DNA of 64,000 bases from Saprospira grandis str. Lewin (GTDB taxonomy: Bacteria > Bacteroidota > Bacteroidia > Chitinophagales > Saprospiraceae). The stretch spans positions 372,001 through 436,000 of the forward strand of contig NC_016940.1 in assembly GCF_000250635.1 (NCBI RefSeq), given 5' to 3'. Position 1 is the first letter of the stretch. Each line of letters begins with the position of its first letter. The notes beneath the pieces were generated by a model. That model did not search any database and was not told the origin of the DNA. It worked only from the letters and a program-made list of their open reading frames with translations. Made by a program: the position numbers and the translations under genes. Below, one piece after another: positions 1 through 64,000 of the stretch.

Positions 1-19
1 TGGGCTAGAAAAATTTGAC

Positions 20-910
20 TTAGATATAGTCGTAAATTTGTTCTACCGTTACATTTTCGGCTGGAATTTTCGTGACTTCTGAAACCACTCGGTCTTTTCC
101 ATCTTCAATTCTTAGCAAGTCAGAAAATAGCTCGCCTTCTACATATTCTTTTTGTGTAAAGCGAACGGCAACTTCTTCCGCATTATATTCTTGTGTCAAC
201 TCAATTTTGCTATCGGTCAACAAATATTCTACTTCATTATAAATCAGTTGGCCTTTTTCATTGTATTTGGGTTGCTGAACATCCGCCATTTGTAGGTCGG
301 GCGCCTCCCCTTCTTCTTCCAACATCACATAATGCGCTACTTTTTTGGGCAAGTTGCTGCCTTCAGCATACTCAAAACGATGTTCGCCTTCCAACTCATC
401 GCCAAAAAGCTCAGTAATTTTAAGCAAACGCTCGCCTTCCCAGTCCAAAAGGACATAGCTGGTCGGCTCATCAGAAGGAAAAACTTCTTGCACCACTTTA
501 ACGAGTTGGCCCGCCTCATTATAAAAATAGCTGTCGGTATCTTTGCCACCTTCTTGCAGATCAGAAAAAACAGACTGCACAATTTGGCCTTCTTCGTTAT
601 AAGTAATCAACCAATGGCCAGCTTCTTCGCCCTCCTGCACATTAAGCACCTCATGTTGGTTGGCCGCGGGATAATTATGCTGATATTCTTCCATCAGTTC
701 ATTATCTGGACCAAAATGACGCACCAGTTTGCTGCGGCCTTCTTCATCATAAAGCACTTCTTCGCTCAAAAACTCAATTTCTTGCTCCGCTCGCTGCATC
801 CGCGTTTTTACCTGCAGTTTTTTTGCATTTTGTTTCGGATTCTTGGGCATCAAGTCAATAGAACTAAATTCTTGCACCAAATAATTGGGATTCTTTTTTT
901 CGCTGCTCAT
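20..910 (-). CDS. Hypothetical protein with YD-like repeats
   Basis: A 296-aa acidic protein that I cannot assign to a named function. It has no signal peptide or membrane segment and begins with a Lys-rich stretch. From about residue 50 it carries spaced motifs of the form Y-N-E-x-G-Q (YDEEG, YNEEGQ, YNEAGQ, YNEKGQ) followed by beta-strand-like segments. This resembles the short YD/RHS-like repeats of many Bacteroidetes proteins that annotate text-like tandem strands. The ATG at 910 is the only sensible start. A hairpin repeat unit lies directly upstream at 936. The stop lies near the left edge, so downstream context is not visible. It is a real gene by length and codon use, with unknown role. 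Confidence 0.75.
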   Translation of the reverse strand: MSSEKKNPNYLVQEFSSIDLMPKNPKQNAKKLQVKTRMQRAEQEIEFLSEEVLYDEEGRSKLVRHFGPDNELMEEYQHNYPAANQHEVLNVQEGEEAGHWLITYNEEGQIVQSVFSDLQEGGKDTDSYFYNEAGQLVKVVQEVFPSDEPTSYVLLDWEGERLLKITELFGDELEGEHRFEYAEGSNLPKKVAHYVMLEEEGEAPDLQMADVQQPKYNEKGQLIYNEVEYLLTDSKIELTQEYNAEEVAVRFTQKEYVEGELFSDLLRIEDGKDRVVSEVTKIPAENVTVEQIYDYI

Positions 911-935
911 TTTCTAATATTAAAGATGATGATGA

Positions 936-1102
936 TTTTTTTTGGGGCTGCCCCTCGCTATGCTCGGGTCGGGCTGTTTCGCAGCTCGCTACTCGCTCGG
1001 CCCTGCAGTTTTTTCGCTTCGCTCAAAAACTTTGGTCTGGCCTACGGCCACTGCTGTCCATCCCTCAGCCAAGGCTCGCTTCGCTCGCCTTCTGCTGTAT
1101 AA
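936..1102 (+). repeat. Structured intergenic repeat, copy A
   Basis: Copy of the multi-hairpin repeat family described in the findings, in + orientation. It starts with a T8 run and GGGGCTG, then hairpin 1, the linker ending CTCGGCCCTGC, a T-rich/A-rich hairpin 2, GGTC, hairpin 3 (TGGCC-TAC-GGCCA), the CCATCCCTCAGCC linker, and a fourth stem ending near 1085. Confidence 0.85.
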
Positions 1103-1126
1103 GGCGCAAAGGTAAAATAAGTCTTC

Positions 1127-1759
1127 TTATTTCTTTGTTTTTTCAACTAACAACTTGCTCAACTTCTCAGCTCCCTGTTCGTTTAAATGATCTCCATCGT
1201 AAAAATCACTGTCCTCAAACTCTTCAGCCTTCAAAAAATCGTAATATTTACAATGCTTGCAACTACTTGTAATTTCACCTATTACATTATAAACTCTACT
1301 CAGTTGCTTAGGGTCTAATTCTTCTGTATAATAGGAGCTGGCCGCTGCTGTAAAAAAAATAATCTCGATGCCAAGTTCGTCGCAATATTCTACAACTGCT
1401 TCTAATTGATCTTTGTTAATTACATTAGACAAGGATAAACTATCAAGAGATAAGGTGTGTGATTTTGCAGCATAAACCCCTGTTTTTTTTAAATCTTTAT
1501 TTATAGCTGTAGGACCTTCTATAAGTCCTCCTAAGGAATCAACAGTACTAAAACTTTTTTTAAAATCAAATAATTTTGGAAAAGCTACTTTTAAAGGTGT
1601 ATTCAATATTTCAAAATAGTACTGCCACCTTATAGGCCTAAAACCATAGTAAATTGTATAATTCTTACTCCAAGAGTAACTTACATCCGAAAAAGAAGAA
1701 TAAGAAATATTCCAGTAAATTTTTTTTAACTGCTTAAATTTTCCTTTCTTTTTTTTCAA
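1127..1759 (-). CDS. SGNH/AlgJ-like protein, C-terminal part (frameshifted)
   Basis: This 210-aa frame opens with a TTG inside an A-rich run and continues, one base out of phase, the protein that starts at 2018. It ends with D-G-D-H-L-N-E-Q-G-A-E-K-L, the Asp/His block expected of SGNH-fold acyl esterases and transferases of the AlgJ/AlgX/DltD type that partner MBOAT acyltransferases. Removing one A from the A8 run (1749-1756 on the complementary strand) joins the two frames into one protein of about 295 aa with a plausible sequence across the joint. It lies just downstream of the MBOAT gene, so a role in O-acetylation of a surface polysaccharide is inferred. Whether the frameshift is real, phase-variable or a sequencing error cannot be told here. 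Confidence 0.6.
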   Translation of the reverse strand: MKKKKGKFKQLKKIYWNISYSSFSDVSYSWSKNYTIYYGFRPIRWQYYFEILNTPLKVAFPKLFDFKKSFSTVDSLGGLIEGPTAINKDLKKTGVYAAKSHTLSLDSLSLSNVINKDQLEAVVEYCDELGIEIIFFTAAASSYYTEELDPKQLSRVYNVIGEITSSCKHCKYYDFLKAEEFEDSDFYDGDHLNEQGAEKLSKLLVEKTKK

Positions 1760-2018
1760 AAATCATACAGTCATAATATAAGTTCTGGGAGTAGTATGCC
1801 ATACTATAACTATTATCTCCTAAAAGAGCTGGACGTATACCATTAAAAGCATGTGAACTTCCTAAAACTAAATTTTCTAAGGTCTCTTCTTTTTCTTCCA
1901 AACCTTTCCATTTAGTTTTATAATCATTCGGTAATGATCTCAAGGCTATTTCTAAGCCGACCATAAGAAGTAGAATAGGAGTAATAAAAATAATTAGCTT
2001 AAGTAAAAACCTGTTCAT
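1734..2018 (-). CDS. SGNH/AlgJ-like protein, N-terminal part (frameshifted)
   Basis: A 94-aa frame with an N-terminal hydrophobic segment (residues about 5-27, a membrane anchor or uncleaved signal) followed by L-V-L-G-S-S-H, the nucleophile block (Ser) of SGNH hydrolase-like proteins. The frame then runs into a poly-A tract and stops within a few codons, while homologous-looking sequence continues in the frame 1127-1759. It starts 4 nt after the MBOAT gene stop, so the two are almost certainly cotranscribed. As read, the catalytic Ser and the Asp/His block lie on separate polypeptides, so the product should be inactive unless the frame is restored. Confidence 0.6.
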   Translation of the reverse strand: MNRFLLKLIIFITPILLLMVGLEIALRSLPNDYKTKWKGLEEKEETLENLVLGSSHAFNGIRPALLGDNSYSMAYYSQNLYYDCMIFEKKERKI

Positions 2019-2022
2019 AGCC

Positions 2023-3486
2023 TTAAAATTGAAAGTAAATAAAGTCTTGCTCTTTACCAGAAAAATAGAAAATCATAAATATTAAACCATAATAAAACAG
2101 ATAGCGAAATAACGAGGGCCAAGGATCCAAAATCTTTTCTATAGCATACTGTTCTCTACGCCCAAGCCACTCTATAGAAAAGAAAAAGATGAGAAGGAGA
2201 AAAATCATTTTGGGTAAAATATTTTGGCCTGTATTTTCTTCTATGAAATAAGGCATCTCCAATAATGAATAATCAAAAATAGATTGTATGTAATGAATAG
2301 CCGCAGGCATATTTTCGGCCCGAAAAAATATCCAGGCAAAAACGGTAAGACTAAAGGTAAGCGCTAGAGCAAAAAGCTCTCTAATAGAGGGCAAAAAACG
2401 ATTCTCCGCTACTACGTTTAGATTTTTTCTATTTTGTCCTCTCAATAAAAGCGGTAAAAAGTAAATCGCATTTAAAGCCCCCCACACAATAAAGGTCCAG
2501 TTGGCGCCATGCCAAAAGCCGCTGATCAGAAAAATAGCAAAGGTATTTCTAATTTTCATCCATTTTCCTCCTCGACTTCCACCAAGCGGAATATATACAT
2601 AATCCCGAAACCAAGTGGATAAGGAGATATGCCACCTCCGCCAAAATTCAGCTATATCTCTAGAGAAATATGGGAAAGCAAAGTTTTGCATCAACTTAAA
2701 CCCAAATAAACGAGCCGTTCCTATCGCAATATCCGAATAGCCCGAGAAATCTCCATAAATTTGCATGGAAAAGAAAAATGCTCCTAATACTAAACTACTT
2801 GCAGGTAAAATATCTGGCGAATTAAAAGCTGAATTCGCTAATTCAGCACAGTTATCAGCAATCACCATCTTTTTAAATAATCCCCAAAGGATTTGCCGCA
2901 AACCATTGATCGCATTCGCATAGTCAAATGTTCGTCTTTTATAAAATTGTGGCAATAATTGAGTCGCACGTTCAATTGGTCCCGCTACCAATTGAGGGAA
3001 AAAACTGACAAAAGCTCCAAAAGCTATAAAATCAGTTGTCGGCTTTAGTTGCTTCCTATACACATCTATGGTGTAGCTCATTGTCTGAAAAGTATAGAAA
3101 CTAATCCCTACAGGTAAAATTAAGTTGAGACTACTAACCTTCAATTGCCAACCCAAAAAAGCAAAAGCCTCTACAAAGTTTTCTATGAAAAAATTATAAT
3201 ACTTAAAAACCCCCAGTAGCCCTAAATTCACAGCCAAACTAGTAAACAGCAGTAACTTACGCTTTATTTTTTGCTCCGTTTTTTCTATGCCCAAAGCAAC
3301 AGTGTAATCGACTACCGTACTGAAAATAATGAGCAGTAAAAATTTCCAGTCCCAGGAACCATAAAAAATATAGCTCCCTATGAGAACAACTAAATTTTGT
3401 ATCCTCAGTGAGCATTTATTCGCTAACCAATAAATAGCAAACATAAGGGGAAGGAAAATAGCAAAGTCTATAGAGTTGAATAACAT
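2023..3486 (-). CDS. MBOAT family O-acyltransferase (AlgI-like)
   Basis: A 487-aa polytopic membrane protein of the membrane-bound O-acyltransferase family. It begins with the typical N-terminus of AlgI/PatA/DltB-like proteins (MLFNSIDFAIFLPLMF) and has about ten hydrophobic segments. The family motif region W-R-R-W-H-I-S-L-S-T-W-F-R-D-Y-V-Y-I-P-L-G-G and the downstream S-G-F-W-H-G-A-N-W-T block with the catalytic His are both present. The length matches the family (about 470-500 aa). Such enzymes move acyl groups across the cytoplasmic membrane to a periplasmic SGNH partner, here the frameshifted gene immediately downstream. The target is probably an exopolysaccharide, but this is inferred. 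Confidence 0.93.
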   Translation of the reverse strand: MLFNSIDFAIFLPLMFAIYWLANKCSLRIQNLVVLIGSYIFYGSWDWKFLLLIIFSTVVDYTVALGIEKTEQKIKRKLLLFTSLAVNLGLLGVFKYYNFFIENFVEAFAFLGWQLKVSSLNLILPVGISFYTFQTMSYTIDVYRKQLKPTTDFIAFGAFVSFFPQLVAGPIERATQLLPQFYKRRTFDYANAINGLRQILWGLFKKMVIADNCAELANSAFNSPDILPASSLVLGAFFFSMQIYGDFSGYSDIAIGTARLFGFKLMQNFAFPYFSRDIAEFWRRWHISLSTWFRDYVYIPLGGSRGGKWMKIRNTFAIFLISGFWHGANWTFIVWGALNAIYFLPLLLRGQNRKNLNVVAENRFLPSIRELFALALTFSLTVFAWIFFRAENMPAAIHYIQSIFDYSLLEMPYFIEENTGQNILPKMIFLLLIFFFSIEWLGRREQYAIEKILDPWPSLFRYLFYYGLIFMIFYFSGKEQDFIYFQF

Positions 3487-3622
3487 TGAATAAATATTAA
3501 TTTCCTAGGTGTTTATAACAAGATTTTTAGGCTATAGCGAAAATAACTGCTATAGTTTATAGAGCCCACAAAAGAAATAAAAATAAGGACTATCCTATAC
3601 ATTTTTTACTTTTAAGAAGTTC

Positions 3623-6600
3623 TTAAACAATTTGCAATTCGCTGCGGCCTTCTCCTTTTTTCTGCAATTGAATTTGGCAGGGAATTCTTTCCTTGAGCAA
3701 TTCTAAATGAGAAATTAAGCCGATGCGTTTGCCTTCATGCTCCAAACGCTCCAATAATTGCAAGGCAAATCCCAATGTTTCTTGATCTAAGGTGGCAAAA
3801 CCTTCATCGATAAATAAAGATTGCATTTGTTGTTTGGCCGATAAATTAGAGAGGGCCAAAGCCAGCGCCAAGCTGCACAAAAAAGTTTCTCCACCAGAAA
3901 GTGTAGAGAGTGGCCGCTTAGATCCAGCCTGAAAAGCATCAATGACGTTAATATTTAAGCTGTCGTAGCTTTCTTTTTCCAATTCGTAGCGATTTTGCGC
4001 AAAACTTCTCAAATGTTGGTTGGCATAATAGAGTAGTCGCTCCAAAGAGATCGCATTGGCAATATCTCTAAACTTTTTCCCGTCGGCGCTACCAATTTCA
4101 TTTTTAAGTAAAATCCAGCGGTCGGTTTCTTTTTCTTGTTTTTTATGGGCCAACTGTATGCGCTTCACTTTTTTCTCCTGCTCTTTTTGTCGGTCCAATC
4201 GCTCTAAGGTACGCCCAATTTCGGCTTGTTCTTCCTTTGTTATTTTTTGCAACCGCTCTTTTTCGGCCAAATAATCGGCTAAGGGGGCCAAATTGGGCCA
4301 ATTTTCGGCTATATTTTTTGCCTGTAGCTCTAACTGCTCTGCTCGATCATCTAAACGCAATTTTTCTTGGGCCGCTTTTTCCTTGGCCTCGGCAATAGCT
4401 GCGGCTTTTTTAGCGGGCAAAAGCGCCTGCGATAATTTTTCTAGGTTTTCAAACCCTAACTGCCCAGCCAAATCGGCTAATTTCAAACGCAATTCGGCTT
4501 CCTCTTTTTCATTGCCCTGCAATTGCTGCCCCAACTGCCGCAAGCCTCCTTTTAAAGCCTCTTTTTCGCTTTGTAGCTGGGCCAATAAAGTTTGTGCTTT
4601 TTTCTCCGATTTTCTTAATTGGGCCAATTGCTCGACAAATTTTTTGCGGGCTTTTTCTACCTGCAAATCGCCAAACTGCTCTTTTCGCTGCTTTTCCAAC
4701 TGCAATAAGGCCGCTTTTTCAGCCAATTGCTTTTCTTTTTGTTCCTCTCCCTCTTTTTGGCAACGCTGCAAATCTTTGCTCGATTTTTCCCAATTTACCG
4801 CCATAATGGCCAGTTCTTGTTGCAACTTTTGCGCTTGCTCCAATAAAGCCTGATAATTTTTGTAGTCGCTTTTTAAAACCGCAATTTCTTGCTTGAGCTG
4901 TTTAGAGCTCGACAATTCCCTGCCCAATTGGGCCAAAGCCGATTGCGCCTGCTGCAATATTTTTTGGTCCTGCTCTAGTTTTTCTGCCAGTTCAGCCCCC
5001 AATTGCGCCAAGCTTTCGAGCATTTTTTCTTTTTGCTGCTCTTTTTCTGCATAATTATTTTTTGTGGCCTTCTTTTTTTCGGCCAAAATGGCCCACTTAT
5101 GCTGAATGTCCACTAATAATTTGAGTTGCTTTGTTTTTTGCGCTTGCTCTTCGCCAAAAAGTTGATAAAGTGCCTGCAATTCTGCAAGCTCTAAGGTTTT
5201 TAAGTTTTTTTCGGACCAATTCAATTGAGGCAGGGCATCTAGTTTGGCCCACAATTGCTCTACCGATTGATTCAGGCTTTCTTTTTCCTGCTCCAATCGC
5301 TTTAAACGATCAGCTAAAACAGAACTTTTTTGTTCCAATTTGCTCTGCGCCGATTGAATTTCTTGCTGTTTTGCTTTTAAATCGGCCAGACGCTCTTGTT
5401 CGGCCTGCAATTCTTTTTGCTTGCCTTCTTGGTCAAAGGCTTCATGCGCATGCGGATGTTCCGTAGATCCACAAAGTGCACAGGCTTTTCCCTCTTCTAA
5501 ATATTGGCGATACTGGGCCGCCCCCATTTGTTGCTTGAGCAATTCACAAAGGCGCTCTTGAGAAGCAATATGTTTTTGCAGATCGGTCAAACGCTCTTTG
5601 TTTCTGGCCTCATTTTCTTGCAGGGGCTGTAATTCTTCTTCATTTTTTGTTTTCTCGGCCAAAGTTTTGGCCAGTTGCTCTTCCGCTTGCTGAATCCCCT
5701 TGCGCAAATCGATATGTTCTTGCCAAGGCCCTTGAATTTCTTGGGCTTGGGCCAAATCTTTTTCCAAAAGCGTCTTTTTGGGAAGCAGCTCCGCTAAACT
5801 TAGTTCTTCTTTGGCCAAAGCTTCCGAAAGGGCTTGCTCTTCCTTAGCTTCTTCGGCTAATTTATTTTTAAGTTGTTCTAATTGTTGCTCTAGCTCTTTT
5901 TTGGCCTTTTTTTGCTTTTTTTCTTCGGCTCGCTGCGCATTTCCGGCCTTATGCAATTGCTCAATTTCTTGGGCCAAGGCCTGCAATTGTTCAATAATTT
6001 CTGGACTATCGGCTAGGGCGGCCTGTTCTTTTTGGGCCAAGGCTACCGCAGCCGCTTTTTGCTCGCTTTTTTCTTTTTGCTTGGCCAATTGGTCCTGTTC
6101 GGCAGCTTGTTTTTTTTCTTGGGCCAATATTTTTTCTAGGGCTGCTTCTGTTTCGGCCAATTTTTTTTGCGCAAATTTAATTTCCTGATCCAAGCGTTCA
6201 CAGGCCTGCCATTGCGCCTGCAAATCATTTTCTTGGGCCTCTTCTTGGGCTAGTTTTTGGGCCAGCTCTTTTAAGATAGTAGCTTCTTTGGCCAAAGCAT
6301 TTTCTTTTTCGGCCAATTGCTCTTCATCTTTTCTTTGCTGCACCAAAAGCGCCTTAATTTCTGTCTCCAACTGGCTTAGGCGCTTCAATTCGCCCCCAGC
6401 TTTTTCGGCCTTTTGGTGTTGGGCCAATAAAAAATGTTCTGGCTCTTGGGCTGCCCAATTTTTGGCCCAAGCTGCTTTTTGTTGCTGCAATTCGAGCAAG
6501 GCAGTTTCGCACTCTTTTTTTTGCTCAGCCAATTTAATTTGCCCCTCTAGTTCCTTTACTTTTTGCTGTCGCTCTTCTGCTTCGGCCTTTTTTTGGACCA

Positions 6601-7291
6601 AAGCCGTTTCTAGGGCCAATAATTCTTCTGCCGATAATAAATCAACGGCCTGCAATTGCTTTTCTAATGCTTCTAGCTTTTCTTTTTCCTCTTTTGCTTT
6701 TTGAAATGCGGCTTTAGAAATTTCGCTATACTGCTCTGCCGAGGTAATCCGAGCCAAAATATCTGAGCGATTTTCTTTGTCGCGCAAAAAGGCAATAAAA
6801 TCGCCTTGGGCCAAAAGCACCGAGCGACAAAAGCCTTCAAAACCCAATCCATCTAAAAGTTCTCCTATTTTTTTATGGAATTCTCTTTTTTTAGTGGCTA
6901 AAATGGGCTGTTTTTTTTCCGAAATAATTTGCACCAATCGTTGCTTGGGCAGCTCTAATTTTCCGTTTCTATTGATGCGCACTGTCCACTCCGCTCTATA
7001 AACTCCGCCCTTGGCCGAAAACTCTAAGGCCGAAAAAGCATTTTTTTGGCCTTTAGAAATCATATTGCTTTCTTTTCCGTGGTCGCTTCCTTGCGTGCCA
7101 CTAAAACGGGCGGCTTTTCCATAAAGCGCCAAAGTCATGGCATCTAATAAAGTTGTTTTTCCAGAGCCTGTTGGTCCAGCAATTAAAAAAAGACTGTGCT
7201 CTTTTAAAGGCGCCGCTTCAAAATCAATGCAAATGGGCTCTTCTGCTTGTAAAGAGTTAATATTTTGGATATAGAGTTTTAGGATCTTCAT
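3623..7291 (-). CDS. sbcC: SbcC-type exonuclease subunit (AAA ATPase, coiled coil)
   Basis: A 1,222-aa protein of the SbcC/Rad50 family, the ATPase arm of the SbcCD nuclease that processes DNA ends and hairpins. The Walker A motif G-P-T-G-S-G-K-T lies near residue 40. Long Lys/Glu/Gln/Ala coiled coils surround a zinc hook C-A-L-C near residue 603. The C-terminal half has the signature L-S-G-G-E-T and the Walker B L-F-I-D-E-G-F-A-T-L-D. It is longer than the E. coli protein (about 1,050 aa). I start it at the ATG at 7291, giving MKILKLYIQN; the in-frame upstream codon is TTG. The partner nuclease sbcD is not adjacent and not in the window. Coding is extremely rich in GGCC. Confidence 0.93.
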   Translation of the reverse strand: MKILKLYIQNINSLQAEEPICIDFEAAPLKEHSLFLIAGPTGSGKTTLLDAMTLALYGKAARFSGTQGSDHGKESNMISKGQKNAFSALEFSAKGGVYRAEWTVRINRNGKLELPKQRLVQIISEKKQPILATKKREFHKKIGELLDGLGFEGFCRSVLLAQGDFIAFLRDKENRSDILARITSAEQYSEISKAAFQKAKEEKEKLEALEKQLQAVDLLSAEELLALETALVQKKAEAEERQQKVKELEGQIKLAEQKKECETALLELQQQKAAWAKNWAAQEPEHFLLAQHQKAEKAGGELKRLSQLETEIKALLVQQRKDEEQLAEKENALAKEATILKELAQKLAQEEAQENDLQAQWQACERLDQEIKFAQKKLAETEAALEKILAQEKKQAAEQDQLAKQKEKSEQKAAAVALAQKEQAALADSPEIIEQLQALAQEIEQLHKAGNAQRAEEKKQKKAKKELEQQLEQLKNKLAEEAKEEQALSEALAKEELSLAELLPKKTLLEKDLAQAQEIQGPWQEHIDLRKGIQQAEEQLAKTLAEKTKNEEELQPLQENEARNKERLTDLQKHIASQERLCELLKQQMGAAQYRQYLEEGKACALCGSTEHPHAHEAFDQEGKQKELQAEQERLADLKAKQQEIQSAQSKLEQKSSVLADRLKRLEQEKESLNQSVEQLWAKLDALPQLNWSEKNLKTLELAELQALYQLFGEEQAQKTKQLKLLVDIQHKWAILAEKKKATKNNYAEKEQQKEKMLESLAQLGAELAEKLEQDQKILQQAQSALAQLGRELSSSKQLKQEIAVLKSDYKNYQALLEQAQKLQQELAIMAVNWEKSSKDLQRCQKEGEEQKEKQLAEKAALLQLEKQRKEQFGDLQVEKARKKFVEQLAQLRKSEKKAQTLLAQLQSEKEALKGGLRQLGQQLQGNEKEEAELRLKLADLAGQLGFENLEKLSQALLPAKKAAAIAEAKEKAAQEKLRLDDRAEQLELQAKNIAENWPNLAPLADYLAEKERLQKITKEEQAEIGRTLERLDRQKEQEKKVKRIQLAHKKQEKETDRWILLKNEIGSADGKKFRDIANAISLERLLYYANQHLRSFAQNRYELEKESYDSLNINVIDAFQAGSKRPLSTLSGGETFLCSLALALALSNLSAKQQMQSLFIDEGFATLDQETLGFALQLLERLEHEGKRIGLISHLELLKERIPCQIQLQKKGEGRSELQIV

Positions 7292-7388
7292 GTACAACTT
7301 GGCTAAATAAAATAGAATGTTCCAAGTTACGGACTTTCACTTGTGCAGAAAAACTGTAGCGCTATTAAAAGGCTTTGTTTTTTTGAAG

Positions 7389-8309
7389 TTTTTTTTGGGG
7401 CTGCCCCTGCGCTTCGCTTGGGTCGGGCTATGTCGCAGCTCGCTGTTCGCTCGGCCCTGCGTTTTTTTTCGCTGCGCTCAAAAAAACTGGGTCTGGCCTG
7501 ACGGCCACTGCTATCTATCCCTCAGCCGTTTGGCCTTCGGCCATAGCTGTAGGTTAAAACCCACAGCCATACAACAAAGCCATTTTACATCTATAGTGCG
7601 GGGAGGATTAAAATCCTCCGCCGCTTTGAACAAGGGCCATTTTTTTTCTTCGGCGGTTGGAGAAGATTATTTTTCTTTAGTATTTCTAGACCAGTGGGTT
7701 AAAACCCACAGCAAAAAGGGAGAACGTTCTACATCCAAAAAAATGAGCCGATGGTTGAAACCCTTGGCTCCTAAAAAATTAAACTAAAAACCGTTTCTTT
7801 TTTCGGGGCGGTTATTTTTTTCTATTGTTTTTTTATGGAGGTTTTTAAACCTCCATTTAAAATGAAATGCCTTTTTGTTGCCTGGCTGTAGGTTTCAACC
7901 TACAGACCACCACAGTTTTTTACCACAGAAAAAAATTCATTGTTTTTTGGCCCAGTTGCTAATTGAAAGCCGCTAATTGAAAGGGGGATTGAAGGCCAAA
8001 GAAAAAAGTTTAGAGAAAAAATACAGATGAGCGGCCTAGCGATGTGCAGCAGTGCGGCAAAGCCGCAGACCCAGCAAAAAACTTGTTTTTTTGCGCAGGG
8101 CCGAGCGAACAGCGAGCTGCGGAACGTAGCGCCGCAAGGCGAAGCCGAAGCGGAGGCCCCAAAAAAATAGCGAGCTGCGACAACAAGAACTTCAGTTCGC
8201 AGTTCGACGACCGAAGGGAGTAAACGTAGCGCCGCAAGGCGAAGCCGAAGCGACAACAAAGACTTTAGTCTGCAGTTCGACGACTGAAAGGAGTAACGCC
8301 CCAAAAAAA
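7389..8309. repeat. Composite intergenic repeat block, copy B
   Basis: This fills the gene-free stretch between sbcC and the Septu-like operon. It starts with a + oriented hairpin repeat unit (7389-7545), followed by about 350 bp with several perfect short palindromes (7547-7566, 7602-7619, about 7692-7710, 7835-7856, 7886-7905). It ends with an inverted hairpin unit (about 8030-8167) plus an extra tail to GCCCCAAAAAAA at 8309. The same block recurs at 18989-21316 (split by an insertion sequence), and its right half at 14223-14777. The reading frames here follow repeat structure and are not credible genes. Confidence 0.85.
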
Positions 8310-8358
8310 TCGCATTAAAAAATGAAGCGTCTTGAAATAGAAAAGCATTTAGTGTTAA

Positions 8359-8395
8359 AAAAATGAGCCGATGGTTGAAACCATCGGCTCATTTT
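8359..8395 (-). terminator. Rho-independent terminator of the Septu-like operon
   Basis: A perfect stem GAGCCGATGG / CCATCGGCTC with a short GTTTC-like loop, extended by A/T pairs and followed by T7 when read on the - strand, just after the HNH gene stop. The same palindrome occurs in the intergenic repeat blocks, so it may be a recruited repeat hairpin. Confidence 0.7.
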
Positions 8396-8425
8396 CAGCT
8401 AGCTGTTTGGAGCTGGCCACTTTTA

Positions 8426-9289
8426 TTAAAGGCGTTTAAATTCTTGAAAAAAATGGCTAATTCTGGCGCGAACAGAATTTGGGAGATAAGGCGCAATAAA
8501 CAGATCAAAATAATGATAGATATAAATATGGTAGAGGGAATGTGCCTTATTTTTATGCGTATTTTCTCTAATTTCTTTGAAAATAGATTTTAATGCGCCT
8601 TTCAGCTCAGCTTGGTCGCGACTTGAGATGTAATCATGAATTGCTGCACTAATCTTTGATGCATATTTTTCCCTAATTTCAATTCGCTCTCTTCTTAAAT
8701 CTGTTCGATTTAGGTTACAAATTTTTATTGTCTCTTTTCCCTCCTCTGTGCGCCCGACAATAGAGCCATTCTTCAAAAATTTGAAATGACGTTCTGGTTC
8801 TGTTTCAACTTCGGGGTTAATGAGCAATGGTTGCTCTTGCTGTTGTAACCAGATTAAATTATAAGGCTCAAAAGGATCTAGTCCTTTAGTATTCGTATGG
8901 CTATCTACTCTAGATATTTCTGTCCATCCTTTCAACGGAAATTTATTCCTTTTTGCATTATTACATTTTGAACAGAGGGGAATCAAATTAGACCAGCTAT
9001 AAGCTAACCAATAATATCCGGGTTGATTATATTCTCGCTCGGATTTATTATTTCTTGTTTTTTTAGGTCGGTAATGATCTACTTGTAATTCCAATCCTCT
9101 TTTTCGCTCACAAATTGCACATTTCCCGGCATAAATAGTATGTAGCGCTTCTATTGTTGTATCCCGGTAACAACTGCTCTTCACTTCATGATTATGCTTT
9201 TCTATTAGTAGCTTAGCTTTTAAATCATTCCATTTAGGATCGACAAGCAAAACAGGCTCAGCATCAAATTTTTTATTTCTGTGCACCAT
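8426..9289 (-). CDS. ptuB: HNH endonuclease, PtuB-like (Septu)
   Basis: A 287-aa HNH nuclease. Zinc-knuckle pairs C57-x2-C60 and C106-x2-C109 bracket the D-H-Y-R-P-K block at residues 71-76, followed by N-L-I-P-L-C-S-K-C-N-N-A-K, the layout of the ATPase-associated HNH family (TIGR02646) that includes PtuB of Septu. It begins 2 nt after the stop of the ATPase gene and so is translationally linked to it. In Septu, PtuA and PtuB form a complex that cleaves nucleic acid on phage infection; that role is inferred from family and pairing. The gene is AT-rich and nearly free of the GGCC word that crowds neighbouring core genes, which suggests acquisition. Confidence 0.82.
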   Translation of the reverse strand: MVHRNKKFDAEPVLLVDPKWNDLKAKLLIEKHNHEVKSSCYRDTTIEALHTIYAGKCAICERKRGLELQVDHYRPKKTRNNKSEREYNQPGYYWLAYSWSNLIPLCSKCNNAKRNKFPLKGWTEISRVDSHTNTKGLDPFEPYNLIWLQQQEQPLLINPEVETEPERHFKFLKNGSIVGRTEEGKETIKICNLNRTDLRRERIEIREKYASKISAAIHDYISSRDQAELKGALKSIFKEIRENTHKNKAHSLYHIYIYHYFDLFIAPYLPNSVRARISHFFQEFKRL

Positions 9290-9291
9290 AG

Positions 9292-10890
9292 CTAGTCTTC
9301 ATTTGAAAATAAATCCTTAGGGAAAATATCTACGCTTACATTCTTTAGCCTTTCCTCAATTTCTTTATTTTTTTGGACGGTTTCATAGTCGTCTTCTACA
9401 TAAATCTGCTCTAATTCTTCATTGCTTTTGCCTTCAAAAAAGTCAAAATCAAAAATGTCGGAGTCTAAGACAATATTAGGAGTCAATTTATGTATTTCTT
9501 TTTCTAGCTGGCTTAACCGCTCTACCCAAATGCCTTTTTCTGCCGTTCTGTTTACTTTGAGAAAAACCGATCCTTCGGGAGCGCCCAATAAAGGAATTGG
9601 GCTATGCGTAGACGCAATAAATTGGATCTTTGGAAAAAGATCGGTCAATAATTGTGGGATTTTTTGTTGCCATTTAGGATGCCAGTGCAAATCGAGCTCA
9701 TCAATAATAACAATACCCTCAAATTCTACTGGATTGAGTACATCTGGTTGTGCTTCAAACATTCGAATAATCAAGTCGCCAACCATAGCGATTAAACTAC
9801 GGTAGCCCGAAGCTAATTGATTAAACTGAATGGCCGATTTACCTTCTTCCAGATAAAAAACTCTTTGGCTTTTGGTCACTTCAATCTGCATTCCCATGGC
9901 GCCAAGTAATTGCTCAAGTAGGGCAATTGTCTGCTTAAATTTTTCTTGGATTGTTTCATCCGAATGCAATTTCCAAAGCTTTAAATAATATTCTATGCTG
10001 CGCAAGGGAATACTGCTGCGGTAAATACTGAGAATGGGATTTTTTACCACTGTTTTTGAAGGCTCATCCTGTTCATAGGTTTCTAAACGAGCAGGACCAT
10101 AAGCAACGACATTTCTATAGACCGTTTTTAACCTTTCTCTAGGATAGACATAATAATTTTTTTCATCATCATCTGGAGATTGCAACAGCAGCCCTAGTTT
10201 TGTTTTTTTGTCTTTTTGATCTAGAGAAGAGAATCCCTTATTTTCTTCTGCCATAGGAATTTCAGCATAAAGTGCTGTGGCTATTGCTCGAAGCAAAGAA
10301 GTTTTTCCGTAGCCATTTTCTCCCGTTAGAAAAATCCAGTTGGCTGAAGTGGGTAGGTTTTCGAGCCCACTGCTTTTTATACCCTGAAAATTTTCAAACG
10401 TAAATGCAGATAGGCGGCCAGAAGGGGTATAATAAAGATTATTTTCTTTTAGGTGGTGCTCAATATGCTCTTGCTCTTCAGTAGTGAGAGAAATGGTCTC
10501 CCCTGCAAACTGTTGCATCAACCAGTCTTTGAAATTCAAACTACTATTGGAAAATGCAGAACTATAAGCAGTATAAATAGGTATACTAGGCCATTTTTCT
10601 CTTAAAGAATTATACAACTGTTTCAAAACTGCCGGGATGAGTTCATGTGCATCCTCTTGTAACAATAAGAGTCCTTTAGTTGGAATAAAAATCAAAAAAT
10701 CTAATACCGCTATTATATCTACTATTCCTCTTTCTTTTTCAAAAGCTTCAGTTGTTTTTACATAAACCTCATGATGAAAAGAAACAGATAGTTCTTCCCC
10801 TTGATCGACCAATTCTTTGAGGCGCAAATAAATTTGCTCATCTAAATAGGAGGTATTTTCTGAGGCGGGAAAAGATTTTGGGTAAATCAT
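9292..10890 (-). CDS. ptuA: ATPase, PtuA-like (Septu) with N-terminal extension
   Basis: A 532-aa ABC/SMC-type ATPase. Walker A G-E-N-G-Y-G-K-T is near residue 190, Walker B with V-I-I-D-E-L-D-L-H-W-H-P near 395, and the switch region A-S-T-H-S-P near 430. This is the AAA_21/OLD-like architecture of defence ATPases. With the HNH gene directly downstream it matches Septu (ptuA-ptuB). The first 160 residues form a separate mixed alpha/beta region that precedes the ATPase core and is not obvious in the PtuA proteins I know. It may be a sensor or effector-binding module. The operon runs leftwards. A 250-bp gap and a 110-bp repeat separate it from the next defence module. Confidence 0.8.
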   Translation of the reverse strand: MIYPKSFPASENTSYLDEQIYLRLKELVDQGEELSVSFHHEVYVKTTEAFEKERGIVDIIAVLDFLIFIPTKGLLLLQEDAHELIPAVLKQLYNSLREKWPSIPIYTAYSSAFSNSSLNFKDWLMQQFAGETISLTTEEQEHIEHHLKENNLYYTPSGRLSAFTFENFQGIKSSGLENLPTSANWIFLTGENGYGKTSLLRAIATALYAEIPMAEENKGFSSLDQKDKKTKLGLLLQSPDDDEKNYYVYPRERLKTVYRNVVAYGPARLETYEQDEPSKTVVKNPILSIYRSSIPLRSIEYYLKLWKLHSDETIQEKFKQTIALLEQLLGAMGMQIEVTKSQRVFYLEEGKSAIQFNQLASGYRSLIAMVGDLIIRMFEAQPDVLNPVEFEGIVIIDELDLHWHPKWQQKIPQLLTDLFPKIQFIASTHSPIPLLGAPEGSVFLKVNRTAEKGIWVERLSQLEKEIHKLTPNIVLDSDIFDFDFFEGKSNEELEQIYVEDDYETVQKNKEIEERLKNVSVDIFPKDLFSNED

Positions 10891-11031
10891 ATCACTATAT
10901 ATTCTAGGCGAGGGCCTGCTTTTAAGTAAAAAAGTTGATGGCGCTATTTTCTTGCTTTATTTCGCGCTATGGTTAATTGCGCATTAAAACGACAGCCGAT
11001 TATTCTTTATCATAGAATAAAGCGCTACTAG

Positions 11032-11141
11032 AAAATGAGTTCAACAACTTGGCCTCAAGATAAAGATTTATAGAAAAAGGGGGCATTAAAAAATGGCTTA
11101 AGCGGCGGCCAGCTCTATTTTGTTCCTGTTCTTTTTTGGGC
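11032..11141. repeat. 110-bp direct repeat, left copy
   Basis: This copy matches 13396-13505 at 108 of 110 positions by eye; the only difference is a GG/CC dinucleotide. It contains a duplicate of the last 12 codons and stop of the small HTH gene at 13462-13923 and the following 66 bp. The pair brackets the PARIS-like operon exactly: this copy begins 2 bp from the ariB stop, the other ends 25 bp from the ariA start. Confidence 0.9.
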
Positions 11142-11143
11142 CT

Positions 11144-12055
11144 TTATTCTCGACGAAGAAAAGTTTCCCCTATAAATTCATCTTCCCAACTAGCAATAGC
11201 CTGATACAGTGCAGTAGTTCTAAAATCTTCTACACGATAACTAATGCGTAAATTTTTTTCTAAATCTTCTGCAGCTATTTTTTTGCTGCTGCCAGATTTA
11301 GCAATACAGCGTCTTAAGGCAAAAGAAAACAACTCTAAGAACTCATGACCGTTGGTCCATTTTTCTAGCTCCTTTGCTATAGTTGTAGTGGCTATTTCTT
11401 CTTCTATTTCAGGATTTCGTTTAAAAAATCCAGGCTTTTTCGATTTGTTTTCGACGGCTCGCAATAATTTGGGCAGTGAAAAAGATAAATCCTGTTCTTT
11501 AAAAAAATCCTTGAAGGGTAAAAGCACTAACTTACTGTTCTTTATGCTCTTAAATTTTAGCCCCCAGCGATTGAGCTCATTTAAATAGCGGAGATAAGAT
11601 AAGGGCCAAAGTTTTTCCATCAACACCTCTAAGAGTTTGCTTCCATCCCCACAAAAACTGGCTAATTTTTCATCATCTACATATTCAGCCAGTAAATTTT
11701 CCCAGCAGCTTGGACTTTGAAGCTGCATCATTTCTGCGTCATGTGCATCGGTCAAAAAAACTTGATCGGGAGGACTCCAACCCAAAAAAGGTTTAAAATC
11801 TGCATCAATAATGGCAATGACAAATTCTAGCGCCTGCTTTTTGGCCATCTCAACTAACCTAAGGGCCATTTCCCAACCCGAGCTAGAAAAAAAAGAAGTA
11901 TTTCGGTTGAAAAACTTCTTATAAAATTTTTCATCTGATTTGGATTCTACAACAACGGCCAAGTTTTTTTGATGACTACGATCTAAACACATTTTAATTT
12001 CGCCGAACAAATAGTTATCATCTTGCTCATATTTCAGGTCTTTGGGGCTAGGCAT
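11144..12055 (-). CDS. ariB: DUF4435/TOPRIM protein, AriB-like (PARIS)
   Basis: A 303-aa protein with a TOPRIM-like core of the DUF4435 type: V-V-V-E-S-K-S-D (E37, D41), then A-I-I-D-A-D (D84, D86) and the family block F-L-T-D-A-H-D-A-E-M-M (residues 100-110). In PARIS, AriB is the nuclease released by the AriA ATPase when phage anti-restriction proteins are sensed; it shuts down the cell by cleaving tRNA. The start codon overlaps the end of the upstream ATPase gene by 8 nt, as expected for a two-gene toxin module. Other AAA-DUF4435 pairs exist, so a PARIS-like rather than a strict PARIS assignment is safest. Confidence 0.78.
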   Translation of the reverse strand: MPSPKDLKYEQDDNYLFGEIKMCLDRSHQKNLAVVVESKSDEKFYKKFFNRNTSFFSSSGWEMALRLVEMAKKQALEFVIAIIDADFKPFLGWSPPDQVFLTDAHDAEMMQLQSPSCWENLLAEYVDDEKLASFCGDGSKLLEVLMEKLWPLSYLRYLNELNRWGLKFKSIKNSKLVLLPFKDFFKEQDLSFSLPKLLRAVENKSKKPGFFKRNPEIEEEIATTTIAKELEKWTNGHEFLELFSFALRRCIAKSGSSKKIAAEDLEKNLRISYRVEDFRTTALYQAIASWEDEFIGETFLRRE

Positions 12056-13370
12056 CTTCTGGTCCTTTTAAAGAGATGGTTAAATCCCACTCTCCATTGA
12101 TAATACTTGGAGAATGTGTAGAAACAATAAAATCGAAGTTCTTGAGGGCAATAATATCCTGCATATCCTCAATAAATTCTTTTTGCCAAGCGATATGCAA
12201 AGAAATTTCTGGCTCATCTAATAAAATGAGGGAAGCGTCTGGAATTCGGAACAACAACTCATAGAGTAGAACTAATTCATGTTGCTCTCCAGAAGATAAA
12301 TTCTTTGGCAGAATATCTTTATCCCGAATATTTTTGAAGTAAAAACCCTTTTCTTCTGAGAGATAGATTTTTTTGTAGGAAAAGCGACGCTCATTTAAAA
12401 TCTCTAGAAACAATTTCACTTTTTGGTCAAAAGCATCTTCTTCATAGACCTTAAGCTGTTCTTGCATATCTAAAATATTGACTGCCAGAATAGCTTTTTT
12501 AATATCGTCTAGGCTGTCGGGGATATCTAAAGGGGCGGTATCCTTAGACAAAAGTCCTAACTCTTGTAACTCTCTTCGTTTTTGATTGACTTTGGCCGCC
12601 ATTTTTTGCAGCTCTTCTACCTCATAGTCTGTTTTTATCTCTCCAGAAATAATGCGTTGACTCAAAGAGTTTTTTAAATCATCCGATTTTTTACGGTACT
12701 GGGCCGTTTTTTCTTGTAAAATAGCGGCTAATTCTGCCGCATAGTTGGTGGAAGTTGTATCCACTTTAAAGTTCTTTATCCCAGTGTTTTCAGCTTGAGG
12801 GAACAAATACAACCTTTGTGTTTTAATAAATTGAATTTTGACATTGTTCAAAATATTTTTGAGCACATCTGGTAGTATTTCACGCTCTAACTCATTTCTA
12901 AATCGGGGAAGAAGCTGATCATTATAAAGTTTAAGGACTTTCTCTGCACTTAATAAAGTCTTTGTTTTTAACTCAAAAAATCTATTTGGCCCCAAAGCTT
13001 CTAGAGGCAAATAGTCTGCTAGATTAGCAAAAAGATCTTCTGTTTTCTTTTGAAAATTTTTATACTGAGTGAATCTCTTAACTTTCACGCTGCTAGCATC
13101 AAAAATTGTAAAGACTACTCTATCCTTACGACGGTTATCTAACTCGAGCTGTTTTTCATCATCAAAAACAATTTTCAGAAATGAGAACGGAATGTCCCAT
13201 ATTTTCAAGAAATCAGGCTGATCTGGGTTAAAAACGCTATTCAACAAGCGAAAGAGTATTGTTTTGCCCACTCCATTTTCGCCATAAATAATGGTCAGTT
13301 TATTATTTAAATCTATTTGGTGGTCAAATAGACCGAGCAGGCCCTTAACTTGAATAGAGCTAATTCGCAT
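12048..13370 (-). CDS. ariA: AAA ATPase, AriA-like (PARIS)
   Basis: A 440-aa ATPase with N-terminal Walker A Y-G-E-N-G-V-G-K-T (residues 29-37), a helical coiled-coil middle (about 220-330), signature N-L-S-S-G-E-Q-H near 350, Walker B L-I-L-L-D-E-P-E-I-S-L-H near 378 and a V-S-T-H-S-P switch near 418. Size and layout fit AriA. The ATG at 13370 is 25 bp inside the right 110-bp direct repeat, so the cassette holds these two genes and almost nothing else. There is no integrase, transposase or regulator inside. Expression probably comes from a promoter in or beyond the repeat, possibly by read-through from the HTH gene upstream. Confidence 0.78.
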   Translation of the reverse strand: MRISSIQVKGLLGLFDHQIDLNNKLTIIYGENGVGKTILFRLLNSVFNPDQPDFLKIWDIPFSFLKIVFDDEKQLELDNRRKDRVVFTIFDASSVKVKRFTQYKNFQKKTEDLFANLADYLPLEALGPNRFFELKTKTLLSAEKVLKLYNDQLLPRFRNELEREILPDVLKNILNNVKIQFIKTQRLYLFPQAENTGIKNFKVDTTSTNYAAELAAILQEKTAQYRKKSDDLKNSLSQRIISGEIKTDYEVEELQKMAAKVNQKRRELQELGLLSKDTAPLDIPDSLDDIKKAILAVNILDMQEQLKVYEEDAFDQKVKLFLEILNERRFSYKKIYLSEEKGFYFKNIRDKDILPKNLSSGEQHELVLLYELLFRIPDASLILLDEPEISLHIAWQKEFIEDMQDIIALKNFDFIVSTHSPSIINGEWDLTISLKGPEDA

Positions 13371-13395
13371 AAGTGGAAAATTCAGACAGTTTGAT

Positions 13396-13505
13396 AAAAT
13401 GAGTTCAACAACTTGGCCTCAAGATAAAGATTTATAGAAAAAGGGCCCATTAAAAAATGGCTTAAGCGGCGGCCAGCTCTATTTTGTTCCTGTTCTTTTT
13501 TGGGC
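13396..13505. repeat. 110-bp direct repeat, right copy
   Basis: The original copy: its last 44 bp encode the C-terminus (N-K-I-E-L-A-A-A and stop) of the small HTH gene, and the rest is its 3' flank. The partner copy at 11032-11141 carries the same sequence detached from any full gene. Confidence 0.9.
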
Positions 13506-13923
13506 TTGGGTATAAGGCGGCCAAGCCTGCCAAGTAAATTTTATAATACAAGCTAATAAAGCGGTTGAGATAAGTTAGGGGCGAAGCGATAGCTGCTAAA
13601 TAATTTACTTTTTTGGACTGCGCTGTTTTTTTCTGGTCCTTTTGCGGCAAGTTGTTTTGGCTTTGGCCTTTTAGTAAGCCCAAGCTAATCAATTGCTCAT
13701 AAATGAGGTTTAATTCTGAAACTTCTTCCAAAATGGCTGTGGGTTGGCCCAAAGCCTTAAAAATGAGGAGGAATTCTGCAAAGAGAAATTTTCTGCGGCC
13801 AATAAAATGGTCCAAACCCGCAGCACGCAAACGTTTGCGTAAAGTAGGATAAGAAATGCCGTAAAAAGCTTTGAGCATTTTTTTACTCAATTTATAGTCT
13901 TGCATTTTTTGATCGAGCTGCAT
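13462..13923 (-). CDS. Small HTH-like protein at the edge of the defence cassette
   Basis: A 153-aa basic protein of unknown family. Residues about 15-37 (K-M-L-K-A-F-Y-G-I-S-Y-P-T-L-R-K-R-L) look like a helix-turn-helix. Residues 40-85 are helical, and a second hydrophobic stretch (about 110-137) could pack in a core or against the membrane. Its composition and GGCC content resemble the core genes, unlike the ATPase and TOPRIM genes downstream. Its 3' end is duplicated at 11032-11141, so it appears to be the resident gene beside which the PARIS-like cassette was placed. A regulator of the downstream genes is possible but unproven. Confidence 0.65.
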   Translation of the reverse strand: MQLDQKMQDYKLSKKMLKAFYGISYPTLRKRLRAAGLDHFIGRRKFLFAEFLLIFKALGQPTAILEEVSELNLIYEQLISLGLLKGQSQNNLPQKDQKKTAQSKKVNYLAAIASPLTYLNRFISLYYKIYLAGLAALYPSPKKNRNKIELAAA

Positions 13924-14222
13924 AATATCTTGTATTTTTTGTTAGTACTTAAAGTTAGGGTTAATATTTTGTAAACGCAAATTGTTGGGTGTTTTTTTCT
14001 TCATTGTTTTGGTCCGCGCAATTTTTTTAGCGCCAAAAAAATTCATTGTTTTTTGGCCCAATTGCTAATTGAAAGCCGCTATTTGAAAGGGGGATTTTAT
14101 TCCCAGATAAATTTCATAGGAACCCCAGGGCCAAGGCCCTAGGCTAAGAAAAAATTGTCATCCCCTCTTGCGAGGGGATTTTTCTTGGCGGTTGTTGTTG
14201 GGGGGGGTGTTGTTTTGAAGTT
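13924..14222. other. Gene-free stretch with short palindromes
   Basis: No credible gene. It contains AT-rich sequence that probably holds the promoter of the HTH gene and a fragment of the intergenic repeat block (around 14030-14095). It also has a strong hairpin ATCCCCTC-TTGC-GAGGGGAT (14164-14183) followed by T5 on the + strand, which could act as a terminator or be another mobile palindrome. Confidence 0.5.
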
Positions 14223-14777
14223 TTTCTAGACCAGTGGGTTAAAACCCACAGCAAAAAAGAGAACCATTCTACATCCAAAAAAATGAGCCGAAGGTTGAAA
14301 CCATCGGCTTATAAAAAATTAAACTAAAAACCGTTTCTTTTTTCGGGGCGGTTATTTTTTTCTATTGTTTTTTTATGGAGGTTTTTAAACCTCCATTTAA
14401 AATGAAATGCCTTTTTGTTGCCTGGCTGTAGGTTTCAACCTACAGACCACCACAGTTTTTTACCACAGAAAAAAATTCATTGTTTTTTGGCCCAGTTGCT
14501 AATTGAAAGCCGCTATTTGAAAGGGGGGATTTAAGGGCCGAAGAAAAAAGTTTAGAGAAAAAATACAGATGAGCGGCCTAGCGATGTGCAGCAGTGCGGC
14601 AAAGCCGCAGCCCCAGCAAAAAACTTGTTTTTTTGCGCAGGGCCGAGCGAACAGCGAGCTGCGGAACGTAGCGCCGCAAGGCGAAGCCGCAGCGGAGGCC
14701 CCAAAAAAATAGCGAGCTGCGACAACAAGAACTTCAGTTCGCAGTTCGACGACGGAAAGGAGTAAGGCCCCAAATAA
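14223..14777. repeat. Composite intergenic repeat block, copy C (right half)
   Basis: Nearly the same sequence as 7683-8309, including the palindromes around GGGTTAAAACCC, GGTTTTTAAACC and GGTTTCAACC. It ends with an inverted hairpin unit finishing GGAGGCCCC...GGCCCCAAATAAAA near 14777. It occupies the space before the tolC-type gene. Confidence 0.8.
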
Positions 14778-14886
14778 AATCGCATAAAAAAAGCAAAAAA
14801 ATGCAGCCCTGTAGATTTCTTGATCTAGGTCAAGAAGGAAGAAATTTGGAAAGAGGACCTTTGCCTTAGACAAAAATAGATCTGGC

Positions 14887-16257
14887 ATGAAAAAATTGAT
14901 GTTTTCCTTTTTTCTTTTTTGGGCAGCACTCCCTATAAGGGCCCAAGAATTTATTCCGCAAGAATTTTGGGGGCTTTGGGAGGCCACAGCAAAGCGAGAC
15001 GCAGGCCTAAAAAGTTTTGATTTGGCCCAAGAGCAAATTTTATTGCAAGATAAAGCGCTGCGCTATCGCTTTTTGCCCAATTTAGAACTCAATGCAAGTT
15101 ATACTCGCTTGGGCGAAGACCTTCGTTTTGATAGCGATATGGAAAGTTTGTTGATGGGCAGCCAACGTTTGTTGGCCAAAGAAGCTTTGGGCATTCCATT
15201 TAATGCGGCTTTGCCCGAACAAGTACCACTTTCTGAAATTCCGCCCATTTTGGAGCGAAATATTTTGAAAGCCTCCGCCGATATGAATTGGTTATTATAT
15301 AGTGGCGGAAAAATTAAGCAGGGCCGAAAAGCTTTGCAAGCCAAAGGCGAACTGCAATTGGCCCAAAAACAAATGCAAAAAGAAACGCTCTTTAATAATT
15401 TGCTGCAAACTTATGATCAGTTGGGTTTATTGCTGGCCGCAGAAAAAGTATTGTCGCAAACAGGCGATTATTTGGCCCAGCAAGAAAATTTTGTAGAAAA
15501 AGCTATTGCCAACGGTTTGGCGATTCCGATTGATCGCAAAAAAATTGAACTGGCCAAAAAACAACTGGCCCTCAAAGTAGAAGAGCAAAAAAGCAAGAAG
15601 AAAATTGTTTTGGCCCTTTTAGCTCAGCAATCGCAACTGCCCGCAGAAGAATTGGCCAATTTGCACCCTCAATTGGTTTTGCCTGCAGAAAAAAACTGGT
15701 CCAGCGAAAAAAGAGTAGAATTAAACGCCTTAGAAGCGGCCCAAAAAGCTTTGCATGCCCAAGAAAAAATGGAACGCCAAAGTTTTATTCCCAAACTTGC
15801 GCTCAAAGGACATTATGAAATTTTGCAGCAAGATTTATCGCTGCTCGACCCCAAAGCCTATGTCGCTTTGGGCATGAATTGGACGCTCTTCGATGGTCGG
15901 CAAGGCCATCTCAAAGCAGAGGAAAAAGCTTTGGAGCAACAAAAAGTCAAAGAAAAAATACGTGAAGTAGAAGAACAACTGCTTTTGGCCGAGACCAAAG
16001 CGCAGGCGGACTGGGATTTGGCCCAAGAAAAAATTGAGTTGCAAAAAGCCGAGAAAAAATTGGCCGAAGAACATTATGCGCTAGTGCAAGAACAATATCA
16101 AAATGGATTGACGGATTTGCGTGAGCCTTTGGCGGCCCTAAAAGATATTGAACAAATTTCTTTTTCCTTGGCGCAAAGCAGATACCAAGCAAGACGCGCC
16201 TATTTGGCCCTCATCCAAGCAAAAGGACAGTTAATTAAGACCATCGAACAACAATAA
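14887..16257 (+). CDS. TolC family outer membrane efflux protein
   Basis: A 456-aa TolC-like outer membrane channel. An N-terminal signal peptide (MKKLMFSFFLFWAALPIRAQ) is followed by two long alpha-helical hairpin repeats rich in Gln, Lys and Glu and beta-strand segments (L-E-L-N-A-S-Y-T-R-L near residue 70; G-M-N-W-T-L-F-D-G-R near 330), as in the OEP family. It is the first gene of a three-gene operon with an HlyD-like adaptor 4 bp downstream and an ABC-2 permease. Together they should form a trans-envelope exporter for a small molecule or peptide. The substrate is not evident. Confidence 0.9.
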   Translation: MKKLMFSFFLFWAALPIRAQEFIPQEFWGLWEATAKRDAGLKSFDLAQEQILLQDKALRYRFLPNLELNASYTRLGEDLRFDSDMESLLMGSQRLLAKEALGIPFNAALPEQVPLSEIPPILERNILKASADMNWLLYSGGKIKQGRKALQAKGELQLAQKQMQKETLFNNLLQTYDQLGLLLAAEKVLSQTGDYLAQQENFVEKAIANGLAIPIDRKKIELAKKQLALKVEEQKSKKKIVLALLAQQSQLPAEELANLHPQLVLPAEKNWSSEKRVELNALEAAQKALHAQEKMERQSFIPKLALKGHYEILQQDLSLLDPKAYVALGMNWTLFDGRQGHLKAEEKALEQQKVKEKIREVEEQLLLAETKAQADWDLAQEKIELQKAEKKLAEEHYALVQEQYQNGLTDLREPLAALKDIEQISFSLAQSRYQARRAYLALIQAKGQLIKTIEQQ

Positions 16258-16261
16258 TCAA

Positions 16262-17236
16262 ATGAAACGACTATTTATTTTGGGCCTTCTGCCCCTACTC
16301 CTTTTTAGTTGCCAGACAGAAGAACAGCCAGAAAAAATTAAATTTCCTCAGGGAAAAGTAAAATATAAAACCTTGGGCGTTAGCTCGAAGATTGCCGGCC
16401 GCTTGGCAAAAATTTATGTTCAAGAAGGACAGCTGGTCCAAAAAGGCGATACTTTAGCCCGACTCGACATTCCGGAGATCGCTGCAAAGATGGCGCAGGC
16501 CGAAGGCGCTATTTTAGCGGCCTCTGGACAATTGGAGATGGCAAAAAATGGGGCAACTAGCGAACAAAGAGCGCAATTGGAACAAAAAATTGAAGCCGCC
16601 AAAGCACAACTCGCTTTTGCAGAAGCTTCTGAAAAAAGATTGGCGGCTTTGCATGCCGATTCATTACTCTCTACGCAATCTTATGAAGAAGTAGCCATGA
16701 AAGTAGAATTGGCTCAAGCACAACTAGCGGCTTTAAAAGAAAAGCGAAAAGAGGTTGAAAAAGGAAGTCGCAGCGAATTAGTACAGCAAGCGCAGGGACA
16801 ATTGGCCAGAGCGCAGGCGGCCAAACAAGAATTAGAAGTGGCCCAAGAAGAAATTTATATTATTTCGCCCGCCAATTTTAGAATCGAAACCATTTCGCTA
16901 GAAGAAGGCGAGCTCCTTGGCCCCGGTTACAGCCTTTTTTATGGCTACAAAACAGAAAGCATGTATTTCCGCTTTAGCATTGCCGAATCTGAAATTTACA
17001 ACTTTGAGGAAGGACAAAAAATAAATGTTCAAAATCCTTACACCAAAGAAGAAATTCCCTGCGAATTGCGTCGCATCAAACAATTGGCCCGTTATGCCAG
17101 CCAAAGTTCTGCGGCCCCCAACTACGAATTGGCCGAAAATTTATACGAGCTACAACTTTGGCCCATTCAAAAAACCAAAAGTCCGCAATATGTCAATGCA
17201 ACAGTTTTGCTGCTTGCTGAGGCTACAAAAAAATAA
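16262..17236 (+). CDS. HlyD/YhiI-like periplasmic adaptor lipoprotein
   Basis: A 324-aa membrane fusion protein. It starts with a lipoprotein signal (L-L-L-F-S-C, lipobox Cys near residue 17), which suggests anchoring by lipid rather than a transmembrane helix. Residues about 45-75 form the first lipoyl half (I-A-G-R-L-A-K-I-Y-V-Q-E-G-Q-L-V-Q-K-G-D-T-L). A coiled-coil hairpin follows (about 75-200), then the second lipoyl half and a beta-barrel (I-N-V-Q-N-P-Y). It lies 4 bp after the tolC-type gene and 5 bp before the permease gene, so it is the expected link between them. Confidence 0.88.
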   Translation: MKRLFILGLLPLLLFSCQTEEQPEKIKFPQGKVKYKTLGVSSKIAGRLAKIYVQEGQLVQKGDTLARLDIPEIAAKMAQAEGAILAASGQLEMAKNGATSEQRAQLEQKIEAAKAQLAFAEASEKRLAALHADSLLSTQSYEEVAMKVELAQAQLAALKEKRKEVEKGSRSELVQQAQGQLARAQAAKQELEVAQEEIYIISPANFRIETISLEEGELLGPGYSLFYGYKTESMYFRFSIAESEIYNFEEGQKINVQNPYTKEEIPCELRRIKQLARYASQSSAAPNYELAENLYELQLWPIQKTKSPQYVNATVLLLAEATKK

Positions 17237-17241
17237 GAGAA

Positions 17242-18450
17242 ATGAAAGAGTTTTTTCAATTGCTGGGCCTAGAGTTTAAGCGTTTTTTGAGCAACCGTGT
17301 CATTCTGGCCATTTTTTTTATGGCGCCAGTTTTTTACGGCCTTTTATTTCAGGCCGTTTATCGCAAAGCACAATTGCAAGACCTGCCCATTTTGGTGGTG
17401 GATGCCGATCAAACGCCTTCTTCGGCTCTCTTAATCGATGCCCTTTCCGATAATCCAAGTCTAAAAGTGGCCGAAGTATTGGGCGAGGTACAATATTTAA
17501 AAGAAAAAATGTTGGAAGAAGAATTTATGGCGGTGGTGCAAATCCCCCAAGATTTTGAGGCCAATATTTTACAAAAGCGTCATCCAGAGGTTCGTGTAGA
17601 TCTCAACATGGTTAATTTGTTGGAAGCCAACCTCGCCAGCAGAAATTTGCAATTGGTTTTGGCCAGTTTAAATGCGGGTTTTGAAATTGAAGGCCTAAAA
17701 AAACAAGGGATGTCGCCTCCTCAGGCTGCCGCAGCTTATGAAGCTTTTCAAATTAGTTTTCACAAGTTATATAATAGTAGCGGCAGCTATTTATATTATA
17801 TGTTGCCTGGTTTGTTGGCCGCAATTTTACAACAAGTGATTTTTTTGGCCATGGCCATTAGTTTTGCTCGAGATTTTGAAGATGGTCATTTTAGTCGCTT
17901 GGCCAAGGCTTCTCCTTTTGCAGGCTATAGTTTATTGCTGAAAATTTTGCCCATCGCCATTTTTCTGCCCCTCAATTATGCCTTGATGTATTGGGGCTTC
18001 CAATATTTTCAGATCGATTTTTTGATGCCCTTAGATAAATTGCTGCCTTTGGTTATTTATTTTTCTTTGGCCGCTACCTTTATCGGTTTATTATTTTCGA
18101 TTGTTTTGCCCAGCCAATTAACGGCCACCGAATTATTGATGGTCATTTCTACTCCCGCCTTTGTTTTGAGTGGATTTAGTTGGCCGCGTTCGGGCATGCC
18201 GCCCCTTTTGGCCGAGGCTGCCAATTATATACCCCTAACGCCTTTTATTGAAGGCCTTAGAAAATTGAGTTACTATGGCGCAGAGCTTTCGCAAATTGAG
18301 CCCGAAATTAAACAGCTACAATTTTTGGCGCTTTCGGCTTTCGTTTTACTTTTTGTGGTGCTACAAATAAAAACCCTTTTGCGCAGAAGGAAACTTAATG
18401 CTTTGCCCGAATCCGACTCAAAGTTTCGGGCCGAATCCCTAAAAAACTAG
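17242..18450 (+). CDS. ABC-2 type transporter permease (YhhJ-like)
   Basis: A 402-aa ABC-2 permease with one N-terminal transmembrane helix (residues about 20-38), a long extracytoplasmic domain (about 45-185; P-I-L-V-V-D-A-D-Q-T-P-S-S), and then five hydrophobic segments between about 195 and 375. This is the YhhJ/DrrB-like layout. No ATP-binding subunit is encoded in the operon or nearby, so the ATPase must come from elsewhere or the system is incomplete. The last 56 bp overlap the convergent Crp/Fnr gene. Confidence 0.88.
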   Translation: MKEFFQLLGLEFKRFLSNRVILAIFFMAPVFYGLLFQAVYRKAQLQDLPILVVDADQTPSSALLIDALSDNPSLKVAEVLGEVQYLKEKMLEEEFMAVVQIPQDFEANILQKRHPEVRVDLNMVNLLEANLASRNLQLVLASLNAGFEIEGLKKQGMSPPQAAAAYEAFQISFHKLYNSSGSYLYYMLPGLLAAILQQVIFLAMAISFARDFEDGHFSRLAKASPFAGYSLLLKILPIAIFLPLNYALMYWGFQYFQIDFLMPLDKLLPLVIYFSLAATFIGLLFSIVLPSQLTATELLMVISTPAFVLSGFSWPRSGMPPLLAEAANYIPLTPFIEGLRKLSYYGAELSQIEPEIKQLQFLALSAFVLLFVVLQIKTLLRRRKLNALPESDSKFRAESLKN

Positions 18451-18961
18451 CAATATCGCCTAGGCGCAAGCGCTGAAACAGATCGGGATAACGCTCCAAC
18501 ATAAAATCGTAGCGCTCTTTGGCCGATTTAAATTGCATGGCATGCCAACGCTGAATCATTTCGCCCAACATTTCAATCGCTAGCAATCGGCCAAAGCGCT
18601 CAATTAAATGCAATTCTTCAAAGAGTTGCTCCAAACGCTGATGCGAAATTTCATACAAGCGGGCATCTTCCAACAATTCTATATTATATATAGAGGGCTT
18701 TTGCTGGAAAAAACTTTCGCTATTGGTCAAAAACTCTCCTTCTCTAAAAAACCACAAGCTAACATCAGTGCCCGAATCTCCATAGTAAAAACTGCGGGCC
18801 AAGCCCTCTTCAATAAAAAAAAGTGAGCGACAAACCTTGCCCATTGGAAGAAGTAATTCGCCTTTGGGCAATTTTTTTTCTACAAACTCTTCTTTGAGCC
18901 TGGCCAAATCACTTGCTGGAAAATCTACTCTAGCTTTTATTGCCGCTTCTAATCGCTTCAT
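18395..18961 (-). CDS. Crp/Fnr family transcriptional regulator
   Basis: A 188-aa regulator with an N-terminal cyclic-nucleotide-binding-like jelly roll (residues about 20-120; L-P-K-G-E-L-L-L-P-M-G, F-F-I-E-E-G-L-A-R-S-F) and a short C-terminal HTH (L-G-D-I-A-S-F-L-G-I-R-P-E-T-L-S-R-I-R). Proteins of this size without an arginine phosphate-binding signature are common in Bacteroidetes and usually do not bind cAMP. It ends inside the 3' end of the ABC permease gene on the other strand, so the two mRNAs can pair over 56 bp. Control of the exporter operon is plausible but only inferred. Confidence 0.88.
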   Translation of the reverse strand: MKRLEAAIKARVDFPASDLARLKEEFVEKKLPKGELLLPMGKVCRSLFFIEEGLARSFYYGDSGTDVSLWFFREGEFLTNSESFFQQKPSIYNIELLEDARLYEISHQRLEQLFEELHLIERFGRLLAIEMLGEMIQRWHAMQFKSAKERYDFMLERYPDLFQRLRLGDIASFLGIRPETLSRIRAKH

Positions 18962-18988
18962 TTTTTATTTTTTTTTTGCAAAGATACG

Positions 18989-19711
18989 TTTTTTTTGGGG
19001 CTGCCCCTGCGCTTCGCTTGGGTCGGGCTATGTCGCAGCTCGCAGGTCTGCTCGGCCCTGCGTTTTTTTTCGCTGCGCTCAAAAAAACTGGGTCTGGCCT
19101 TCGGCCACTGCTATCTATCCCTCAGCCGTTTGGCCTTCGGCCATAGCTGTAGGTTAAAACCCACAGCCATACAACAAAGCCATTTTACATCTATAGTGCG
19201 GGGAGGATTAAAATCCTCCGCCGCTTTGAACAAGGGCCGTTTTTTTCTTCGGCGGTTGGAGCAGATTATTTTTATTTAGTATTTCTAGACCAGTGGGTTA
19301 AAACCCACAGCAAAAAAGGAGGCCGTTCTACTTCCAAAAAAATGAGCCAATGGTTGAAACCATCGGCTCATAAAAAATTAAACTAAAAACCGTTTTTTTT
19401 TCGGGGCGGTTGTTTTTTTCTCTTGTTTTTTCATGGAGGTTTTTAAACCTCCATTTAAAATGAAATGCCTTTTTGTTGCCTGGCTGTAGGTTTCAACCTA
19501 CAGACCACCACAGTTTTTTACCACAGAAAAAAATTCATTGTTTTTTGGCCCAGTTGCTAATTGAAAGGGGGATTTGAGGGCCGAAGAAAAAAGTTTAGAG
19601 AAAAAAATACAGATGAGCAGCCTAGCGATGTGCAGCAGTGCGGCAAAGCCGCAGACCCAGCAAAAAACTTGTTTTTTTGCGCAGGGCCGAGCGAATAGCG
19701 AGCTGCGAAAC
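18989..19711. repeat. Composite intergenic repeat block, copy D (left of the IS)
   Basis: Nearly identical to copy B from its T-run and GGGGCTG start. It includes all the internal palindromes and the beginning of the terminal inverted hairpin unit. It is interrupted at 19711 by the insertion sequence and continues at 21270-21316. Together the two pieces restore one intact block ending GGAGGCCCCAAAT. Confidence 0.85.
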
Positions 19712-21269
19712 CTTGGGTTGACCCACTTTTTATAGCGGTGTCAATTTAGGGATCGATATCCATCATACATAAATATGAATCTCTCTAACCCTAGTCCTAT
19801 TTTCTTGACGGATACGGCATGCCTAGTTTTCTTCACTGCGCCATTAAATCCGCCCAACCTTGCTATGATCCAATAGGCCCAAGCTATTGATTTAGAGGTA
19901 AATGGGTTACGCAAAGAAGGGCTTTGGCTTTCGCCTTTTAGATATTGTTTAAATATAAGATCTAAGACTTCTACTTCATCTTCTGTGAAAATAGAGGTTG
20001 CTGGAGTCTCATTATCTTGGTTAAGTCCAGCTTCTTTAAGCTTAAGGACCTTGTCAGATGCACTGATTGCCATAAGTATCATTTTGCGGATAGCTTTACC
20101 TGTTTTTAAACATATGTTTTCAATATCAAAGCCATCTGATTTTAAATATTTAAAGTATGTTTCAATTAACCACCTCTTGCGGTAGCAAAGAACAAGCTCT
20201 AAGAGCTCTTCTTCGCTGTTGATTTCTTCATTTGTGAGTAAGCGCCAACTGATGGTTTCATCATCATGATCTTTTTTTGTTCGGCTTCTTTTTCTAGCGG
20301 CAGATTTTGAAAAACCTTTGCCCTTTTCAAAGACCTCAATAACATTGATTGTCATTGGTTTAGGCCTTGGTTCGCCAAGAACATACTTACAAGATTTGGG
20401 AACGGCAAAAGTCACTTTTTTAGATCGAATAACTAGCTTCTTCCCGTTAAGTTTTTTACGGCTACTCTTGACCGTTTCTGTCGTCTCAAAGTCTGCTGGA
20501 TAATGTTCAAAGACATCACATAATGGAATCTTTTTGCCATCCTCCCAAATCGTTGCTCGTCTATCTGTTCGAGACCGAATCAAGAACTTAATATGCTGTC
20601 TGAAAAAACTTTCCATCATGGGATAAACATCTCCTTCTCGATCACAAACATGTAAAATATCAATTAGGTCGTTAATTACTTTTAACGCAGATTCTGTCTC
20701 TTCTACATTTACTTTCCATCTCGTAATTTCACCTCTAAAATGACCCGTATTTCTATTTTCAGCCTCCTTACAAGTTACTCTATTTTTATATCGATTATAA
20801 AGCTGAACACCTCCTAAGCCATGATAATGAAAGCTTTCTCGACCATATAGTAGAGCCATGTGAAGAAATACAGACAAATTTGTTTCCCGACCTCCAGGGC
20901 CTAAACCCTCTTTGTCCGTTAGTCTATTTCTTTGCTTATTCAGTACAACTTCAGAGGTGTCGTGAAAGGCCAGAAGCTTTTCTTCAACCACCTTCATAGA
21001 CTCCCTACTTTTGCCAATAAACTCAAATTGAATGTATTCCTCAGTAAGATTTTTGTTTGATAACAACCTCATGAAAGCCTTACGGTCTGCATCAGTTTTT
21101 GCTACATTTGTTAAATGTGGGTTAGGATTATTTTTTAGACTCTCTGCTAATCTATAACATACTCTCACTGATTGCTTATTTAGCATAAATGAAGATACCT
21201 TTGTACTGTCCATATAAATCTTGATTTAGAGCTAAGTTAAGCTTATTTTTAAAAGTGGGTCAACCCAAG
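19712..21269 (-). mobile_element. IS4-family (Tn5/IS50-like) insertion sequence
   Basis: A complete 1,558-bp element with perfect 19-bp terminal inverted repeats (CTTGGGTTGACCCACTTTT inward from each end). It is flanked by an exact 9-bp target duplication CTGCGAAAC at 19703-19711 and 21270-21278. It encodes one transposase. The target is the terminal hairpin unit of repeat block D. Intact ends and a clean duplication indicate a fairly recent, probably still functional insertion. Confidence 0.95.
19741..21213 (-). CDS. Tn5-like IS4-family transposase
   Basis: A 490-aa DDE transposase of the Tn5/IS50 type. Candidate catalytic residues are D85 (F-H-D-T-S), D191 (C-D-R-E-G-D-V-Y) and E351 within Y-R-K-R-W-L-I-E-T-Y-F-K, the Y-(2)-R-(3)-E-(6)-K signature of the IS4 family. 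Length matches Tn5 transposase (476 aa). It fills nearly the whole element, with the stop 29 bp from the left end. No frameshift or stop is seen, so it should be active. Confidence 0.95.
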   Translation of the reverse strand: MDSTKVSSFMLNKQSVRVCYRLAESLKNNPNPHLTNVAKTDADRKAFMRLLSNKNLTEEYIQFEFIGKSRESMKVVEEKLLAFHDTSEVVLNKQRNRLTDKEGLGPGGRETNLSVFLHMALLYGRESFHYHGLGGVQLYNRYKNRVTCKEAENRNTGHFRGEITRWKVNVEETESALKVINDLIDILHVCDREGDVYPMMESFFRQHIKFLIRSRTDRRATIWEDGKKIPLCDVFEHYPADFETTETVKSSRKKLNGKKLVIRSKKVTFAVPKSCKYVLGEPRPKPMTINVIEVFEKGKGFSKSAARKRSRTKKDHDDETISWRLLTNEEINSEEELLELVLCYRKRWLIETYFKYLKSDGFDIENICLKTGKAIRKMILMAISASDKVLKLKEAGLNQDNETPATSIFTEDEVEVLDLIFKQYLKGESQSPSLRNPFTSKSIAWAYWIIARLGGFNGAVKKTRHAVSVKKIGLGLERFIFMYDGYRSLN

Positions 21270-21316
21270 CTGCGAAACGTAGCGCCGACGACCGAAGGGA
21301 GGCGGAGGCCCCAAAT
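21270..21316. repeat. Composite repeat block D, remainder after the IS
   Basis: Begins with the 9-bp target duplication and finishes the inverted hairpin unit (GTAGCGCCGACGACC... GGAGGCCCCAAATAAAA). It confirms that the insertion sequence landed within a pre-existing repeat. Confidence 0.85.
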
Positions 21317-21391
21317 AAAACAATTGGAAAAGAAAAATAAAAAATCCTAAATTGGGTCGTGGACTCATTTGATGCGTTCCGAGATAAAAAT

Positions 21392-23659
21392 ATGAGCATG
21401 AAAACATTGACCTACCCTTTGTGGAGTTATAATTTGGCGGATGGTTCTCAGTTGGGCTTTATTTTGGGCCAGAATCATTTGCCTTTGATAGAAAAGGATT
21501 TAAAAAGTTTGAAGGCGGCTTTTGTGCAGCTTTTGCAGAAGCAGTATAAAAAATATGGGCATTATCCGCCGCAGACTTTGGAGCAGTTTAAGAAAAAGCG
21601 CTTTGAGATTGAGTTTCGGCCCAGTTATCAGTTGGGGGAGCATAATTTTCCGGTAGAGCAAAGTTTAAAAATTCCGATTTGGACCGTTTATGGGCCCAGC
21701 TCGAACGGATATGCCTATGAATGTCAGTTGCCTGATCTTTTTGAGTCTTTTCGGTATCAGGATAATAATAGTTTGTCTTCTTTGCTTCAGTATTATTGTA
21801 GCAACTTGCTCAATCAGTATCAGCCAAAAAGTATTTTTCGTTTGATGAACCGGCCCGAGCCGCAGTTGAGTGAATTGCAATTGCGGATTAAGGAAGTGGA
21901 AGAGCGCAGTTCTTTTGGGCAGGCTTGGCAACAGGGTCCGCAATTAAAAGAATTGCCGGCTTTGGCCGAATTGTATCCGCCCAAGCAGGCCGATCTTCGC
22001 AAAAAGCGTTTGCCTGAGCAAGCTTGGGAGCGAGAAGATGTGGTGCAGCAACTGATTGATAAAATTTTGAACAAAAGAGCCAATATTTTATTAGTGGGCC
22101 CGCCTTCTTCTGGAAAAACGGTGGTTTTGCAAGAAGCCTTACGAAAAATTCAGAAAGTGAGTCAGATGGGCTTGCAATTTTGGCGCATCAATAGTCAGCG
22201 CATCACGGCGCAGGCCAAATATTTGGGCGAATGGCAGCAGAAAGTAGAAAGTTTGGTAGAAGAACTGCAGTCGGTGCAGGGCGTGCTTTGGGTCAATGAC
22301 TGCATTCGTTTGTTACAAATTGGTGGCGAAGGGGCCGAGGATAGTTTGGCGGCCTTTATGAGTGGATTTATTGCGGAAGGCAAACTGCAATTGATTGGAG
22401 AATTGACGCCCAAGGAACTGGAGAGTTTGCGTCAAAAACTGCCTAGTTTTGTTCAGCATTTTCAGCTTGTGCAGCTCAATCAGCTAGATGAAATGGCTGT
22501 GTTTAGAATTTTGGAGCGTTTTGCCCAGTATGCCGAGCAACAATTTAAGCAAAGCATACAGGCCGATGCTTGGCAATTGGCATATCGTCTTTTAGATCGC
22601 TATTATCCTTATGAGCATTTTCCGGGCAAAGCCCTTCGTTTTTTGGATAAAGTCATGCAAAGCCATAAAAATCAGCCCACAATAGATAGTAAGGCAGTTT
22701 TAGAAAGCTTTAGCAAGCAGACGGGCTTGCCAGAAATATTTTTGCGGGATGATATTTTATTGCAGCCCGAAGAGCTACAAGACTATTTTTCTAGTCGCTT
22801 AATTGGGCAAAAGCCAGCGGTAGATGCCCTTTGCAACTTGGTTAAAATCTTTAAGGTAGGGCTTAATAACCCCAGCAAACCCATTGGGAGTTTACTATTT
22901 GCTGGACCGACGGGAGTTGGAAAAACGGCGGCGGCCAAACTGCTGGCCGACTACTTTTTTGGGCAAGGGCAGCAAAAAAGTCCCTTGATTCGGATTGACA
23001 TGAGTGAATTTCAACATCCGGCCCAAATTGAACGTTTTATTGGGGCCGCTGGGCGGCCGGGCAAATTGGTCCAGGCTGTTCGAGAACGGCCTTTTGCCCT
23101 ATTACTTTTGGATGAGGTAGAAAAAGCACATCCCGCCATTTTTGATAGCTTACTCAGTCTATTGGATGAAGGTCGCTTTGTGGATGCCTTTGGTCGAGTG
23201 ACCAATTTTAAAAACTGCATCATTATTATGACCTCTAATTTGGGGGCCAGCAACCAAAGCCGCATTGGTTATGGACAAAATGAGCAGCAAAACTATGAAT
23301 CGGCCATTTATAAATTCTTCCGTCCAGAATTTATTAACCGTTTGGACCAAATTGTCTTTTTCAAAGCCCTAGAAGAAAAAGATATTCGAAAAATTCTAGA
23401 CATCGAGCTGCAGCAACTGGCGCAAAGAGAAGGCTTTAAGAAAAGAGAACTAGAATTGGACTTTGGGCCAGCCCTCAAAGAACTATTGGTCCATAAAGGA
23501 TTTGACCAACGATATGGGGCCAGACCCCTGCAACGCTGCCTAGAAAGAGAACTAATTGCCCCCCTAGCCAATTGGTTACTTCAAAAAGATGTTGCAGTTC
23601 AAAAACAAAAACTGTATATTGAATATGTAGATGGAGAGCTAACTATTATTAACCTCTAA
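21392..23659 (+). CDS. ClpA/ClpB-like AAA+ protein
   Basis: A protein of about 755 aa with two AAA+ modules. The first has Walker A G-P-P-S-S-G-K-T but a degenerate Walker B (V-L-W-V-N-D, lacking the usual D-E pair). The second is canonical: G-P-T-G-V-G-K-T, L-L-L-L-D-E-V-E-K-A-H-P, sensor I-I-M-T-S-N-L-G-A, and a ClpB-type D2-small domain (R-Y-G-A-R-P-L-Q-R). The 210-residue N-terminus is not a Clp_N repeat domain and no ClpB middle coiled coil is evident. A clear ClpP-docking IGF/L loop is also missing. It is likely an unfoldase or disassembly machine. The frame is open from GTG 21359; I prefer ATG 21392 or 21398 (MKTLTYPLWSYNL). Confidence 0.85.
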   Translation: MSMKTLTYPLWSYNLADGSQLGFILGQNHLPLIEKDLKSLKAAFVQLLQKQYKKYGHYPPQTLEQFKKKRFEIEFRPSYQLGEHNFPVEQSLKIPIWTVYGPSSNGYAYECQLPDLFESFRYQDNNSLSSLLQYYCSNLLNQYQPKSIFRLMNRPEPQLSELQLRIKEVEERSSFGQAWQQGPQLKELPALAELYPPKQADLRKKRLPEQAWEREDVVQQLIDKILNKRANILLVGPPSSGKTVVLQEALRKIQKVSQMGLQFWRINSQRITAQAKYLGEWQQKVESLVEELQSVQGVLWVNDCIRLLQIGGEGAEDSLAAFMSGFIAEGKLQLIGELTPKELESLRQKLPSFVQHFQLVQLNQLDEMAVFRILERFAQYAEQQFKQSIQADAWQLAYRLLDRYYPYEHFPGKALRFLDKVMQSHKNQPTIDSKAVLESFSKQTGLPEIFLRDDILLQPEELQDYFSSRLIGQKPAVDALCNLVKIFKVGLNNPSKPIGSLLFAGPTGVGKTAAAKLLADYFFGQGQQKSPLIRIDMSEFQHPAQIERFIGAAGRPGKLVQAVRERPFALLLLDEVEKAHPAIFDSLLSLLDEGRFVDAFGRVTNFKNCIIIMTSNLGASNQSRIGYGQNEQQNYESAIYKFFRPEFINRLDQIVFFKALEEKDIRKILDIELQQLAQREGFKKRELELDFGPALKELLVHKGFDQRYGARPLQRCLERELIAPLANWLLQKDVAVQKQKLYIEYVDGELTIINL

Positions 23660-23687
23660 TTCATCCCTTCATAAAACGCGAAATACA

Positions 23688-24596
23688 ATGAAAGATAACG
23701 AATGGAACAATGGCGACGGCCCTGGGCCCCCTATGCAACCCGGAGATGCCAATGGTGGCGGTTGGGAACCCCCAAAACAAAGAGATATTCATGAAAATGA
23801 GCTTTCTGACGAACAGCTAGAAGGTCCCTTTAGCTATTTCAAAGTTAATGGCTACCATTTTCATAATATCGAGTCACTACTCACTGATGAAAGCCATCAG
23901 AACAGCTATGAAAATGGCGACCGCTACATTGGCGAGCTGCTCGGAGGCTGGCGCGAAGGCGTTGGTAAATATTATTATTCTAGTGATAATAGCGTCTACT
24001 TTGGCGAATGGAGCCGAGGCAGCCGACACGGCAGAGGCATTTTTGTCTGGGCCGATAATGAATACTATGATGGCGATTGGGTCTTTGGCAGAATGCACGG
24101 CCAAGGCAACTACTACTATAAAAATGGCGATAGCTACAAAGGCGAATGGGTCAATGACCTCAAGCAGGGCCGTGGCGAATATGTCTATGAAACCACGGGT
24201 AGCCGATATTTGGGCGACTGGCTCGGCGATAGCCGCACCGGAGAAGGCACTTTTTGGTGGGCCAGCAATGACCGCTATGAAGGCCAATGGGCCGAAAGTA
24301 AAATGAATGGCTTTGGCAAATACTTCTATGCCAATGGCGATATCTTTGAAGGCCATTGGCTACATGATAAACGCAACGGCTTTGGAACCTACCATTATAA
24401 TAATGGCGACCGCTATGAGGGGAATTGGATCAATGGAAAACGAACAGGTTTTGGAAAATATTTTTATCTTGATGGCAGCTATTATGAGGGCTTTTTTAGA
24501 GAAAATGAGTTCCATGGCCGAGGAAAATACATTTCTAAGCTTGGAGAAGTAGAAGAGGGCATTTGGGATCGAGGTGCTTTGATCCATGCCGAATAA
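23688..24596 (+). CDS. MORN repeat protein
   Basis: A 302-aa cytosolic-looking protein. After a Gly/Pro/Asn-rich N-terminus (residues 1-60), it consists of nine consecutive MORN repeats of about 23 residues (Y-x-G-x-W-x-x-x-x-x-x-G-x-G), from about residue 80 to the end. MORN repeats form extended beta sheets that mediate protein or lipid contacts. It follows the AAA+ gene by 28 bp and is probably in the same operon. A strong terminator follows it. Its partner is unknown; the tandem placement suggests it may be a substrate or scaffold for the AAA+ protein. Confidence 0.9.
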   Translation: MKDNEWNNGDGPGPPMQPGDANGGGWEPPKQRDIHENELSDEQLEGPFSYFKVNGYHFHNIESLLTDESHQNSYENGDRYIGELLGGWREGVGKYYYSSDNSVYFGEWSRGSRHGRGIFVWADNEYYDGDWVFGRMHGQGNYYYKNGDSYKGEWVNDLKQGRGEYVYETTGSRYLGDWLGDSRTGEGTFWWASNDRYEGQWAESKMNGFGKYFYANGDIFEGHWLHDKRNGFGTYHYNNGDRYEGNWINGKRTGFGKYFYLDGSYYEGFFRENEFHGRGKYISKLGEVEEGIWDRGALIHAE

Positions 24597-24620
24597 GCCT
24601 TGCAAAAGGCGAAGATATAA

Positions 24621-24647
24621 AAAAGGTCCTTCCAGGACCTTTTTTTT
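24621..24647 (+). terminator. Rho-independent terminator
   Basis: Stem AAAGGTCC-TTCC-GGACCTTT followed by a T run, located 25 bp after the MORN gene stop and just before the diadenylate cyclase gene. It ends the AAA+/MORN transcript. Confidence 0.85.
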
Positions 24648-24670
24648 GTGCCACACTGAATTTAGATATC

Positions 24671-25474
24671 ATGGACTGCATCTGGCTGTTACAAATAGGG
24701 TTTATGGATGTAACCCTCTGGGACCTAGTCGACATCATTATTGTTGGCTATCTCCTCTTTCAAATTTATAAATTACTCAAGGGAAGTCTGGGCTTCAATA
24801 TCTTTTTGGGGCTGGTCTTCGTCTACATCCTTTGGTGGCTGGTCTCGGCCCTGGGCATGCCCCTACTCAGCAGCATTTTGGGACAGTTTGTTAGTGTTGG
24901 AATGATTGCCCTGCTCATTCTTTTTCAGCCAGAAGTCCGCCGTTTTCTGCTCTTTTTGGGCCAAGGCTACCTACAGGGCCAACTTATCGAGCGGCTATTG
25001 GGCAAAAAGTCGGGTGCCCAAGAAGATGCACAAATAGAGCTGATTATCCGTGAAATCACCCGGGCCACCGAAGAAATGGCCCAAGAAAAAACAGGGGCGC
25101 TCATCCTCATCAATACGGGCGCTAGCCTAGACGGCTACTACAGTTCGGGCGTAATGTTGGGCGCAAAAATCAGCAGCCAATTATTGCTCAGCATTTTCAA
25201 TAAATATAGCCCCTTGCATGATGGGGCCACCATTATTTCGGGCCAAGAAGTTATTGCCGCTAGCTGCGTGCTGCCCGTTTCCGACCGCCCTGGCATTCCT
25301 CAATCGCTGGGCCTTCGCCACCGAGCCGCTATTGGCATTACCGAAGAAACCCCCGTTTTAGCCTTCATCGTTTCTGAAGAAACAGGCCATATTTCTTATG
25401 CCCGCCAAGGCAATATCCAACGCAATATTTCGGCTGAAGATATGCACAAACTGTTGCGTCGAGTGTTGCGTTAG
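24671..25474 (+). CDS. cdaA: Diadenylate cyclase CdaA
   Basis: A 267-aa membrane-bound diadenylate cyclase that makes c-di-AMP from two ATP. Three hydrophobic segments in the first 85 residues are followed by the DAC domain with S-P-L-H-D-G-A-T (about residues 180-187) and L-R-H-R-A-A-I-G (about 215-222), the two nucleotide-binding and catalytic motifs. The size matches the CdaA/YbbP family. The ATG at 24671 gives MDCIWLLQIG; an internal ATG at 24704 (MDVTLWDLVD) is an alternative. It has its own transcription unit after a terminator and is followed by a structured repeat. Confidence 0.95.
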   Translation: MDCIWLLQIGFMDVTLWDLVDIIIVGYLLFQIYKLLKGSLGFNIFLGLVFVYILWWLVSALGMPLLSSILGQFVSVGMIALLILFQPEVRRFLLFLGQGYLQGQLIERLLGKKSGAQEDAQIELIIREITRATEEMAQEKTGALILINTGASLDGYYSSGVMLGAKISSQLLLSIFNKYSPLHDGATIISGQEVIAASCVLPVSDRPGIPQSLGLRHRAAIGITEETPVLAFIVSEETGHISYARQGNIQRNISAEDMHKLLRRVLR

Positions 25475-25481
25475 TTTTTTC

Positions 25482-25640
25482 TTTTTTTGGGGCTGCCCCG
25501 GCCGTTGGCCGGGTCGGGCTGTGCCGGGCTCGCAGGTCTGCTCGGCCCATCGCTTTTTTCGCTACGCTCAAAAAGCTCGGTCTGGCCTTCGGCCACCCTT
25601 TCCATCCCTCAGCCAAATTTGGTCGCGCCCTAAAAATTAG
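25482..25640 (+). repeat. Structured intergenic repeat, copy E
   Basis: Single + oriented hairpin unit just after cdaA. Hairpin 1 is CCGGCCGTTGGCCGG, hairpin 2 is the T-rich/A-rich form CTTTTTT...AAAAAG, and hairpin 3 is TGGCC-TTC-GGCCA. The remaining 120 bp before the PBP2 gene show nothing further apart from an AT-rich promoter-like stretch. Confidence 0.85.
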
Positions 25641-25765
25641 GTTAAAAAAAAAGGCTGTTAGTTGGCCAGCCTACACAAAAGCAGTATTTTCGCTAAAGGC
25701 ATCATACTGAAGCAGTACAAATGAAGCCTCTATTTTACCACTGCCCTCCTAGTTGACGCTACCTT

Positions 25766-27619
25766 ATGCAAGATATATATCAAACAAGGCTCAGAATTTT
25801 ACAAGGCGCCATCATTTTGGCCGCCTTAGCGCTCTTGTTTAAATGTTTCCAAATTCAAATTATAGATACCTCCTATCAACAACAACAAAGCTATCGACAA
25901 GCACTCACCCTCTACCCTTCCAGAGGATTGCTCTATGACCGCAATGATAGCCTACTGATCTATAATTTACCCACCTACGATATATTGGCCACCTACGAAA
26001 CTGTTCGCCGAGCCAATATAGATACCGCTCTTTTCTGTGAGCTGCTGGGCATCGACAGGGCTACCTTTGTCAAAAATATGGAGAAAGACTGGAGCGACCG
26101 CCGTTTTTCTAAACGCAAGCCCATTACTTTCATGAGCCGCCTGCGTGCCGATAGCCTCGCCATTTTACAAGAACACCTCTACAATTTCCCGGGCTTTGAA
26201 CTACATAGCCGAAACAGCCGTGGTTATCCCGTAACCGTAGGTGCTCATGCCTTGGGCTATATTTCTGAGGTCAATCCAGAGCAAATCAAAGCCTCTGAAG
26301 GCATCTATAAAAGAGGGGATTATATTGGTATTTCTGGCCTAGAACAAGCCTATGAAGCCCAACTCAGAGGAACCAAAGGTAAAAAACAGGTCCTCAAAGA
26401 TAAATGGGGAAAAATCAAGGGGAGCTATAAAGAAGGAAGCCAAGATGTTCCCGCTATTTCAGGTTGCGACCTCATTACCTCTATCGACCTGAACTTGCAG
26501 CGCTATGCTGAGGAACTCATGCAAAATAAAAGAGGGGCCGTAGTGGTCATTCAACCCTCTACAGGTGAGATTTTAGCCATGGTCAGTGCTCCCAACTACA
26601 ACCCTCAGTTACTAACCGTAGACCAAGAGCGACAAAAAGCTTACCTAGAACTGGTCAGAGATTCTAGCCGCCCACTCTTTAACCGCGCCCTGCAGGCAAA
26701 ATATCCTCCAGGCTCTATTTTCAAACCCGTTTTGGCCGCTATTGCCCTGCAAGAAGGGGTGTTACAACCCGATCGTGGCATGGGCTGCGCAGGTGGTTTT
26801 GTGATGGGGAGTTTAAGAGTAGGTTGTCACGGCCATGCCCCTACACATGATGTAGGTGCCGCTATTCAATACTCTTGCAACAACTATTTCTGCCAAACCT
26901 ATCGAGAAATGGTCAATCTCTATGGCTATGATTTTCCAGCTAAAGGGATGCAGCTCCTCAGCGAACATCTAGAAGCCTTTGGCCTGGGTAGAAAACTGGG
27001 TATTGATATTGGTGGAGAAGCCAGCGGAAACATCCCTACCGTAGATTATTTTAACCGCCGATACGGAGAGGGCCGCTGGCGCTTTTCTCATTCTGTTTCT
27101 ATTGGTATTGGACAAGGAGAACTAGAAGTGACGCCTTTGCAAATGGCCAATATGGCCGCCATTATTGCCAACCGAGGCTATTATTATACCCCTCATTTTG
27201 CCAAAGAGCTCAAAGGCGATACGAGCAACACCCTCGCTCGATTTAAGAAAAAACATTATACCAAGGTCCACCCAAGACATTTTGAAGCCGTCATCGATGG
27301 CATGCGCCGAGTTATTCTCTCGGGTACAGGCCGCCGCGCGCATATTGAGGATATTTCTGTTTGTGGCAAAACGGGAACTGTAGAAAATGTGCATGGCAAA
27401 GACCACTCTACCTTTATTGCTTTTGCCCCTATGGAAAAGCCTGAAATTGTGGTGGCCGTTTATGTAGAAAATGGAGGCTATGGCTCTACTTATGGAGCCC
27501 CGATTTCTTCGCTCATCATTGAAAAACACCTCAGAGGCCATATCGAAAGCCCTCAACGCCAGCTTCTAGAAAAGATGATGCTAGAAGCCGATTTGGTTTC
27601 TCCTACTCATATCCCTTAA
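25766..27619 (+). CDS. mrdA: Penicillin-binding protein 2 (elongation transpeptidase)
   Basis: A 617-aa class B PBP. One N-terminal membrane helix (residues about 9-28) is followed by the dimerisation domain and the transpeptidase domain with S-I-F-K (S near 318), S-C-N near 370 and K-T-G-T near 535, the three active-site motifs. The late region G-I-G-Q-G-E-L-E-V-T-P-L-Q is typical of PBP2/MrdA. It crosslinks peptidoglycan during cell elongation. mreCD and rodA, its usual neighbours, are not beside it here. The next gene starts 3 bp after its stop. Confidence 0.93.
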   Translation: MQDIYQTRLRILQGAIILAALALLFKCFQIQIIDTSYQQQQSYRQALTLYPSRGLLYDRNDSLLIYNLPTYDILATYETVRRANIDTALFCELLGIDRATFVKNMEKDWSDRRFSKRKPITFMSRLRADSLAILQEHLYNFPGFELHSRNSRGYPVTVGAHALGYISEVNPEQIKASEGIYKRGDYIGISGLEQAYEAQLRGTKGKKQVLKDKWGKIKGSYKEGSQDVPAISGCDLITSIDLNLQRYAEELMQNKRGAVVVIQPSTGEILAMVSAPNYNPQLLTVDQERQKAYLELVRDSSRPLFNRALQAKYPPGSIFKPVLAAIALQEGVLQPDRGMGCAGGFVMGSLRVGCHGHAPTHDVGAAIQYSCNNYFCQTYREMVNLYGYDFPAKGMQLLSEHLEAFGLGRKLGIDIGGEASGNIPTVDYFNRRYGEGRWRFSHSVSIGIGQGELEVTPLQMANMAAIIANRGYYYTPHFAKELKGDTSNTLARFKKKHYTKVHPRHFEAVIDGMRRVILSGTGRRAHIEDISVCGKTGTVENVHGKDHSTFIAFAPMEKPEIVVAVYVENGGYGSTYGAPISSLIIEKHLRGHIESPQRQLLEKMMLEADLVSPTHIP

Positions 27620-27622
27620 GCC

Positions 27623-28234
27623 ATGTCTAGCCAAAAACAAGCATTTTTATTTAGTTACCCAGCCCTTCATTGCCCTTCTGAAAAAGTGAGGGTTTCTGCA
27701 GAGAATATTAGCTCTTTTTTGCGCTTGCTCCAAGCCTCTAAAGCAGAAGCTTTTTGGGCGCTAGAAACTGCCGATTTTTTGCAGGATGATGTCCAAAAGG
27801 AGCTCTATGAATTGGCCCAAAAACTAATTCGTCCTCGGCAGCTGGCGCTAGAGCTGCTCGATCAGGCCTTTACTTTTCTGCGCAAAGAAATATTTGGCTG
27901 TTGGGAGCTCCCCCAAAGTCACTATTTGGCCGTTTTGCGCCCTATGCTTGCCGCTCAGTATCTTTTGACCCAAAATAGCAGTTTAGCCAGCCAGCGTTGG
28001 ACCAATTTGCTCCCTCTCTTGAGCAGGGCTTGGCAAGAAAAAACAAAGGAATTATTAGCCCATCCCGATAAAACAACCACTATTAGCGGCGACTGGCTCA
28101 ATTTCTTTGAGGACCAACAGAAGGCGCTCTACACCCTAGCCGAAAACCATCCCTCTAGCCCTAAAATAGAGCATACAGAAGAGGTAGAGGCCTTTCTGCA
28201 AAAGTTTGCCTTCTCCTCTTCTTTCAATAAGTAG
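27623..28234 (+). CDS. Hypothetical protein downstream of PBP2
   Basis: A 203-aa, mostly helical soluble protein with no signal peptide or recognisable motif. It starts 3 bp after the PBP2 stop, so it is very likely cotranscribed and translationally coupled. Conservation of this pairing would suggest a role in cell-wall elongation, but I do not recognise the family. Confidence 0.75.
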   Translation: MSSQKQAFLFSYPALHCPSEKVRVSAENISSFLRLLQASKAEAFWALETADFLQDDVQKELYELAQKLIRPRQLALELLDQAFTFLRKEIFGCWELPQSHYLAVLRPMLAAQYLLTQNSSLASQRWTNLLPLLSRAWQEKTKELLAHPDKTTTISGDWLNFFEDQQKALYTLAENHPSSPKIEHTEEVEAFLQKFAFSSSFNK

Positions 28235-28239
28235 TTTTA

Positions 28240-28766
28240 TTTTTTGGGGCCTGCCGCCTTCGGCGGCCGGGCCCTTGCAGGGCTCGCAGGTCTGCTCGGC
28301 CCTGCGGGCTCATTTCATTTCGCCCTGGGTCTGCCGCTGCGCGGCCCCCTTTCAGGCCCCTAGGCCAAGTCGCTTCGCTCCTTTGCGGCGGCTTCGCCGC
28401 CTGCTAGCTGTGGCTGCAGGTTGAAACCAGCAGCCAATTTAGGTACAGCAGAGCCCGCTCCTCAGCAACAATTGGCCTGCAGCTTAAAAGCCGCAGGACC
28501 TGAAAACCAAATATATCCTTCCCACAAACAAAGCAGGGGCTTTTAAGCCGCTGCGGCAAGAAAGACCAAGGCCCAACAAGAATGGCTGCGGCCTTTAGGC
28601 TGCAGATAGCGGCGAAGCCGCCATGGCCGAAGGCCAAACGGCCTAGCGATGGTAGGCAGTGCGGCAAAGCCGCAGACCCAGCAAAAACTTGTTTTTTGCG
28701 CAGGGCCGAGCGAACAGCGAGCTGCCGAACGTAGCGCCGACGAGCGTAGCGAGGCGGAGGCCCCAT
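28240..28766. repeat. Structured repeat pair, copy F
   Basis: A + oriented hairpin unit (28240-28430; hairpin 1 CCGCCTTCGGCGG) and an inverted unit (about 28620-28766, ending GGAGGCCCC) enclose about 200 bp that recur at 34339-34566. The whole gene-free stretch is repeat. Both ends carry the GGGGCC/GGCCCC border. Confidence 0.85.
28409..28628. repeat. 220-bp dispersed repeat, copy 1
   Basis: Roughly 85-90% identical by eye to 34339-34566. Both contain the palindromic CTGCAGGTT-AAACCAGCAG motif, a shared AATTTAGGTACAGCAGAGCC stretch and GCAGGGGCTTTTAAG. No coding capacity. Confidence 0.75.
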
Positions 28767-28818
28767 AACTTTGAAAGAAGCGAATTAGGCTATAAGAATC
28801 ACTACTTTAACTTTTGTC

Positions 28819-29166
28819 TTAATCTACATTTTCTAAAGTTGTACAATCTAATAAAAACCGATCCTCTTCTACCCACCCTTTATCCAAAACATTCATTTTC
28901 TGCCCTAAAACAATTTCAATTTCACCTAAAAAAGACTCCCTTACACTAACTAAGGTGTCATAAGTATTAAAAAATCTTTTATTTACCACCTCACCATTAC
29001 ATTTCTTTACCAGGAAAAAGCCAGATGGCGCTGTTGCATGCCCTTCATTCTCGTATACTAAAATAGTGCAGTCATCAGTTGTCTTAATGGTAGTAATAGA
29101 ATTATCAGTTAAAGGTTTACAGCTAAATAATGCTAAACTCAAAAGTACAAATATTAGATATTTCAT
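28819..29166 (-). CDS. Small lipoprotein, unknown function
   Basis: A protein of about 115 aa starting at the ATG at 29166. A signal (MKYLIFVLLSLALFSCK) with an L-F-S-C lipobox is followed by a short beta-rich domain. It has no recognised family. It is the leftmost of a run of small AT-rich genes on the - strand that look like lipoproteins or immunity-type proteins. Confidence 0.7.
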   Translation of the reverse strand: MKYLIFVLLSLALFSCKPLTDNSITTIKTTDDCTILVYENEGHATAPSGFFLVKKCNGEVVNKRFFNTYDTLVSVRESFLGEIEIVLGQKMNVLDKGWVEEDRFLLDCTTLENVD

Positions 29167-29211
29167 ATGAACACTATTTTTAGGCCGGCCTTGTTGCAAA
29201 TCACAACCCCA

Positions 29212-29346
29212 TTAATTATCAACAACTTTTAACTCAACAGCATTAAACTCATTTAAAATTTGAATACGCATCAGGACTTCTTGCTTCTGCATTTTGATGC
29301 TGAGCGAAGAGAGCCATTCAGAGAAAAAGTGCTTGAGTCGCATCAT
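29212..29346 (-). CDS. Possible small ORF (44 aa)
   Basis: A 44-codon frame (MMRLKHFFSEWLSSLSIKMQ...) that begins 20 bp after the stop of the upstream gene and ends in TAA. Its codons and charge pattern look protein-like, but there is no homology I recognise. It could be a real small protein of the same operon or chance. Confidence 0.35.
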   Translation of the reverse strand: MMRLKHFFSEWLSSLSIKMQKQEVLMRIQILNEFNAVELKVVDN

Positions 29347-29366
29347 TGCGATAACGGATCATCAAC

Positions 29367-29735
29367 TTAATCAATAGCTAACAATTCGATTTCTGCGGCA
29401 ATAACTAAGAAAAATGCGTCCTCATCTGTGGCGAGTTTAAATAATGAAGTTACGCCTTCTTCTGTCAAACTCTCCTGTATATATTGACGATTAACTTGCT
29501 CGATAAAAGAAAAGTCAACGGATTCAATAAATGGCTTAGTAGGCTCCCAAGTCCAGCAGCGACCTAGGTTAAAATAATTCACCCCCTCCAATTTAAGCTG
29601 ATATCTAGGACTATATGTCAAATCTTCTCCTAGATTTAATACCAATGTTTCATCCATAATTGAAGCAACTTCTACATCTAACCATAAATGGTTGCTTAAT
29701 TTCTCATTTATCTGTTTCAACTTATCGGCCCACAT
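29367..29735 (-). CDS. Small acidic protein, immunity-like
   Basis: A protein of about 122 aa with the start taken at ATG 29735 (MWADKL; the longer frame opens with TTG). It is acidic and cytosolic, with alternating beta and helical segments and several Trp and Tyr residues (G-R-C-W-T-W-E-P). This looks like the small immunity proteins found near polymorphic toxins, but no specific family is recognised and no toxin is seen nearby. Confidence 0.65.
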   Translation of the reverse strand: MWADKLKQINEKLSNHLWLDVEVASIMDETLVLNLGEDLTYSPRYQLKLEGVNYFNLGRCWTWEPTKPFIESVDFSFIEQVNRQYIQESLTEEGVTSLFKLATDEDAFFLVIAAEIELLAID

Positions 29736-29836
29736 TATCAACTGTATTTAATGCTATATGAGTTTAGTTTCCGTCTTCGGGGAGATTTTTGCCCCAAATC
29801 AAAGTTGTATATAGGCAGGATGAAATAGCCTTAAAG

Positions 29837-30223
29837 CTAATTATTTTCCTCCAAGATAAATACACAATAACGGCCATCCTGATTCACGGCTAAAGTAAAA
29901 ATTTTTCCTTCTTGATAAAAATTAAGTACGCTTTCAACATTTTTTTCATCAAAGTCGAATAGGCTGTCTTCACAAGATAATTTAAACTTTCCTGATGCTA
30001 AGCTTTCTCCATAATACCCCGAATAAACCTGAGCATAGAGGTACATATTGTTATTCTTCTGAACTATTGAGTCTATATTCAGCCAATTTCCACCATCATA
30101 TCCCCCAAGCCAGCAGGCAGTTTGTGGAACAGCTTCTGGTTTTGGGAATGGAATATAATCTTCTGGAAAAGCAGCATTGTAGTGTAGGTTGAAAATAAAA
30201 AATATTATTTTAAGTATATCCAT
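29837..30223 (-). CDS. Small secreted protein, unknown function
   Basis: A 128-aa protein starting at ATG 30223 (MDILKIIFFIFNLHYNAAF, a probable signal peptide). The mature part has many aromatic residues (W-L-G-G-Y-D-G-G-N-W-L) and two cysteines. Its function is unknown. It belongs to the same leftward run of small genes. Confidence 0.65.
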   Translation of the reverse strand: MDILKIIFFIFNLHYNAAFPEDYIPFPKPEAVPQTACWLGGYDGGNWLNIDSIVQKNNNMYLYAQVYSGYYGESLASGKFKLSCEDSLFDFDEKNVESVLNFYQEGKIFTLAVNQDGRYCVFILEENN

Positions 30224-30308
30224 AATGAACGGTTTTTTTAAGATGCTTGTGCAGAAAGACAAAACAACTGTATACTGGCTTACCCCCTTGAGCATTTATT
30301 CATTGCCG

Positions 30309-30932
30309 TTATTTTATAGTTGCTGGAGCAAAGGGAGAATAATCAAATTCTGAAGAATGCTCAAAAACCGCCTTCCATCCGCTACTATCCTCTAATACTT
30401 GATATTGAAAATCAGGTATTTTCTCACAGACTATTGAAAGATAGTCTGGCTTTCTTCGCTGCCCTCTATCTAAGACAACCTCAAATCCATCATCAAAAAC
30501 AGTTTTATAGTAATTAGAGAAAACCTCTAATGAATGTGGAGGAGACATAAGACTATCAGTAAACATAACCGAAAATACATTCTCCGCTTTTGTTAGCAGT
30601 TCGGCGGCCTCTCCCCCCTTTAATGAGCTGAGGGGATATAATTTATCTTTAACCTTAATACGTAAATTTTCTGCTAGAAGAACGCTATCCCTACAGTTGG
30701 CTTGTCCAAAAGGATAGGACAATATAATTTCCTCCTCAGGAAAATCTACAGCCTCAATATCTATTAAAATAAATACTAGGTTGCAATCACTGTTATGTAA
30801 ATTTCTAAAATCGTGGCAGATGGTCATCCTTTTCACTACTCCTTTGATTGAAGGAGAACTACTGCAACCAAAGAAAAGGAAAAAAGGTATACTAAGAGCG
30901 ACAACACTAGCTACTCTCTTTAAATTTAGCAT
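30309..30932 (-). CDS. Lipoprotein, unknown function
   Basis: A 207-aa lipoprotein. The signal peptide ends in L-F-F-G-C-S-S-S, so the mature N-terminal Cys is lipidated and the following Ser run may act as a linker. The remainder is a mixed alpha/beta domain with no motif I can name. It is AT-rich with few GGCC words, unlike core genes. Confidence 0.7.
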   Translation of the reverse strand: MLNLKRVASVVALSIPFFLFFGCSSSPSIKGVVKRMTICHDFRNLHNSDCNLVFILIDIEAVDFPEEEIILSYPFGQANCRDSVLLAENLRIKVKDKLYPLSSLKGGEAAELLTKAENVFSVMFTDSLMSPPHSLEVFSNYYKTVFDDGFEVVLDRGQRRKPDYLSIVCEKIPDFQYQVLEDSSGWKAVFEHSSEFDYSPFAPATIK

Positions 30933-30959
30933 TTTTATAAATTATGTGCTTGTCCTAAA

Positions 30960-31487
30960 ATAGCAATGAAGGGCTTTAGCCCATGGGCCAAAGCCGCCCA
31001 GCCGTTAAAAGACACTTTACTTTCTTCGCGCTTCTATCCACAGAAAAAGTTGAGGGACTACTGAAGCTATCTGCCTGCTCTGCTGCCTAGGGACAAGCCC
31101 CTAGGCTAGCTTTTCAGACAGCCCTCTGCGAGGGCCTTTGGATATAGCACTTCTTTGCAAAAGCAGATGAACAAGGCCAGCTATATAAGCAGTTGAGGCC
31201 CTTTAGGGCTGACTCCATTAGGTTAGCCTAGGGGCTTGTCCCTAGGCGATGAATAGCAGGCGGCTTTGCCGCCATGGCCGAAGGCCAAACGGCCACAACA
31301 AGCCCTTTAGGGCGCAGTTCGACGACCAACGGGAGTAACCGATGGTAGGCAGTGCGGCAAAGCCGCAGACCCAGCAAAAACTTGTTTTTTGCGCAGGGCC
31401 GAGCGACCCGACCAACGGGAGCCGACGCAGCGAAGCAAGTAACAGCGAGCTGCCGAACGTAGCGCCCGCCGAAGGCGGGAGGCCCCT
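30960..31487. repeat. Intergenic repeat region, copy G
   Basis: The gene-free stretch holds three repeat types. One is the AGAAAAAG-type 19-mer at 31042-31060. Another is a 163-bp element bounded by perfect 23-bp inverted repeats (31085-31107 and 31225-31247, core CCTAGGGACAAGCCCCTAGG). The third is an inverted hairpin unit (about 31337-31487) with hairpins TGCGGC-AAA-GCCGCA and CCCGCC-TTC-GGCGGG. Confidence 0.8.
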
Positions 31488-31522
31488 AACTGCAAGGGCA
31501 ATTAGTATCGATGAACGCCTAT

Positions 31523-31780
31523 CTACCAATCGAAAATTAAATTTTCAGGAATAGGTTGTCTCTGATTTAGATAAGTAATTGGTACTTTAATTCGTGAAAT
31601 ATTTACAGCTTGTAATGTATCTTCTTTCCATATAACTAAATACCCCATTCGACTGTCTTTTTGAACGACAACAAATCTATAACCATAGGTTTCTCCTCTG
31701 TGATTTAAGACTTGCGATAACGCATTTATCTTTTCATCCACAATGAGCTCTAATACTTTCATCCATTCTTCATCCATCAT
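31523..31780 (-). CDS. Small protein, unknown function
   Basis: An 85-aa soluble protein (helix followed by beta strands: Y-G-Y-R-F-V-V-V-Q-K). Either of two early ATGs (31780, 31777) could start it. No family recognised. Its size and setting resemble immunity proteins. Confidence 0.55.
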   Translation of the reverse strand: MMDEEWMKVLELIVDEKINALSQVLNHRGETYGYRFVVVQKDSRMGYLVIWKEDTLQAVNISRIKVPITYLNQRQPIPENLIFDW

Positions 31781-31820
31781 ACCTGTTTAATTGTGGCTTA
31801 CCAAATAATATTATTTTGTT

Positions 31821-32084
31821 CTATCTCCATTGAATTTCCCATCTAGACTCTTCAACATATTCGAGGATATCATCTTTATTCGGAAGCCAGTCATCAAAAA
31901 CATTTTTAGTAAAAAACTCGTCCTCTGAAATTAAGATGTAAATTCCTCCAGTACTACCACTAGTATCATCCTCTATTTTAACATATTTAGCTTGATCATC
32001 ACCTTTTAATATAAGGCCAACTACGCCGTATTTTATTTCCATGTTTATAGGCTTTGCTGCATAAATCTCAAACAAATAGCTCAA
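31821..32084 (-). CDS. Small immunity-like protein
   Basis: An 87-aa protein containing Y-V-K-I-E-D-D-T-S-G-S-T-G-G-I-Y-I-L-I and ending in W-E-I-Q-W. This pattern recurs in a small, widespread family of bacterial immunity-type or unknown-function proteins. That is recollection rather than a search result. No cognate toxin is seen in the window. Confidence 0.6.
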   Translation of the reverse strand: MSYLFEIYAAKPINMEIKYGVVGLILKGDDQAKYVKIEDDTSGSTGGIYILISEDEFFTKNVFDDWLPNKDDILEYVEESRWEIQWR

Positions 32085-32135
32085 AATATACTAAAAGTAA
32101 GTTTCGGTCAGACTTTAGAGGACTAAAGTTCGAGT

Positions 32136-32480
32136 TTAACTAGCGTCCTTCTCTTTTATAAAAAACTGAAATCCCTCTAAATTAAATTCTTCAAACAATT
32201 CAAGGTATTTCACTAACTCTTTTGTTGGCATTGCATCAAGAAGCTTTCTGCCCTTATCGGTCATTTCATACTCCCCTAATTCTAATTTTGAAGTCTTCTC
32301 ATAAAGCTGAACATAGGCCTCACTTTCTAGCTTTTGAAAGAAAAAAGGTAGATCTACAAATATCCCTATCTTAGTGAAAGCCTTAAATATTAGATAAAAA
32401 CGCTTTATCTTAAAATTGCTATTAACCAAATGTAGCATCAGAACAAGAATAACCTTATCTCCTGCAATCAACTTTTCCAT
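32136..32480 (-). CDS. Hypothetical protein
   Basis: A 114-aa protein with a hydrophobic and basic N-terminal half and a helical, acidic C-terminal half (Y-E-M-T-D-K-G-R-K-L-L-D-A-M resembles a winged-helix recognition segment). No family assignment. It is part of the same small-gene cluster. Confidence 0.55.
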   Translation of the reverse strand: MEKLIAGDKVILVLMLHLVNSNFKIKRFYLIFKAFTKIGIFVDLPFFFQKLESEAYVQLYEKTSKLELGEYEMTDKGRKLLDAMPTKELVKYLELFEEFNLEGFQFFIKEKDAS

Positions 32481-32531
32481 AAACTGCTATTTTAGGCCTA
32501 AATCCAGAAAAAGCTGAAGGACTAACACAAC

Positions 32532-33125
32532 TTAGTCCCTCTCCCAAGACTCATTTCGCAAAAACTGATTTAATTCATCATAAAGCATCAAAAAGCGAGT
32601 TGGAATATGCTCTAGATTAACCTTTTCTTCCAAAAAGTAATTTTCTACAAAAATGTGCTGCTTATCCACTACTTCAATCAGGGCGTAACGAGCCAAATAA
32701 TTTGAGGGGGCTGCTGCTTTTTCTTGTGGCTTCAAAGATAGACTTTTTTCTAATTTTAGCTTTTCCCAAAAGCCTCGATAGCTAAATTTATCCAACTTAA
32801 AACAAGCTTTCCGCAGCAAATAAAGCTGACGCAAACGATAAGTTTGCTCATCTGCATAACTAGCTACTAAACGGCCTTTCTCGCTTTTTTCTTTTTCTTT
32901 CAAATAATAACAACAGCAGCTGCTGTCCGCCTTTTGTAGGTAGCAAACTCGCCGACTAGACAAATGAGTCTCATAAAAAATTAAGGCAGCTTCTGTCCCT
33001 ATTGGCGCCGGAATTACTGCATCAATGATTCTTTGGTCTATTTCTTTTAGTTCCGATAATTGATTAACCTCTGACCGACAAGCAAGGAGCAACAGCCAAG
33101 CACAAGCACAAAGCAAAAAACGCAT
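32532..33125 (-). CDS. Lipoprotein, unknown function
   Basis: A 197-aa lipoprotein (MRFLLCACAWLLLLACRS; lipobox L-L-A-C). The mature part is Lys/Glu-rich and contains four closely spaced cysteines near residues 68-71 (S-C-C-C-Y). It begins 11 bp after the stop of the next lipoprotein gene, so the two form an operon and may act together. Confidence 0.7.
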   Translation of the reverse strand: MRFLLCACAWLLLLACRSEVNQLSELKEIDQRIIDAVIPAPIGTEAALIFYETHLSSRRVCYLQKADSSCCCYYLKEKEKSEKGRLVASYADEQTYRLRQLYLLRKACFKLDKFSYRGFWEKLKLEKSLSLKPQEKAAAPSNYLARYALIEVVDKQHIFVENYFLEEKVNLEHIPTRFLMLYDELNQFLRNESWERD

Positions 33126-33136
33126 AACTTATTTTT

Positions 33137-33943
33137 TTAATGAATAAATAGCTTGTAATCATTCAAAAAATGCTTTTTAAGCAGTAGCTGTCCCTCCTTC
33201 TCTTCCAGCTCATAGCGATAAAATATATCTCCATAATCATGCAACTGCTGATCCTTTCGATTCTTCGGATGAACAGTCTGATAACAAAGCAAATAGCTAT
33301 GCTTGCTCGCCCTGCTCATCTCCTCCTCCAAAAGCAGCTTATCCAATAAAAATAGAGCAAAAACAGCTTGTTTATTAGCTCCACCAGCCAAGACAACAGC
33401 TTCTGCCTCATAGGGATCTATATAATAAGTCGAAAGCCTTGGATCTGCTTTATTATCTACAAAAAACGCTTGTTTGCTTTTTCCCCAATCTAGCTGTAAA
33501 ATTAGTCGCTTAAAGGCCGCTACATCCTCTTTACCCCAATCTTTTAAACGTTTTTTTGAGCCTGCCAAAACCTTATTTAAAAACACTGTTTGCTCAAAAA
33601 CGGCATAATCCTCCGCAATAAGTTGCCTCAAATCAGCATTATTTTGCAAGAATAGCAACTGCTCAAAATCGCTAAGTGCATCCCAGTCTTCAGGGTAATC
33701 CAAGACCTTCAAGAAGCTTTTGGCTCGCAGCTCTTTCCTTTTCGCCCTATAGATAGCCGCTGCAATTGCCGCAAACTGCTTCTGATGCAAATAATGACTA
33801 ATGGGCTTGATTTCATGATAATGCTGCTGCATCAACTCATTGGCAGCCTGCTCAAAATCGAGCTCTGCGGGCACTCTTTGACAAGATAATAGGCCCAAAA
33901 ACAATAGCCATAAGAATAAGTTGAGGAATCTTTTTATCCGCAT
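33137..33943 (-). CDS. Lipoprotein, unknown function
   Basis: A protein of about 268 aa with signal peptide R-F-L-N-L-F-L-W-L-L-F-L-G-L-L-S-C and a lipidated Cys. The mature part is helical and rich in Lys, Leu and Tyr. It is the first gene of a two-gene unit with the lipoprotein downstream. The start could be either of two ATGs six bases apart (33949 or 33943). Function unknown. Confidence 0.7.
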   Translation of the reverse strand: MRIKRFLNLFLWLLFLGLLSCQRVPAELDFEQAANELMQQHYHEIKPISHYLHQKQFAAIAAAIYRAKRKELRAKSFLKVLDYPEDWDALSDFEQLLFLQNNADLRQLIAEDYAVFEQTVFLNKVLAGSKKRLKDWGKEDVAAFKRLILQLDWGKSKQAFFVDNKADPRLSTYYIDPYEAEAVVLAGGANKQAVFALFLLDKLLLEEEMSRASKHSYLLCYQTVHPKNRKDQQLHDYGDIFYRYELEEKEGQLLLKKHFLNDYKLFIH

Positions 33944-33954
33944 ATCCATATTTA

Positions 33955-35270
33955 TTTTTTGGGGCCTGCCGCCTGCGGCGGCCGGGCCCTTTCAGGGCTC
34001 GCAGGTCTGCTCGGCCCTGCGGGCTTCGCCCTGGGTCTGCCGCTGCGCGGCCCCCTTTCAGGCCCCTAGGCCAAGTCGCTTCGCTCCTTTGCGGCGGCTT
34101 CGCCGCCTGCTAGCCGTGGCTGCAGGTTGAAACCAGCAGCCATACAACAGCGGTATTGCTTCGCAATAATCTATAAATGAGGGTTGAAACCCTCATAAAA
34201 TTAACTTATCGGCCATCCTTTGATAAAAATTTCAGGCTAGTCAAGGCATAGCCCTAGCTATGAGAGAGAAAATAAGGCAAAATAACAAGAAATTAAAGCA
34301 AAGGATAGAAGTGGCAGGGCTTTCATTTGGCCTTCGCCGCCTGCTTGCTGTGGCTGCAGGTTAAAACCAGCAGCCAATTTAGGTACAGCAGAGCCAGATC
34401 CTGACCAACAGTTGGCCTGCAGCTTAAAAGCCGCAGGACCTGAAAACCAAATATTCCCTTTCCATAAACAAAGCAGGGGCTTTTAAGCTCCTGCGGCGAG
34501 CAAAATGATGGCCCAACAAAAATGGCTGCGGCCTTTAGGCTGCAGGTAGCGGCAGAGCCGCCATAACCGAAGGTTAAAACCATCGGCCCATATCATTTAC
34601 AGCAAACAAAGGCTTTAGCCCGCCAGTTTGCATAGCCCCACAAGCATGGGCTTTAGCCCATGGACCCAAAACCAACTAGTTCCTAAAAGGCTTCTTCTCT
34701 CTTCCCTCCCTCTCTTCCAAACTAACGAGAAAAAGCTGAGGGACTAATAAGCGGCTATGCTTACCAGGGGCTGTTGAAGAAGTCAAATTCACTTCTTCGA
34801 CTCAAAATATTGTTCTACAAATAAAAAATGGTAGGCGGATAAAGGCATTTTTAGCCCTAAAAAGAGTCTATTCAAGGTCGTTTTTGGAGAAAATCTATAC
34901 TGCTCAAAATTTTATTTTGGCATTTTTAGGGCAACTGTCCTTTTTCAACAGCCCCTTGCTGACTTGAGCGAACTGACGGAGAAAGTCCTTGTTCGCTTTT
35001 CCTACTTGTAGCTTTCCATTAAGCTTCAGCCCATCGGCGCAAAACTGCCCAGCCACTAAAAGACTCTTTCTCCCCCTTTTTCAAAAGGACCAAGAAAAAG
35101 TTGAGGGACTAATAAACCCTAAAAAAACAAAACCAGCCAGGACTGTCCCTAGGCGATCAATGGCAGGCAGCTTCGTCGCCATGACCGAAGGCCAAACGGC
35201 CACAACAAGCCCTTTAGGGCGTCTTCGACGACCAACGGGAGTAACCGTCCGCCCAAAGCGGGAGGCCAAA
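33955..35270. repeat. Intergenic repeat region, copy H
   Basis: About 1.3 kb without a credible gene. It contains a + oriented hairpin unit (33955-34125, hairpins CCGCCTGCGGCGG and GGGCTTCGCCC), the palindrome GAGGGTTGAAACCCTC near 34173, the 220-bp dispersed repeat (34339-34566), and two copies of the 19-mer (34728-34746, 35093-35111). A 189-bp element with terminal inverted repeats lies at 34767-34955. A short fragment of a further hairpin unit near 35150-35265 ends the region. Confidence 0.8.
34767..34955. mobile_element. MITE-like element
   Basis: A 189-bp AT-rich segment bounded by inverted repeats GGGGCTGTTGAA (34767-34778) and its complement (34944-34955). The match extends to about 16 bp with one mismatch. 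It has no coding capacity. The termini resemble those of common transposase-mobilised elements, but no clear target duplication was found. Confidence 0.6.
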
Positions 35271-35314
35271 AAAAAAAGGAGAAAAAGCCAAGCTTCTTCT
35301 CCTCTTCCGCCCGC

Positions 35315-35380
35315 TTATTGCGCAGGGGGATTGGGTGGGGTGTCCTGATCTGGATCAGGATCTTCAGTGTAATTTTTCAT
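35315..35380 (-). CDS. Possible 21-aa peptide ORF
   Basis: A short frame after the TPR gene with the sequence start MKNYTEDPDPDQDTPPNPPAQ minus its last residue pair; the composition is Asp/Pro-rich. It reads in the same direction as the TPR gene, 67 bp downstream. It could be a small acidic peptide or chance. Confidence 0.25.
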   Translation of the reverse strand: MKNYTEDPDPDQDTPPNPPAQ

Positions 35381-35447
35381 AGAAATTGTGTTTTTGTTAA
35401 AAAATTAGGTTGTTTAGTTTGGTTAGCTTTATGTCTAGTTATTTAGG

Positions 35448-36431
35448 CTACTCATCCTCTGGATTATTTTTTTCCATACTGCTGCTAAAAGCCGCGATAT
35501 CCATTCCCGGATAAAATTGCGCCATCTCCTGCAGACAATCTTCTACTTTGTCCAGAGCGCCAGTCACTTTATACAATTTTGTCTGCATCCGCAGGCCTTC
35601 CACACTCAACTGATGGCGATTGGCCTGCTCGCAAAAAAAGAGTGCCCCCTCATGCAAACCCAAAGCATAAAAATCTTGGGCCTTTTCCAGAAAAATGCGG
35701 TCCTGACTCATCTGAGGCAACTGCAAGCTATTGTGGTAGCTGCACCAAGCCTGGGCCGCCGCCAAATCTTGTTTTAAGTCCTGCAAAAGCTGCGCATATT
35801 CCGACATATAGCCGATCGGATCTGCCGCCTTTTCGGTCAAGGTTTTTAAATAGGGAAGCGCTTTTTCGCCCTCTCCAAAAGCAATATACAAGCGGCAAAG
35901 CAGCTCAAAACAGTCCTCCTCAAATTCGGTGTTACAAATTGGCGATAAGAGGGAAATTCCCTGCAGATATTCGCCTTCTTCCAAGGCAATGGCCGCCAAA
36001 AAATAGCAGCTTTCTGCGGTGGGGATCGCCAAATTCTCGAGTAAAATTTTGGCCTTGGGCAGATCTTCTTCCAACAAAAAAAGTAACTTGGCTTGGGCCA
36101 AATCGGCCTGTTCATCGCCCTGCCCCTGCTCATAATAATGAAGCGCCAAATCATAGCGCCCCTCTTCTTCCATCAATTGGCCAAATAAAAAATACAGCGG
36201 CCCTTTTTCGGCAGAACGCTTTTGGCCCAGCTGCAAACAACGCTTGGAATTCAAATAGTTAGGTGATTCTTTTTCTAATTCCACCTTTACCCAATAATAA
36301 TATGGCGCCGAGCTTTTTGCTCCTGCAGCCATTAATTTTTCGGCTAATTCCTGACAAGCCGTCAGCTCATCTAGCTCAAATAGTTCGGTTAATAAGGTCT
36401 CATTTTTTTTCATGCTGTCTTTTTGCCCCAT
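35448..36431 (-). CDS. TPR-like helical repeat protein
   Basis: A 327-aa soluble protein built of helix pairs with TPR-like spacing (Y-Y-Y-W-V-K-V-E-L; G-R-Y-D-L-A-L-H-Y-Y-E-Q-G; G-E-K-A-L-P-Y-L-K-T-L; H-E-G-A-L-F-F-C-E-Q-A). There is no signal peptide. A scaffold role is expected; partners are not suggested by the neighbours. A possible alternative start is the second Met (MKKNETLL). Confidence 0.8.
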   Translation of the reverse strand: MGQKDSMKKNETLLTELFELDELTACQELAEKLMAAGAKSSAPYYYWVKVELEKESPNYLNSKRCLQLGQKRSAEKGPLYFLFGQLMEEEGRYDLALHYYEQGQGDEQADLAQAKLLFLLEEDLPKAKILLENLAIPTAESCYFLAAIALEEGEYLQGISLLSPICNTEFEEDCFELLCRLYIAFGEGEKALPYLKTLTEKAADPIGYMSEYAQLLQDLKQDLAAAQAWCSYHNSLQLPQMSQDRIFLEKAQDFYALGLHEGALFFCEQANRHQLSVEGLRMQTKLYKVTGALDKVEDCLQEMAQFYPGMDIAAFSSSMEKNNPEDE

Positions 36432-36891
36432 GCTAGCTAGAGCATGAGTTTGGGAAAAAATCTTTTGGGAAAACTACGCCCTCCAATTAAAACCATTTTC
36501 AACTTGCGCCTCCACTCTTGGCATAGCTGTTAAAACATTTTATTAAAGTCGGTCATCTACTAAAACAGCGACTTATGCTTTAATGTCACCTAAGTTCATT
36601 TTGTGAACTTTATTTTTAAGTTTTTTTAAAAAATTTTAGGCGAACTGCATTTTTGCCATAAACTAAACAGCTATTCAAGTTTAAGGGGGTAGTTTTTTCA
36701 ACTTTGAAGGGTAAGCAGTTGGCTAAGATGGATATATCTACTTTTAGAGATAAACCCAGCGAAATAAAATGGGCCAAAGGTAAAACCATCGGCCCATAAT
36801 GAGTTATAATAAACAGCAAACAAGGGATTTAGTCCATGGGCCCCAAACCGCCCAGCCGCCGAAGAAGAAAGCCAAAAGAAAAAAGACAGCT
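36432..36891. other. Gene-free stretch
   Basis: No credible gene. It contains AT-rich sequence upstream of the TPR gene, a small hairpin AAGTTCA/TGAACTT (36592-36610) followed by T-rich sequence, and remnants of the GGTTAAAACC-type palindromes near 36775. Confidence 0.5.
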
Positions 36892-37018
36892 GAGCGGCCT
36901 AGCGATGTGCAGGGGTGGCCGAAGGCCAGACCTAGCGGGCGCAGCCTGCGCAGGGCCGAGCGAGCAGCGAGCCCCGCAACGTAGCGCCGCAAGGCGAAGC
37001 CGCAGCGGAGGCCCCAAA
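36892..37018 (-). repeat. Structured intergenic repeat, copy I
   Basis: Inverted hairpin unit directly after the stop of the giant secreted protein gene, ending GGAGGCCCC at 37016. Read on the - strand, hairpin 2 is GCAGGCTGCGCCCGC and hairpin 3 is TGGCC-TTC-GGCCA. Confidence 0.8.
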
Positions 37019-37020
37019 TC

Positions 37021-40000
37021 CTAATTCCCTCTAAAAACGACCTTCTTTTGTAGCAGCCAATCGCCTATTTGCAAGCGCAAGATATAGGTTCCAGCCAAAG
37101 CCGTTTGCGGCATAATTATCTGCTGTTCTTTTTGGCCTTGGGCCCAGTTTCCAGTAGCTATAGTTTGGCCCAAAAGGCTGTACAACTGCCAGCTTCCGGC
37201 CTGAAGCGCGGGCTGCTCCAACAACAACTGAAACTGCCCAATATTGGGGTTGGGAAAAAGCGATAACTGAGGCGCAACAGCCTCTTCGGGGGCTTCTTCT
37301 TGGCCCAAATAAATAGAAATATCTCGGCTGCTATAGACCTGATGAATAAAGCTACTATCGGCGGTTTGCTCTTGAACAAAGGCCACCCATTGTAGCTGCT
37401 GCGGCTGCCAATCTGGCGATAAAGGCTGGCTAAAGCTATAGTTTAGCGACTGTCCCGCAGCCAGGTTTTCGGGCAGCTCTGTACCCGCTGCATCGGGCAA
37501 AAGTTTGCGCACAAAAGCATGCAAAGGCTGGCCATTATCATAAAAAAGCGAATCCTCGACCAAGGCGACATAAAGCTTGAGGTTGGCCTGCTGCCAATTG
37601 TCCAAAGCCTCTAGCGAGAGCTGCAGCTCTATCTCATTGGCCCGAATAAAAGACTGCCCCTCTATATCCATCAGCGGATCGGCTAAGCGATCTTTCTCCA
37701 AATCCATAGCCTGCAGTTGTAGGGCCAAGGGAGCCGACTGGCTAAAACGGCGACCATTGAGGACCAATTTCCCCGCCTCCGATAGGCCATAAAACAACAA
37801 ACGCGCAGAAGGATCCGCCATGTTTTGGGCGTAAAAAGGGTCGTAGCTAGGGAAATCCGTATTGTACTGTAGGAGGACCAAATCATGCACCAAAGGCGGC
37901 TGATAAACCAACTGATTGAGATGCGTATAAGCCGCCCCCAAATCAGCCTGCCCCAAATTGGAAAAGTACTCTAGCAAAACCTTTTTGCGGCGATTGCCCA
38001 AAAATATATTGTCAAAGGCAAAGCCTTCATAGGCCGTGGGGCTCACGCCCAAGGCCCCAAAGGCAATCCGAAAGCGAAAAGACTGCTGTCGAAAACTATC
38101 TAGGGCATAGCGAGCTGTTTGCCAGCCTGCACCTGAGCCCGACCAGCCTCTGGGGGCCAGCTGCTGCTCGCCAGGGCGGCCCGCAATAATGTCCTCATTG
38201 TACCAATTTAGGCCCTGCCCTAAATCGCCCAAAGGCCGCCAAAGTGCGAGTTGAGGGTCGTAAAACTCAATGACGGTTCCATCATTGCCCGCATCGGTAT
38301 CATCAAAAATATCGAGGCTGAGCATCGGGCGGTCCAAAAGGCTCAAATCAAAGCAAGGGCTATAGACCCAAGCACTCTGATTGGCGGGATAGGGAGCAGA
38401 CAAACGACTGGCCCAAAGCGATAAATGGGCGCTATCTTGTAGGCTGTTGATTCGCTGACCTTGGGCCAAGCCCCACTCCCATAAACTATCGGGATAACCC
38501 GCTTGACTTTCGGCTAGCCATTGGCCATCATCCTGATTAAAGTCTTCTGCATAAGGGAGTTGCGCAGTAGGCTGAACATTAGGCGAGGCCTGTATTAGAA
38601 TACTATCCTTGGCCAAACAAACGCCCTGATTTTCGACGGTTAGACTGGCCCAATAACTGCCCGCTTGCGTAAACTGATAGGACAGACTGTCCAGCTCGAA
38701 GGGAGCCGATAAGCTAGCCGCAATAGCTGCGCCCCCGCCTATCTGCCAATAAGCCTGACTGATACTATCAAAAACCTGATTCTGAAAGAGGCCCCCTAGG
38801 CCCAAAGAACGGTTATTCCAAAACAAATAAGCATCATTCAAACAGCCCCCAGATGCATCCAGTGCTAATTCTGGCTGGCTAAATACCCTCAGAGTATCCC
38901 AGTAAAACCCCTGACAGCCCTGGCTATCCGTATACTCATAGCGAATAATATGCTCGCCCAAACCGGCATTGTCGGCCAAGAATAAAGACTGCCCAAAAGC
39001 CAGCCCATTGCCGTAGAATTGACCGCCCAAAGGTTGGGGAAGCAAAAGCAAACTATCATTTTGGCCTAGACAAAAAGCATCTACATTTTGGTCCAAGCTA
39101 AAACTAACCTGAGGATTGGGAAAAACAGTAACAAACTGCGTATCGCTAGCCTCACAACTACTGTTGCTGACTAGATAGACCAGTGTATCTTGCTGATTTT
39201 GACTCAGTGGCTGCTGAGGATACAATGAATTGGGTTGATATTCATTTTGCAATAGCGTATCGCCATTGAGAAAGAAAATCCCCCCTGCTGGGCTAGCCGA
39301 TAGAATTTGGCGGGGAGCCGACTCACAAAACTGGCTGTCTAGGGCAAAGCTGGGGCTGGGGGTAGCCAATACCTGCACCAAATGGCTAACAGAATCTAGG
39401 CAACCGAAAACATTGCTTGCGCTAAACTGTAGTTCATGCAGGCCTACTCCAGCCAGAGCGGGATCAAAATGATAAATGGTATCTAAAACAATGACATTAA
39501 CGGTTTGGCCATTTACGGTCATCGTATCTACTCTTTGCAGATATTCGGGCCGTAGGCCATTGCCAGTATAGTTGGCATCTAGTAGCAAAGCCGTGTTTTG
39601 AATTCCCCCAATAAGTTGCTCACTAGGGCTAGTCAGACAGAAGCTACTATTTGCCGTAGGTTGCAATAGAGTGGGTCTGGGCTTGGGCCGAACCTGAACT
39701 TGGGTTTGGGCCAGATCACTACAGATCAGGCTATCTTGAGCTGTAGGAAACAAATGTAGCTCTTCTACTAAATAGCTAATTAGATGGTTTCCAGCTGCAG
39801 CTCGAGCAGGAATAAAGATATTGCTATTTTGCAAAACCCCCGGGCCCGAAAACTGGCCATAAATGGAGTTTCCTTGCATATAAATACTATCCTCTTGCTC
39901 ACAATAGCTAGTATCCAACCCTTGTATTTGGGCCTGCGGTCGAGCAAAAACAGTAGTAAAAACCGTATCCTGATTCTGGCAACCATTGGCATCGGTATAG

Positions 40001-43000
40001 GCATAGGCTAAAAAATAAGCCTGAGGAGCCAGAAGAGATGGACTCAAACTGGCTTCTGCCTGCAAAGCAGAACGAATCTGAAAACTGGCCATTGGGAAAT
40101 TATGGCTATACTGAGCTTGACTTCCAATACTGCCAGCAGGAAAAGCTCTAATATCTACCTCTGCCCCTTGATTACAAAGCGCAGCAGGCAAGCCCGTAAT
40201 ATTGATTATAGGCAAATCATTTAAGATATAACTCTCTGTGCTGCTGTTTTGACAACCATTACTATCCTGTACAAAAAACTGAACCTGCTGCAAACCAAAA
40301 CCTGCTTGCTGAGCCGCCAAAGCAGGAGAAAAAATACCCAAACTACTATCCTGTATACCTGCAGCTTGAAAATAAGCTTGGGCATACTGCTGCATTTGTA
40401 CCCTATTAGACAAGGTATCTGCTTCTGCATCTACACAATAGGCCGAAGCCAAACTGAATTGTGCTTGAGGCAATGGATTGACCAAGGTGTGCACTTGATT
40501 TTGGCCCTGACAACCTCGACTATCTACAAAGCTGTAAGTAAGTGCTATTGGCTGTAAAATACCCGCTGTATTTGCCGCTTGCTGAGCAGAAAAGCGAAAT
40601 TGGCCATTGATAAAATTGACTCCAGCCCCCGTAAATGTAGCCTGCTCATTGGGTCCAGCCTGTGGCTGCCCTTGCAAAACAAAAGATGGCTCGGCCAAGC
40701 AATACTGACTATCCAACTGCAAAATCTGCGGCTGAGGCACAGAATCTATTTGGACCAATTGCATAATTTCTCGCTGGCATCCGTACTGATTTGTCCGACT
40801 ATAATAAACGGTATCTTGAGGAGCTGTTGCCAATTGAGGACGATAGACATTATTGGTCAAAGCTCTCCCCAAAAACTGCCCCTGCCCCAAATTGCCCGAA
40901 CGATCGCCCCCCTGCAATAAAACAGCTGAAGCATTGGCACAGTAAGCAGGAGCTAAGTTTAGTATTTCTGGAGTAGGCAGAGGATAAATAGATAAGACTA
41001 AACTATCAGTAGTCCGACAGCCCAAACTATCACTATAGCTATACCAAAGCTGTACCCCACCCGAAGCCGCTGCACTATCTAGTAAATAGGCCTGATTGGG
41101 ATGAAATAAGCTATCGCCTAAAATAGTTGGACCAAAATACTGCCCACCAAAAGGCTGCCCCACTAAAGCAACAGCCGTATCATTGGCACAAAAGTCTTGC
41201 GATCCCGCCAAAGTTTGCAAACGGACTACAGGCGCAGCCTGTACCCGAAAACTTTTGTCTATACGGTGCTCACAAGCCGCCAAATCTGTAAAAATATAGC
41301 TGATCGTATGCTGACCCGTATCGGCCAAAACAGGCGAAAAAGTATTGGCCAATGGCGCCGGCTGACCATTATTTAAATAACCCATACCTGGCCCAACAAA
41401 CTGAGCAGATAAACCCATATTGGCCGTAGGATAAGCATTCAAATAGACCTCTTGGCTATTTTCGCAATAGGTATTATTAGTTTGTGGACCAGTAAAATCT
41501 AAATGCAAGGGCGCAATCACCTTAAAGGTGTCTTCCTGCAAACCCGACTGACAACCATAGTATTTGTTGTACTCATAACGAACAATATATTCTCTATCTA
41601 CGCTGTCCTGAAAGTAGGGCTCCCCCGAAATATCGATGATGTCATCCACTAAGCTAATTCCTGTAGCTCCACCTAAAGGTCGAATACTCACTCTAGAAAA
41701 GCCTGTTTCATAAGCAGGCTGTACCGCCAAGGAAAAAGCCTGCTGGTTATAACAATAAGTAGGGTCTAGTAAGCTATCGATGATCCCAATATTGGCCACA
41801 TCCACAAATTCTACATACTGTATAGCTGCAAAATAACTGCTATCATATGTTGGTTGCCGACTCGTATCCAAAGCCGTCCCCTCCTCATTAAAATATTGCC
41901 GCTCTTCTATGCTCCTAAATAACATGGCCACATAACAAGAACTGTCATTTGAGGAGGCCAAAAAGTTGTTAATCGCCCCCATATTCAAATAGAAATCCTC
42001 CGGTTGCCCATTATAGGCATTAGGCGCATTTATAGCTCCAGCAATAGGAGCTCTTCCAGACAAAATATCATTTAAACTAAAGGTGCCTTGGTCCGAATAA
42101 GCCGCCACGCTAATCAACTCATTGCGCTTACGGCTGCGTAAGACACTAGGCACATTCTGACAATCGTAAATAACAGCTCCTGTACTCCGATTAAACAAAC
42201 TGCCAGCTGAAGATGCACTAATTTGCACACAATTTCGCCTCAAAATAGTGTCTCTGGACCAATCCGAATAGGCAAACAAACTATCCCGATGAAAAACAAC
42301 GGTATCTGCCCCCGTACAAATAACGCTGGGCAAATCAGGAATACTAGCTTCTGGCTGAATAAATAAGTTTAACGCTATTTCTGATTGACAACCAGAAGAT
42401 GACAATTCTAGATTTACGGGATATTCCCCACTACCCGACAAATGGACCAAAAAGGAGTCCGTATTCCCATAAGTCTGTACATAGGTTCCCGAAAAACTGC
42501 TGTCTAAATCGCTAAAATAAGCAGTTTGTGGCGCTGGACGAAGGTCCTGCAAAATATCTCCCAAACAAATATTTTCGCCCACTAATTGCGGAGGCAAAAA
42601 AGCCGAACTCAAGCGATTGTCTATAATTGGATATTCTACAGCTAAACGAATACTGTCCGAACAAAACTGCTGATTACTATATGTCGGCAAATAACTGTAG
42701 GTCAGCCGAATACTGGCCCGACCATAATTTAGATTGGGATCCGAAAAAATAAATTCATCCGCCTTTAAGGTGTCTCCATCTACCAAAGCAAAATTGGGCT
42801 GCCAACTGCCCGACCGCCCGCCTAGGGTGTCCAATTGCTCCGCAGAAAAGGTCCCGCCCGAGGGCTGAGCATAAATCAATAAGCGGTCATTGGCACAAAT
42901 AGGTGTCTTTAATGGACTAAAAGCCAAATTAACATCAGGCATCAAAATCGACGGAGCTTCTAATAAATATTGCCCAGCCGTATCCAATAAGTAAACGCTG

Positions 43001-44043
43001 GCCGACCGCCAATTTTGCCCCGCTTTGTAGGCTATAGATCCCGCCTGCAAATGCGAACTATCTAAAGGAATAAGCAGACTATCCCCATTAAGTTGCCGCA
43101 ATAAAATCTGGGCCGGAACCGCCCGCAAATTGGCCCAATAAAAGCGCAGACTATCCCCCACACAGGCCTCTCCTACTGCCGCCCCAATTTCTAAATTTTG
43201 CCAAGCAAAGCTGGGGGCAGGTTCAATATTCAGCAGGCTGTCGTAACTATAGCGGCAGCCTGCTTTTTTTATATAGAGCAGCAGGCTATCTTGGCCGGCC
43301 CATTGCGGATAATAATAGTCTTGTTGCAAGAGGCCCAAGGGCTGCTGCCCCAATTGCAATTGGCTCTGCCAGCCCGTATCTAGCAAGCTATAAAGCGCTG
43401 GAGTATAGAGAGAATCATCGCCTAGGGCGTAGCTAGTCGGCAGTTGCCAGCCCCCAAAGGGCGATTGATAATTGGGGAGGACTCGGCCGATAGAGTCGCG
43501 GCCCCCGCAGCTTTCCCAAGAGAGCCAAAGCTGAAGCTGAGGGCTGCTGCTGGACAAAGAAAGCAAAAAACTATCCTGATGAAGGCCTGGCCCCGCATGA
43601 GGCAGCAGGCGGTTTTCTAAAAGCTGACTGCCCGCATAGAGCCGCAGGCGGAGGTCGGGCAGACTGTCGACCAAGGCATAGCTATAGCGAAAAAAAGGCG
43701 GCTGCTGGGCCCGAGCATCTAACTGACAAAGCGGCCCAAAAAACAAGGGATCAGGCTGCTGCCGTCTAGACAAAAGCTCAAAAAATAGGGGCTGGCCCAA
43801 ACTATCTATATATAAATAGGCGCCCGGCTGATGCAACTGCAAACTATCGGCCCCCAAAGCAGGCGCACTGCCCAAATGCTGGCCCTGAAAATATAAACTC
43901 CCCCCCGCAGGAAGAACAAACAACACACTGCCCTGACAAAGCCGATAACTGCTCCCCGAAAGAGGAAAAGAGCTGGCGGGCCAAGCCTGCCCCCAAAGTC
44001 CCAAGGGCAAGAGAAAGAAGAAATACAGTAAATAATTACGCAT
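37021..44043 (-). CDS. Giant secreted protein with T9SS type A sorting domain
   Basis: A protein of about 2,340 aa starting at ATG 44043 ([19 protein letters not shown], signal peptide; an upstream frame extends 14 codons further). Most of it is a string of about fifteen Ig/PKD-like domains of 70-100 residues with recurring Y-C-x-x-A and F-x-G-x-G motifs. A jelly-roll, MAM-like region follows (about 1830-1990; [10 protein letters not shown]), then an Omp28/thioredoxin-like segment (V-L-L-E-Y-F-S-N). The C-terminal 80 residues ([12 protein letters not shown] ... L-L-Q-K-K-V-V-F) are a type IX secretion sorting signal. It is probably exported and surface-attached, acting as an adhesin or enzyme carrier. 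Confidence 0.9.
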
Positions 44044-44126
44044 AAATTGAGGTTTTAACTTTAAACATACACCTAAGTTATGCAACCCTGTTCGTTAACG
44101 CAAGTATTTTGTATTTTTTATAGTTA

Positions 44127-44628
44127 TTTTTTGGGGCCTCCCGCCTTCGGCGGGCGCTACGTTTCAGGGCTCGCAGGTCTGCTCGGCCCTGCGGCCTGAC
44201 GGCCTTGGTCTGCGGCTTCGCCGCCCCCTTTCACATCGCTAGGCCGCTCAACAGCGGGGCTAGAGTTTGGGCTGGCGGCTGCGGCCCCCTTCACATCGGT
44301 TACTCCCTTCGGTCGTCGAACTGCGGCTTGCAGCCTTGTTGTGGCCGCTCAACAGAGGGGCTAGAGTTTGAGCTTGCGGCTGCGGCCGCTGGGTCTTTTG
44401 GTCCTTTAGGGCTAGCTCTTGGTCGTTATTTAGGGCTGAAGGCTTTGAACTTCCTTAAAAATTGCGTTTTTTACTTGCGTCTAGCAGGCGGCGAAGCCGC
44501 CGCAGGCTGAGGGATGGACAGCAGTGGCCCCTAGGGCCAGACCGAGGCGCTTTGCGCCGAAGGGCCGAGCGAATAGCGAGCTGCGAAACAGCCCGACCCA
44601 GCCGCAGGCTGGGGCAGCCCCAAAAAAA
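44127..44628. repeat. Structured repeat pair, copy J
   Basis: A + oriented hairpin unit (from 44127; hairpins CCCGCC-TTC-GGCGGG, GGCC-TGA-CGGCC, TGCGGC-TTC-GCCGC) and an inverted unit (about 44485-44628; hairpins CCCAGCC-TGC-GGCTGGG and GGCGCAAAGCGCC). Between them lie two related segments, each with a GGGGCTAGAGTTTG motif (near 44257 and 44359). This fills the stretch before the FtsX-like gene. Confidence 0.85.
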
Positions 44629-44653
44629 CATTAGCAACCCTCTACTTTAGTTT

Positions 44654-46171
44654 ATGAACATATTTAAGATTTCTTGGAAGAGTCTATTGAGCCGCCCATT
44701 GAATACGGGCCTGAGCTTGGTTTTGGTGGCCCTGGGCGTAGGGCTAAGCAGTTTGCTGCTGCTGCTCAACCAGCAGATGGAAGAGCGACTGTATAAAAAT
44801 ATTGAGGGCATCAATATGGTGGTGGGGGCCAAAGGGAGCCCGCTGCAAATGATCTTGTCTTCGGTTTATCATATTGATGTGCCCACGGGAAACATACCCT
44901 TGGCCAAGGTCCGTTGGATGAAAAAAAACCCCTTTATTGAGGCGGCCATTCCCCTGGCCCTAGGCGATAGCTATGAAGGCTTTCGGATTGTAGGGACCGA
45001 CGAGCAACTGGGCCAACATTATAAAGCCCAATTGGCCGAAGGAAAGCTATTTAGCCAAGATTTGGAGGTAACCCTAGGCGCCAAAGTGGCCAAAAAACTA
45101 GGGCTCAAAATTGGCGATACCTTTTTTGGGGCCCACGGTCTAGAAAGCGAAAGCATGCATGTGCATGAAGAGTATGCTTATACCGTAGTGGGCATTTTCA
45201 AGGCCAATCAAACCGTTTTGGACCAGCTGATTTTGACCAATGTGGCCTCCGTTTGGCGGGTGCACGAAAGCCATGATCATGAGCATGAAGAAGGCGAAGA
45301 ACACAGTCATGAAGGGCATGATCATGGGGAGGCCGAGCATAATCATGAAGAGCATGAACACAGCCATGAAGGACATGATCATGGGGAAGCCGAGCATAAT
45401 CATGAAGGGCATGAACACAGCCATGAAGGACATGATCATGGGGAAGCCGAGCATAATCATGAAGGGCATGAACACAGCCATGAAGGACATGATCATGGGG
45501 AAGCCGAGCATAATCATGAAGAGCATGAACACAGCCATGAAGGACATGATCATGGACATGAGCATACAGCAGAACTGGCCCCAATTTCCGAAGAGGGCAA
45601 AGAAATCACGGCCGTATTGATTCGCTACGCCAAAGATTCGGAGGGAAAAACCTCGGCTATGGCCTCTACCATGTTGCCTAAAATCATTGATGAAACCGAA
45701 GGTTTGGAAGAGCTCGGTTATGCCGTACCCGCCTTTGAATTGCGTCGCTTGATGGACAATATGGGGATGGGGGCGCAGCTGCTTTACTATTTGGCGGCCA
45801 TCATCATTATTATTTCGGCCTTGAGCATGTTCATCTCTTTATACAACTCGATCAAGGAGCGCAAATATGAATTGGCCTTAATGCGCAGCATGGGCGCTTC
45901 GGCGGGACAGCTATTGGTCATGCTTTTATTGGAGGGCATTTTGGTGGCCCTCTTTGGGGCCCTCTTTGGCCTCTTGATTAGTCATTTGGGCATGGGTATT
46001 TTGGCGGGTTATATAGAAGAAACCTACCGCTATAGTGTAGACCCTTGGCGCATTTTGGCGGGAGAAACTTGGCTCTTTTTTGCCGTTTTGGGCTTGGGGA
46101 CTCTGGCCAGTATTATTCCGGCCATACAAGCCTACAGTCAAGATATTTCTAAGACCTTATCGGAAAACTAG
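44654..46171 (+). CDS. FtsX-type ABC transporter permease with His-rich loop
   Basis: A 505-aa MacB/FtsX-family permease. It has an N-terminal transmembrane helix (about 18-38), a periplasmic MacB-like core domain, and three C-terminal helices (about 378-400, 420-450, 470-490). Inserted in the periplasmic part (about residues 202-305) is a region made of H-S-H-E-G-H-D-H-G-E-A-E-H-N-H-E repeats, encoded by 57-bp tandem DNA repeats. Such His/Asp/Glu-rich loops bind Zn, Cu or Ni, so a metal-linked lipoprotein or metallophore transport role is inferred. The partner ATPase is not adjacent. The recF gene begins immediately after its stop. Confidence 0.88.
   Translation: MNIFKISWKSLLSRPLNTGLSLVLVALGVGLSSLLLLLNQQMEERLYKNIEGINMVVGAKGSPLQMILSSVYHIDVPTGNIPLAKVRWMKKNPFIEAAIPLALGDSYEGFRIVGTDEQLGQHYKAQLAEGKLFSQDLEVTLGAKVAKKLGLKIGDTFFGAHGLESESMHVHEEYAYTVVGIFKANQTVLDQLILTNVASVWRVHESHDHEHEEGEEHSHEGHDHGEAEHNHEEHEHSHEGHDHGEAEHNHEGHEHSHEGHDHGEAEHNHEGHEHSHEGHDHGEAEHNHEEHEHSHEGHDHGHEHTAELAPISEEGKEITAVLIRYAKDSEGKTSAMASTMLPKIIDETEGLEELGYAVPAFELRRLMDNMGMGAQLLYYLAAIIIIISALSMFISLYNSIKERKYELALMRSMGASAGQLLVMLLLEGILVALFGALFGLLISHLGMGILAGYIEETYRYSVDPWRILAGETWLFFAVLGLGTLASIIPAIQAYSQDISKTLSEN
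45302..45556 (+). repeat. 57-bp tandem repeat (4.5 copies) encoding a His-rich loop
   Basis: Units start at 45302, 45359, 45416, 45473 and (partial) 45530, and are nearly identical. The period is 57 bp (19 codons), so the frame is kept when units are gained or lost. Confidence 0.95.
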
Positions 46172-47290
46172 ATGCGTAGCCAACAGCTCAAAGCCCTGCG
46201 CTTGCAGGGCTTTAAAAATTATAGGGATAGTCAATTTGAATTTTCGCCCAAGCTAAATTGTATTTTGGGCCAAAACGGCATGGGCAAAACCAACTTGCTG
46301 GATGCCATACATTTGTTGTGTTTGGGCAAAAGCAACTTTGTGAGTAGAGACCGCTATTTGATTGGTTTTGAAGCAGATTTTTTTCGCCTACAGGCCCAAT
46401 TTGAGCGAGGAGAAGAAAGCGAAGAAATTGTGGTGAAGGCGGCCAAGGGCAAGCGAAAAACATTTGAGCGCAACCGCCTGCCCTATGAGCGTTTGGCCGA
46501 TCATGTTGGGCGTTATCCTTTGGTCATCATTGCTCCCGACGACAATAAACTCATCTTGGAGGGCAGCGAATTAAGGCGTCGTTTTATGGACCTGAGTTTG
46601 AGTCAGGAGTCGCCTAACTATCTGCATCAATTGATGCAATACAACAAGCTCATCAAGCAAAGAAACGCCCTACTCAAATCGGTAGATTATCCCGCCCAGC
46701 CCGACCCCATTTTGCTCGACAGCTATGAGCAGCAGTTATTGGGGCCAGCTCAGGCCATTGTTTCGGCCCGAAAAAAATTTATTGCCGAGCTGCAGCCCGT
46801 TTTTCAGCAAGTTTATGCGCAATTATCTAAGGGGCAAGAGGAAGTGAGTTTGCGCTATAGCTCTTCCCTTTTGGAGCAGGATTTTGCGGAGCTCTTGCGA
46901 GAAAATCGGCGCAAAGACATACAGTTTCAGCGCTCGACGGTAGGGCCACATAAGGATGATTTAGTCTTTGGGATGAAGGGGCAAACCCTCAAGCAATTTG
47001 CCTCTCAAGGGCAGCTCAAATCCTATTTATTGGCCCTTAAATTGGCCCAATATCAGGCCCTAAAGGACAGTAGCCAAAAGCTGCCCATTCTATTGCTCGA
47101 CGATATTTTTGATAAGCTAGATGCGCAGCGGTTGGGCCAATTGCTCGAGCTTTTGATGGGCCCAGCCTTTGGGCAGGTCTTTATTAGCGATGCCCATGAA
47201 AACCGCCTGCTAGAGCTGCTGCAAAAGCTACCTAAAGCAGTCGATTTCAAGCTATTTTTGATTGAAAATGGGGCCATAAAAGAAGACTAA
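46172..47290 (+). CDS. recF: DNA replication and repair protein RecF
   Basis: A 372-aa RecF: an SMC-like ATPase that helps load RecA at gaps. Walker A L-G-Q-N-G-M-G-K-T lies near residues 32-40, the signature-like Q-G-Q-L-K-S-Y-L-L-A-L-K-L near 272, and Walker B P-I-L-L-L-D-D-I-F-D-K-L-D near 306. Length is typical. The ATG follows the permease stop with no gap, so the two are coupled even though their functions look unrelated. dnaA and dnaN are not here. Confidence 0.95.
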   Translation: MRSQQLKALRLQGFKNYRDSQFEFSPKLNCILGQNGMGKTNLLDAIHLLCLGKSNFVSRDRYLIGFEADFFRLQAQFERGEESEEIVVKAAKGKRKTFERNRLPYERLADHVGRYPLVIIAPDDNKLILEGSELRRRFMDLSLSQESPNYLHQLMQYNKLIKQRNALLKSVDYPAQPDPILLDSYEQQLLGPAQAIVSARKKFIAELQPVFQQVYAQLSKGQEEVSLRYSSSLLEQDFAELLRENRRKDIQFQRSTVGPHKDDLVFGMKGQTLKQFASQGQLKSYLLALKLAQYQALKDSSQKLPILLLDDIFDKLDAQRLGQLLELLMGPAFGQVFISDAHENRLLELLQKLPKAVDFKLFLIENGAIKED

Positions 47291-47293
47291 GAT

Positions 47294-48112
47294 CTACCAA
47301 TCTCCACTAGCCCCGCCCCCGCCAAAACTTCCGCCACCAAAGCTACTATCCGAATAATCGGAATAGTCAGAATAGTCGGAGTAATCCGAATAATCGCTAT
47401 AGCTAGAGGAGGAAGAATAGGAAGAGCCCTTAGAAGAGGAACCATAATTTCGGTCCCTACTGTCCGAGCCCTTACCTTTGGTCCCAAAATAAACCAGCAG
47501 CAAGACCAATAGCCCCAAGCCGCCAAAGATTAGGCTGCGATAGAGGCGTTCTCTTTGCCGAAGCCGTTTGTGCATGGCTTCATTTTCTTGGGCATATTCT
47601 AGGTCTTTGGCCCGTTTTTCTTTTCGCAAAAAATGCTTTTCTACCGAGGAGACAATGGCTAGGCTTCCATCATAAATTGCATCGTAGTAGGCAGCTTCTT
47701 GTAGTTTGGGCACAATTTGTTTATCAATAATTCTTTTCGCTGCTAGGTCCGTAATTTGGCCCTCCATGCCATAGCCCAACTCAATGCGGACCTTTCGCTC
47801 GGCTCGGCTAACAAGCAGCAAAACCCCATTATTCCAGTCTTTTTCGCCAATGCCCCAGCTTTCGGCTAGGCCTTGGGCATACTGTTCTACAGTTTGGCCC
47901 CCCAAATCGGGAACCGTAACCACCACAAGCTGAACTTGGCCCTTTTCTCGGTATTGATTGAGTAACACCCTAGACAAATTGAGCTCCTCTTCTTCTGTCA
48001 AAAAATCGCCTAAATCTGTCACATAAGCAATGGGATCTGGGGCGGCGGGATATTGGGCCAAAAGGCTGGCCGAAAAAAGGAGAAAGAATAGGAGTAGGCG
48101 AAAAATAGACAT
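47294..48112 (-). CDS. TPM domain protein (YgcG family)
   Basis: A 272-aa protein with a signal peptide (MSIFRLLLFFLLFSASLLAQ), a TPM domain (residues about 25-150; Y-V-T-D-L-G-D-F-L-T, W-N-N-G-V-L-L-L-V-S, R-I-E-L-G-Y-G-M-E-G), one transmembrane helix (about 190-208) and a Ser/Asp/Tyr/Gly tail. The tail contains five Y-S-D repeats and a G-G-G-S-F-G-G-G-G-A-S-G end, typical of YgcG-type proteins. TPM proteins act in membrane protein quality control or photosystem repair; the bacterial role is poorly defined. It is convergent with recF, with 3 bp between stops. Confidence 0.88.
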   Translation of the reverse strand: MSIFRLLLFFLLFSASLLAQYPAAPDPIAYVTDLGDFLTEEEELNLSRVLLNQYREKGQVQLVVVTVPDLGGQTVEQYAQGLAESWGIGEKDWNNGVLLLVSRAERKVRIELGYGMEGQITDLAAKRIIDKQIVPKLQEAAYYDAIYDGSLAIVSSVEKHFLRKEKRAKDLEYAQENEAMHKRLRQRERLYRSLIFGGLGLLVLLLVYFGTKGKGSDSRDRNYGSSSKGSSYSSSSSYSDYSDYSDYSDYSDYSDSSFGGGSFGGGGASGDW

Positions 48113-48149
48113 AGCAAATTGGTTTTAGCTAAAATACTCAATTGAGCAG

Positions 48150-48187
48150 AAAAAAAGGCCAGTAGCGGAGTTTTCCACTACTGGCCC
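48150..48187 (-). terminator. Rho-independent terminator of the PorP-OmpA gene
   Basis: Stem GGCCAGTAG / CTACTGGCC with a 12-nt loop, followed by T7 when read on the - strand. It is about 25 bp downstream of the stop of the PorP/SprF-OmpA gene. Confidence 0.85.
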
Positions 48188-48211
48188 AAAAATTAAGGGC
48201 GCGCCCTTGGC

Positions 48212-49735
48212 CTATTCAGACAGAATGAGGTCTACCCGACGGTCATTGGGATTTACCTGATCATCGCCTTTTAGGCTGTTGTCTTCTCCCATGGGCAAAA
48301 CCATAATGCGCATGGGGTCTAGGCCCAAATTGATCAAATATTTGCGCACCACAATACAACGCTCATTGGAGAGCTTGAGATTTTTGGCGGGATCGCCATC
48401 GGTGCTTGCATTTCCAAAGAGATAAAGCATCGCTTTGGGCTGATCGGCAAAGATTTGCTTTAGGGCCTCTAGCTTGGCTTTTTCTTCGCCAGTAAGTTGC
48501 GCCTGCCCTTGCTTAAAGTAAATGGAGCCCAGTCTATCATACATCATAGGTTGCTCCTTGATGGCTTGACGAAGCTCCTCAATATCCTTTTTGTTTTTGG
48601 CCATCACTCTTTGCTGTTCAGTAAGTAGGCTGGCTTGTTGCTTGATCTGCTCTTGCATGCTGGCTTTCTCGGCTGCAGCTGCAGCCTGTGCTTGACGCAG
48701 ACTGTCTAGGCCTTTTCCTTGCTGGTCCATACGCTGCAACATATCGAGCTCACGAGATTTCATTTTCTCGATTTCGCTTTCGAGTTTTTCGTTTTTCTGC
48801 TTCCGCTCCTTAAAGCGATAAGCCAACATAAACTCATGCTGATTGCCTAGGGCGTTATTTAGGCTGGCATCGGCTCCCATCTCAAAGCTATAGGCAAAAA
48901 ACATTTGCTTTTGCACATTCACACCAACCGTAGCAATAATGGCCGAAGTAGCGGTTTCATTATTGCTAGAACGATAAGCAAAGCCGCCCCAAAGCAGTTG
49001 TTTCCAACCAAAAAGCAGGTTCCCTTCTACTTGCAGGGGCAAGCCGGGCACAATTCGGCTCATAACTACTGGGCGAATAAAGAATTTTTTCTGCTCTCCC
49101 AAGGCAAATTCATAGCCTGCAGAAGCCATAAAATGGCGGGTATTCACATAGCTGACCTCTCTTTCTAGGGCATCCAAAAAGCGAATTTGGTTATTGAGTC
49201 CTTGTAGCATCGACAAGCCGATATTTAGCTTTTTCCAGCGATAATTTAGGCCCATATTAAAGTCAAAAGCGGTTCCCTGAGCTTGGTCGCCCAAAATTTC
49301 GGGATCGTTTTGATCTTCTACATCTGCCGATTGAAAATCAAAGCGTTGGTTGACCAAACCCAGCGACAAACCTGCCGACAAGCCATGGCTACCATCCTCC
49401 GAAAAGGGAATATGATAGGCATAAGAGGCCAAACCACCCACCTTCCGAATAATATGCGTTTGGTCGGTATACAGCATGCCCCCTAGGCCCATTTTCTTAT
49501 TCTGGATAGGCGCTTCAGCGGAAAAAGCAGCGGTAAGCGGCGCATAAGGCAGGCTGGTCCACTGCCGCTTGATATTCAGGTTCAGGCTCCCCAAACCTTG
49601 GTCCCCTGTCCGTGCCGGATTATAGAGGTAGGGGTTGTAAATATAATGGCCAAAAACCGGCAACTGCTGTGCCTCGGCCGTTTGTAGGCCCAATGCCATC
49701 AGCAGAGAAAGCCCTAGTTTATAAATTCCTTTCAT
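48212..49735 (-). CDS. PorP/SprF family protein with C-terminal OmpA domain
   Basis: A 507-aa outer membrane protein. After a signal peptide (ending T-A-E-A-Q), residues about 25-320 form a PorP/SprF-type beta-barrel (Y-I-Y-N-P-Y-L-Y-N-P-A-R-T-G; G-L-G-G-M-L-Y-T-D). A Gln/Lys coiled coil follows (about 320-400), then an OmpA-like peptidoglycan-binding domain (about 410-507; L-S-N-E-R-C-I-V-V-R-K-Y-L). SprF-type proteins are needed for secretion or anchoring of the giant adhesin encoded next to them through the type IX system. Here the adhesin gene lies directly upstream, separated by a perfect hairpin. Confidence 0.9.
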   Translation of the reverse strand: MKGIYKLGLSLLMALGLQTAEAQQLPVFGHYIYNPYLYNPARTGDQGLGSLNLNIKRQWTSLPYAPLTAAFSAEAPIQNKKMGLGGMLYTDQTHIIRKVGGLASYAYHIPFSEDGSHGLSAGLSLGLVNQRFDFQSADVEDQNDPEILGDQAQGTAFDFNMGLNYRWKKLNIGLSMLQGLNNQIRFLDALEREVSYVNTRHFMASAGYEFALGEQKKFFIRPVVMSRIVPGLPLQVEGNLLFGWKQLLWGGFAYRSSNNETATSAIIATVGVNVQKQMFFAYSFEMGADASLNNALGNQHEFMLAYRFKERKQKNEKLESEIEKMKSRELDMLQRMDQQGKGLDSLRQAQAAAAAEKASMQEQIKQQASLLTEQQRVMAKNKKDIEELRQAIKEQPMMYDRLGSIYFKQGQAQLTGEEKAKLEALKQIFADQPKAMLYLFGNASTDGDPAKNLKLSNERCIVVRKYLINLGLDPMRIMVLPMGEDNSLKGDDQVNPNDRRVDLILSE

Positions 49736-49769
49736 CTATAGTTAGATTTCTATTGTCCTTTAAAATAAT

Positions 49770-49813
49770 GTTTTTTGGGGCCTCCGCAGCAAGCTGCGGA
49801 GGCCCCAAAAAAC
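49770..49813. terminator. Perfect 21-bp hairpin between adhesin and PorP genes
   Basis: A fully paired 21-bp stem with an AA loop: left arm 49770-49790 and right arm 49793-49813, with GTTTTTTGGGGCC at the base. It carries T6 and A6 at its feet, so it can terminate in both directions. It equals the two border sequences of the structured repeat family joined together. Confidence 0.85.
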
Positions 49814-49818
49814 AAAAA

Positions 49819-52800
49819 TTAACGCTTAATGGTCACTGCTCCAGTAAACTCCTTAAAGTTGGCTTGGATTACATAATAATAAGTGCCTTCTGGAAGCTTT
49901 TGGCCCGTTTTATAGTGCCTGCCATCCCAATCATTATTGTAAGCCGTAGAGCGGAACACCTCTAGCCCACCTCGAGAGAAGACCTGAATCGTGTAAGGCT
50001 CAAAGTTCTGGAGAAAATCAATCCGCCAATAATCGTTAATTCCGTCATTATTGGGCGTAAAGAGATCTACCACCACCAAATCGGTACGAGGAGTCACCTC
50101 AATTTCGACCTTTTCGGTAGCGGCACAGCCTGTAGCATCCTGAATGCTCACATTATAGGTATATACACCAACAGGAGCGCCAGAGAAAACAGGGGTAGGC
50201 GTAGCATTAGAGCTGAGATAATCGGCGGGGCTCCATTGGTAGAGGATACCGCCTGTAGCGTATAGTTGGAGCATTTCGCCCTCCTCAATAGTGGTATCGG
50301 CGATGATGCTGGTATTGGGCAAAGTATTCACTTCTACCTCTACTTCTAGCAAGCTACTACAGTTATCTACGGTCACTAGGACCGTATAAACGCCAGCGGC
50401 ATCGGCGGTTGCCTCTGTAATTTCGGGCGTACGATCTGTAGAGCTAAAGCCGTTGGGACCGGTCCAGCTATAGCTAGCATTAAGGACGGCAGGCACCGAC
50501 AACTGAAGGTCTTGGCCAATACAAATCGGGCTATTGCTAAAGGCCATACCGGGCTGTGGTAGGCGGTTAATTTGGACCAAAGTGGCCAAAGGAGCCGATT
50601 GGCAGCCCGTCACATTATCGGTAGCCACTACCGTATAAAACCCTTGATGATCTACTTCGCTCACCTCTGGAATACTGATGCTGGCTTGGTTGGCCGTAAA
50701 GCCATTGGGACCTGTCCAGGCATAGCTCCAGCCCATCTGTGCATTGATTCCCAAATTGAGGGTTTCATCCTCGCAAAGGGGCGCATTACTACTAATCGGG
50801 CCCACTAACTGAGGAGCGGCCAAAACCTGTAGTTCGGTAGAATCAAAGGCAGAGGCACAACCGCCTACAAAAGCCTGTACATAGTAAAATCCAGCCTGAG
50901 CGGGAGTCAGATCGGTCAATTGGATCGTTTGGTTACTCGATACAAATCCGTTGGGACCGGTCCAGCTGTAAGTAGCGCCAGCGCTACTATTGGCCTGCAA
51001 GAAAGCCTCTTCGCCTTCGCAAGCAGGGCTATCGTTAAAGGCCGTAGGAGCGGCAGGGCTCGCCTGAACATTGGCCAAAACAGCCGTGGGTGCCGAGCTA
51101 CAACCTGCATTTTCTTCTCGAACAAAGAAATTGTAGTTGCCTGCAGCCAAAGCACCTGCATTATAGCTAGCGCTATTATTTCCTGCAGTCATACTAAAGC
51201 GGTTGATCTCTAGTTGGTTATTATCATAGAAAACCAAATCGCCAGTACCAGAACCCAAGGCCGTGATGATCAAATCATCGCCTTCACAGATGCTTGCCGC
51301 AGAAGCTGCGGGGGCCAAAGGCAAAGGGCTCACAATAGCCGTAACGGGCGTAAATGCAGAGGCACAGCCATTGGCATTCACCGCCTGCATATAATAAGTA
51401 GTAGACTGTTGCAAATTGGCCGTTGTATAGCTATTCCCTAGGGCCAACAACATGCTTCCAGCCGCATCGGCATACCAAGAAATGGCGCCTGTTCCTGTAG
51501 CATTAAAGGTAGCGCTTTCGCCTTGGCAAATGGTTACATTTGTTGCGCTGGGCGCTGCGGGCGGTGCATTTACAGTAACCAAAGTAGCGGCGGCCAAAGA
51601 AGTACAGCCATTAGCATTCGTTTCTACAGCATAAAAAGTAGTATTGCTCGTCAATGCGGGCGTATTGTAGCTATTGCCAGCGCCAACCTGGTTCGTTAGA
51701 GCAGCATCGGCATACCAGCTAATATTGTTTCCAGTTGCCGAAACAGTAGCCGTTTCGCCAGCACAAATTGTCGCGCCAGTTGTGGCGGGGCTAGCGGGCA
51801 GGGCATTTACAGCCAAGCCAACTACCTGCAAAGGAGAAGTACAAACGCCATCATCCTCGGCCACATAAAAGCTATAATTACCTACGGCAAAGGGGCCAGC
51901 ATTTAGCGTTTGCGTGGCGTTTCCAGCCGTCATCGTTTGGCGGCCAATTTCTGTTTGGCTGGCATCGTAGAACACCAAATCGCCAGTACCAGAACCGGTA
52001 GCATTGAGAATCACATCCTCTCCATCACAAACATCCTGAGCACTTACAGAAGGCGTAGAAGGACGAGCATTTACGGTGACTGTTACCGCAGTCAATGGAC
52101 CTTCACAAGCTTGGGCAGAACTAGAAGTTTCGCCCACATAATAAGTAGTATTTTGGTTAAGGGCTGCGGTCGTAAAGTTTGGACCGCTAGCGAGCAAGCT
52201 AGATCCAGCGGGGTCTGCAAACCAATTGAGCGTGCCTGTTCCGCCTGTAGCGTTAAGGCTAGCCGTTTCGCCAGCGCAAATCGTTGCGCCTGTGGCTATA
52301 GGTGCGGCGGGCAAAGCCTCTACCGTTACAGTAGCCGTAGCGGGCAAAGAAACACAAGCTTGGGCCGAAGTTGTTACGGCAAAATAGTCCGTGCTGCTGT
52401 TCAAGCTAGCTGTATTATAGCTATTGCCTGCGCCCAATTGGTTCGTTAGAGCGGCATCTGCATACCAGCTAATATTGCTGCCAGTAGCCATAACGGTGGC
52501 GGTTTCGCCAGCGCAAATAGTCGCGCCAGTTGTGGCGGGGCTAGCGGGCAGGGCATTTACAGCCAAGCCAACCAGCTGCAAAGGAGAAGTACAAAGGCCA
52601 TCATCCTCGGCCACATAAAAACTATAATTACCTACGGCAAAGGGGCCAGCATTTAGCGTTTGCGTGGCGTTTCCAGCCGTCATCGTTTGGCGACCAATTT
52701 CTGTTTGGCTGGCATCGTAGAACACCAAATCGCCAGTACCAGAACCCGTAGCATTGAGAATCACATCCTCTCCATCACAAACATCCTGAGCACTTACAGA

Positions 52801-55800
52801 AGGCGTAGAAGGACGAGCATTTACGGTTACTGTTACCGCAGTCAATGGACCTTCACAAGCTTGGGCAGAACTAGAAGTTTCGCCCACATAATAAGTGGTA
52901 TTTTGGTTAAGGGCTGCGGTCGTAAAGCTAGGACCACTAGCAAGCAAGCTAGATCCAGCGGGATCTGCATACCAATTGAGCGTACCTGTTCCGCCTGTAG
53001 CATTAAGGCTAGCTGTTTCGCCAGCGCAAATCGTTACGCCTGTGGCCGTGGGTGCAGCGGGCAAAGCCTCTACCGTTACAGTAGCCGTAGCGGGCAAAGA
53101 CAAACAGCCTTGGGCCGAAGTCGTTACGGCAAAATAGTCCGTGCTGCTGTTCAAGCTAGCGGTATTATAGCTATTGCCTGCGCCCAACTGGTTTGTCAAA
53201 GCGGCATCGGCATACCAAGCGATACTATTGCCTGTGGCATTTACGGTAGCGTTTTCGCCAGCACAGATAGTTGCGCCAGTCGTGGTGGGGCTAGCGGGCA
53301 GGGCATTTACAGTAACAGCAATTAGGCGGAGAGGAGAAACACAGTTTCCATTATCCTCTGCCACATAATAAGTATAGCTTCCAGCCGTCAGAGCGCCTAG
53401 ATTATAGCTAGTATTAGGTGCCGTTAAGCTCATAGCTTGGCGGGCGATTTCAGTTTGGCTAGCATCGTAGAAAACGAGGTCGCCGGTACCAGAACCTGTA
53501 GCGTTTAGGATAGCGTCGGCACCTGCGCAGACCTCTACATCCGCAGCGGCGGGTTGAGCGGGAAGTGGCTCTACTTGCACAGAAACGGAAGTGATTCCGC
53601 CAGGGCAAGTGGCTGCGCCTTCGCTCACATAGAAGACCGTATTTTGGCTAAGGGGATCAGTGGTATAATTATCTACTGGGCCGGGGCCTGTTTGCAGTAG
53701 AATTTGGCCTAGGGGATCCTCATACCAGCTCAGTGTTCCGCCATTGATAGCGGTAGCCGAGATAGTTGCTGTTTCTCCGGCACAGATCGTGGCGCCAGTA
53801 GCCGTAGGGGCTGGAGCGGCATCTCTGACCGTAAAATCGAAATAATTGGGAGCGGACCAGCCGCAGCATTCTGTGCGCACACGCAGTCGAACGCTATAAT
53901 TGGTTACTGTTCCTAAGCTTGGGGGCATCCAGCTAGCCACCTGAGTGGTAAAAGCTGCTACGGGAGTATTTACATTGGTTCCCGCCTCAAAAATAATCCA
54001 TTGATACTCTACACCTAGGGCCGAGCTACTCATAAAGAAGGTTTCTCCTTCACAGAGATCGGTCAGCATAGAAGAGGCAAAAGCGGGTAAAGCTCGGTTG
54101 GTATTCATTTGGACCATGGCATCGTAAGCGGTGCCATTAAGGCCTGTGCTTTGTGGACCTGTAGCTGTATAGCTAATAATTGCGGTCGCCGAGCTATTGT
54201 CATAGCTAGAAGTGGTACTATTTAGGTCATTGATAAAGCTAGCGCCTGCGGGCAAAGACCAAGTACCGCCATCCTTAGTAATAAGGATTTCAGAATTGGT
54301 ACAACCTTCTAGAGGTTGAGCGGTAATAATTTGGGTAATACCTGCAGAAGTCGTTGCCGTAAGAGCGCTTCCGTTAACACTACGGACCGTCTCAGAACGT
54401 CCATCAGCGCCATCGCCACCGCGACCGCCATTTCCGCCATTTCCGCCACGGCCACCGAGTCCACCGACGCCTACTTCACAGGTAGAGCAGTTAAATAGGC
54501 CGCCACTAGATCCGCCGAGTAGGCCGCCTGCGCCACCGTTACCGCCAAGACCTGCGGCACCGCCAGTACCACCAGCAGCGGCAGCAGCTGGGTTTAGGCT
54601 CAGGTTATTGCTAGAGCCATTACTTGCGTAGGCATAGAGGCCAAAAGAGCTACCAGAGCCCCAACCGCCAGTGCCGCCTAGGGCCCCTTGGCCACCGCCA
54701 CCGCCGCCGCCGCCTGCGCCGCCAGTACCGTCAGTACAAAAGAAGCAACCTTGGCCACCGCCGCCGCCGCCGCCACCGCCGCCACCACCACCGGTACCAG
54801 CAGTACCCGTAGCTCCTTGGCCAGCGGGCAGCCAGAAGAGGTCGAAGGTATTAGAGATAGGCGAAGCGGCGCCATTAGTTCCGTTAGTGCCATTTTGGCC
54901 GGGGGCGCCTGACTGGGCATTTACTTGGCTACAAGTTCCATCTCCGTTTGTGGTATTAAAACCAGTAGAGCCAGCGCCAAAGGTTCCGCCAGCGCCACCA
55001 CCACCGGCAGCACCAGCGCCACCACGGGCCCCTCGATTATCTTCTGCGCCACCGGTTCCACCAGAGCCACCGCCACCACCGTTGCGGCCTGTGGCTGCGG
55101 TACCGTTGCTTCCTACTTGACCAGCATTGCGGCAACTTCCATCGATATTGGTAGGGGCACCAGAGGCGCCACCTCCGCCAGAGCCACCACGTCCACCGCG
55201 GTTTGTGGTACAATCGTCATCACACTTAGCTTCTGTTCCGGTACCGCCAGCGACACCATTAGCTCCGGCAGCGCCTTGGGTACCATTTGTTCCTCGGCTA
55301 GCTTGTCCTGTATTCATGACTACTCTTTCGATATGCCAGTTATTGGCATTGCGAAAATAGAAGCCATAGACCGAGTTTCCGCGGTTGCCGGTTGTGCCAG
55401 AGACGGTACCTGCGGCGCCACCATTTTTGACGTTAATCTCTAGGTCTAGGATTTGGAAGTCATTAAAGTTAATGGCTTCGATACCGATATGATAGCCCAC
55501 CAGGGTTCCTGTGGCTCCATCATAGGGAGCGGTTTCTAGAGGCGAGTTAATATTGATTGTTGTGGCTAGGCTAGAATTCTTTCGGCCTACGCCATTGAGG
55601 ACTTCCCAATCTCCGTCGATAATCAGTCCATCGCAATCGAGCACCATTTTATCGGATAGATTGTAGGTACCGGCTAGCAGTCGGATATGTTTTCGATTTT
55701 GGAGGCAGGCTTCATCTAGGGCCGTTTGCAGGTCCATAGGGTTAGCCTCTGAGCCATCTCCCAGAGCTGTTCCTGCGGGATCTACATAAATGTAGGCGCA

Positions 55801-55872
55801 TTGAGCGGAGAGTAGAGAGGAAAAAAACAGGCTCGTCAGTAAGAGCAAGCCCAGTGTAGTCATTTTCTTCAT
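49819..55872 (-). CDS. SprB-like giant adhesin with CHU_C gliding-type C-terminus
   Basis: A 2,017-aa secreted adhesin. It has a signal peptide (MKKMTTLGLLLLTSLFFSSLLSAQ) and then a beta-helix-like N-domain (about 28-190). A very Gly-rich, collagen-like region with runs of up to 13 Gly follows (about 195-510). Next comes a series of Ig-like domains of about 80 residues (C-A-G-E-T-A-T-V-x-A-T-G; Y-Y-V-x-E-T). The C-terminus is a CHU_C/T9SS type B domain (L-F-T-P-N-N-D-G-I-N-D-Y-W). Three-domain units repeat with a 750-bp period. With the SprF-like gene downstream it fits the SprB/SprF adhesin pair used in gliding and attachment. Confidence 0.92.
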   Translation of the reverse strand: MKKMTTLGLLLLTSLFFSSLLSAQCAYIYVDPAGTALGDGSEANPMDLQTALDEACLQNRKHIRLLAGTYNLSDKMVLDCDGLIIDGDWEVLNGVGRKNSSLATTININSPLETAPYDGATGTLVGYHIGIEAINFNDFQILDLEINVKNGGAAGTVSGTTGNRGNSVYGFYFRNANNWHIERVVMNTGQASRGTNGTQGAAGANGVAGGTGTEAKCDDDCTTNRGGRGGSGGGGASGAPTNIDGSCRNAGQVGSNGTAATGRNGGGGGSGGTGGAEDNRGARGGAGAAGGGGAGGTFGAGSTGFNTTNGDGTCSQVNAQSGAPGQNGTNGTNGAASPISNTFDLFWLPAGQGATGTAGTGGGGGGGGGGGGGQGCFFCTDGTGGAGGGGGGGGQGALGGTGGWGSGSSFGLYAYASNGSSNNLSLNPAAAAAGGTGGAAGLGGNGGAGGLLGGSSGGLFNCSTCEVGVGGLGGRGGNGGNGGRGGDGADGRSETVRSVNGSALTATTSAGITQIITAQPLEGCTNSEILITKDGGTWSLPAGASFINDLNSTTSSYDNSSATAIISYTATGPQSTGLNGTAYDAMVQMNTNRALPAFASSMLTDLCEGETFFMSSSALGVEYQWIIFEAGTNVNTPVAAFTTQVASWMPPSLGTVTNYSVRLRVRTECCGWSAPNYFDFTVRDAAPAPTATGATICAGETATISATAINGGTLSWYEDPLGQILLQTGPGPVDNYTTDPLSQNTVFYVSEGAATCPGGITSVSVQVEPLPAQPAAADVEVCAGADAILNATGSGTGDLVFYDASQTEIARQAMSLTAPNTSYNLGALTAGSYTYYVAEDNGNCVSPLRLIAVTVNALPASPTTTGATICAGENATVNATGNSIAWYADAALTNQLGAGNSYNTASLNSSTDYFAVTTSAQGCLSLPATATVTVEALPAAPTATGVTICAGETASLNATGGTGTLNWYADPAGSSLLASGPSFTTAALNQNTTYYVGETSSSAQACEGPLTAVTVTVNARPSTPSVSAQDVCDGEDVILNATGSGTGDLVFYDASQTEIGRQTMTAGNATQTLNAGPFAVGNYSFYVAEDDGLCTSPLQLVGLAVNALPASPATTGATICAGETATVMATGSNISWYADAALTNQLGAGNSYNTASLNSSTDYFAVTTSAQACVSLPATATVTVEALPAAPIATGATICAGETASLNATGGTGTLNWFADPAGSSLLASGPNFTTAALNQNTTYYVGETSSSAQACEGPLTAVTVTVNARPSTPSVSAQDVCDGEDVILNATGSGTGDLVFYDASQTEIGRQTMTAGNATQTLNAGPFAVGNYSFYVAEDDGVCTSPLQVVGLAVNALPASPATTGATICAGETATVSATGNNISWYADAALTNQVGAGNSYNTPALTSNTTFYAVETNANGCTSLAAATLVTVNAPPAAPSATNVTICQGESATFNATGTGAISWYADAAGSMLLALGNSYTTANLQQSTTYYMQAVNANGCASAFTPVTAIVSPLPLAPAASAASICEGDDLIITALGSGTGDLVFYDNNQLEINRFSMTAGNNSASYNAGALAAGNYNFFVREENAGCSSAPTAVLANVQASPAAPTAFNDSPACEGEEAFLQANSSAGATYSWTGPNGFVSSNQTIQLTDLTPAQAGFYYVQAFVGGCASAFDSTELQVLAAPQLVGPISSNAPLCEDETLNLGINAQMGWSYAWTGPNGFTANQASISIPEVSEVDHQGFYTVVATDNVTGCQSAPLATLVQINRLPQPGMAFSNSPICIGQDLQLSVPAVLNASYSWTGPNGFSSTDRTPEITEATADAAGVYTVLVTVDNCSSLLEVEVEVNTLPNTSIIADTTIEEGEMLQLYATGGILYQWSPADYLSSNATPTPVFSGAPVGVYTYNVSIQDATGCAATEKVEIEVTPRTDLVVVDLFTPNNDGINDYWRIDFLQNFEPYTIQVFSRGGLEVFRSTAYNNDWDGRHYKTGQKLPEGTYYYVIQANFKEFTGAVTIKR
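51674..53400 (-). repeat. 750-bp internal tandem repeats of the adhesin gene
   Basis: Two nearly identical 750-bp units (51674-52423, 52424-53173) and a diverged third part from 53174. Each encodes three Ig-like domains (250 codons). High DNA identity, including synonymous sites, suggests recent duplication or gene conversion. Confidence 0.85.
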
Positions 55873-56109
55873 AGAGGTTTTATTCTGTTAAAAATTTATT
55901 AAGACAAAATTAAATATAGCGGCTTTAATTGAGAAAATAAAATAGTTTGTAACTAATAGCCGTAGGAAATTCTATAGTACGGTATTTTTGATCCTCTATA
56001 TTTTGGAAACATTATATTTTTGGCCAAGGTGCGCCTACCCCAATGCTTAAACAGAAAGTCCCTTAGTTTAAGGTGGAGGTTCTTCAGGGAGGGGAGCTAG
56101 CTCCCCTCC

Positions 56110-56871
56110 CTAGAGAAGATGCTGAAGAAAAATATCTTGAGGAGTTTTATATCCTAAAGAACTATGAAGCCTGTGATTGTTATAATAATTAAAATACTCT
56201 TTAAGTCCTTTGTGTAAATCTAAACCATTTTCATAAGCTCTCAAATAAATATGCTCATATTTTACGGACCACCATAATCTTTCTACAAACACATTATCTA
56301 AGGCGCGGCCTTTTCCATCCATGCTGATCTTAATTCCTCTGTTGAGCAACTCAGACGTAAATTCTAGAGAAGTAAATTGGGCTCCTTGATCAGAATTAAA
56401 TATTTCTGGCTGCCCCCATTTCCAAGCTTCGTCCAGAGCCTCTAGACAAAATCGCTTATCCATGCTGTTCGAAATCCGCCAGCTCAAAACATATCGACTA
56501 TACCAATCCATGACAACGGTTAAGTACATAAAACCCGCTTGCATAGGAATATAAGTAATGTCAGTTGCCCAAACTTCATTTGAACGGCTCACTTTTAGGC
56601 CTCGAAGTAAATAAGGGTATTTCTTATGGCTTTTAGCTGATAATGAGGTGTTTGGCTTAGGTAAAACAGATCGAATATTCATCTTTTTCATCAAGCGAGC
56701 AACTCGTTTTTTGTTACAAGTCAAGCCTGAGGCCCTTAAATACTCGGTCATCCTAGGGTAGCCCCATTCTGGATGTGACAGATGAAACTCGTCAATTTTA
56801 CGCATCAGCTTTAAGTTTTCTGCACTTTCGCCCACAGCTTGATAGTAGTATTTTGATCGGGAAACCGACAT
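56110..56871 (-). CDS. IS3-family transposase OrfB
   Basis: A 253-aa integrase-core (rve) transposase. The DDE residues are seen in V-W-A-T-D-I-T-Y, F-N-S-D-Q-G-A-Q-F and V-F-V-E-R-L-W-W-S-V-K. The N-terminal HTH_21-like part (H-P-E-W-G-Y-P-R-M) is present. The same frame is open further upstream to about 56964 and overlaps orfA, so the functional product is probably an OrfAB fusion made by -1 frameshifting on the A9 run at 56954-56962. Confidence 0.93.
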   Translation of the reverse strand: MSVSRSKYYYQAVGESAENLKLMRKIDEFHLSHPEWGYPRMTEYLRASGLTCNKKRVARLMKKMNIRSVLPKPNTSLSAKSHKKYPYLLRGLKVSRSNEVWATDITYIPMQAGFMYLTVVMDWYSRYVLSWRISNSMDKRFCLEALDEAWKWGQPEIFNSDQGAQFTSLEFTSELLNRGIKISMDGKGRALDNVFVERLWWSVKYEHIYLRAYENGLDLHKGLKEYFNYYNNHRLHSSLGYKTPQDIFLQHLL

Positions 56872-56938
56872 TAACTCACATTGCCGAGCTATGCTAAGTC
56901 CTTCTAATACTGCTATTTGGCTCAGTCTTAAAGCTTCA

Positions 56939-57226
56939 TCACATTCCTCTATATTTTTTTTTAAGCCAGTCTAGCTCAAACTGCAACTTGCCTATTTGCT
57001 CATATAAACGGGCTTCTTTTTCTTCATCAGCATCCACTTTGGGCCCTCGCTTTTTTTCATAAAGCAAAAAACTATTGGCCAAAAGTTCTTTCTTCCAGGC
57101 CGATATTTGATTTGCATGTAGCTCATATTTTGTCGCTAATTCTGCCAAGGTCAATTGCTCTTTTAGCGCTTCTAAGGCTACTTTTGCCTTAAATTTAGAA
57201 CTGAAATTACGGCGCTTCTTTCTCAT
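56939..57226 (-). CDS. IS3-family transposase OrfA
   Basis: A 95-aa HTH protein (N-F-S-S-K-F-K-A-K-V-A-L-E-A-L; T-K-Y-E-L-H-A-N-Q-I-S-A-W-K-K-E-L) with a C-terminal leucine-zipper-like helix. It ends shortly after an A9 run that is the likely slippage site joining it to OrfB. It binds the element ends. Confidence 0.92.
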   Translation of the reverse strand: MRKKRRNFSSKFKAKVALEALKEQLTLAELATKYELHANQISAWKKELLANSFLLYEKKRGPKVDADEEKEARLYEQIGKLQFELDWLKKKYRGM

Positions 57227-57348
57227 CTCTTTTGTAATTTAGTGCTTCATTATACGACTTTTTTTCTTGCGTTTTTCCACCTTAAACTACTGTCCTAATT
57301 TTGGGGGTAAGGGCAAGGCATAAAAGAAAAAGTGTATTTGGGACATAA

Positions 57349-57384
57349 AAAAAGCGCAAGGAAAGAGATTTCCATGCGCTTTTT
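57349..57384 (-). terminator. Terminator downstream of the CRISPR-associated operon
   Basis: A long stem AAAAAGCGCA...TGCGCTTTTT containing an inner stem GGAAA-GAGA-TTTCC. On the - strand it is followed by T7. It lies about 160 bp after the last gene of the operon, beyond a structured repeat unit. Confidence 0.7.
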
Positions 57385-57393
57385 GCGGTTTTG

Positions 57394-57530
57394 CAGGCGG
57401 CGAAGCCGCCGCAGGCTGAGCTGCCTGTAGGGGGGCCGAAGGCCAGACCTAGGCGCCTTTGGCGCCGCAGGGCCGAGCAGACTTGCGAGCCCGGAAGGGA
57501 GCGACCCGAGCGAAGCGAGGGGCAGCCCCA
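57394..57530 (-). repeat. Structured intergenic repeat, copy L
   Basis: Inverted unit just after the last CRISPR-associated gene. Read on the - strand: GGGGCTG, hairpin 1 CCCTCGCTTCGCTCGGG, the CTCGGCCCTGC linker, hairpin 2 GGCGCC-AAA-GGCGCC, TAGGTC, hairpin 3 TGGCC-TTC-GGCC, and hairpin 4 GCGGCGGCTTCGCCGC. Confidence 0.85.
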
Positions 57531-57541
57531 GATGAGGTTAG

Positions 57542-58867
57542 TTATGAAACAATGTTAATAATTGCATCACTAATGTTTTTCAAATCTCTTTTAAGTGCTC
57601 CAACTGTAGCATAATTATTCTTATATCCACAGTGGTTAATATCATTTCGCTTACCTGCTCCTGTCATTTTTTTATAATTAGACGTTAGGTGAAACCTATT
57701 TGGAGCAATAGTTCCTTCCATTCTTCTAGCGATTTCTTTGACCTCATCTTCTGATAAGTTGCTATTTCTCCTAGAAGATCTGAGCTGAAGGCGATTTGCA
57801 CTAATTTTATTTAAAACTCCGTTTGCAATTTCTCTATAGTCTTCTCTATTGATATAGCGAGTACCTTCTGTCTCCTCGATTAACCAGCTAATTGTTGTTT
57901 CTAATAGAAACGTATAACCTTGTTGCACCATATTATGCTCGATACACCATTCTACAGCATGAAAACCTTTTAGAGTTGTTGAGTTGCCCAGTGTACTTAA
58001 TTTATCATCAATTTTCTTTAAGATAGGGCGAAGTTGGTGACTAATCTGCTCATCTCCATCCAAGTTATTGATATCATTCTTGATTCTGTCAATATCAACT
58101 TCTTGAGTTAGTTGATGTCCACGACAGTTTAATATAGCGTCTGCAACTTTTTGTACATCACTAGCTAATTTGGGATTTTCTTTTTTAATCAGATTGGCCA
58201 ATTCATCGGGGTAAGAGGCCTTAGTGAACATTTCTACGGCGTCGGTCCATTGTCCTAATTCAATGATGTTATTTAGCACTTGAATAGGGGTTATACTTTT
58301 CCCTCTTCCTGCCTCAAAATTACCATAGAAAAGTCCTTTAGGGATACAATCCTTAACGGAGGCGAGGTAGTTAATGAGACTTAATGCCAACATGGGTAAA
58401 AAGCGATAGCCATTAGTGACATCCATATAGAGTTCTGAGTTTGAATCTACTTTTTCTTCTATCGCTTTGAATATTTCCCACATTTCAGATTCAGTAAAGC
58501 CATCAGGAATAGTTACGGCCTCAAAGTGACCTATTTTACCTTCTTCCTTTAGAAGTGCAAGAGTTTCACCAATTCCCCCCTCTTCATTTTCAGAAGCATA
58601 AATATTCTGCGTTAAATCATCATAATTTATTTTTGCAACACGTTTATCAAAGCAATGAGTCTTGGCCATTTCTGTTGTAAAAAAGTAAATTTCATCTATC
58701 TCAGGGTCCCAGTTCTTCAATATATTTAGCTCAAGAATTGCTCTTGACGCATAGTGGCTAGACTGTTTTTCAGCGCCATATACAGCTGTATTTTCAAATT
58801 GATAAGTTACTTTTCGGTATGCAGAATACCCCAAAAACGAGATAAAAACCTTTTTCTTCTGATTCAT
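57542..58867 (-). CDS. CARF-HEPN protein, TM1812/Csx family (first paralogue)
   Basis: A 441-aa CRISPR ancillary protein. The N-terminal CARF-like domain (residues about 1-190) starts K-K-V-F-I-S-F-L-G and carries L-Y-M-D-V-T-N-G-Y-R, the family form of the D-x-T-H-G-x-R motif seen in Csx1/TM1812 proteins (TIGR02221). The C-terminal helical domain ends with R407-N-D-I-N-H412, an R-x4-H HEPN ribonuclease motif. Proteins of this kind are switched on by cyclic oligoadenylate made by Cas10 and degrade RNA. It is the last gene of the operon, 3 bp after the HTH gene. AT-rich and poor in GGCC. Confidence 0.85.
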   Translation of the reverse strand: MNQKKKVFISFLGYSAYRKVTYQFENTAVYGAEKQSSHYASRAILELNILKNWDPEIDEIYFFTTEMAKTHCFDKRVAKINYDDLTQNIYASENEEGGIGETLALLKEEGKIGHFEAVTIPDGFTESEMWEIFKAIEEKVDSNSELYMDVTNGYRFLPMLALSLINYLASVKDCIPKGLFYGNFEAGRGKSITPIQVLNNIIELGQWTDAVEMFTKASYPDELANLIKKENPKLASDVQKVADAILNCRGHQLTQEVDIDRIKNDINNLDGDEQISHQLRPILKKIDDKLSTLGNSTTLKGFHAVEWCIEHNMVQQGYTFLLETTISWLIEETEGTRYINREDYREIANGVLNKISANRLQLRSSRRNSNLSEDEVKEIARRMEGTIAPNRFHLTSNYKKMTGAGKRNDINHCGYKNNYATVGALKRDLKNISDAIINIVS

Positions 58868-58870
58868 TGA

Positions 58871-59389
58871 TTAAAGTTGGTCCAAGGCGGCTTGCAGTAG
58901 GGGTTTGATGGTCTCCCAATCCTCATTTTTCAGCTTATCGAAGCGATGGCGCAGGCTAGCATAATGGCTAGCGAGCAGAATCGTGGGGCGAATAAAGGGG
59001 AGTTGGAGGATAGCCGCTAGGGCATCGCCGTCTTGTTTATGAATAATTTTTTTGAGTTCTTTTTTGATGAATTTCCGATGGTTGAGCAGTTGTTCGGCCT
59101 GTAATAGGGCCAGGGTGTTATGCTTATCGGAGTTCATAAAATCGTTGAGGGTATGGGCGGGAATCCCCTCAAACTGGCTACGATTGATAAAGCTGAGGGC
59201 CAAAAAATGGCGACAATTTTTGAGCTGGCTTTTAGAGGCAACGGTTCGGGGCTGGTAGTTGGGGTCGGCATATCGCTCGGGGATCCCTTGGCGGTGTTTC
59301 CATACCCGAATCGTTGTCTCTTTAAGGCCAAACTTCTTTTGTAGCTTTCTGGCTAGCTCTTCGTTGTAGCTGATGTATTTCTTCGCCAT
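58871..59389 (-). CDS. HTH-like protein between the two CARF genes
   Basis: A 172-aa protein of no family I recognise. Residues about 8-35 (E-E-L-A-R-K-L-Q-K-K-F-G-L-K-E-T-T-I-R-V-W-K-H-R) look like a helix-turn-helix. The rest is helical and basic in the middle (K-F-I-K-K-E-L-K-K-I-I-H-K). It lies within the CRISPR-associated operon, 3 bp before one CARF-HEPN gene and 53 bp after the other, yet its higher GC and GGCC content resemble core genes. It could be a regulator of the ancillary nucleases or an inserted resident gene. No known Cas protein matches it by eye. Confidence 0.7.
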   Translation of the reverse strand: MAKKYISYNEELARKLQKKFGLKETTIRVWKHRQGIPERYADPNYQPRTVASKSQLKNCRHFLALSFINRSQFEGIPAHTLNDFMNSDKHNTLALLQAEQLLNHRKFIKKELKKIIHKQDGDALAAILQLPFIRPTILLASHYASLRHRFDKLKNEDWETIKPLLQAALDQL

Positions 59390-59442
59390 AGTGGTATTTT
59401 TATGTGTTTCAATACTTGTATGGTTGAAGATAGGGAAATTAT

Positions 59443-60666
59443 TTACTTTAAAATAATTGCCTTATATCTATTTATCCGGCTTTCTAAATCTCGAATATCG
59501 GCAGTAAATGAATTCCGGCCACCAATAGAAGCATGGGCAATATCTTTACGGACATTGTTGATGGTCTTAAATAATTGATTTCGATTAAACTCTCTATGCC
59601 CATAAGCTTGATTTTTTGCATCTCTCCGACTATTTTCTGATGCAATATCCTCAACCTCATTTTGCTCACAAATATATGTAACAGCGGCCTCTACAAGAAG
59701 AATATAAGCTTGAGCATAAAAGTCTTTTTGGGCATACCATTCCGCCATTAAAATCTGAAATGCAGATTCCTGACTTCCTGATTTAGTTATAATGTCATTA
59801 AACTCTTTAAATGTCTGAGGCAAAATTAAGCGTGCTTGAGTAGAAAGGTCATTCATTTCTTTTTGAACCCGTCCTAAAAGTCCCTTAATTTGTGTAACAC
59901 TAGATAATCGTATTGCTTGTGTCAATTCTCGAATCTTTAGGGCAAGAACCTGCTGATTATCTTTTTCTAATAAATCTGCGATCAATTGACCATTGCCATG
60001 ATTCTTAAAATTATATGCCGCTTTTGACCACTCTAACATATTATCAACTGATCCCAAATCGATGATAGGTGCATGTTTTAAAGAACGAGCACTTTCAAGC
60101 ATCCCATAAAACATACCTTTAATTTTCAAATTCTTTGTTGAAACTTCTCTCAGGTAGCTCAGAATAGTGGTTATAAAAACAGCACTTGATCTAAACCCAT
60201 GCGTAATATCTAAATAGAGCTCGTCTCCATCTTGCAAAGTGCCATCAACACCTTTAATAATAATATCTAAATTTTGCTTCATTTGAACCTCGTTATATCC
60301 CCAATAAATAGGAATTACTTTTGAGCCTACACCTAATGCCTTCTCTAAGTCTGCAAATACTTGTTGCGGTTCAGAATCAAAATCAGCTTTTTCTGAAATC
60401 TCTAAATATTTCTCATCAATTTTTTCCTCATAACAATCTGACTCTTTTGCATAATGCGTATACAAGGCATCCCACATTGAGCCCATCGTCCCAATAATAA
60501 TCTTAGTATCAATAGCAAAGTGCTTTGATAGGGGAGAAGATACAAACTCTTCTCCTTCATAAGATTTTTCATCAATCTTATATGTTGCCTTAAGATAAGC
60601 TCTATTTAGAGCATCTCTATCTAAAATTCCCTTTCCCAAAAAAGAAATCAACACCTTACGTCCCAT
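59443..60666 (-). CDS. CARF-HEPN protein, TM1812/Csx family (second paralogue)
   Basis: A 407-aa protein with the same plan as the 57542-58867 product but only distant identity. The N-terminus is R-K-V-L-I-S-F-L-G, the CARF motif is L-Y-L-D-I-T-H-G-F-R, a helical linker follows, and the C-terminal HEPN motif is R373-K-D-I-A-H378. A predicted cyclic-oligoadenylate-activated RNase of a type III CRISPR system. It is preceded by a hairpin terminator and the RAMP gene. Two such paralogues in one operon suggest different ligands, different RNA targets, or a heterodimer. Confidence 0.85.
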   Translation of the reverse strand: MGRKVLISFLGKGILDRDALNRAYLKATYKIDEKSYEGEEFVSSPLSKHFAIDTKIIIGTMGSMWDALYTHYAKESDCYEEKIDEKYLEISEKADFDSEPQQVFADLEKALGVGSKVIPIYWGYNEVQMKQNLDIIIKGVDGTLQDGDELYLDITHGFRSSAVFITTILSYLREVSTKNLKIKGMFYGMLESARSLKHAPIIDLGSVDNMLEWSKAAYNFKNHGNGQLIADLLEKDNQQVLALKIRELTQAIRLSSVTQIKGLLGRVQKEMNDLSTQARLILPQTFKEFNDIITKSGSQESAFQILMAEWYAQKDFYAQAYILLVEAAVTYICEQNEVEDIASENSRRDAKNQAYGHREFNRNQLFKTINNVRKDIAHASIGGRNSFTADIRDLESRINRYKAIILK

Positions 60667-60691
60667 ATCTCCAAGTTTTTAAGTAAAAAAT

Positions 60692-60723
60692 AAAGGCCAA
60701 GGCAGTTATAGTCCTTGGCCTTT
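60692..60723 (-). terminator. Hairpin between RAMP and CARF genes
   Basis: Stem AAAGGCCAAGG / CCTTGGCCTTT with a 10-nt loop, and T-rich sequence on both sides. On the - strand it follows the RAMP gene stop by 10 bp. It may attenuate transcription into the CARF genes. Confidence 0.75.
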
Positions 60724-60732
60724 TTTGTTGGT

Positions 60733-63243
60733 TTATGATTTTACAATTACCTCATACCATTCCTTAGCTTTAGCTTCATCCTTAAAGCACTTTTTCAAGA
60801 ATTTAAAGAATTCTGTGTGCTCCATTTTCTTCTTCTTACTAGGAATCCAAGTTGCCTGTGTACGTTTGTTTTCCTTTAGCACTAACTGAAAGCTGTCTTT
60901 AAACAACTGCATGAATTTTTCCTCTTCCGCTTCTGGAATAGGATCGTAGTCTAAGTAACTAAGTGTCGCGCTGAAAAGCCCCTTTACCTGAGGGTTTGGG
61001 AATGGGTAAGAGCGTTTATTCTTTGCTATTTCATCATCTAGCTCCTTTTTCTTTTTTTCTCTTTCCGCCGCATCGTCTTTACGCTTCTGCTCCCTTTCCT
61101 CTTCTGCTTTTGCTCGCCGTTCTTCTTCCTTGCGCCGCTCTTCCGCTAACCTTTCAATTTGCTTTCGCCGCTCTTCCGCTTTAGGTTTCTCTTTTTTCAA
61201 CCCTTTTTTCACAGCCTCTGCTTTTGTCTTTAGCACTAAAGCCTTTTTTATAAGTTCTATTCTAGCATTCCCCCTTGTAATTGGAGTTAAGGCTTGCCCC
61301 CCATTTGTCTCGGTTTTATCTGGTGACACAGCTCCTAATTTCGTATAGCGAACGAGGGCTTCTTTCATTGTCCCTTTCTTTTTATTTTCATTTTTTGCAC
61401 TTCTAAAATCCTTAAGTTTCATATACTTAGGATTAAAGTCATACAGTTGTTTTTGTACCGTAGTCATGGCTAATAACTCTTTTAAGGGATCACTATTCAA
61501 CCATCTTTTTTCAAACCCCTCATCACTGAAAAATTGTTGCATCAAGAACTCAAATTGCCCCATATAAGCTGCAACCTTTCTATTTTCAATTTCTTCTGTT
61601 TTTAGATGTAGCTTTACTTTCCCAAAGCCTAGAGGCTTTCCCATACCTAAATTGTGAAAACAGCTATCCGTTCCATGCATCGTAATTGCACTAATCAAAG
61701 CCCCTAACTCCTCTGGAAGCAAATTGTGATAATGCACTTTAAACTTTGCAGTTAAGTCCTCTTTTAATGGCTTAAAATGACTTAGTATTTTTCTATTTAT
61801 ACCATTTGTTGAAGGAAGTTTTTCATAACTAAAATTTTGATGTATAGGATATCGCTTCCGACCTGCTAGGTTTACTCTTTTGGGATCATCCATATATGTT
61901 TTATAAGGCTGTCTGTAAGGAACTTTCGTTTCACCCCCCTGATCAATATAGCTAGGATAATAAGAAGCCTTAGGGCTACTCAAAACAGCTGATACTGTCT
62001 CTCCTTCAAGGTCATCATCATCTTTCTTAATAAAATTAGCATGCGAAAACTGAACCCGTCCCTTAAGCATGAGCAAGCTATTCTTTTGGTCTCCCTCATC
62101 AACATTACCAAAAATACATTGACTTAAATCAAGCTCATTTAATCTTTGATCCTTAAAATAGTCTCCAATCCGATGCTTAAAAGGCAGCTTATATAAATAG
62201 GAATAACCTAAGCTCTTAATTTTCCCCTTTTCTTCAATGAAGAAAACAGGAACTTCTTTGCCAGCCTCTAAGCGTTTCTTCCAATATTTCCAATCATGAG
62301 ATTGTTGATATTCATCAAAATCAAAATAAGCAAACTTAAAATCAGCAATTACTTCCTCTGGAACCACAAACTGCTCCCCCCCTATATCAGGAAAGATAAA
62401 CTCAAATACTTTTCCTGAGGATTTCCCTCCCTTGGGCTCTTTCCTTTTAGATGGCTGACCTGTAAAAACAACCTTTCCTTTTTGCCTAGTTTCTGTTTCA
62501 GACAGCGTACAAACTTTCCGCCCTCTATCATCTTTTGTTCTCGCTATAAAAACATCTTTTAGTCCTATTTTAGGATATAACTCATATTTATGCTTTGCTG
62601 ACTTTAAATAATCATCTTGCTCGTTATACTTATTGTATTCCGAAGATACTTGCCCATCAGTAGTTTTTTCATACTTTAAAGAAACTTTACCTTGAAAATA
62701 ATCGGACATTTTTAAACCAAAAGAATCATCTAATTCCTTATGAGAAATTCTTTTGGGCTCTCCACAACTTTCTATAATATATTTATCTCCCTCCTTCTTC
62801 ATCCAACCACATTGCTGATACTTCATTTTCTTCATATAGAAGTTGTCATGAGAACTCAAATCACGGGCAGCATAACGATGGTCGTTATAAAAATTCATCT
62901 TACTAAAAGACAATACTTCCAAGACAGAACGCAACATTCCCTTTAAAGAAGTAGCTGGAATAAAATACTGCTTATCCCCATTCGCATCATAATAGTGAGA
63001 AAAAGCCAACGGCCCACCTTCGCTACTTATTAGCTCTTTGCCCTTAGAGTCGTAGATAGCCTTATCCTTTCCCAAAACTCCATTCGCAATAAAAATAGGA
63101 CTATGTGTCTTTAGCTCTACCTCTAAGGTTCCCGAAAGGCCATCTTTAAATGGCTGGTCATGTGAAACCAATGGTCCCCAAGCAGGGTAAAACACTTTCT
63201 TCTCTAAAGGCACAAAATTGTACGGCGCTTTAATTATACTCAT
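60733..63243 (-). CDS. Large RAMP protein, TIGR03986-type CRISPR-associated
   Basis: An 836-aa protein. I take ATG 63243 (MSIIKAPYNFVPLEKKVFYP) as the start, since it is 1 bp from the upstream stop; the longer frame overlaps that gene. The N-terminus, the block F-I-P-A-T-S-L-K-G-M-L-R-S-V-L-E and the glycine-rich loop G-M-G-K-P-L-G-F-G-K-V-K-L are RAMP hallmarks, matching the TIGR03986 family found with type III systems. After residue about 660 comes a highly charged coiled coil of some 80 residues (Glu/Arg/Lys) and a small C-terminal domain. It probably binds crRNA or target RNA in an effector complex. No catalytic motif is evident. Confidence 0.85.
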   Translation of the reverse strand: MSIIKAPYNFVPLEKKVFYPAWGPLVSHDQPFKDGLSGTLEVELKTHSPIFIANGVLGKDKAIYDSKGKELISSEGGPLAFSHYYDANGDKQYFIPATSLKGMLRSVLEVLSFSKMNFYNDHRYAARDLSSHDNFYMKKMKYQQCGWMKKEGDKYIIESCGEPKRISHKELDDSFGLKMSDYFQGKVSLKYEKTTDGQVSSEYNKYNEQDDYLKSAKHKYELYPKIGLKDVFIARTKDDRGRKVCTLSETETRQKGKVVFTGQPSKRKEPKGGKSSGKVFEFIFPDIGGEQFVVPEEVIADFKFAYFDFDEYQQSHDWKYWKKRLEAGKEVPVFFIEEKGKIKSLGYSYLYKLPFKHRIGDYFKDQRLNELDLSQCIFGNVDEGDQKNSLLMLKGRVQFSHANFIKKDDDDLEGETVSAVLSSPKASYYPSYIDQGGETKVPYRQPYKTYMDDPKRVNLAGRKRYPIHQNFSYEKLPSTNGINRKILSHFKPLKEDLTAKFKVHYHNLLPEELGALISAITMHGTDSCFHNLGMGKPLGFGKVKLHLKTEEIENRKVAAYMGQFEFLMQQFFSDEGFEKRWLNSDPLKELLAMTTVQKQLYDFNPKYMKLKDFRSAKNENKKKGTMKEALVRYTKLGAVSPDKTETNGGQALTPITRGNARIELIKKALVLKTKAEAVKKGLKKEKPKAEERRKQIERLAEERRKEEERRAKAEEEREQKRKDDAAEREKKKKELDDEIAKNKRSYPFPNPQVKGLFSATLSYLDYDPIPEAEEEKFMQLFKDSFQLVLKENKRTQATWIPSKKKKMEHTEFFKFLKKCFKDEAKAKEWYEVIVKS

Positions 63244-63244
63244 C

Positions 63245-63733
63245 TTATTGTTCGTTTTTTGGGTTTTTAAATCCAGCAAAAGCCCAGCCCATTGGCTCAA
63301 AGGCTGCTGCCTTAAATTCATTATTTCCAGCCTCTACTAATGCCCAGATTTCCTTAAACAAAATTATTTGCTCCTTATTTTTGGCCATCCGCAGCTCATG
63401 ATCTATACATTTAAAAGCCTCGTTTCCTTCTACCTCCGCCAAATTCACACAGTAAATCTTTAACTCTTTACCTAGCTGCCGAATGTGCAGACTTTCCTTG
63501 CTTGCAAGATCTACAAAGGCCGCTTCTACAATAAAGCCATCATTGTCAGCTTTCAAGGCCTTTTTTAAGGCCTCAATATCCAAGGCTGATTTTTTATTGC
63601 TATTCTTTAGTCCATCCGAATACAGCTCTGGCCGCTCTGCTGATTTCCGCCAAATGTAGCCTTCATAGGTCCCCGCTTTGATTTCCTCAAGCGCTATTTC
63701 CCGCTTTTTATATTTCTGTTCTGCTATTTTCAT
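63245..63733 (-). CDS. Small type III CRISPR-associated protein (TIGR04423-like)
   Basis: A 162-aa protein whose N-terminus contains Y-E-G-Y-I-W-R-K-S-A-E-R-P-E-L, which resembles the short family TIGR04423 reported with Bacteroidetes type III loci (from memory). The middle is Lys/Glu-rich, and the C-terminal part (F-E-P-M-G-W-A-F-A-G-F) is compact. Its stop is 1 bp from the RAMP start, so they are translationally linked. It is the most upstream gene of the operon visible here. A structured repeat unit follows on its 5' side, and core effector genes, if any, lie beyond it. Confidence 0.7.
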   Translation of the reverse strand: MKIAEQKYKKREIALEEIKAGTYEGYIWRKSAERPELYSDGLKNSNKKSALDIEALKKALKADNDGFIVEAAFVDLASKESLHIRQLGKELKIYCVNLAEVEGNEAFKCIDHELRMAKNKEQIILFKEIWALVEAGNNEFKAAAFEPMGWAFAGFKNPKNEQ

Positions 63734-63762
63734 CTTTGCTTTTCTATTCTTGATCTAATAAT

Positions 63763-63914
63763 GATTTGGGCGGCCCCCTTCGGGGCGCTATGTCCGTGGG
63801 CTCGCTATTAGCTCGGCCCTGCAGCCGCCTTTGGCGGCTTGGGTCTGGCCCTGCGGGCCACCCACTACCAGCGCTGCCGCTTTAGCGGGCCTTCGGCCCG
63901 CTCTTTAAGGGCCA
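63763..63914 (+). repeat. Structured intergenic repeat, copy M
   Basis: A + oriented unit with hairpin 1 CCCCTTCGGGG, the linker GCTCGGCCCTGC, hairpin 2 AGCCGCC-TTT-GGCGGCT, TGGGTC, hairpin 3 TGGCCC-TGC-GGGCCA, and a further stem GCGGGCC-TTC-GGCCCGC. It lies 5' of the CRISPR-associated operon. Confidence 0.8.
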
Positions 63915-64000
63915 TTAAGCCTCCGTAGTTTGGATCTCCCCCTTCATTCGGCCATGTCCGCGCATTACGCCTCCACCTAAGGGCAGACGGCCCTCACAAA
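63915..64000 (-). other. Open frame running off the right edge
   Basis: On the - strand the last 86 bp are an open frame ending in G-G-G-V-M-R-G-H-G-R-M-K-G-E-I-Q-T-T-E-A and a TAA. It may be the C-terminus of a gene beyond the window or chance within repeat DNA. No family is recognised. Confidence 0.3.

Follow-up and report, generated by a model that had tools for sequence, protein, structure and literature searches.

A constant HTH gene associated with type III CRISPR effector loci in Saprospira and related genera

To our knowledge, little is known about how cells are protected from their own type III effectors, or about the control of CARF sensors that a cell has newly acquired. HTH proteins of the Csa3 type are encoded in CRISPR loci and are tied to cyclic oligoadenylate signalling in passages of two papers (PMC8844856, PMC8699464), and WYL-domain regulators are associated with CRISPR loci in passages of two others (PMC4012209, PMC11229360), the latter a survey that sets regulators aside for later study. 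Here, we describe a gene for a small HTH protein in a stretch of 64,000 nucleotides of Saprospira grandis str. Lewin (NC_016940.1, positions 372,001 to 436,000), referred to as the window. Its likeness to Csa3, which combines CARF with a winged HTH, is that of an HTH protein encoded in a CRISPR locus. In Csa3 the CARF domain is fused to the HTH, whereas the window protein is free of CARF and the CARF proteins are the products of separate, adjoining genes. A WYL domain was not matched in Pfam and NCBIfam scans of nine family members at E 0.1. As judged from sequence, the family differs from these compared CRISPR HTH regulators, Csa3 with its CARF domain and the WYL type, in having neither domain. 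We found no description of it in the open PMC literature, including passages of PMC12669027, PMC11229360 and PMC12409355.

The HTH gene and its type III-D neighbourhood

The HTH gene (58871..59389, minus strand, ATG start, 172 residues in the list of open reading frames) lies, as the preliminary description had it, between two CARF-HEPN genes: csx1-A (59443..60666, minus strand), the stop codon of which is 53 bp from the start of the HTH gene, and csx1-B (57542..58867, minus strand, 441 residues), the ATG of which follows the HTH stop codon after 3 bp. Both neighbours are matched by the Csx1/Csm6 model PDLC01032 (E 3.5e-89 and 8.1e-74) and both carry R-x4-H, so that each combines CARF with a HEPN domain holding R-x4-6-H, the features by which Csx1 was defined. 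Next to them are a type III-D Cas7 fusion (60733..63321, minus strand; TIGR03986, 297.6 bits against a cut-off of 161.35) and a csx19/cas11-like gene (63245..63733, minus strand; TIGR04423, E 1.5e-76). The module runs on past the end of the window with three more open reading frames and cas10 (G000:C1:439930-441705, G000 being the genome of the window), in which the Cas10 model matches at C1:440452-441126 (E 3.5e-11). With Cas10, the Cas7 fusion and Csx19 all present, the module adjoining the HTH gene is a type III-D CRISPR module.

The base composition of the HTH gene (GC 0.482, GC3 0.578, GGCC 7.7/kb) is like that of the core genome, and the contrast with its neighbours that had been pointed out before is borne out: csx1-B has GC 0.357, GC3 0.294 and GGCC 3.0/kb, and csx1-A 0.347, 0.26 and 1.6/kb, whereas two core genes past the module have GC 0.452 and 0.496 with GC3 0.513 and 0.584, and GGCC averages 8.3/kb over the window. 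The open reading frame is not a product of chance, because it has orthologues in three more Saprospira genomes, a dN/dS (given below) to match and distant homologues that score above all shuffled sequences. On the far side of csx1-B, at 56022-57321, an insertion of about 1.3 kb carries two open reading frames that by eye are transposase-like; it is found 3' of csx1-B in G000 and is absent there in G001, a genome of the same genus.

The preliminary description had also suggested a comparison with the protein encoded at 13462-13923, and kinship with that protein was not borne out (BLASTP E 0.78, hhalign P 0.13). The latter has a paralogue of 65% identity (L077 1089-1547, at about 197 kb of G000:C1), likewise unrelated to the HTH protein, which ends a second type III module with csm2- to csm5-like open reading frames (by eye), a cas10 found by model and an adjoining AAA-like ATPase. 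The 13462-13923 family is a candidate for a second, unrelated defence-linked HTH family.

A constant gene amid changing modules and sensors

The HTH gene is present in four of the six Saprospira genomes searched. Intact copies are those of G000, G241 (same species, 99%) and G001 (same genus, 99%), the copy of G002 (same genus) is frameshifted, and no orthologue was found in the drafts G003 (63% complete) and G004 (90% complete). The gene is the centre of a constant block of 616 bp (58830..59445, minus strand) that extends from the csx1-A stop codon to codon 13 of csx1-B, with an identity over 615 columns of 97.4% between G000 and G001 and 95.0% between G000 and G002, and with divergent sequence on both flanks. 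An alignment of the four Saprospira genomes that carry the gene showed that the 53 bp on its 5' side (59390..59442, minus strand), a candidate promoter/operator, is near-constant although the preceding gene differs. In the same four genomes, the start of csx1-B always lies 3 bp past the end of the HTH gene, and the first 38 bases of csx1-B are constant. Another conserved stretch, of 102 bp with 95% identity between G000 and G001 (60635-60736), runs from the last part of the Cas7 fusion across the gap into the first csx1-A codons, with divergent sequence beyond it.

The surroundings of the block are far less stable. At the slot flanked by the same core genes, G000 and G002 share one III-D module (six proteins at 78-90% identity), and G001 and G241 have other III-D modules, which are 24-49% identical to the first and 49-80% to each other. 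A csx1-A gene is found only in G000 and G001, where the two proteins share 23% identity, and at this place G241 and G002 have none. Within csx1-B, the CARF region of G000 and G001 has 15-45% identity per 20-residue step over residues 21-140, and the HEPN region has 85-100% from residue 201, a near identity that does not extend to G241. In G002, a transposase-like open reading frame (by eye) interrupts csx1-B, and this is the genome in which the HTH gene is frameshifted (G002:C1:412754-413557). Thus, the HTH gene keeps its place while the modules and the CARF sensors around it differ. These differences presumably arose by recombinational exchange. The modules of G001 and G241 additionally contain an ATPase-like open reading frame of 780 aa and an HNH-like one of 250 aa, both recognised by eye (G001:C2:3457878-3460971 and G241:C1:426490-429586). 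A similar pair lies behind a III-A-like module in G512, a genome of another genus (L081 7718-9835), and by eye all three pairs are Septu-like.

The dN/dS of the HTH gene is 0.020 for G000/G001 and 0.071 for G001/G241; for the remaining pair of the three intact copies it is 0.275, a value that rests on four changes. Its dS of 0.127 (G000/G001) and 0.106 (G001/G241) falls within the range of core genes (0.088-0.207), which points to a core-like descent. For G000/G241, the dS of 0.018 is below the 0.088-0.104 of three core genes, and between G000 and G002 the block is 95.0% identical against 81-88% for the flanking core stretches; on account of these two observations, some recombination is possible. 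A spread of the gene between strains later than that of the core was considered, since at fourfold sites only 1 of 65 differs between G000 and G001 in the HTH gene against 8-16% in core genes, but we set this aside because the full dS of the same pair is in the core range.

With GC, GC3 and dS all core-like, and with a constant block between divergent modules, the gene might be read as a resident core gene of Saprospira that has nothing to do with CRISPR and is a mere homologous anchor for recombining CRISPR modules. The gene is frameshifted in the single genome whose csx1-B is interrupted, which speaks against such an anchor, as do the neighbourhoods of its distant homologues described in the next section, and we consider it very unlikely.

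Homologues and their surroundings in other genera

Homologues were sought in overlapping draws of genomes (60 relatives, 398 of the family, 396 of the order, 395 of the phylum, 20 of the family of G512 and 315 of the class). The gene is rare, being found at the limits used in 8 of 398, 8 of 396, 5 of 395, 3 of 20 and 3 of 315 genomes, counts that include weak matches and come from overlapping draws. Convincing homologues outside Saprospira come from five more genera (G349, G512 with two tandem copies, G448, G436 and G272), all of the same order in sets that reached up to the phylum; their scores to the window protein (Z 7.7-16.8) each exceed all of 500 shuffles. A scan of genome contigs matched Saprospira grandis DSM 2844 and one MAG, and a plasmid search gave no relative. 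Six of the single-sequence genome matches at E 0.004-0.09 were examined: four are MerR/CarH-type proteins in Saprospira genomes, and at the other two there is no small HTH gene at the match site. The family alignments A1-A4 were made without the weak single-sequence matches, the weak profile matches (E 0.001-0.01) and the frameshifted G002 copy.

Three of the five genera have their homologue in a type III/CARF neighbourhood. In G349, a III-D locus holds Cas10d, Cas7-type open reading frames (by eye), Csx19, a membrane protein with weak similarity to Mem_03, Cas6, the HTH homologue and a CRISPR array, so that the homologue is placed between cas6 and the array; the array, on its 3' side, has about 30 repeats and is followed by RT-, Cas1- and Cas2-like open reading frames (by eye). 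The Csx1/Csm6 model PDLC01032 had no match in the G349 genome. In G512, the order is HTH, HTH, a gap of 343 bp, PD-DExK, Csx1, PD-DExK and Csx20, with cas10 on a separate contig from the HTH pair. In G448, the homologue lies in the neighbourhood of a III-A operon, where the order is Cas10, Csm2, Csm3, Csm4, Csm5, a CARF-HEPN protein, a terminator-like hairpin, HTH, Csx20 and Cas6. According to passages of PMC12409355, Csx20 degrades cA4. In three genera the HTH gene is about 1 kb or less from a CARF effector, and in two it shares a cluster with csx20; we saw no operator-like repeat common to the genera.

The homologues of the other two genera are placed elsewhere: that of G436 is solitary, 20 kb inspected by eye having shown no CRISPR gene, and that of G272 is in a prophage among phage-like genes (terminase- and portal-like, by eye). 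Both genomes carry cas10 at another site, and so did all four genomes tested, a count with no base rate to compare it with. Counting Saprospira, four of six genera have the gene in a type III/CARF neighbourhood. Finding the gene again at type III/CARF loci outside Saprospira is what we asked of a type III accessory gene, and the rough binomial probability of this by chance, for three of five genera, is about 2e-5 if such DNA makes up 1.2% of a genome and 1e-3 at 5%, both fractions being assumed. The preliminary description had raised the possibility that the pairing recurs in other genomes. The gene is present in four Saprospira genomes, and in these three further genera it has a type III/CARF neighbourhood. 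Neither of the outcomes that were to refute the idea is seen, since the family is neither confined to one strain nor mostly placed away from CRISPR loci, G272 and G436 being the exceptions. The distant homologues of G349, G512 and G448 in such neighbourhoods argue against a CRISPR-unrelated anchor in Saprospira.

The prophage copy of G272 and the solitary copy of G436 would suit a different origin, that of a general phage-type HTH repressor of mobile elements and defence islands, captured several times at the edges of CRISPR loci and with no dedicated CRISPR role. The helical matches to Aca2 and AcrIIA15 given below would fit such a repressor, and so would the N-terminal heads, which are alike in all member pairs (Z at least 5.8). 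Profiles also match the two proteins past the head (residues 3-163 in G272, 6-139 in G436), one of which has a pI of 6.5. Conversely, the C-terminal bodies are closer among the CRISPR-linked members (Z 3.4-9.3, with the tandem G512 pair at 24-25 set aside) than between these and the other two (Z -1.3 to 4.3), although the two ranges overlap and the split was drawn after the neighbourhoods had been seen. Moreover, 50,697 phage records gave no match to the G512 copy as query and no relative was confirmed in the viral contigs of IMG/VR. We regard a captured repressor of this kind as unlikely.

Predicted structure and proposed role of the HTH protein

AlphaFold2 was run on an alignment of nine rows. 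The model (pLDDT 89.5, pTM 0.71) is mainly helical, with a strand at residues 5-7, helices at 10-20 and 24-33, a strand at 35-37, helices at 53-63 and 78-86, a long helix at 95-118 and a helical region at 121-171. Residues 10-33 are predicted to form an N-terminal HTH from the first two helices, and a model of the head alone gave the same elements (pLDDT 81.1). The window protein is basic, with a pI of 9.9 (at least 9.3 in eight of nine members), so that the HTH N-terminus and basic helical body proposed at the outset agree with the model. A regulator or nucleic-acid-binding accessory, as then suggested, would fit both the model and the charge.

No library family matched the HTH protein at its cut-off (PADLOC, Pfam and NCBIfam among those scanned); in the PADLOC scan one of nine members matched any family, a homing endonuclease, and the window protein matched none. 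Matches below the cut-off to eukaryotic and herpesvirus families in Pfam, and PDB profile matches to maspin (E 0.0013 at best), were taken as chance. The carph-isopro domain (NF046037) matches weakly in the HTH region of the window protein (18 bits, below the cut-off of 38) and below its cut-off in seven of nine members, with a best E of 0.00025.

Foldseek against the PDB gave no match at E <0.001 for the full or the head-alone model, and the latter gave no useful fold match. A second look with residues 49-172 gave, among its weak matches, the HTH autoregulators Aca2 (residues 49-170, Z 4.0) and AcrIIA15 (N-terminal domain, residues 54-111, 57 residues, rmsd 2.4, Z 4.0). Aca2 and AcrIIA15 belong to anti-CRISPR operons. 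Common helical arrangements often reach a Z of about 4. Unrelated helical proteins score as high or higher, with three matches above these two that are not HTH proteins, and the likeness is too weak for a claim of kinship.

In MerR proteins, an HTH and a wing are followed by helices 3-4 and a dimerisation helix. The secondary structure of the model, with a strand, HTH, wing-like loop, two helices and a long helix, is compatible with that order, and a weak collinear similarity to MerR/CarH runs over residues 14-72 (pairwise E 2e-5; hhalign P 0.003, probability 10%). The HTH protein differs in having no Pfam MerR match and no ligand domain that we could see. A MerR-like kinship is a lead. An internal repeat of residues 51-112 and 113-172 (hhalign P 3e-4, probability 41%) is unproven, and it conflicts with the MerR reading of the middle of the protein.

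The high pI, the 3-bp spacing to csx1-B with its constant translation start and the copy of G349 between cas6 and the array would also be consistent with an accessory that binds RNA (for example in csx1 mRNA translation, at the crRNA or at the array leader) and is not a transcription regulator. Since the best matches of the head, all of them weak, are to HTH types (carph-isopro, CarA, MerR-like), we consider such an accessory quite improbable.

The association of the HTH family with type III CRISPR is well supported, and its function we infer. On balance, we favour a DNA-binding regulator that is linked to type III CRISPR and acts on the cyclic-nucleotide effector arm. What counts against it is that no library family and no significant PDB match was found, that no operator-like repeat is common to the genera, that the G512 pair is 343 bp from its effector cluster, that the G349 copy adjoins cas6 and the array, and that two homologues have no CRISPR neighbour. 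As such a regulator, the protein would bind DNA through its N-terminal HTH, probably dimerised via the long helix at residues 95-118, at a target site within the conserved 53 bp on the 5' side of its own gene. It would thereby set the expression, by repression or by activation, of csx1-B, the co-directional and toxic CARF-HEPN effector; in other genera it may set that of a nearby CARF effector, the Csx20 ring nuclease or Cas6. Effector modules and CARF sensors would be swapped around a fixed HTH gene, which would bring new sensors under resident expression control. More tentatively, and with somewhat less confidence than we place in a regulator as such, we suggest that a constant expression cassette is formed by a dedicated regulator without a sensor, the promoter of its gene and the translation start of csx1-B, and that CARF sensors and III-D modules are swapped into this cassette between strains.

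Because its gene is found next to type III systems in further bacteria of the order too, the HTH protein is probably a previously unnamed part of the type III immune response, and most likely a switch. A conserved HTH protein that has no sensor of its own, amid changing sensors and modules, would offer a testable handle on the control of type III effectors.
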